From a virus, in IMG/VR virus record IMGVR_UViG_3300032116_015969, positions 1 to 25,060 of that record: a stretch of DNA of 25,060 nucleotides; one strand, given 5' to 3'. How positions within the stretch are numbered: position 1 is the first letter of the stretch; each line of letters opens with the position of its first letter. Shown here in pieces: positions 1-25,060 of this stretch. The notes beneath the pieces are model-generated. The model did no database searches and was not told the DNA's origin. It saw nothing but the letters and a program-made list of their open reading frames with translations. The translations under genes and the position numbers were made by a program.

Positions 1-45
1 GAAATCGTTGCAGCAGGCTATCGTGCATTGGCACTTGGCTTGTAA
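1..45 (+). CDS. C-terminal end of an upstream gene (partial)
   Basis: Frame 1 is open from the first base and reads EIVAAGYRALALGL before a TAA at 43-45. A hairpin resembling a terminator follows about 30 bases later, which supports this being the true end of a gene that begins outside the window. Fourteen residues are too few to name a product. The alanine/leucine-rich end carries no recognisable motif. Confidence 0.5.
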   Translation, partial: EIVAAGYRALALGL

Positions 46-74
46 TCTTTAACTTAAACTAAAGATCAGTTTTG

Positions 75-97
75 GCAGCTTTCTGTAAAAAAGCTGC
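75..97 (+). terminator. Hairpin, probable terminator of the upstream gene
   Basis: An 8-bp perfect stem (GCAGCTTT at 75-82 and AAAGCTGC at 90-97) with a 7-base loop is followed by TTTACC. It lies between the stop codon at 45 and the next start at 120. The T tract is short, so termination may be partial. The hairpin at 21443-21462 has a similar short T tract ending in ACC. Confidence 0.5.
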
Positions 98-119
98 TTT
101 ACCATTTCTGATACCTACT

Positions 120-620
120 ATGAAAAAAATTTTACATTACATAATGAATAAACTAGGCAGGTATCGCCTTATACCTGACCGACGTACTGGTGCAGACTAT
201 ATGCACCGTTATTACTTACTTTGCAAGAATCGTAGTTGGTTCCCATTCAATGTAACATTGCATAAAATTGTTCGCAGTGATGATCCAATTTTTCATGATC
301 ATCCATGGCCGTATATCACAGTTATCCTAACTGGTGGTTACTATGAACATTTGCCTTTATATGATGAAGAAGGAAAGATGTGCGGTGAATACGCACGTTG
401 GCGTGGTCCAGGTAGTATAATTAAGCGCAGTGCAAAAGAAATGCACTGGCTTGAACTTGACGCAGGAAAGCCAGCTACTACATTATTTTTAATGGGTAAG
501 CAACAACGTGAATGGGGATTTTTAGTGACTAAGAACGTTCGCAAACCAAAGTGGATAAACTATAAAATTTACTTAGAAAATTGGCAAAAGTACCATAACA
601 AATATATCGTTAATAAATAA
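120..620 (+). CDS. Cupin-superfamily-like protein
   Basis: This is a 166-aa protein starting MKKILHYIMNKLGRYRL. The ATG at 120 is preferred over an earlier start at 72, because that one would place the 75-97 hairpin inside the gene. No clear ribosome site is seen before 120. The core contains FHDHPWPYITVILTGGYYE, in which the HDH pair and the following glycines resemble cupin motif 1. A later segment, RGPGSIIKRSAKEMHWLEL, resembles cupin motif 2 with a histidine. Small phage cupins of this type have no established substrate; a metal-binding enzyme or sugar-related role is inference. It is the first gene of a short + run with a nucleotide enzyme and small hypotheticals. Confidence 0.6.
   Translation: MKKILHYIMNKLGRYRLIPDRRTGADYMHRYYLLCKNRSWFPFNVTLHKIVRSDDPIFHDHPWPYITVILTGGYYEHLPLYDEEGKMCGEYARWRGPGSIIKRSAKEMHWLELDAGKPATTLFLMGKQQREWGFLVTKNVRKPKWINYKIYLENWQKYHNKYIVNK
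612..619 (+). promoter_or_regulatory. Possible T4-type late promoter (AATAAATA)
   Basis: AATAAATA lies 18 bases before the ATG at 638 and overlaps the stop codon of the cupin-like gene. It matches the NATAAATA form of the T4-type late promoter core (T4 consensus TATAAATA). In AT-rich sequence this can occur by chance, and this copy lacks the extra flanking similarity seen at 6355 and 7316. Confidence 0.3.
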
Positions 621-637
621 AAGTAAAGGATAAAATT

Positions 638-1009
638 ATGCTTGAAGTTTTAATTATGTTAGGGATAATTTATTTTGCATTTAATATGGGTAAAGCTTAC
701 CAGTTGTTTGAAATGCGTAGGACTATTCGCAAAATAGCAGCAGAAAATAATGTAGATTTAGATGATTTATTAAATGCTGCAACTGACGAAGAATTAGAAG
801 AACATAACATTGTTTTGGTTAAAACAGAGACAGTAGATGACACAATTTTGCTTTATAATCTAAGTACAAACGAATTCTTAGGGCAAGCTAAAACAATTGA
901 AGAGGCTGCAGAAGTATTTTGTGAACGCAAGAAGAATTTTACGGCTGCAGTTAAGCATAATAACGATGAACTATTTTTCGTAGACGGAAAAATTACTAAA
1001 ACTATATGA
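638..1009 (+). CDS. Small membrane-anchored hypothetical protein
   Basis: A 123-aa protein preceded by AAAGGA at a good ribosome-site distance. Residues 1 to about 19 (LEVLIMLGIIYFAFNMGKAY) form a hydrophobic anchor. A charged region with many acidic residues follows (EELEEHN), then a mixed alpha/beta-looking tail with YNLSTNEFLGQAKTIEEAAE. I do not recognise the family. The stop overlaps the next ATG (ATGA at 1006-1009), so the two genes are translationally coupled. The topology suggests an N-in or N-out anchored cytoplasmic domain; function unknown. Confidence 0.7.
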   Translation: MLEVLIMLGIIYFAFNMGKAYQLFEMRRTIRKIAAENNVDLDDLLNAATDEELEEHNIVLVKTETVDDTILLYNLSTNEFLGQAKTIEEAAEVFCERKKNFTAAVKHNNDELFFVDGKITKTI

Positions 1010-1539
1010 AAGTAAATATAGGAAAATTTCCAAAAGGAAATACTCAAAGAAAAATTGATATTCAAATAGATAGTTATGATACATGGAATATGTATCATAC
1101 TTTAGCATTGATAATTTACCCAATGCTGATTCAACTCAAAGAAACCAAACATGGGATACCAAGCGAATTTGGCGACGTAGGTGGTGAATCGCATAGTAGC
1201 CAAAATAGTTTTGATTTCTATAATGAATCTCACAATGATGCGTTTGACGAGGGTTGTAAACGCTGGGATGAAATTATGGATAAAATGATTTGGAGTTTTG
1301 AACAATTAATTAATGATGATTACGACAGTAAATATCATCACGGTGAAGCAAAATTTGAGTTCATTGATACAGAGCCTATGCTAAACCCTGTTACAGGTAA
1401 GATGGAAATCATGCATCAAATGGTAGACACTAATCCAGAAGAACACTGGTATGACTACGAAGGACATATGCTGCACGATGAAAGAATTCAAGAGGGTATA
1501 GATTTATTTGCTAAATATTTTAGAAATTTGTGGGATTAA
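1006..1539 (+). CDS. Conserved-looking phage hypothetical protein
   Basis: A 177-aa protein starting MKVNIGKFPKGNTQRKIDI, whose ATG overlaps the stop of the previous gene. It is rich in His, Trp and acidic residues. It has segments such as DSYDTWNMYHTLALIIYPML and EGCKRWDEIMDKMIWSFEQL that look like amphipathic helices, and ends with ERIQEGIDLFAKYFRNLWD. There is no signal peptide or transmembrane span. The overall pattern resembles small hypothetical proteins found in T4-like aquatic phages, but I cannot assign a function. It sits in an operon with a membrane protein before and a deaminase after. Confidence 0.7.
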   Translation: MKVNIGKFPKGNTQRKIDIQIDSYDTWNMYHTLALIIYPMLIQLKETKHGIPSEFGDVGGESHSSQNSFDFYNESHNDAFDEGCKRWDEIMDKMIWSFEQLINDDYDSKYHHGEAKFEFIDTEPMLNPVTGKMEIMHQMVDTNPEEHWYDYEGHMLHDERIQEGIDLFAKYFRNLWD

Positions 1540-1540
1540 T

Positions 1541-1975
1541 TTGAAAGAGAAATTTATTAGATTATATATGGATTGGGCAAAGCGTGTTAGTGAACTAAGC
1601 CATGCCCGTAGATTACAAGTAGGTGCAGTAATCGTTAAAGATGACAGTGTTATCAGTTACGGCTATAATGGCATGCCAAGTGGTTGGGATAATAACTGTG
1701 AGATTGAAATACAACAACCAGTAGGTCGTGTGAACTTAGTAACTAAACCGGAGGTACTACATGCTGAAAGCAATGCTATATCAAAACTTGCAAAGTCTAC
1801 TAACAGCGGGGTTGGTAGTACAATGTTTCTTACTCATAGTCCTTGCATGGAGTGTGCCAAACTTATATATCAAAGTGGCATTGACACTGTATATTATGAT
1901 ACGAGTTATAGAAGCAATGATGGTATTGAATTCCTTCAGAAGTCAGGAGTAAATGTTGTCCAATCCAGTACGTGA
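1541..1975 (+). CDS. dCMP/cytidine deaminase-family protein
   Basis: Zinc-dependent deaminase of the dCMP/ComEB type, which converts dCMP to dUMP and so feeds thymidylate synthesis during phage replication. Counting from a TTG at 1541 gives 144 aa. The zinc and catalytic motif is HAE (His74, Glu76), followed by PCMEC (Cys102, Cys105). The N-terminal block RRLQVGAVIVKDDSVISYGYNG is typical of the family. The start is uncertain: TTG 1541 lies one base after the previous stop, and ATG 1568 (MDWAKRV) is also possible with a purine-rich GAAAGAGAAA upstream. The family resemblance begins near the second start. The gene's end overlaps the next gene by 23 bases. dCMP is the best guess for substrate; other deoxynucleotides or an RNA/DNA-modifying role cannot be excluded. 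Confidence 0.85.
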   Translation: MKEKFIRLYMDWAKRVSELSHARRLQVGAVIVKDDSVISYGYNGMPSGWDNNCEIEIQQPVGRVNLVTKPEVLHAESNAISKLAKSTNSGVGSTMFLTHSPCMECAKLIYQSGIDTVYYDTSYRSNDGIEFLQKSGVNVVQSST

Positions 1976-2156
1976 ATGGCATCAAACTAAAATTGAATTA
2001 CCATACGGACAATTAGGTCCTGTAGTAGATTGGTGCAGAAGAAATTGCACTGAAGAATGGGTGTTCGCTGATGCACCATTTGGACCAGAAGGAAATTATA
2101 AATTCTACTTTGAATCAGAAAAAGATTATATAAACTTTTTAGTTTGGAAAAAATGA
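1953..2156 (+). CDS. Small hypothetical protein
   Basis: A 67-aa protein starting MLSNPVREWHQTKIELPYGQ. The ATG at 1953 lies inside the end of the deaminase gene and has a good ribosome site (CAGGAGT, about 5 bases upstream), which supports it as real and coupled. The sequence is mixed and includes WCRRNCTEEWVFADAPFGPE and a C-terminal FYFESEKDYINFLVWKK, which reads like a compact alpha/beta domain. It has no membrane span. No family recognised. Confidence 0.7.
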   Translation: MLSNPVREWHQTKIELPYGQLGPVVDWCRRNCTEEWVFADAPFGPEGNYKFYFESEKDYINFLVWKK

Positions 2157-2386
2157 AAATTGTAACCTTTCGCCGTGAATCCGACAATTTTGATGATATA
2201 TACAATGACCCTGTGATTAAAAAATGTTTTCGTCAAAAAATGAAGTGGAAAAATTTTTTACGAATTACTGTAGAAGATGAAAAAGTTTTAAGTTATATTG
2301 AATTAAAATTTGGAGAAGCGATTGTTAATAAAATTGTACCGGATCGTTCACCTATACCTAACGTAGATTATTCACCGAAGCGTTAG
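2153..2386 (+). CDS. Small hypothetical protein
   Basis: A 77-aa basic protein starting MKIVTFRRESDNFDDIY. The ATG at 2153 overlaps the previous stop as ATGA, so I choose it over a TTG nine bases earlier. It has a beta-alpha-beta look (FLRITVEDEKVLSYIELKFG) and a proline-containing tail ending YSPKR. No recognisable motif. It closes the first + strand run and is followed by about 100 bases without a gene before the convergent - strand genes. Confidence 0.65.
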   Translation: MKIVTFRRESDNFDDIYNDPVIKKCFRQKMKWKNFLRITVEDEKVLSYIELKFGEAIVNKIVPDRSPIPNVDYSPKR

Positions 2387-2485
2387 GTTTACAGGAATTA
2401 ACATTCATGTCAGTGAGATATGCAGGTAAGAACTTATAGAACAGCATCATTCTTACCCAATACTCAACATACATGTCTACGAAAA

Positions 2486-2797
2486 TCATATATCTTTGCC
2501 TTGAGGGTCATTCAGTAATATAGTAAGATTGTCTCCCACAGCAATCACACATGTCGTATCACCTAGTGTGTCCAATATTGTAAATGTATTAGTTGCAGGA
2601 TTACCCCAAACAGATAATGTGCTATGAGAGCGATTTAGATTTTGTCCTGCAAGTATGGGAATTTCGTAATACTTTCCCTGAAGTGAGTTCATAACTACTT
2701 CTGTTTTATCACAAAAAACTTTCATAGTTCTTTGTTCTTGTGCGTTTACAGTAAAGCCATATAAACTTAATAAAAACAATAGACTTATTTTTTTCAT
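2486..2797 (-). CDS. Signal-peptide-bearing small hypothetical protein
   Basis: A 103-aa protein starting MKKISLLFLLSLYGFTVNAQ, a textbook Sec signal peptide with likely cleavage after NAQ or VNA. The mature part of about 83 aa is predicted to be periplasmic or surface exposed, has two cysteines, and is beta-rich (STLSVWGNPATNTFTILDTL). No lipobox cysteine is seen, so it is not an obvious lipoprotein. A TAAGGTG element precedes the ATG, 9 bases after the stop of a 42-aa membrane ORF. Function unknown. An envelope role such as lysis timing or superinfection exclusion is inference from the signal peptide and neighbours. Confidence 0.7.
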   Translation of the reverse strand: MKKISLLFLLSLYGFTVNAQEQRTMKVFCDKTEVVMNSLQGKYYEIPILAGQNLNRSHSTLSVWGNPATNTFTILDTLGDTTCVIAVGDNLTILLNDPQGKDI

Positions 2798-2806
2798 AGT
2801 TGCACC

Positions 2807-2935
2807 TTAAAATAAATTGTATAGCACTGAAAATGTGACCAAAAGTAATATAGATGCAACTCTGACTAATGTAAACATTTCAAATAAAAGTAGAATTGGA
2901 ATTTCTTCCTTTATCCTACATAAACACCTTAACAT
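2807..2935 (-). CDS. 42-aa predicted membrane peptide
   Basis: The gap between two exported-protein genes holds a - strand ORF starting MLRCLCRIKEEIPI. It is dominated by a hydrophobic stretch, FTLVRVASILLLVTFSVLYN, at residues 21-40, consistent with one membrane span. AGGAAA lies about 6 bases before the ATG. The next gene begins 9 bases after its stop, which fits an operon. Length, position and composition support a real small membrane protein, but there is no homology evidence. A holin-like or regulatory membrane peptide is possible and untested. Confidence 0.45.
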   Translation of the reverse strand: MLRCLCRIKEEIPILLLFEMFTLVRVASILLLVTFSVLYNLF

Positions 2936-2983
2936 GGTAGTTTCCTAAGGTAAGACACAGCTTACAATAGTATATATCATATT

Positions 2984-3427
2984 TTAGAGTGAGTTAAAAC
3001 ATACTTTTTTATAAACTGTATGTCTAGCGGTGTTAGGATTCGTCAGTTCAGCCACAAACTCCCCCAACTCATAGTTTTCACTATAGACTATTTTATTGGT
3101 TTCGTCTGTGAAAATGTCACTGACTAAATTAAACACACGACGGTTACAATCAAGCATACCATAATTGTATATTCTTTTTACTGAATATCCAAGTTCAGCA
3201 TACTCTACTCCGTCTGGTAACACATACTCAACCATAGTGTGTACGAGATACTTTTTTGGCCCTACTTGTTGAATGTCTTTTCTTACATAAAAGCGATAAA
3301 CATTACTCTCATAAGTTTTTTCATAGGTTGATAGTTCTTGAATAACTTTGCCGTGTTCAATTTTTAAATCTGACGCGGCTAAAAAAGGTGACAGGCCGAG
3401 CATTAAGATTGCAATAATTTTCCGCAT
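2984..3427 (-). CDS. Exported (periplasmic) hypothetical protein
   Basis: A 147-aa protein starting MRKIIAILMLGLSPFLAAS, a Sec signal peptide with cleavage expected after LAA or AAS. The mature domain is beta-rich and has two cysteines (MLDCNRRVF and the C-terminal KVCFNSL), possibly a disulphide in the periplasm. A TTAAGGAAAAAGT ribosome site precedes the start, 9 bases after the stop of the 47-aa ORF upstream. No family recognised. It belongs to the - strand set of envelope-directed small proteins. Confidence 0.7.
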   Translation of the reverse strand: MRKIIAILMLGLSPFLAASDLKIEHGKVIQELSTYEKTYESNVYRFYVRKDIQQVGPKKYLVHTMVEYVLPDGVEYAELGYSVKRIYNYGMLDCNRRVFNLVSDIFTDETNKIVYSENYELGEFVAELTNPNTARHTVYKKVCFNSL

Positions 3428-3436
3428 ACTTTTTCC

Positions 3437-3580
3437 TTAAGTTTTTAAATTTTTGGAGGGATCCAATTTAACCTGTTGTTTGGTTGAGTTTATTGGAACG
3501 ATAGGAATACTTTGCCTTTTGGGAGTAGCCTGTTTTTCTTCAGATTTCACATGAATCAGATTTGCTAGGGCCTGCTTCAT
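3437..3580 (-). CDS. 47-aa basic hypothetical peptide
   Basis: An ORF starting MKQALANLIHVKSEEKQATP and ending PSKNLKT. It has a very strong ribosome site (GGAGG five bases before ATG), and its stop lies just before the ribosome site of the exported 147-aa protein. The product is hydrophilic and basic, with Lys, Gln and Pro, and probably unstructured. The strong Shine-Dalgarno and operon spacing are the main evidence that it is translated. It would be the first gene of the - strand operon. Function unknown. Confidence 0.55.
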   Translation of the reverse strand: MKQALANLIHVKSEEKQATPKRQSIPIVPINSTKQQVKLDPSKNLKT

Positions 3581-3608
3581 TTTGTCCTCCAAATGGGTAA
3601 GTCCATTT

Positions 3609-3616
3609 GATAAATA
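3609..3616 (+). promoter_or_regulatory. Candidate T4-type late promoter (GATAAATA)
   Basis: GATAAATA lies 55 bases before the ATG at 3672 and heads a + strand gene run. It matches the same core found before the fibre genes and the 6384/7351 genes. It sits in the divergent space between - and + operons. On the opposite strand TTTAAATA (3623-3630) could be a weaker late core for the - strand operon. Confidence 0.5.
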
Positions 3617-3671
3617 TAATAGTATTTAAAGTTATTAATTTACCGATATAGCTACATATTAAGGAGATAAA

Positions 3672-3815
3672 ATGGCTAAAGCTAAAACTACAACATCAGG
3701 AAAAGCTCATACTAGTATAGTAAAAACAACAAAACAGGGCGGAAAAATTAAAACAAGTACAATGAATAAAAGCGAATCTAGATCCTATAAAAAGTACAGG
3801 GGTCAGGGTCGTTAA
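3672..3815 (+). CDS. 47-aa Lys/Thr/Ser-rich basic phage protein
   Basis: An ORF starting MAKAKTTTSGKAHTSIVKTT and ending RSYKKYRGQGR. A consensus AAGGAG ribosome site lies five bases before the ATG. The protein is highly basic (many Lys and Arg), without hydrophobic core, and probably disordered or nucleic-acid binding. From memory, similar tiny proteins ending in a YKKYRGQGR-like tail recur in T4-like aquatic phages; I cannot verify this here. The stop is directly adjacent to the GTG start of the next gene. Confidence 0.7.
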   Translation: MAKAKTTTSGKAHTSIVKTTKQGGKIKTSTMNKSESRSYKKYRGQGR

Positions 3816-4046
3816 GTGAACGATTTTGTTCAGACGAAAGTGAACGTTGTGCTTTTTGACGATTATATTTGGGATCTAAGTGACTCGGGGATTGTCCTAG
3901 ATAACAGATTTGAAGTAGAAAAATTAGGTTGGAAACCAGGTGATTATTTTAAACTAGCATTAGTTGAAGGTCAGTTAAGACTAGTTAAAGTTGATGACTT
4001 AGAAAAATTTATAATAAAGGGAAAAGACCATGAAGCAAATGATTGA
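3816..4046 (+). CDS. AbrB/MazE-like small swapped-hairpin protein
   Basis: A 76-aa protein from a GTG that follows the previous stop with no gap. The segment VEKLGWKPGDYFKLALVEGQ, followed by LRLVKV, fits the AbrB/MazE swapped-hairpin pattern (hydrophobic, WKPGD, beta hairpin). That fold is used by transition-state regulators and antitoxins to bind DNA as dimers. A second protein with the same pattern is encoded at 11565-11747. Both may be small DNA-binding regulators, or the fold may serve another role. The end overlaps the next gene by 17 bases. Confidence 0.55.
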   Translation: MNDFVQTKVNVVLFDDYIWDLSDSGIVLDNRFEVEKLGWKPGDYFKLALVEGQLRLVKVDDLEKFIIKGKDHEAND

Positions 4047-4587
4047 CAAGGTAACAGGTAAAGTATTATCACGTAGTGAAGCAGAAGCAAAAATTAAGGA
4101 TAAAGCAGGTTGGGTAATCACAGTTATTGCGTTATTACTCGCTGTAAATACTTACATGGCGAACAGTTTTAGCAGTAAAGTCCTAAATAACACCATCAAA
4201 GCTAATGACGTTTGGGCTTTTTATCAAGCAAAAAGTATCAAACAAACACTAGCGGAAATGAGCTATGATGATGCAGTGGTTAGAGGGGATAAAGTCAAAG
4301 CAGAGAAAATGAAAGCTAAAATTGAACGCTATGAATCTGATCCTGAAAAGGGTGAGGGTAAAAAGGAACTATTCGCAAAGGCTAAAGCGTTAGAAGAAGA
4401 ACGTGATTTGGCTAAAAAACATGGACCTTGGATGACTTTTGCAGGTACAAGCTATCAATTAGCTATTGTGTTGTTATCTGCAAGTATATTAGCAGTAAGC
4501 ATGAGTATGTTTTATGCTAGCATTGGTGTAAGTTTAATTGGCTTCTTATTAATGAGCCAAGGCATTTGGATGTGGATGCCATTGTAA
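4030..4587 (+). CDS. DUF4337-like membrane protein
   Basis: A 185-aa protein starting MKQMIDKVTGKVLSRSEAEA, with GGGAAAAG upstream. It has one membrane span near residues 27-45 (GWVITVIALLLAVNTYMA), and a long charged middle with WAFYQAKSIKQTLAE at the beginning of a predicted coiled coil. One or two spans follow at about 144-182. The WAFYQAKSIKQ segment between membrane helices is characteristic of DUF4337 proteins, whose function is unknown. It precedes a second protein with a C-terminal span, suggesting a membrane pair. Confidence 0.65.
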   Translation: MKQMIDKVTGKVLSRSEAEAKIKDKAGWVITVIALLLAVNTYMANSFSSKVLNNTIKANDVWAFYQAKSIKQTLAEMSYDDAVVRGDKVKAEKMKAKIERYESDPEKGEGKKELFAKAKALEEERDLAKKHGPWMTFAGTSYQLAIVLLSASILAVSMSMFYASIGVSLIGFLLMSQGIWMWMPL

Positions 4588-4647
4588 TATAGTAGTACAA
4601 AAATAATAAAAACAAAATAATAAGATCCTTAGAAAGGACGAAGTAAG

Positions 4648-5433
4648 ATGGATCCGCTAACGCTGTTTGCGCTTGCAAATGGTGCGGTCAAACTTGTAAA
4701 AGAAGGATGTAAACTTTACAAGGACATAAAGGGGGCTGCTGGGGACATTAAAGATGTCCTCAAAGACCTTGACGACCAATTCAATAACAAATTCAAAGAC
4801 CACCCACCCACTGTTGCGGAGAAGAATCAGTTTATTACTGAAAAAAATCGTATCATTGACCTTAATAAACAAGGCGGTGATACAACAAATATCTATACAA
4901 AAATTGGGCAAGAATTAGGAACATATTTTGATAATATGTACAGATGTATGGCTGTGTTAGAGGAAGAAGAACGCCGTAGTAGAACAGAAGTTTACACTGG
5001 TGAAGAAAGTTTAGGTCATCGTGCATTAACAAGGGTTCTACTAAGAAAACAACTAGATGCCATGACCACAGAATTGCGTGAGATTATGGTATATAATAGT
5101 CCACCGGAACTGGGAGCGTTATGGACTGAAGTTGAAGAAATGATGAAAAAGGTAGGCAAAGAGCAAGCAGGTGCTATTGCCCTACATATGAAACAAGAAG
5201 CAATAAAAGCAAGAATTAAAGCCCGTAAAAATAAAATATTAAAATATCGTATAACCTGTTGGAGTATCACGATAATTGGAATTTTGTATATTCTTTGGTT
5301 AGTTTGGTCAATCGTTCAAATAAGAATAGAATATAATCCGGAATTAGGCAGATGTCTTATTCCAAAAGGTAGTTGGGGTTATCAACAATACAACAACTTA
5401 AAATGGGTAGATTGCGAAATTAAAAATGACTAA
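4648..5433 (+). CDS. Helical hypothetical protein with C-terminal membrane anchor
   Basis: A 261-aa protein starting MDPLTLFALANGAVKLVKEG, with AAAGGAC 15 bases upstream. Residues 1 to about 200 are helical and charged (including LKDLDDQFNNKF and EEEERRSRTE). A clear span follows at about 202-224 (ITIIGILYILWLVWSIVQI), then a 35-residue tail with two cysteines (GRCLIPKGSWGYQQYN and WVDCEIKND). The tail probably faces the periplasm if the anchor crosses once. Similar helical proteins are common in T4-like aquatic phages, but no function is known to me. The end overlaps the next start by 8 bases. Confidence 0.7.
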   Translation: MDPLTLFALANGAVKLVKEGCKLYKDIKGAAGDIKDVLKDLDDQFNNKFKDHPPTVAEKNQFITEKNRIIDLNKQGGDTTNIYTKIGQELGTYFDNMYRCMAVLEEEERRSRTEVYTGEESLGHRALTRVLLRKQLDAMTTELREIMVYNSPPELGALWTEVEEMMKKVGKEQAGAIALHMKQEAIKARIKARKNKILKYRITCWSITIIGILYILWLVWSIVQIRIEYNPELGRCLIPKGSWGYQQYNNLKWVDCEIKND

Positions 5434-5602
5434 CGTACATAAACCCAATATTGATCTTATAAAACGGATGTATGAGGATCACTGGTATACAGTTGATGAT
5501 ATTTGTCTAAGATTAAGATACCCCAAAGAACTTGTGGAAGATGTGATAAAGATGTATAATATAGTCAAACAGCCAGATCATATACAAGAGCTAAAAGTTT
5601 AA
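5426..5602 (+). CDS. 58-aa HTH-like small protein
   Basis: An ORF starting MTNVHKPNIDLIKRMYEDHW and ending HIQELKV. Its ATG lies inside the end of the previous gene (8-base overlap). The segment WYTVDDICLRLRYPKELVED has the spacing of a helix-turn-helix (helix, turn, recognition helix), as in small phage DNA-binding proteins. There is no strong ribosome site, so coupled translation is likely. Assignment to HTH is by eye only. Confidence 0.5.
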   Translation: MTNVHKPNIDLIKRMYEDHWYTVDDICLRLRYPKELVEDVIKMYNIVKQPDHIQELKV

Positions 5603-5615
5603 ATTTTTCAAACTA

Positions 5616-5623
5616 CATAAATA
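5616..5623 (+). promoter_or_regulatory. Candidate T4-type late promoter (CATAAATA)
   Basis: CATAAATA lies after the stop of the 58-aa ORF and only 4 bases before the ATG at 5628. In T4-type late promoters transcription begins a few bases after the core. A transcript from here would therefore have almost no leader for the 48-aa ORF and may mainly serve the nucleotidase gene. Confidence 0.45.
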
Positions 5624-5627
5624 CCAT

Positions 5628-5774
5628 ATGACTACATTTATCGTACTACTATTTACGGTTTTATTAACTCTTGCTATCCGAATGGGCGATATGTTCGCCA
5701 TGTTACTTTGTCTAGTAGGTTTCTTAGTCATGTTTGTGTTTGCAGAAGAATACGACTCACGTGAGAATCTTTGA
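5628..5774 (+). CDS. 48-aa membrane peptide
   Basis: An ORF starting MTTFIVLLFTVLLTLAIRMG with two hydrophobic stretches (residues 3-17 and 22-39) and an acidic, soluble end (AEEYDSRENL). It could span the membrane twice as a hairpin. No ribosome site is seen, and a late-promoter-like box lies immediately upstream. Small double-span peptides next to late genes include holins, but nothing here proves that role. It precedes the nucleotidase gene with a 25-base gap if that gene starts at 5800. Confidence 0.45.
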   Translation: MTTFIVLLFTVLLTLAIRMGDMFAMLLCLVGFLVMFVFAEEYDSRENL

Positions 5775-5799
5775 ACTAGGAACTGATAATACCCCACCG

Positions 5800-6363
5800 A
5801 TGCCCCATCTATATTTGGATATGGATGGGGTACAAGCCGACTTCTTCACCCAATGGGCACGATGGTGGAGTACAAAAATGAATGACCCTAATATACAATG
5901 GTATAAGGATATTGGTGACAAAGAACAGCGTGAAATATCTATTGCTGCACTACAAGCAGAAGGTCCTGACTTTGTTTACGAATTCTTTGCTACTCTTCCA
6001 GTACTATCAGGCTGCGAAACTATACTCAGTTGGATAAGCAGTAACAACATCCCCTGCACTGTACTGTCAGCACCACTTAGATCACCCAAAGAAGATAAAA
6101 AGAAGATCATTACTCAAGCTAGTATTGAGGGCAAAAAGCGTTGGCTTAGTCAACATAATTCAAATATGCCTGCTATCTTTGACGGCATGAAAGAACGATA
6201 TGCTACAAAGGGCGGACAACCTAATGTATTGATTGACGACCACAAAAAGTATATCAGTAGTTGGGAAAGTGCAGGTGGTATAGGAGTACTACACCGTTGG
6301 AACAATACTAGTGAAACTATTGAAAAACTAAACCAAATTTATAAACCATACCTAGATAAATAG
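5800..6363 (+). CDS. 5'(3')-deoxyribonucleotidase-like HAD phosphatase
   Basis: A 187-aa HAD-superfamily phosphatase, expected to remove phosphate from deoxynucleoside monophosphates in the cytoplasm and so affect nucleotide pools. Motif I is LYLDMDGVQADFF, with nucleophile Asp and acid/base Asp two apart (residues 7 and 9). Motif II is represented by CTVLSAP, and the acidic motif IV by NVLIDDHKKYISSWESAGG. Similar 5'-nucleotidases occur in T4-like cyanophages. ATG 5800 puts motif I at the N-terminus as usual for the family. A GTG at 5761, overlapping the previous ORF, is an alternative that would add 13 residues. The 3' end of this gene also exists as a partial copy at 7284-7329. Confidence 0.8.
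   Translation: MPHLYLDMDGVQADFFTQWARWWSTKMNDPNIQWYKDIGDKEQREISIAALQAEGPDFVYEFFATLPVLSGCETILSWISSNNIPCTVLSAPLRSPKEDKKKIITQASIEGKKRWLSQHNSNMPAIFDGMKERYATKGGQPNVLIDDHKKYISSWESAGGIGVLHRWNNTSETIEKLNQIYKPYLDK
6355..6362 (+). promoter_or_regulatory. T4-type late promoter (GATAAATA), copy 1
   Basis: GATAAATA overlaps the nucleotidase stop codon and precedes the ATG at 6384 by 21 bases. The 20-base context TACCTAGATAAATAGTATAT (6349-6368) is repeated exactly at 7310-7329, before the next gene. Location before a virion-type gene and the repeat make this one of the best late-promoter candidates in the window. Confidence 0.6.
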
Positions 6364-6383
6364 TATATTAACTCAAATATACT

Positions 6384-7292
6384 ATGTCAGCGCAACAGTT
6401 TTTTAGAAAATATTTAGATATTCTTAACGAACAATCACAGCCACCAAGCCAAGAATTTATAAATCAACTTGACAGAGCCTATAGAACAGGCGAGGGTCCG
6501 GGTGCTGAAGTAATGAGCGGATTAAGCAGAGATCAACAAGCAATGATGCTAAGAAATCAAGGTGCTTGGGTAAACCGAGATCAGGCGGTTCAGCAAGGCG
6601 AAAATCCAGGTGCGCGGGTTTATAATCCAAATCAACAAGACATTGACGCAAGGGAAGCAGGGATTCAAGCAAGTTTAGATAGAGTAAAAGATCCAAAAGA
6701 ACGGGCTGAGAGGTTAGCAGCCATACAATCCCGAGATATAAACAAACCATATTTTACCACTACTCAACCAACTACTACTGATACAAAAGCAAAACCTGCT
6801 CCTGCCCCTGCCTCCACACCTGCACCGGCACCACAAATTAATGCTGATCCTATAGATTTTCAAGCTAGAGCAGGAACCCAATCTATAGCAGATACTGGTT
6901 TAGGTAAATTAAGCGGCGGTGTTAGTTTAGGAGGTAGTGCTAGCAACTATATGACTCCATCAATGAGAGCAGAATTAGCCAATCAAAGTGGTGGTAAATT
7001 TGTCGCTGATATTGGACAAAATAGACAACAATTAGGATATCAACAGGATTTAGGCAACGGATTAACTGGGCAATTAGCATTAAACAGAAACGCTCAAGGT
7101 GGTATGAGTGCAGGTATAGGTGCAGAAAAACAAGTAAATCCAAATCTATCATTTGGTGGCGGCATAAGCGCACCCATTAGTGGGCAAGGTAGTGCTAGAG
7201 GTGACATTTATGGTAAATACACCTTTGAGGAAGAATTAGAAGAAGAATTACAAAAGATTCTAAAATTAAGCGGCAAGTCATCAAAAAACTAA
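6384..7292 (+). CDS. Low-complexity protein with capsid-targeting-like N-terminus
   Basis: A 302-aa protein. It starts MSAQQFFRKYLDILNE, closely like the start of the next gene. The middle is Gln/Ala/Gly rich with a Pro/Ala linker around residues 135-150 (APAPASTPAPAP), followed by a Gly-rich part that resembles short beta repeats (GGGISAPISGQGSARGDIYG). It ends with EEELEEELQKILKLSGK, also shared with the next gene. The N-terminal aromatic/basic helix followed by LNE resembles T4 capsid-targeting sequences (for example EFIAEA in internal proteins), which are cut by the prohead protease after (I/L)xE. A packaged internal head protein is therefore my inference. No enzyme motif is seen. Confidence 0.65.
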   Translation: MSAQQFFRKYLDILNEQSQPPSQEFINQLDRAYRTGEGPGAEVMSGLSRDQQAMMLRNQGAWVNRDQAVQQGENPGARVYNPNQQDIDAREAGIQASLDRVKDPKERAERLAAIQSRDINKPYFTTTQPTTTDTKAKPAPAPASTPAPAPQINADPIDFQARAGTQSIADTGLGKLSGGVSLGGSASNYMTPSMRAELANQSGGKFVADIGQNRQQLGYQQDLGNGLTGQLALNRNAQGGMSAGIGAEKQVNPNLSFGGGISAPISGQGSARGDIYGKYTFEEELEEELQKILKLSGKSSKN

Positions 7293-7329
7293 ACGAGATT
7301 TACGGACCCTACCTAGATAAATAGTATAT
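7284..7329 (+). repeat. Partial second copy of the nucleotidase 3' end and late promoter
   Basis: This stretch aligns without gaps to 6323-6368 at an offset of 961 bases, with 40 of 46 bases identical. In the corresponding frame it reads KLNEIYGPYLDK and a stop, against KLNQIYKPYLDK and a stop for the real nucleotidase. It is not in the frame of the 302-aa gene, which has already stopped at 7292. The similarity continues past a 6-base indel into the start of the next gene, so the whole upstream unit was duplicated. Confidence 0.75.
7316..7323 (+). promoter_or_regulatory. T4-type late promoter (GATAAATA), copy 2
   Basis: GATAAATA lies 27 bases before the ATG at 7351, inside a 20-base block identical to the one around 6355. 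It is part of the duplicated unit and would give the second gene its own late promoter. Confidence 0.6.
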
Positions 7330-7350
7330 CACCTTAATTTGGAATATACT

Positions 7351-9774
7351 ATGTCAGACCAACAATTTTTCAGAAAATATATAGATATCGTAAACGAAGA
7401 ATCTCCTGTATTTCAACAAAGAAATATGGCTAATTCTCAGAAATGGGCAAAAGAAAATCCTGAGGCTGCTCAATATGCAAAATTAGCAACAGATGTAGTG
7501 ACCGACTATATTCCAGGAGTAAGCCAAGTCAAATCAGCATACCGTGCTGGTAAAGCAGCTTTGGGCGGTGATTACGGTGAAGCCGGAAAACAACTTGTAG
7601 GAGCATTTGTTCCAGGTGGTAGAAGAATGGTTAGTGCAGTAGATGCAGCAGGCAATGCACTTAAAGGAGATTATAAAACCGCAGCAGCAAATTTATCACA
7701 CGCCGCTGGGGGAGAGTTAGGCAGAGCAGTATCTACTGGGCTAGCAGCAAACGATTTATATCAGGCATATGGTCCAAGTACTACTCCAACAGCACCTGCA
7801 ACACAAACTGCGCAAGCTAACACACCAGCCGCAGCACCTAATACATCAGCAACTACAGGACCTTACACTCCAGGACCAGCATTACAATCTTTAACTAGAC
7901 AGGCATCTACAGCACCTACGACACCTGAACCAACTACAGAAGAACAAGAGTTAGATGAAAATGGTAGAATGAGAAAACTATTGGATATGCTTGACGAGGC
8001 TCCTGTAACAGCTATTAATCCCAACGATCCTAACGCTGCCGCATTTGGTAAAAAAATTAACACAACTAGTAGTACAACAGTACAACCAACGCCGCAAAGC
8101 ACTCCAACTAATGTGGATTTTCAAGCGACTAGATCAAGAGATAGATTACAACAACAAATGGCATCAGGAAAAATTAACACACCTGCACCTCAGACAGTAA
8201 ATCCAAATCAAAAATACGGTGGCGGGTATGACCCCACTAAGGTTCAATATGCATCAGGTAACAATCAAGCGGCACCTACAGCAAGTGCATCTCAATCAGC
8301 AGCACTAGATGCATCAAAAACAAAAGCGATTGGCGGTACACAACAGACAGCAAGTGCAGCACAATCACAAGCAAATCAAACATCAAAAGCAAATGTTATT
8401 GGTGGTGGTATGCAACAGATGGCTCAAACAAATCAAAACCCAAGTATGGATCCTTATAATCCTGCCACAGATCCTAGTCTACAAGCAGGCTATGCTGCAG
8501 TCGCTAAACCAGACGTTGAAGGATTAAAATTGGGGGTAGCAGCCGGAACCCCTTCTGCTGCACAAACAAATCAGCAAACGCAAACAGCATCAACTGGTGG
8601 TGGATTTCAAGGTGGTGGTTACGGTAGTGTCGGTAATCAAGGACAAACTGCTCAAGTTGAGGAGGAAGAATTAGAAGAAGAATTACAGAAAATACTAAGG
8701 CTCAGTGGCAAGCAAAGACAACCCACTAATGAGAATGATAGCCTTAAAAAGTTTTACAACATTTTAAATGAAGCAACTGATAACGATGAAATAGAGTTGC
8801 ATGATAGTTTTGACATTGAGTTAAACGAACACTTTGTAATCGAAACAGGTATTATTGGCTTTACTGAAGATGGTATTATCATTGAAGCAGATGAAACATT
8901 GTTAGGGTTATTAGAAGTGAATAATATCCTATGTGAGGAAGAGACTACACATTCTAAACCTGACACAAATAAAAAAGATAAACCATCTGATTATATGGAC
9001 ACAAAACCAGCAACAGATAAAAGAATGGATACGTCTAAATTAATGGATAAAGAACCCTTAAAAGACAAACCACTAAAGAAAGATCCAAAAGATTATATGG
9101 TGCATGAAGCACCCGAAGGTTGGGGCCAAGATACCATGACTATGAAAGATGGTTCGGTAATGAAGTACGATCCCAAATCTAACAGTTATTCACAAGTGTC
9201 GGGACCAACTCGGGCTGATACTAAAACATCGGTGTCTGCAGTTGATGCTCTTAGATCAAAAGCTACTAATTCTAGTAAAGGAGATTCAACTTATGATCAA
9301 GAATTTTACTCTACATCTGTGTTTAGAGATCCCAAAACTCGCACTGGCGACTATCTTAAAACTCAGCTCAAAGGTGACGACTACGAGCAGGATTATCAAA
9401 CAGATGTAAGCAAGCCTTGGCTGGATTATACATTGGACAAAGCAAAACAGGACGCGGATACTATGATGCAAGAACCAGGTTCATACAAGTCCATGCCCCA
9501 AGGTCCAATGGCACAATTTCGTGCCAAAGTAAATGAAGCTGAGTATCAAGGTCGTAAAGTGCCATTAGGTAAGCCAATGGCAGGAGATGTTGCTAAGTCT
9601 AAAGTATATGTTAAGAAGCCAAATGGAAAAGTTGTCAAAGTTAATTTTGGCGACAAGAACATGAAGATTAAAAAATCAAATCCAAACCGTCGTAAGAGTT
9701 TCAGAGCAAGACATCGTTGTGAGAATCCTGGACCACGTTGGAAGGCACGTTATTGGTCATGTAGAGCATGGTAA
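7351..9774 (+). CDS. Large low-complexity virion-type protein with repeated xLxE motifs
   Basis: An 807-aa protein starting MSDQQFFRKYIDIVNE; a TTG 12 bases earlier is less likely. Motifs like the N-terminus recur at residues 207-216 (MRKLLDMLDE) and 465-474 (LKKFYNILNE). A copy of the shared EELEEELQKILRLSGK block lies just before the third. Ala/Gly/Thr/Gln-rich linkers separate these parts. An acidic segment follows at about 478-535, then a Lys/Asp-rich region. The conserved-looking C-terminal domain has VYVKKPNGKVVKVNFGDK and two cysteines (RHRCENPGP and YWSCRAW); it resembles a Cys-containing domain of unknown function (DUF5872-like, from memory) at the ends of aquatic-phage proteins. A prohead internal or scaffold-related protein, possibly processed, is inference. 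The lysin start lies one base after the stop. Confidence 0.65.
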   Translation: MSDQQFFRKYIDIVNEESPVFQQRNMANSQKWAKENPEAAQYAKLATDVVTDYIPGVSQVKSAYRAGKAALGGDYGEAGKQLVGAFVPGGRRMVSAVDAAGNALKGDYKTAAANLSHAAGGELGRAVSTGLAANDLYQAYGPSTTPTAPATQTAQANTPAAAPNTSATTGPYTPGPALQSLTRQASTAPTTPEPTTEEQELDENGRMRKLLDMLDEAPVTAINPNDPNAAAFGKKINTTSSTTVQPTPQSTPTNVDFQATRSRDRLQQQMASGKINTPAPQTVNPNQKYGGGYDPTKVQYASGNNQAAPTASASQSAALDASKTKAIGGTQQTASAAQSQANQTSKANVIGGGMQQMAQTNQNPSMDPYNPATDPSLQAGYAAVAKPDVEGLKLGVAAGTPSAAQTNQQTQTASTGGGFQGGGYGSVGNQGQTAQVEEEELEEELQKILRLSGKQRQPTNENDSLKKFYNILNEATDNDEIELHDSFDIELNEHFVIETGIIGFTEDGIIIEADETLLGLLEVNNILCEEETTHSKPDTNKKDKPSDYMDTKPATDKRMDTSKLMDKEPLKDKPLKKDPKDYMVHEAPEGWGQDTMTMKDGSVMKYDPKSNSYSQVSGPTRADTKTSVSAVDALRSKATNSSKGDSTYDQEFYSTSVFRDPKTRTGDYLKTQLKGDDYEQDYQTDVSKPWLDYTLDKAKQDADTMMQEPGSYKSMPQGPMAQFRAKVNEAEYQGRKVPLGKPMAGDVAKSKVYVKKPNGKVVKVNFGDKNMKIKKSNPNRRKSFRARHRCENPGPRWKARYWSCRAW

Positions 9775-9775
9775 T

Positions 9776-11533
9776 ATGAGAGCAAAAGAATTTATATTTG
9801 AAAGAAAAGAGCAACTTAATTTAGATGAATTAAGGGGAAATCCTAACGTTCGTGTCATGCTTGATTTGATAGCTAGAGCAGAAGGTAATACTAATTATGA
9901 TACACTTGTTGGTGGCGGAAAATTTAAAGACTTCAGTTCGCATCCTAACAAAACAGTTTATCTAAAGTCACTTAACAAAGTTATACCAAGTGATGCTGCA
10001 GGTAGATATCAAATTATGGGAGCCAATTGGGGACCTTATTCTAGAAGATTAGGTCTTAAAGATTTTAGTCCTGAGTCACAAGACAAAATCGCAATACAAA
10101 TGATTGCAGACAGAGGTGCATTAGATTCTGTGCTTAAGGGTGACTATGTAAATGGAATAAAGAAATTAAAAAGCCAATGGGCTAGTCTACCTTCTACAGA
10201 AGTCAAACAAGGATACGGACCAAAAAGTTGGAAGTGGGTAAACAATAATATTGCTGATTTAACGAAGCTGTATGGAGTTGATTCTTCTACTCAAGTTGCA
10301 CAGAAGGATAAGCCATCAACGATAGATACAATTAGAGATGTTGTTTCAACTGCTATTTCACCAAGCACTGCAAAAGCTGACAAAACACAATCGGCTCCTA
10401 CAACACCACAATCAAAAGCAAAGGTAGGATATTACTCTGTAGGTGACAGTCATGCACAGGGGGTAGGTGGTTATTCGGGGCAAGGTTGGACAAATTTTGG
10501 TTCAAGGGGTGCTAGTGCGTTTGATAAACAGCATTTACAAAATATTAAAAACATACCTGCAGGAAGTGTAGTAGCATTAAGTATAGGTGCGAATGATATA
10601 GGCAGCAAAAAATTGTCTGACATTGTTGATCAGGTTAATAAGACTATTGCAGCAAGTAAAGCTAAAGGGCATCAAGTCGTTTATCTTTTACCAACCTCTA
10701 GTTCAGATCCTAAACTACAACAAAAACGTGAAGAATTGAGACAAGCATTACTAAAGTCATTAGATTCAAGAGATATACTAGACTTAGGAATAGCGCCTAC
10801 TAGTAAAGAATTAAAAGGTGCTGATGGTGTACATTTAGGACCAGAGGGTTACAAGACATACGGTAATCTAATTACACAAATGTTTACACCCACAATGTCG
10901 CAAGTGACACCTACGAAAGTAACAACAGAGCCAACTGTTAATAAATTAGTTAAACCAGAACCCAGTGTCACTCCACAGCAACAATCAAAATCAAAGCTAA
11001 CAGTAGAACCACCTGATTCTGATCCAGAAAAAGACCCAAAGGCATGGGCAGAATATGATAGACGAATGGAAAAAATTCAAGCTGCCGCAGGAGAAAAATA
11101 TAGTAAAGAACGTCAAGCACGATTAGATAAAGAACAACAATCAAAATCAAAGCTAACAGTAGAACCACCTGATTCTGATCCAGAAAAAGACCCAAAGGCA
11201 TGGGCAGAATATGATAAACGGATGGAAAAAATTCAAGCCGCAGCAGGAGATAAATTTAGCCAAGAAAGGGCAGCTAGATTAGAAAAGGAACGCAAAGATA
11301 ATCTTAACACCGAAGTTCCTACAAAAGATGCTCCAACCTTGAAAAAAACTACCCCATATTATGCAGGTAAAGAAGGTGACACTGAAATTAAAAGAGGGCA
11401 AACACTAAGTGGTATTGCAAAAGAAAAAGGTATTACACTAAGTGACATAAAAAGGCTTAATCCTGACATAGTTGACCTTAATAAGGTGCTTGCGGGAGCA
11501 AAAATCAAAACTCAATCTCCAGATGATTTTTAA
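9776..11533 (+). CDS. Multidomain lysin: GH104-like transglycosylase, SGNH hydrolase, LysM
   Basis: A 585-aa protein starting MRAKEFIFERK. Residues about 24-165 match the lambda R endolysin lytic-transglycosylase fold (GH104): ARAEGNTNYDTLVGGG carries the likely catalytic Glu36, followed by SSHPNK, AAGRYQIMG, LKDFSPESQD and WASLP. Residues about 217-370 form an SGNH/GDSL hydrolase with GDSHAQG (Ser225), GANDIG (Asn273) and DGVHLGPEGY (Asp350, His353). A duplicated 52-residue linker follows at about 402-505. The C-terminal LysM (about 532-580: IKRGQTLSGIAKEKG, LNPDI, LAGAKIK) should bind peptidoglycan. The protein would cleave peptidoglycan and perhaps remove acyl groups from glycans. The usual lambda R has 158 aa and only the first domain. 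EFIFE near the start fits a prohead-protease IxE site, so it may be a virion lysin rather than a free endolysin. Confidence 0.85.
   Translation: MRAKEFIFERKEQLNLDELRGNPNVRVMLDLIARAEGNTNYDTLVGGGKFKDFSSHPNKTVYLKSLNKVIPSDAAGRYQIMGANWGPYSRRLGLKDFSPESQDKIAIQMIADRGALDSVLKGDYVNGIKKLKSQWASLPSTEVKQGYGPKSWKWVNNNIADLTKLYGVDSSTQVAQKDKPSTIDTIRDVVSTAISPSTAKADKTQSAPTTPQSKAKVGYYSVGDSHAQGVGGYSGQGWTNFGSRGASAFDKQHLQNIKNIPAGSVVALSIGANDIGSKKLSDIVDQVNKTIAASKAKGHQVVYLLPTSSSDPKLQQKREELRQALLKSLDSRDILDLGIAPTSKELKGADGVHLGPEGYKTYGNLITQMFTPTMSQVTPTKVTTEPTVNKLVKPEPSVTPQQQSKSKLTVEPPDSDPEKDPKAWAEYDRRMEKIQAAAGEKYSKERQARLDKEQQSKSKLTVEPPDSDPEKDPKAWAEYDKRMEKIQAAAGDKFSQERAARLEKERKDNLNTEVPTKDAPTLKKTTPYYAGKEGDTEIKRGQTLSGIAKEKGITLSDIKRLNPDIVDLNKVLAGAKIKTQSPDDF
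10979..11290 (+). repeat. Two tandem 156-bp direct repeats inside the lysin gene
   Basis: Copy 1 begins at 10979 and copy 2 at 11135, a period of 156 bases (52 codons, frame preserved). The first 82 bases of each copy (from CAACAATCAAAATC to GAATATGATA) are identical; the rest has drifted. At protein level both copies contain KLTVEPPDSDPEKDPKAWAE and a charged helix. This is a recent in-frame duplication of a linker between the SGNH and LysM domains. Confidence 0.9.
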
Positions 11534-11564
11534 CGGGTATTTGTTTAAGTCATAAGTAAGTTAT

Positions 11565-11747
11565 ATGCCACGTAAATCAAATCAAAATAGTCAATATGAA
11601 GTAATCACCCAACAAGATGATAACGGTGATGTGTTAATACCCATTCCTCCTATGTTGCTTGATTCTCTTAAATGGAAACCAGGTGATGAAATATCATTTG
11701 ATTTAGATGACAAAGGCAGATATATTCTTAAAAAGGTATATAAATGA
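11565..11747 (+). CDS. AbrB/MazE-like small protein (second copy of the pattern)
   Basis: A 60-aa protein starting MPRKSNQNSQYEVITQQDDN. DVLIPIPPMLLDSLKWKPGD followed by EISFDLDDKGRYILKKV matches the AbrB/MazE swapped-hairpin pattern (beta strand, Pro, LxWKPGD, beta hairpin). The gene at 3816-4046 has the same WKPGD turn. It could be a small DNA-binding regulator. Its position between the lysin and a virion-like gene is unusual for a regulator. The stop overlaps the next ATG as ATGA. Confidence 0.65.
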   Translation: MPRKSNQNSQYEVITQQDDNGDVLIPIPPMLLDSLKWKPGDEISFDLDDKGRYILKKVYK

Positions 11748-12289
11748 ATTCCACATCAGATGAAATAAAAGTAACGGTTGACCTAAGCGACTTTGTTTTT
11801 GACTTAGATGAAAAAGACATTTCAAGTTTAGAATCCTATTCTATTCCACCGTTAGCAATGGCTGACACAATAACGTTGTCAGGTGATTCAACAACAGATG
11901 TTTACACATATGGCTCAGGTTCTTATTCATATGGAAATATATCTGCAGCAACTTTAGGTGGGTCAAGCACAAGCATATATGTAGGGACCAACCCAGCAAC
12001 AGTCACTCTATCTCCAAGTACATATTCAAACATTCCTACTTGGAATAATCCATACAGTAATGGCAATATACAAATTCAAGGTGATGCAAATGTTGATGGC
12101 ACTCTCAAAGTTAAAGGTGTTGACATAGGTGAAACATTGTCAAAAATACAAGACCAGTTAGCAATTTATCAACCTGCCCCTGAACTTGAAGAAAAGTGGG
12201 AAGAATTACGTGAACTAGCCCGCAAGTACAAAGAATTGGTTGCAGACATAAAAGAAAAAGAAAAGATTTGGGATATTCTCAAAAAATAA
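11744..12289 (+). CDS. Virion-like protein with beta region and C-terminal coiled coil
   Basis: A 181-aa protein starting MNSTSDEIKVTVDLSDFVFD. The middle is Ser/Thr/Tyr/Gly rich (YGSGSYSYGNISAATLGG). The segment NIQIQGDANVDGTLKVKGVD is a typical fibre-like beta repeat, followed by IGETLSKIQDQLAIYQPAPE and a heptad-rich coiled coil (EKWEELRELARKYKELVADI). Proteins with this VDGTLKVKGVDIGETL-then-ELEEKW arrangement are common in T4-like aquatic phages and probably structural; the exact role is not known to me. It is coupled to the AbrB-like gene. Confidence 0.65.
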   Translation: MNSTSDEIKVTVDLSDFVFDLDEKDISSLESYSIPPLAMADTITLSGDSTTDVYTYGSGSYSYGNISAATLGGSSTSIYVGTNPATVTLSPSTYSNIPTWNNPYSNGNIQIQGDANVDGTLKVKGVDIGETLSKIQDQLAIYQPAPELEEKWEELRELARKYKELVADIKEKEKIWDILKK

Positions 12290-12290
12290 C

Positions 12291-12319
12291 TTGACAATAT
12301 AATCATATGGTGCTATACT
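12291..12319 (+). promoter_or_regulatory. Near-consensus sigma70 promoter
   Basis: TTGACA (12291-12296), a 17-base spacer and TATACT (12314-12319), with TGC just before the -10 (extended -10 TGn). Transcription would begin near 12326 and serve the gene at 12353. TTGACAA at the -35 is mirrored by TTGTCAA at 12340-12346, so an operator is possible. This is a host-type promoter in a region otherwise marked by late-promoter boxes. Confidence 0.75.
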
Positions 12320-12352
12320 CAATATACTATCAACTCATGTTGTCAATTTGAT

Positions 12353-12742
12353 ATGACTATGCACCTAGCACACCCTGCACTCACTACCCTTGGCAAACGC
12401 AAGGGCAAGAAAAAATGGGCAAGCGCAGAACAAAAGCGTAACGCCGAACAATTAGAACGTGAGTGGAAAGAACTTCAAGAAAAGTGGAAGACTGACCTTA
12501 GCGACAAAAAACGTGAGCGTGGTCTTAAGGCACAAGTTTACAAACCACCTGTCAATCCGCGTATTGCAGAAATCAAAAAGTTTTCTAGTGTTGACACTGG
12601 ACACAAGGGTGCAGTCACAATCAAACAACCAATGCAATATACCGGTGACAAGATCATCGGTATCGGTACTATGCATAAGTCCAATGCAGTACCCATCTTC
12701 AATGATGAAGCAGCAAAGGACATTAGTAAGATGAGGAGATAA
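12353..12742 (+). CDS. Basic conserved-type phage hypothetical with own promoter
   Basis: A 129-aa, Lys-rich protein starting [20 protein letters not shown] (a second in-frame ATG lies 6 bases later). A charged helix ([19 protein letters not shown]) is followed by a Pro-containing linker and a C-terminal block [20 protein letters not shown] that ends KDISKMRR. The MHKSNAVP block is familiar to me from many phage hypotheticals, but no function is known. No clear ribosome site precedes the start. It is GC-richer than its neighbours (33 G+C in the 60 bases 12361-12420), hinting at acquisition from another phage, and it has a strong sigma70 promoter. Confidence 0.7.
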
Positions 12743-12752
12743 TCATAACACA

Positions 12753-12968
12753 ATGGCAAAAGAAGAAACATTAAAAATAGATGGCGTGGTAACAGATGTG
12801 TTACCAAACGCCATGTTTAGAGTAGACCTTGAAACAGGACAGAATGTAATAGGTTACATATCTGGTAAGATGCGTCAACATGACATTAAAATCTTATTGG
12901 GTGACACTGTTGAAATAGAATTCAGTTTGTATGATATGAGCCGCGGTAGAATTACAAGACGCCGCTAA
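12753..12968 (+). CDS. infA: Translation initiation factor IF-1
   Basis: A 71-aa protein starting [20 protein letters not shown], very close in length and pattern to bacterial IF-1 (E. coli 72 aa). The OB-fold landmarks are present in order: [37 protein letters not shown], and the C-terminal [14 protein letters not shown]-1 binds the 30S A site and assists IF-2 and IF-3 in start-codon selection. A phage copy could bias initiation toward phage messages or supplement host IF-1 during infection; that role is inference. GAGGAG lies about 15 bases before the ATG, overlapping the end of the previous gene, so it may be cotranscribed from the 12291 promoter. The late-promoter-like box at 12974 follows. 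Confidence 0.9.
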
Positions 12969-12973
12969 ATCTC

Positions 12974-12981
12974 AATAAATA
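12974..12981 (+). promoter_or_regulatory. Candidate T4-type late promoter (AATAAATA)
   Basis: AATAAATA lies in the 20-base gap after the IF-1 gene and just 7 bases before the ATG at 12989. The predicted start of transcription would fall at or next to the start codon, giving a leaderless or nearly leaderless message unless the SOD gene begins further downstream. Confidence 0.45.
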
Positions 12982-12988
12982 CTCTACG

Positions 12989-13540
12989 ATGTATGATATT
13001 GTAGAGAGCCTATCAGAATCCCGAAGAAAACACATTGAGATTGAAAAACTCAAGTACTCACCCACCGACTTAGCTCCTGTATTAAGCAAAGACACCATAG
13101 AGTATCATTACGATAATCTTGCAAAAGGTTATGCTAAACGATACAATAATAATGAAGGCGATGATGACTTCAATTATGCTGGTGTATTTCTGCACAACAT
13201 TTACTTTTCGCAATTTCGTAGTCCACAAGACAGTAACACACCTAACGGTCCTGTACTCAATTTAATAAAACGCAAGTATGGTTGGTGGCGTGACTTCAAA
13301 GAACAATTCAAAGAAGAAGCCATGAAGATTCAGGGTAGTGGTTGGATTTATATGTCATACAATGGTGACATAAAAACAATAGTAAACCATGAAGTCCGTG
13401 AGGATATTCTTATCTTAGTAGACTGGTGGGAACATGCTTGGGCATTAGACTATCAAGCAGACAAGAAGCAATACTTAGAGAATACATGGAAGATTATGAA
13501 TTGGAACAAGATTAACACACGTTGGGGCAAAAACTTATAG
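12989..13540 (+). CDS. Fe/Mn superoxide dismutase
   Basis: A 183-aa protein (E. coli SodB 193) that should convert superoxide to oxygen and hydrogen peroxide. The metal ligands are visible: His40 in TIEYHYDN, His69 in GVFLHNIYF, Asp145 and His149 in VDWWEHAWALDY. Also present are the gateway Tyr48 and GSGWIYM. Two differences from SodB are notable. The second-sphere His after the first ligand (E. coli HYGKHH) appears as Leu44. The N-terminal outer-sphere Gln position is Gly65, whereas a C-terminal His134 (IVNHEV) could take that role, as in some archaeal-type SODs. Metal (Fe or Mn) cannot be decided. The first 20 residues are an extension, so the true start may lie downstream. One base separates its stop from the next gene. 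Confidence 0.88.
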   Translation: MYDIVESLSESRRKHIEIEKLKYSPTDLAPVLSKDTIEYHYDNLAKGYAKRYNNNEGDDDFNYAGVFLHNIYFSQFRSPQDSNTPNGPVLNLIKRKYGWWRDFKEQFKEEAMKIQGSGWIYMSYNGDIKTIVNHEVREDILILVDWWEHAWALDYQADKKQYLENTWKIMNWNKINTRWGKNL

Positions 13541-13541
13541 A

Positions 13542-14264
13542 ATGGATACTAAACAAAAGTTTTTGATCGTATCGCCAACCAGAGAAAAAACACTAGAAGA
13601 TTTTTATGAAAATACATTATTAGGCAAATCACTTAAATTAAAAATGCCGTTTGATATAGAATTATGTATCTTCTTAGATAATAAAAAAGGATTATGTGAA
13701 TGTAATAATCTAGCAATAGAAAAATTGTCAGTACAAGATCCAAAAATAGTTGTTTTTGTACATGATGATGTTGCTATATATGATTACTATTGGCCATTAC
13801 GTGTATTTGAGGCTTTAAAAAAGTTTGACATAGTGGGTGTAGCGGGAAACGCTAGACATGAAATTAACTATCCAAATTGGGCCTTTAAGGCTGTAGAGAA
13901 CGATAGATTTGTGTGGGATGACGATGAGTTTCTAGCAGGTAGTGTATTGCATGGAGTTAGTTGGCCAGCAGAAATATTCTCATATTTTGGAGAATACGAA
14001 AAACAAGTAGTAAATTTAGACGGACTGTTCATTGCTACTACAAGTAGTCTATTACTAGAAAAAAATTTACGGTTTGATGAACTATTTGATTTTCACTTTT
14101 ATGATGCAGATTTTTGCAAAACTGCTGTGACAAAAGGATGCAATTTAGGAACTTTTTCATTGTCTGTAATGCACGAATTAAAAGAAGGCAATAATTTTAT
14201 GTCAAAAGAATACTATGATGCTTACGTAAAATTTGTTAAAAAATGGAGAAATTATGAATATTGA
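13542..14264 (+). CDS. GT2-like (StrF-type) glycosyltransferase
   Basis: A 240-aa protein starting [32 protein letters not shown] (His74, Asp75, Asp76) is the nucleotide-sugar/metal-binding DxD-like site. [13 protein letters not shown], then [19 protein letters not shown], is the acceptor-side block typical of the StrF-like GT2 family (PF13712). It should transfer a sugar from a nucleotide donor, perhaps onto virion protein, DNA or host glycan; the target is unknown. It starts one base after the SOD stop and overlaps the ErpA-type gene by 11 bases, so the three are probably cotranslated. Confidence 0.75.
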
Positions 14265-14583
14265 AATAACTGAAAATGCAGTTAAAAAATTAACCGAGGT
14301 AATTGCTGAAGAAAATGATCCTAATTTAAAACTACGCATATTTGTCCAAGGTGGCGGATGTTCAGGGATGCAGTATGGCTTCACTTTTGATACAGAGACA
14401 AATGAAGATGACTGGAGTGTTCCTGCAGGATCGCTAAGTGTCCTAATTGACAATATTTCTGCTCAATATTTAGAAGGAGCGGAAGTTGACTATGCTGAAG
14501 ATATCTACGGATCAAGCTTTAAAATCAAAAATCCCAATGCTCAGACTTCTTGTGGGTGCGGATCCAGCTTCAATCCTTATTGA
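14254..14583 (+). CDS. A-type Fe-S carrier (ErpA/IscA/HesB family)
   Basis: A 109-aa protein starting [20 protein letters not shown]; a TTG 21 bases earlier is possible but the ATG has GGAGA upstream. The three conserved cysteines are Cys36 ([11 protein letters not shown]), Cys100 and Cys102 (SCGCGSSF), with the family's usual spacing. These proteins bind and deliver Fe-S clusters to apo-enzymes. Family lengths are about 107-120 aa, so this one is complete. A phage copy may help mature Fe-S enzymes during infection. Related HesB-type genes have been seen in other aquatic phages (from memory). The start lies inside the glycosyltransferase gene. Confidence 0.9.
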
Positions 14584-14589
14584 TAAATA
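14582..14589 (+). promoter_or_regulatory. T4-type late promoter (GATAAATA) before fibre gene
   Basis: GATAAATA lies 17 bases before the ATG at 14607 and overlaps the ErpA stop codon. GAGGGATAA between the two supplies the ribosome site. A second GATAAATA (14600-14607) contains the first base of the start codon and is too close to act. Confidence 0.55.
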
Positions 14590-14606
14590 CTAGATGAGGG
14601 ATAAAT

Positions 14607-17048
14607 ATGCCTATACCAGGACAAGCTAATATAAACATAGGCGCAGAAAATGAAGCAGCTAATTCAGATTCGCTTTTTACTGCGTTTAACAAGACACAAA
14701 ACAATTTTACAACACTGTTTTCACAGTCTAGTCAGTACACCAATTTTGTTGGGTCTACCGGAATACTTGCAAATTCAGATAGTGCAAATAAAACAGTAAC
14801 AGTAACTAATACTGGTGTTACAAGACTTAACGCCGGAACTGGAATCACATTATCTGGTGCTAACGGTAACGTGATAATTTCAGTTTCTGGATATAGCAAT
14901 GGCACCTTAGTAGCTGGTGTAACCAATGTAGGTATTTTTAGTACTACCCTAAGAGTTACAAATAGTCCTATAGTAAGTCAAGGAAATATGACAGTTGACT
15001 TACCTATTATAGATGGATTATCCCCAGGAACATATCAAAATCCGCTTGTTGCAATTGATTCATACGGTAGAATAACTTCAGCACAAAACACATACTCTTA
15101 TGGCACAGTTACAAGTGTTGCTATTGCAAACGGTAGCGGCATATCAGTAAGTGGAGGACCAATTACAAGTGCAGGAACAATAACATTAACCAACACAGGT
15201 GTTACTAAAGTAAGTGCAGGTCCTGGCATATTAGTAAATCAAGAAACCGGTGAAGTAACGATATCAGCAAATCTTTCACAATTTGTAGGTACTGTATCAC
15301 GTGTAACAGTAACAAGTAACAGCTTGTTTATATCCAATCCTACTATAACTACAGCAGGAAACATAGCTATTGATTTACCTAATAGTATTAGTATATCAGG
15401 AAATATAACAAACTTTGGTAATACATCAACATACGGAAACATATGGGCAAACAGAAACTTTGAAGCGAATGGCAATATTACAGCTAATGGTAATATTGTC
15501 CTGTCAGCACCTAGTAAGCTGAGGATAGCAGGAGGAACAAATGGTTATGTTTTATCGACTGACGGTGCAGGTAATTTAACTTGGACCGCTCAAACAGGAG
15601 GCGGTGGAGGCAATGGATCTCCTGGTGGTTCAAACACTCAAGTTCAATTTAATAACGCAGGTGCGTTTGGAGGAAGTAGCGGTTTTACATTTAACAATGT
15701 AACCGGAGTGCTTACAGCTCCAAATATTGCAGGGAATGGAAGTGCAATATTCAGTATTACTGGAGCAAATGTGACTGGATCAGTGCCACTAGCCAATGTG
15801 GTAACCGCTACAGCACAGCCCAATATTACTAGTTTAGGAAACCTAACAACATTGTGCGTGGCAGGAAATATAACTTCGGCTAATCTATCAGTTACTGGTG
15901 TAGTCAATGCAGCTACAATTATATCAACTACTGCACCAAATAATACAAGCAACACGCAAGTGGCTACTACAGCATTCGTTCAAAATGCTGTTTCAGGAAT
16001 TATATCTGGAAGTGGTTATGCTCCTATAAACAGTCCTAATTTTATAGGCACACCACAAGCGCCAACTATTGATACCACTGTTACGGGAAGCAATGCATTA
16101 GCAACAACTAACTATGTTAAAAACTCACTATCAAGTTACGCACCTCTAGCCAGTCCAACATTTACAGGTACTCCTCAAGCACCTACTATTGGTCAAACAG
16201 TAGTAGGAAGTAATGCATTAGCAACAACAGCTTATGTAAAAAGTGCGGTTAGTGCAATAGCAACTGGAATAACAACAATTAACGCAGATTTACCATTAAG
16301 TGTGACAACACCTTCTACTGGAACAGCTAACTTATCAATTAATCTTTCAAGTTATGCTCTACTTGCTAGTCCAGCATTTACAGGAACACCTACTGCACCT
16401 ACTCAGTTACAAACAGTAAACAATAACACAATAGCTACTACATCCTATGTAAGAAGTGCAATCTCAGTGATAGGTTCAGGCACATTCGTAACAGGGATGA
16501 TTATGATGTGGAACGGTTCAGTTGCACCTTCTGGTTGGGCATTATGTAATGGTCAAAATGGTACGCCAGATTTGAGAGATCGCTTTGTAGTTGGTTCAGG
16601 AACTTCTTACAATTTAGGATCTGTAGGAGGAAGTAAAGATGCTGTAATAGTAAGGCACAATCATACAGCTACATCAACTTCTACATCTACATTTAGCGGC
16701 ACTTCATTAGCAAATCACACACATAGCGTAAATGAGGGTAATGGGCACGACCATGCTACTCATGCTAAAGGTACATTTGGTGGTTCTCCTTATTCATATT
16801 TTTCTAATGATAATAATGGTTTTTCACAGGGTGGAGGGGCAGCGAACTTTGGATTTTCAGGTACTCCCGACACGCAGATAAGAACCTCAACGGAAGGTGT
16901 TGGGATAACTATAAATGCAGCTTCAGCTGGCACTCCGTCTGGCATAGTAACTACAACTACCAGCACTACTACAGCAAATGAGGGTGAAACTGGTACAAAT
17001 AAGAACTTGCCACCATATTATGCACTAGCATTTATAATGAAGCTATAA
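14607..17048 (+). CDS. Tail fibre protein with C-terminal tail-collar domain
   Basis: An 813-aa protein starting MPIPGQANINIGAENEAANS. The first 450 residues are Ser/Thr/Gly/Asn-rich beta repeats typical of fibre shafts (for example GSPGGSNTQVQFNNAGAFGG). Three repeats of the form SPxFTGTPxAPT...ATTxYV follow at about 474-620, a signature of phage fibres. The C-terminal part (about 628-813) is a tail-collar domain: GMIMMWNGSVAPSGWALCNG, DLRDRFVVGSG, VIVRHNHTATST, ANHTHSV, and the terminal NKNLPPYYALAFIMKL. The protein probably sits at the fibre or baseplate tip and contacts the host surface. Repeated histidines (HNH, HTH, GHDHATH) could bind metal, as in T4 gp37-type tips (inference). Confidence 0.88.
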   Translation: MPIPGQANINIGAENEAANSDSLFTAFNKTQNNFTTLFSQSSQYTNFVGSTGILANSDSANKTVTVTNTGVTRLNAGTGITLSGANGNVIISVSGYSNGTLVAGVTNVGIFSTTLRVTNSPIVSQGNMTVDLPIIDGLSPGTYQNPLVAIDSYGRITSAQNTYSYGTVTSVAIANGSGISVSGGPITSAGTITLTNTGVTKVSAGPGILVNQETGEVTISANLSQFVGTVSRVTVTSNSLFISNPTITTAGNIAIDLPNSISISGNITNFGNTSTYGNIWANRNFEANGNITANGNIVLSAPSKLRIAGGTNGYVLSTDGAGNLTWTAQTGGGGGNGSPGGSNTQVQFNNAGAFGGSSGFTFNNVTGVLTAPNIAGNGSAIFSITGANVTGSVPLANVVTATAQPNITSLGNLTTLCVAGNITSANLSVTGVVNAATIISTTAPNNTSNTQVATTAFVQNAVSGIISGSGYAPINSPNFIGTPQAPTIDTTVTGSNALATTNYVKNSLSSYAPLASPTFTGTPQAPTIGQTVVGSNALATTAYVKSAVSAIATGITTINADLPLSVTTPSTGTANLSINLSSYALLASPAFTGTPTAPTQLQTVNNNTIATTSYVRSAISVIGSGTFVTGMIMMWNGSVAPSGWALCNGQNGTPDLRDRFVVGSGTSYNLGSVGGSKDAVIVRHNHTATSTSTSTFSGTSLANHTHSVNEGNGHDHATHAKGTFGGSPYSYFSNDNNGFSQGGGAANFGFSGTPDTQIRTSTEGVGITINAASAGTPSGIVTTTTSTTTANEGETGTNKNLPPYYALAFIMKL

Positions 17049-17065
17049 AATTTTTAGCCATTTTT

Positions 17066-17073
17066 GCTAAATA
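17066..17073 (+). promoter_or_regulatory. Weak late-promoter-like box (GCTAAATA) and strong ribosome site
   Basis: GCTAAATA lies 23 bases before the ATG at 17097. It is a one-base variant of NATAAATA and may be a weak late promoter. TTTAGC at 17053-17058 and GCTAAA at 17066-17071 can also pair as a small hairpin after the previous gene. AAGGAG (17081-17086) is a consensus ribosome site with 10-base spacing for the next gene. Confidence 0.35.
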
Positions 17074-17096
17074 CATTATAAAGGAGCAAAATAAAA

Positions 17097-20000
17097 ATGG
17101 CTACACCAATAATTGACCCAAGTTCAGACCCTAGTCTTACCCTATACGGTAACGTCCCTACAGGTACATACATTGTGGGGAACACTACTATTAATGTAAC
17201 TAATATTGAAGAAATTACACAACAACAAATATTCAATACAAGTTATAATAACACAGCAGGCGGAACTAACAGCACTGTTCAATTCAATGTTAATAATCAA
17301 CTAGTAGGAGATGCTGGTCTTACGTATGATCCCAATTCAGACACCCTAACTGTAGCAGGTTCGGTAGTCACTGGATTTGTAGTAGGAAGCGGAGCTCAGT
17401 TATCTAATATTCAAGCAGCAAATATTGTTGGAGCAGTCCCGACTGCTTCATTTGCATCAGTATCTGGTACTGTCAGTAACAGTTTGCAACCAAATATTAC
17501 TACAGTTGGAACACTATTAGGATTAAATGTATTAGGTAACGCTGCTGTTTCTGCTCTACAAACAAATCAAATTCAATATGCAAATGGTGAGCCTTGGGTT
17601 TTTGATGTAGGTACTGGCAACTTAAGATTTCAAGGTAGTTTAATTTATAGTGATTCCAATTCTACAATTACAATAAGTCCTAGCTATCAAGAAAATGTAT
17701 ACTCAAGTATAACTATTCCTAGTGACACAGATGCATCAGGTAATGTACTATCTATCGTAAATGAAATTAATGGTGTAACGATAACAACGGGTGATGGAAC
17801 GAACCTTTACAATTTTAATTTAAGCAATGTAGGAACTTTTACGATTCCGGGTGACATTGTAGTTTCAAATGTGCCGTTAAATATTTCTACTGATACAGCT
17901 AATTCTATTACTATAGAAACAAATAATGGAAATGCTAACAGTGTGTCAATTAATCTAAATGATGATAATAATGTTGAAATATACACCGACGCTGGAAATT
18001 ATATTTGGGTATTTGATAATACCGGTAACGTAACACTTCCATCAGGCAATCCAACTATCATAGGTGGAGGAAATGCAGGTGTTGATTCTCAAGGCACTTT
18101 GTCATTGATTCCTGATAGTGCCGCGGTAGCAAATGATCAATTTGTCATAGTTGATCCGGTTAGTAATAATGCAGTTCATTTACGTGCAGGTGGAACAGCA
18201 GATGCATCTAACTCTGATTTAATCCTAGGTGGAGCAAATACTTTTGTTAAAACATCTGATACGACAGGCAATGTAACAGTTTCAACTAAAGATGGGTTAG
18301 GAAACATGTTCGCATTTGTGTTTAGCGACACAGGTGTTGAGATACCAGGTCAAGTAAGTGCGACAGGAAATATATTTGGTGCACTATTATCGGTAAGCGG
18401 TAATCTTACAGGTGCAAATATTGGTTCACCTGGTAATATGAGTATTGCTGGAAACATTACTGCTAATAATGTAAGCTTAGTAGGTAATATTACTGCTGAT
18501 TACTTTAATGGTGACGGAAGTAATTTAACTAATTTACCTTCACAATTAGGTAACTTCCAAATTAGTTCAAACATATTAAGTGTCTTTAATAATACTAATA
18601 ATATAAACATACAAACAGCATCAGCAAATGCTGTTACGCCAAACGGTCAAGATATTAACTTGTCTGCAGCAAATGGTTTTGATACAGGTATAGGCGGTGA
18701 GATTAATATTACTGCCGGTAATGGAGGTGCTAATGGCACTGGTCAAGGTGGTGCTGTATCAATAACCGCAGGTAATGGTACTGTTGATAGTTTAGCAGGA
18801 AGTATTACGTTAACTGCTGGACAGAATGATGGTACAGGTGATGCCGGTTCAATTACATTGTATGCAGGAGTCGCTGAAGATGGCGACGGTGGAGATATAA
18901 TTATCTCTGGTGCAGGTAGTAATAACGGTGTAGGTGGTGACGTAACTATCTCTGCTGGAGTGTCCAACACCGCAGCAAACGGTGTTATTACACTCACCAC
19001 TGATAGTACTGAAAGTTATGTGTTTAGTGGAACAGTTTTAGAATTACCAAATAGTGATAGTCCTGCAATACAAGTGGCAAACGAATATCCAGTTTTAGTA
19101 GCTTATGGTTCTAATAGTCACGGAGGTCCTGAACTTAGTTGGATGGATACAGATGACCCTGCAAATATGTCAGGAGATGTAACTGTAGTAAGAAATACAA
19201 TGTATTTTAATGACACAGAATTCTATGTAGGATTTAATGAGAACAATAACACTAGTCCAACATTTACAGGTGCATTTACGATTGATGCAAGTGATGGATT
19301 AACAACAGCACCGGCAAATCTAAGTGTTGTTGGTTCAGTATTCACTGGAACAATTGCAGTAGGATCAGACAGTAATATTTCTGGAGCTAATGTAATTTCT
19401 GCTAACACATTCCAAGGTAATATAACTGCTTTAGGAAACGTTGAAGGTAACATTGTCGTAGGAAATTACTTATATGGTGATGGTTCAAACATCAACAATG
19501 TTACAAGTACAGGGTTTGCTAATGGTAATAGTAACATTGGTATCATAAACAATGCTAATATCAATTTCTCATCAGCAGGTGTTGCGAATGTAGTAGTTAT
19601 CACTGATGCTGGAGCAAACGTAAATGGCTATGTTGACGCAAATTATTTTGTAGGTGATGGTGCTAACTTAACTGGAATAGATAATCTAGAAAATGGCAAT
19701 AGTAATGTTGTAATAACTGCTAATGGAAACATTACATTAACTGCAACAAGTAACGCAACAATGGTTGTCACTGATACAGGTGCTAATGTCACTGGATACG
19801 TAGATGCTACATACTTTGTAGGCGATGGTGCTAACTTAACCAATATAGTTCTATCAGGAATAGAAAATGGTAATAGTAATGTATCTATAATTGCTAACGC
19901 AGAAATAACTTTTAGTGCTGCAGGTAATGCTAACGTAGTAGTTATAACTGATCTTGGAGCAAACGTAGATGGTTATGTTGATGCAACTTACTTTGTAGGT

Positions 20001-20396
20001 GACGGTGCTAACATTACTGGTATCACCCTTGCAAACTTAGATAATGGAAATAGTAACATTGTAATTACTGCTAACGCAAACATTACTTTCACAAGTAGTG
20101 CAAATGCGATAATGACTATTACAGATACTGGTGCTAATGTAACTGGTTACGCAAACATAACTGCAAATGCAAACGTTGGTAATCTTGGTACTGGTGGACT
20201 TATTAGTGCTACTGGTAATATCACTGGTGCAACAGTTGCAGCTACAGTAGCACATAAATTACCAGTTTATGCTGATACTACTGCAAGAGATGCAGGGGTA
20301 ACTAGTCCAACCGCAGGTATGATGATATGGTTAACATCAGGCGCTAACGTTCAAGTATACACAGGTAGCGTTTGGGCTAATTTACAACCAACTTAA
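17097..20396 (+). CDS. Long repetitive fibre-like virion protein
   Basis: A 1099-aa protein starting MATPIIDPSSDPSLTLYGNV. It is built from Asn/Gly/Val/Thr-rich beta repeats, including NAAVSALQTNQIQYANGEPW near residue 150 and Gly-rich blocks such as GGEINITAGNGGANGTGQGG around residues 530-550. Four related units of about 57-59 residues lie near the C-terminus. It ends with HKLPVYADTTARDAG, AGMMIWLTSGANVQVYTGSVW and ANLQPT, a tip segment common at the ends of aquatic-phage fibres. It has no Cys- or His-rich tip and no enzyme motif. It probably forms a trimeric fibre or whisker; exact location on the virion is unknown. A strong terminator follows. Confidence 0.8.
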   Translation: MATPIIDPSSDPSLTLYGNVPTGTYIVGNTTINVTNIEEITQQQIFNTSYNNTAGGTNSTVQFNVNNQLVGDAGLTYDPNSDTLTVAGSVVTGFVVGSGAQLSNIQAANIVGAVPTASFASVSGTVSNSLQPNITTVGTLLGLNVLGNAAVSALQTNQIQYANGEPWVFDVGTGNLRFQGSLIYSDSNSTITISPSYQENVYSSITIPSDTDASGNVLSIVNEINGVTITTGDGTNLYNFNLSNVGTFTIPGDIVVSNVPLNISTDTANSITIETNNGNANSVSINLNDDNNVEIYTDAGNYIWVFDNTGNVTLPSGNPTIIGGGNAGVDSQGTLSLIPDSAAVANDQFVIVDPVSNNAVHLRAGGTADASNSDLILGGANTFVKTSDTTGNVTVSTKDGLGNMFAFVFSDTGVEIPGQVSATGNIFGALLSVSGNLTGANIGSPGNMSIAGNITANNVSLVGNITADYFNGDGSNLTNLPSQLGNFQISSNILSVFNNTNNINIQTASANAVTPNGQDINLSAANGFDTGIGGEINITAGNGGANGTGQGGAVSITAGNGTVDSLAGSITLTAGQNDGTGDAGSITLYAGVAEDGDGGDIIISGAGSNNGVGGDVTISAGVSNTAANGVITLTTDSTESYVFSGTVLELPNSDSPAIQVANEYPVLVAYGSNSHGGPELSWMDTDDPANMSGDVTVVRNTMYFNDTEFYVGFNENNNTSPTFTGAFTIDASDGLTTAPANLSVVGSVFTGTIAVGSDSNISGANVISANTFQGNITALGNVEGNIVVGNYLYGDGSNINNVTSTGFANGNSNIGIINNANINFSSAGVANVVVITDAGANVNGYVDANYFVGDGANLTGIDNLENGNSNVVITANGNITLTATSNATMVVTDTGANVTGYVDATYFVGDGANLTNIVLSGIENGNSNVSIIANAEITFSAAGNANVVVITDLGANVDGYVDATYFVGDGANITGITLANLDNGNSNIVITANANITFTSSANAIMTITDTGANVTGYANITANANVGNLGTGGLISATGNITGATVAATVAHKLPVYADTTARDAGVTSPTAGMMIWLTSGANVQVYTGSVWANLQPT
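19521..20155 (+). repeat. Four ~57-59-residue repeats in the fibre gene
   Basis: Units begin with (E/D/A)NGNSN and contain ANVxGYVDAxYFVGDGANxT; the fourth unit diverges after GYA. Unit starts fall near 19521, 19691, 19866 and 20043, about 170-177 bases apart. Two shorter relatives of the YFxGDGSNLTN block occur earlier (near 18500 and 19470). The copies share long stretches at DNA level, which suggests expansion by unequal recombination. Confidence 0.8.
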
Positions 20397-20414
20397 TGTA
20401 ATATTTCATGAAGT

Positions 20415-20440
20415 AAAAAAGCCCCTTACGGGGCTTTTTT
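20415..20440. terminator. Strong bidirectional intrinsic terminator
   Basis: A perfect stem AAAAAAGCCCC / GGGGCTTTTTT with a TTAC loop at 20426-20429. The GC core flanked by A6 and T6 works on both strands. It closes the + strand structural region and also the - strand operon, whose last gene ends at 20439 within the T tract. Confidence 0.95.
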
Positions 20441-20663
20441 ATTTTCCTTTTAACTGTCTTAACATAAAGTCTGCGTACTTACTATCACACATTGTAACTA
20501 CATCAGAAAAGGGCCATTCAAGAAAAAAAGGGCACCCATCTTTCCATTTAAATTTTTCTTTAAAAAATTTAAATTCTTCTAGATCCTCTCGCTTTGAAGG
20601 ATCAAAATATCGTCTGCGTTGTGCAAATCTATGTAAGATGGTTATACTATCGTAAGAATTCAT
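20439..20663 (-). CDS. Small basic hypothetical protein
   Basis: A 74-aa protein starting MNSYDSITILHRFAQRRRYF, with many Arg, Lys, Phe and Trp residues (FKFFKEKFKWKDGCPFFLEW). It has no membrane span. The start codon directly follows the stop of the previous gene (TAAATG), indicating coupled translation. It is the last gene of the - strand operon, and its stop codon lies at the edge of the terminator. Family not recognised. Confidence 0.6.
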   Translation of the reverse strand: MNSYDSITILHRFAQRRRYFDPSKREDLEEFKFFKEKFKWKDGCPFFLEWPFSDVVTMCDSKYADFMLRQLKGK

Positions 20664-20852
20664 TTAAGTGCGTTCCAATGCTACAGCTTCTAGAATCAAT
20701 TCTTGTACCTCCTTAATATCGTTACAAAGAATTTTTACGCCACACCAATCATCATTATCATCACGACCATTCATTTCAAATAAGAAACCATTGTCGTACA
20801 TACGAATGGTCATGTCATCATCTACTTTAGTTAGTTTATCAGAGATTTTCAT
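20664..20852 (-). CDS. Small acidic hypothetical protein
   Basis: A 62-aa protein starting MKISDKLTKVDDDMTIRMYD. ATG 20852 is chosen because it has AAAGGAAAG at good distance; an upstream start would add MFNFYKGKK. The sequence alternates charged and hydrophobic residues (MYDNGFLFEMNGRDDNDDWC and KEVQELILEAVALERT), suggesting a beta hairpin followed by a helix. Function unknown. It is coupled to the downstream 74-aa gene and begins 19 bases after the 2OG-oxygenase-like gene ends. Confidence 0.6.
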   Translation of the reverse strand: MKISDKLTKVDDDMTIRMYDNGFLFEMNGRDDNDDWCGVKILCNDIKEVQELILEAVALERT

Positions 20853-20871
20853 TTTCTTTCCTTTATAAAAA

Positions 20872-21429
20872 TTAAACAATAATATTTTTAAATCTACTTA
20901 CAGCATCGTTCCATTTAAGTTTTTCCATAATAACACCGTCTAATAGAACATAACTTACACACCATCTCCCAATGTCAGTTGGGTTTATTACACCATGCGG
21001 AATAGCTGCATTAATGATAGAAGGTTTTTGAATTCTATCTGAAAAGATTTTATCACAATCTTCTAAATTATACAATACATATGGTGTGCCTATAGGAGTT
21101 AGTTGCTTGTTTAATGGCTTGTTTGGGTCTTTTACTTTATACCAAATCATTTCACTATCAGTAGCACCATAAATCCAATTCATTTTTGTGATTTCATCAC
21201 CATAAACATCTATATGAATGGGTAATTGTCCTTTTGGTGGCGTATAAAACACTTCGCCGTGAGTTACATCAATGTTAAAGTTTGTTTTTAAGTATGATAC
21301 AATAACTGGATCTACTTGAATATCAAAAACAAAAGGATTAGCCAAGTCTTTATAGCTTGATTGAATACTAACAAGTTCTGTAGTATCAAGTTCAAACGGT
21401 ATTTTTAAATGGCGACAAAATTGGTTCAT
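20872..21429 (-). CDS. 2OG-Fe(II) oxygenase-like protein
   Basis: A 185-aa protein starting MNQFCRHLKIPFELDTTELV. The iron-binding triad is suggested by His72 and Asp74 (GQLPIHIDVYG) and the distal His145 (AAIPHGVINP), with Arg155 placed to hold 2-oxoglutarate (DIGRWCVSYVL). Such enzymes hydroxylate protein side chains or small molecules using oxygen, iron and 2-oxoglutarate. The target is unknown. A longer start at 21471 exists, but it would put a terminator-like hairpin (21443-21462) inside the gene, so ATG 21429 is preferred even though its ribosome site is weak. It is one of three HxD...H proteins on this strand. Confidence 0.7.
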   Translation of the reverse strand: MNQFCRHLKIPFELDTTELVSIQSSYKDLANPFVFDIQVDPVIVSYLKTNFNIDVTHGEVFYTPPKGQLPIHIDVYGDEITKMNWIYGATDSEMIWYKVKDPNKPLNKQLTPIGTPYVLYNLEDCDKIFSDRIQKPSIINAAIPHGVINPTDIGRWCVSYVLLDGVIMEKLKWNDAVSRFKNIIV

Positions 21430-21442
21430 ATAATATGGTAAA

Positions 21443-21462
21443 AGGACACCCGAAGGTGTCCT
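21443..21462 (-). terminator. UUCG-tetraloop hairpin, probable terminator
   Basis: Read on the - strand: AGGACACC, TTCG, GGTGTCCT, then TTTTACC. An 8-bp perfect stem closed by a stable C(UUCG)G loop, about 15 bases after the stop of the 111-aa gene at 21477. The T run is short, so readthrough into the oxygenase gene is likely and may be how that gene is expressed. Confidence 0.7.
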
Positions 21463-21476
21463 GTTGTACATGTTTA

Positions 21477-21812
21477 TTATGCTGCGACTTTCGCTTTACC
21501 ACGTTGCTTAATTGCATCAAGGTTTGGCTTTGCTGCTTTTACTTTAACTTCACCCTTAGGAGCTTTCTCACGATCAGCGATTGCATCACCGATCAATGCC
21601 TGATCATCTCCACCCTGATAATCTGCATGTGCTTGCAGATATTTGAGTGCTTCCAGTTTAGTCATTGCACTGGGGAGCTCCATTAGATCAATGCGAGTTG
21701 CACCACCTTTAGTGAATTGTTTTACGCGGCGAATCAAATCGTCAGTAAAACGTACCTTGCTGTTACCGTTGTGAGTTGTGATACCTGCTACTTTAAACAA
21801 TTGCTCAGACAT
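21477..21812 (-). CDS. Conserved-type phage hypothetical protein with own promoter
   Basis: A 111-aa protein starting MSEQLFKVAGITTHNGNSKV, with AAGAGGTAATT before the ATG. The N-terminal half has KVRFTDDLIRRVKQFTKGGA and TRIDLMELPSAMTKLEALKY, a pattern I associate with widespread phage hypotheticals of unknown function. The C-terminal 30 residues are Lys/Ala-rich and probably disordered. It is GC-richer than the oxygenase genes around it. It has a perfect sigma70 promoter embedded in a 14-bp inverted repeat upstream and a UUCG hairpin after it, so it looks like a self-contained transcription unit. Confidence 0.7.
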   Translation of the reverse strand: MSEQLFKVAGITTHNGNSKVRFTDDLIRRVKQFTKGGATRIDLMELPSAMTKLEALKYLQAHADYQGGDDQALIGDAIADREKAPKGEVKVKAAKPNLDAIKQRGKAKVAA

Positions 21813-21847
21813 AATTACCTCTTAAGGTTGTTAATAAAAAGTGTCAT

Positions 21848-21888
21848 TTGACAGTTATTATTATAACTCCGGGCATAATAACTGTCAA
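21848..21888 (-). promoter_or_regulatory. Consensus sigma70 promoter inside a perfect 14-bp inverted repeat
   Basis: On the - strand, TTGACA (21883-21888), a 17-base spacer and TATAAT (21860-21865) are both exact consensus. The left arm TTGACAGTTATTAT (21848-21861) and the right arm ATAATAACTGTCAA (21875-21888) are perfect inverted copies with a 13-base centre. The right arm includes the whole -35 and the left arm reaches the -10. A symmetric repressor bound here would block RNA polymerase. It drives the 111-aa gene. Confidence 0.85.
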
Positions 21889-21905
21889 CCATTCATTTGC
21901 CCGAA

Positions 21906-22331
21906 TTACTTAGCCAACACGTAGGGCTGATTCCAGCGACCGATATTAACATCAACATACCAGCCCACATTGAAATAGTCAGTTTGGATATCCGACTTGT
22001 CCCAATTACCATCGTTCATTGCGGTTAATACTTCACGCAGGAACTGTTTTGCCTTACCCGAAAAATGCTCATGATACCAATACGGATTAACGTCAACCGA
22101 CTGGCTCTTACGGATCCAATCAATTTGGTCTTCTGACATTTTTTTGCCGTAGTTCAGATTGGCATCAGTTTGGATAAAGTTTTCAACAAAATCAATTGCA
22201 CCCGACTTGATGGTCAGTGAAAGGGTACTGTGATTACGGACACTCAGTGAGCCCTTAACCTTGTACTTCTTGAGGATTGCTTTAACAGCTGGGGCGATTA
22301 GTGCTTTACGCTCTTGATTCATGTAAGCCAT
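21906..22331 (-). CDS. LPD29-like hypothetical protein
   Basis: A 141-aa protein starting MAYMNQERKALIAPAVKAIL, with a consensus AAGGAG ribosome site 7 bases before the ATG. Landmarks are KKYKVKGSLSVRNHSTLSLT, IKSGAIDF, VNPYWYHEHFSGKAKQFL and the C-terminal FNVGWYVDVNIGRWNQPYVL. This pattern matches, from memory, the LPD29 domain (large polyvalent protein-associated) found in phages and mobile elements, whose function is unknown. It is complete as a stand-alone domain. The gene is clearly GC-richer (31 G+C in 22201-22260) than the neighbouring 436-aa gene (13 G+C in 22561-22620). Confidence 0.75.
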   Translation of the reverse strand: MAYMNQERKALIAPAVKAILKKYKVKGSLSVRNHSTLSLTIKSGAIDFVENFIQTDANLNYGKKMSEDQIDWIRKSQSVDVNPYWYHEHFSGKAKQFLREVLTAMNDGNWDKSDIQTDYFNVGWYVDVNIGRWNQPYVLAK

Positions 22332-22363
22332 TTATTGCTCCTTGTTCATCAGTTAATATAGCT

Positions 22364-22392
22364 ATTATATAGCCAACCCGATTTATTGTCAA
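22364..22392 (-). promoter_or_regulatory. Consensus sigma70 promoter
   Basis: On the - strand, TTGACA (22387-22392), a 17-base spacer and TATAAT (22364-22369), both exact consensus. GCTATTATATAGC around the -10 is a near palindrome. It lies 32 bases before the ATG at 22331 and drives the LPD29-like gene, insulating it from the 436-aa gene upstream. Confidence 0.85.
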
Positions 22393-22410
22393 CCAAAATG
22401 TTGTTGCAAA

Positions 22411-23721
22411 CTAAGTAACTTCTTTCCAATAGGAGCTTGTGTCTCTTACTGCTTGAGATAACAAATCACGACAGGCCTGGATCTGAGCGGTCGTATTGGA
22501 TACATGGCTTGCTAGATAGTACGTCAAAATGGTGCTTGTATGTATTACACTTTTGTTAACTATTCGTTCTATTATCATTTTGATATCAGTTATCAAATTG
22601 ATATTATGGATTTCAATTGTTTTCTTTTTGATAACATTCCAATTTTCTTCTACTCGCCTGTAGTCTGATTCCATCGCCTTCACAAATTTTTGGCTAGATT
22701 CTAATCTTGGTTCTATTATTAGTCCACGCTCACTTGCCCAAGTTTCTGCAAAAGTTTTGTAGTCAACACCGTTCCAGTTTGTATACAAGTGTTTTTTAAA
22801 GTCGGTGTTATTTTTGTTAAAATCAAAAAAGATAATTGTATCTGCTCCTGTATTCAGTGCTTCTATCTCACCATATAATCCATTTGCAGGACACAACACA
22901 CGATTAGCTTCTGTCAATGGTGCATTGGCATCAGCATGATATAGATTAACAACTTTCTCATGACCAATCGTTATTGCTTTAAATCCCTCAATCCAAAACT
23001 TATGTAGTTCATCTAATTTATCAAGTGTTTCCATCTTTTGAATTGCTTCTGCAAACAAATCTGTATTGTTTTCTGGATAACAGTATCCACGTGCTGCAAT
23101 ACGTTTAAAATCCCAATAGGTTAACCATTTGCGTAGTTCGGGAGTAATGAAGGGATCAAACACAGATGCTTCAGGGTAACGCCATTCGTCATCATAATTG
23201 CATACTTTATATCCGTTATCTAATACGGTAGTAAAAATTTTTACACCAAATAATAACTCACGTGGTCCTACCTCATCACCATAACTTATCCAAAATGGTG
23301 CGTGACCGTCATGCATATCAAATTCACTTCTAATCAATAAACGACCAACATCATTGCCTGTAGTGAAATCAAGTTTTTTGCCACACAATGCTTTTGTATT
23401 AATAGTAAAACATTGTGTATGTAAATACGGCAACTCATTAGGATACCATATTAAGTGACCCATCAGTCCTACATCCATTGGAAAGTTTATTAGTTTATTG
23501 AGTAGATGTTCTGGCTCAAAAATAATATCACCGGCTAACTGCACAAATATTAAATCATAGTGATCAATAAATTTGTTTAATTCATCTACCTGGTCAATAA
23601 CAATAACAGGATATCTACCTTCACTCATTCCAACTTGTTGACTATGAGTTAGCTGTAATAGCTTGTCATTTAACCACTGGTTATTAGTATGCTCTCGTAC
23701 TGTACACAAAAGTACCTTCAA
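22411..23721 (-). CDS. Two-part protein: glycosyltransferase-like plus Rossmann-like domain
   Basis: A 436-aa protein from a TTG start that has AAGGAG seven bases upstream, overlapping the previous gene by 38 bases. Residues 1 to about 200 have a GT-A-like look: MKVLLCTVREHTNNQW, DLIFVQLAGDIIFEPEHLLN, then VGLMGHLIWYPNEL and FTINTKALC. The second part (about 260-345: VLCPANGLYGEIEALNTGAD, IIFFDFNKNNTDFKKHLYTN, WNGVDY) resembles a nucleotide-binding fold seen, from memory, fused to such domains in aquatic phages. There is no DxD site that I can name with confidence. It follows two 2OG-Fe(II)-oxygenase-like genes in one operon, so a modification pathway is plausible. Exact activity unknown. Confidence 0.6.
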   Translation of the reverse strand: MKVLLCTVREHTNNQWLNDKLLQLTHSQQVGMSEGRYPVIVIDQVDELNKFIDHYDLIFVQLAGDIIFEPEHLLNKLINFPMDVGLMGHLIWYPNELPYLHTQCFTINTKALCGKKLDFTTGNDVGRLLIRSEFDMHDGHAPFWISYGDEVGPRELLFGVKIFTTVLDNGYKVCNYDDEWRYPEASVFDPFITPELRKWLTYWDFKRIAARGYCYPENNTDLFAEAIQKMETLDKLDELHKFWIEGFKAITIGHEKVVNLYHADANAPLTEANRVLCPANGLYGEIEALNTGADTIIFFDFNKNNTDFKKHLYTNWNGVDYKTFAETWASERGLIIEPRLESSQKFVKAMESDYRRVEENWNVIKKKTIEIHNINLITDIKMIIERIVNKSVIHTSTILTYYLASHVSNTTAQIQACRDLLSQAVRDTSSYWKEVT

Positions 23722-24364
23722 TTCCTTGCTCCTTCGCTGCGTTATTCATTAATGCCTTCCATTCAGGCGTACTGTCATGATGATGCACAATCATATGGTA
23801 TCTATCTTCATTACTAGTGTTTTCAATTGCATGATAATGGTGTAAATTCAATGCATACATATCACCGGATTTATAGTCTAATGTAGTACCGTCATCCCAA
23901 TTCCACACACATCCTTCAGGATTATTCAATGCCATATTGACTGCTTCAATAACAGGTTCGTCACTATCAAAATGCCTTTGTATCCATCCACCTGCTTCTA
24001 ACAACATAAATCTTACTCTACCAAACTTCTTTGTAGGAAAAGTATTCTTTAACCAATTAACTGTTATCGGACAATGTTCTGCTGCCCATGTCCATTTAAA
24101 GTCATTGATAGCATCATATGGATTAGTGTATTCTGGATATGCTGTATATGCGCTAGGTTTATTGTATTCGTATCCGTGTAGTGATAGCGAAAACCATTTC
24201 TCTTGTTTGTAGAGATGTGTATTGACATGGTATCTAACAAAATGTTCACGCATTGCCTTTGCCTCAGCAAGCATTTCTTCATAGGGAAATTGTAAATCTA
24301 ATTTCAGGCATTTACCTTGACTTACAAAATACTCTCTACCAAAATCTTCAATATTATATGTCAT
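23684..24364 (-). CDS. Aspartyl/asparaginyl beta-hydroxylase-like 2OG-Fe(II) oxygenase
   Basis: A 226-aa protein starting MTYNIEDFGREYFVSQGKCL. The metal site is His131 and Asp133 (GWIQRHFDSDEP), with the distal His178 in HHYHAIENTSNEDRYHMIVH. Arg188 in the same block should bind 2-oxoglutarate. The GDMYALNLHHYHAIENTS spacing is typical of the Asp/Asn hydroxylase branch (PF05118). It would hydroxylate a protein or small-molecule target; which one is unknown. The start overlaps no coding sequence but lies one base after the stop of the next oxygenase-like gene, and its end overlaps the 436-aa gene by 38 bases. Confidence 0.8.
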   Translation of the reverse strand: MTYNIEDFGREYFVSQGKCLKLDLQFPYEEMLAEAKAMREHFVRYHVNTHLYKQEKWFSLSLHGYEYNKPSAYTAYPEYTNPYDAINDFKWTWAAEHCPITVNWLKNTFPTKKFGRVRFMLLEAGGWIQRHFDSDEPVIEAVNMALNNPEGCVWNWDDGTTLDYKSGDMYALNLHHYHAIENTSNEDRYHMIVHHHDSTPEWKALMNNAAKEQGIEGTFVYSTRAY

Positions 24365-24365
24365 A

Positions 24366-25060
24366 TTAATTGTAACTGTTGTGATGATACTTTTTATCGG
24401 ACGGGTCTATTGGATCAGGGAATATAATAGCCTCATCTCTGCGTTTAATGAGACTTCTAATTACCATATCTTTGTGCTTAACTCTATCTACGATACCAAA
24501 CACACTTAGTTGAATTTTGTTTTCTCCCACATATTCGCTACCATGAAAATGATAGCGTTCACAAAATGCAAAACAGGGTCGTTCACGTGTTATTTTTGGA
24601 TATATCTTTTCTGAATCCTTTGTTTCGCACACAAAGAATGCATTGTCAACATGTTGTGTGAGTTGAATATTATAGCGATGTGGTTCATTATGTATGCTAA
24701 TTTCATATGGGTCATTAACAATATCACCCATATGCGGATCAACGTGCGGTTGTACATATGTTTTTTGTATCATCATAGTTACCATTGTCAGTTCACTAAA
24801 TGGAAGTTGCTCTAACATATACGGTATTTCAGGAAACACTTTGTCAATATCATTAGCGTATTGACATTCGCCTAAGCCAGGATTGTAACGATTATATAAT
24901 ACGTTTCTTGCGTATTCAGTATCAAGCCACTGGCTGCTGGATAACCTGCCTATCACTGGCACAAGGTCCCAATAGGACACTGCATCAACACTATCCTTTA
25001 TCTTTGGAAGTTTGTATTGTTCACAATACTCTAACAGTTTCTTTTCGTCAGGTAATCTTA
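24366..25060 (-). CDS. 2OG-Fe(II) oxygenase-like protein (5' end outside window)
   Basis: A GTG at 24980 could start a 204-aa protein, but the frame stays open to the window edge (26 further codons, including RLPDEKKLLEYCEQYKLPK), so the gene probably begins beyond 25060. The metal-site pattern is HVD (QPHVDPHMGD, His codon at 24744-24746), with a distal His in ERYHFHGSEY and a basic Lys (ENKIQLSVFG) where the 2-oxoglutarate anchor would be. Overall size and spacing fit small phage 2OG oxygenases. The C-terminal tail is charged (KRRDEAIIFPDPIDPSDKKY). It is the first of the oxygenase/glycosyltransferase-like run read here. Confidence 0.65.
   Translation of the reverse strand, partial: RLPDEKKLLEYCEQYKLPKIKDSVDAVSYWDLVPVIGRLSSSQWLDTEYARNVLYNRYNPGLGECQYANDIDKVFPEIPYMLEQLPFSELTMVTMMIQKTYVQPHVDPHMGDIVNDPYEISIHNEPHRYNIQLTQHVDNAFFVCETKDSEKIYPKITRERPCFAFCERYHFHGSEYVGENKIQLSVFGIVDRVKHKDMVIRSLIKRRDEAIIFPDPIDPSDKKYHHNSYN

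Follow-up and report, generated by a model that had tools for sequence, protein, structure and literature searches.

Predicted T4-type capsid-targeting tags on three neighbouring phage genes and at internal junctions of a fused protein

Three consecutive genes on an environmental viral contig (IMG/VR record IMGVR_UViG_3300032116_015969, positions 1 to 25,060; these 25,060 nucleotides are referred to as the window) encode a 302-aa protein, an 807-aa protein and a lysin with similar N-termini (Table 1), which raises the question of whether the three carry a common sorting signal and of what copies of such a signal would do inside the 807-aa chain. The starts MSAQQFFRKYLDILNE, MSDQQFFRKYIDIVNE and MRAKEFIFE all end in (I/L/V)xE in the register of the phage T4 capsid-targeting sequence (CTS), the tag ending at residue 16 being VNE, with neither I nor L at P3. 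The original prediction named five motif strings, the three starts and two copies at residues 207-216 and 465-474 of the 807-aa protein, and each of them lies where it was reported (positions 6384, 7351 and 9776 for the starts). Of the pattern ascribed to them, the (I/L/V)xE ending is present in all five, whereas the copy at 207-216 lacks aromatic residues and has kept its LDE. The first 18 residues of the 302-aa and 807-aa proteins are 78% identical (BLAST, E 1e-5) and the remainder shares little; profile comparison of the 302-aa protein with another FFRKY-tagged family likewise found only residues 1-18 alike, and a degenerate FFR[KR]Y DNA pattern matched twice in the window against 0 expected. 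For the body of the 302-aa protein we found no relatives in IMG/VR, and Pfam and PHROG scans of the 302-aa and 807-aa bodies returned only phrog_7595. A beta-barrel suspected in the C-terminal half of this 302-aa protein was dropped, the single-sequence model being poor (pLDDT 51).

Table 1 Positions of tags, predicted cuts, genes and promoter-like elements in the window
Feature	Position	Strand	Remark
ATAAATA	6356..6362	+	Late-promoter-like; 21 nt before the tag 1 gene
302-aa protein	6384..7292	+	N-terminal CTS-like tag and unrelated body; only residues 1-18 in common with another tagged family
Tag 1, MSAQQFFRKYLDILNE	6384..6431	+	Predicted cut after E16
ELEEELQKILKLSGK	7233..7277	+	Motif at the C-terminus of the 302-aa protein; recurs within the 807-aa protein
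ATAAATA	7317..7323	+	Late-promoter-like; lies 27 nt upstream of the 807-aa gene
807-aa fused cargo protein (putative)	7351..9774	+	Modules A (1-200), B (201-464), C (465-729), D (730-807)
Tag 2, MSDQQFFRKYIDIVNE	7351..7398	+	Predicted cut after E16
MRKLLDMLDE (residues 207-216)	7969..7998	+	Module B start; targeting residues eroded, LDE kept
ELEEELQKILRLSGK (residues 440-454)	8668..8712	+	Motif of the C-terminal type, immediately preceding the second junction of the 807-aa protein
LKKFYNILNE (residues 465-474)	8743..8772	+	Aligns with N-terminal tags of stand-alone homologues
VNE (residues 727-729)	9529..9537	+	Additional predicted cut before A730; missed in the original prediction
Conserved basic C-terminal domain D (...KSFRARHRCENPGPRWKARYWSCRAW)	9538..9771	+	phrog_7595
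Lysin, 585 aa	9776..11533	+	Lambda-R-like lytic domain, GDSL-like and LysM domains
Lysin tag, MRAKEFIFE	9776..9802	+	Predicted cut after E9
Fe/Mn superoxide dismutase	12989..13540	+	Start MYDIVESLSE is CTS-like but weaker; may also be cargo

In phage T4, the CTS of IPII and IPIII (cut between MKTYQEFIAE and A) and the propeptide of gp24 are cleaved by gp21. The T4 CTS comprises 10 aa, of which residues 4 and 7 serve targeting and residues 8 and 10 serve processing (review, PMC9026906). IPII and IPIII start MKTYQEFIAE and gp24 starts MAKINELLRE; FFRKYLDILNE has the same spacing (P7 Y, P4 I, P3 L, P1 E); in MRAKEFIFE these positions hold Ala, F, I and E. We applied a T4-derived criterion (P1 Glu at residue 8-18, I/L/V at P3, a hydrophobic residue at P4, and a hydrophobic residue or Ala at P7), which picked exactly the 302-aa, 807-aa and lysin proteins among the 25 called genes of the window, all three having P7 and P4 correctly spaced before a P3-x-P1 Glu at the extreme N-terminus. 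Shuffled window N-termini yielded 0.4 passing on average, and none passed in lambda (0/56) or T7 (0/35); from the T4 pieces six were selected, gp24, IPII and IPIII among them. The N-terminal motifs of the three genes very likely function as a CTS, and the tagged proteins are very likely loaded into the head.

The tags are also specific and conserved across databases. A scan of all IMG/VR with FFRKY(L/I)DI, which does not extend to the Glu, returned 51 matches, of which 43 are N-terminal (at most 9 residues after Met); all 43 continue into (I/L/V)xE, some in forms shorter by one residue (FFRKYIDIIEAP), and xE follows in 0 of the remaining 8 (xE was counted by reading the match listing). A near-identical pattern, longer by one codon, matched 30 times in 257 billion bases of bacterial and archaeal genomes, with a Met nearby in three cases and xE in none of these three. 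Among the matches listed, 88 of the 90 ORFs with MRAKEFI at the N-terminus continue into [ILVMF]xE, compared with 0 of 31 for the scramble control MKAREIF; this tag occurs on at least about 22 families that share nothing beyond it, and MKTFK[EQ]F, again among the matches listed, occurs on at least 71 clusters with no similarity past it. The scramble MK[EQ]FKTF, intended as a negative control, returned tag-like starts with xE in 17/29 and is not a clean control because it retains F4 and F7. One tag is thus found on otherwise unrelated proteins, as is required of a CTS; in relatives the motif remains N-terminal on differing genes, and its conservation there together with xE bears out the original prediction. 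Successive genes sharing one tag (MKTFKQF or MRAKE/DF) form arrays of 2-4 in L387, L436, L013 and L253, apparent cargo cassettes, and in L004, L006 and L016 tagged genes are clustered just upstream of the terminase large subunit (gp17) and downstream of gp4.

Taken as a whole, the reading that we consider probable is that the tags are CTSs of the T4 kind, that a prohead protease frees the cargo, and that the 807-aa protein is fused cargo cut at its junctions. During head assembly, the short N-terminal helix would dock each protein on the scaffold core, a gp21-type prohead protease would then cut after (I/L/V)xE and release the cargo inside the head, and the freed cargo would be delivered together with the DNA. 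For the 807-aa protein, the N-terminal tag would import the whole chain, which the protease would split at the tags or sites retained at junctions E216, E474 and E729.

The internal copies coincide with the starts of modules that occur elsewhere as genes of their own. Module B is a separate 213-aa gene in L001, which starts MNDTNFFRKYIDIINEAPATAINP (FFRKYIDIINE) and matches residues 201 onward, and in L002 and L008 it lies behind different fronts with an internal MRKYMDFLDE; the front of the L008 fused protein stands alone as a gene in L095 (70% identity). Eight relatives (L002, L006, L007, L008, L011, L012, L014, L017) encode the counterpart of residues 465-807 as a gene of its own, and the N-terminal tags or starts of these genes align with the internal LKKFYNILNE. 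Because modules B and C exist as separate genes in relatives, both internal copies are former gene starts and, going by these homologues, the 807-aa protein is a fusion of formerly separate genes. The (I/L)xE triplet alone cannot pick out E216 and E474, since the protein has eight such sites (203, 216, 443, 474, 493, 512, 522 and 529); these two are singled out by their homology to gene starts. A structure model of module C was weak (pLDDT 60.8) and gave no PDB fold match at E < 0.001, and profile searching of PDB sequences was likewise negative.

Among 54 distinct homologues, 50 have a Glu directly before domain D, the last 78 residues (beginning SFRARH...); P3 is I/L/V in 38 and, of the 50 Glu-bearing sites, T, F or M in 12. 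In the smallest homologues this junction Glu ends a T4-type CTS (MKRFKQFSE/AEYQG, MLKFSQYIEE/ATYQG and MIRFKEFIDE/ATYQG, the slash following the Glu; such homologues are L037, L040, L049, L051, L052 and L056), which makes VNE729/A730 the best supported internal site. Module boundaries in the 807-aa protein therefore fall both at predicted protease sites and at the limits of genes that relatives encode separately, in agreement with what a polyprotein requires, the agreement being drawn from separate genes for the starts of modules B and C and from minimal genes for domain D. The original prediction had suggested a polyprotein cut into three parts; parts B and C are indeed separate tagged genes in relatives, but the count of three is probably too low, since the fourth site, E729, is the best supported of all. 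Once the first 16 residues are removed, full cutting would give products of about 200, 258, 255 and 78 residues. If true, the fused form explains how the widespread phrog_7595 domain occurs both alone and at the ends of long fusions.

That the 807-aa chain is cut at its internal tags seems to us somewhat more probable than that it is left whole. The main alternative, which we regard as doubtful, is that the N-terminal CTS is real and cut once, with the internal copies only fossils of gene fusion and the 807-aa chain left whole inside the head. When neighbouring tagged genes fuse because a stop codon is lost, such a remnant comes at no cost, and the copy at 207-216 is eroded and changes relative to L001 as if relaxed (pN/pS 0.75 versus 0.03 just after it, both from small counts). 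A mere fossil is harder to reconcile with LKKFYNILNE, where change relative to L001 (FKKFYSILNE) is mostly synonymous (4 synonymous and 2 non-synonymous changes, again small counts), with the Glu so widely present at the E729 site, and with the final xE, which is kept in every fused form: MRKLLDMLDE, MRKYMDFLDE (L002, L008), LKKFYNILNE and FKKFYSILNE.

Genes of the T4 head accompany the tags in relatives. Five contigs (G023, G040, G047, G048 and G049) carry a tagged gene downstream of gp21-gp22-gp23, directly or past two other ORFs, so the search suggested by the original prediction, for N-terminal motif matches near a gp21-like gene, gave a positive answer. Peptidase_S77 (gp21) is encoded by 8 of the 43 tagged contigs, which are mostly short fragments; of the 32 large contigs carrying the tag or the C-terminal domain, 14 have the gp21 family at the cut-off and in 18 it was not found, these being fragments, some with the C-terminal domain only. 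The major capsid proteins of relatives have LKE/NASAG, LME/TATAG or LAE/SSAG before a conserved mature start, and this LxE right before the mature start suggests that the protease of this phage group plausibly retains the LxE rule. No head genes were found in the 25-kb window fragment, and its own protease is for that reason inferred from relatives; that the window phage is T4-like follows from relatives with gp21/gp23, namely the tagged contigs and G003 and G004, which also encode a homologue of the window's module C. A portal family search had no match in 13 relatives, nor in control genomes, and hence is uninformative.

These gene neighbourhoods also bear on whether the motif could be a docking helix for another virion or lysis complex (tail, baseplate or membrane) rather than for the prohead, a reading that we consider very improbable. 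The tagged genes of G003, G004 and L016 lie upstream of the terminase large subunit and not beside capsid genes, and the lysin could work in lysis or at the tail tip, yet the strict xE after the helix is the signature of a protease, the register equals that of T4 IPII/IPIII/gp24, the tagged gene adjoins gp21-22-23 in the five contigs named above, and the cargo is of kinds similar to T4 Alt and antirestriction proteins.

A very improbable alternative to cutting is that the downstream modules of fused genes are made as separate proteins from internal translation starts. L002 and L008 do retain a Met at the start of module B (MDNRQ, MDDRQ) with purine-rich sequence upstream, but in the window this Met is lost (LDENGR), no obvious ribosome-binding site precedes residue 207, and residue 465 is Leu, not a start codon. 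The 302-aa and 807-aa genes have tag DNA and an upstream ATAAATA leader in common, so that tag and leader seem to have been copied together; ATAAATA sits at a near-constant distance before FFRKY genes, a spacing of 26-27 nt also being seen before the equivalent genes in L001, L002 and L008 (the exact T4 late promoter, TATAAATA, does not occur in the window). Such joint copying would suit ordinary paralogy of a duplicated N-terminal domain with no sorting function, which is nonetheless highly improbable given that similarity ends at residue 18, that the tag is retained on many unrelated bodies and that its changes are biased towards synonymous ones.

Compared with known systems, the tags favoured here as CTSs resemble those of T4 IPII, IPIII and gp24 in having a short N-terminal helix with hydrophobic or aromatic residues equally spaced before (I/L)xE; as with the T4 CTS, their carriers are unrelated beyond the tag and relatives encode the gp21 family. 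They differ from it in that FFRKYLDI and MRAKEFI are distinct sequence classes, that far more cargo families carry them, a lysin included, and that one chain contains repeated copies. T4 Alt is a head-delivered ADP-ribosyltransferase with an N-terminal MELITE propeptide; two proteins tagged with MRAKEFI/MKTFKEF (L214, L401) also match ADP-ribosyltransferase families, although in the searches run these were other families than that of Alt, and the tag sequence differs. In the giant phages SPN3US and phiKZ, prohead protease cleavage after Glu likewise frees head cargo, but their propeptides are mostly > 100 residues long and are cut after AxE/SxE; identical N-termini on diverged proteins are known for giant-phage gp53/gp54 (PMC5694885). 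An N-terminal peptide also directs P1 DarB to the head, the first 30 residues being sufficient, but P1 is of another phage lineage and tandem copies are not reported in the accessible part of that source (PMC9024508). The tag type is thus already known from T4, and its wide cargo use and fused form look new: in the literature searched, most subscription journals excepted, no paper prints the tag strings and we found no description of the tandem modular form or the cargo breadth.

Residues 37-146 of the lysin match lambda lysozyme 1am7 (E 7e-25), consistent with a catalytic domain of the lambda R type; the lysin also contains two near-identical copies of QQSKSKLTVEPPDSDPEKDPKAWAEYD... in the region 10968-11201. 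Other tagged proteins match ADP-ribosyltransferase, GH19 + LysM, amidoligase, S-AdoMet lyase, cytidylyltransferase-like and lytic transglycosylase families, kinds of cargo that would suit head-delivered early functions (T4 Alt, antirestriction). We are evenly divided on the broader proposal of a head-cargo polyprotein, in which one tag imports several modules, the prohead protease separates them at retained tags, and tag-headed cassettes are gained, lost and reordered; in environmental T4-like phages the same tag code would mark a large class of proteins delivered from the head, made up of lysins, ADP-ribosyltransferases, S-AdoMet lyase and perhaps superoxide dismutase. If true, a readable N-terminal code would tell which of the many unknown proteins of such phages travel inside the head and are the first to enter the host, many 'hypothetical proteins' would become testable early effectors, and the fused form would be a naturally evolved multi-cargo packaging design.

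A motif recurs at the C-termini of tagged proteins (ELQKILKLSGK, VERIRNFMKKKY, ELDRIKKLIRK; L148, L147, L185, L145, L007) and resembles the C-termini of gp22 (DIKRLAGL) and gp21 (VKRLIRDLKI); from this resemblance it may be a second core-binding signal. Superoxide dismutases have CTS-like starts as well, MYDIVESLSE in the window and MRDIITLLEE, MREIITLLEQ and MLEFIKLIEG among L012, L013, L014 and L315:3010-3558. The homologue in phage PA5oct starts MNDSIKKYISIAEA and its record bears an ESI-MS/MS note, which we read as virion detection; it is possible that superoxide dismutase is carried in the head. Homologues of the window's 5'-nucleotidase gene at about 5800 (L011, L012, L014, L017) likewise have CTS-like starts (MKIVELLTED, MKTKEFLTEN).
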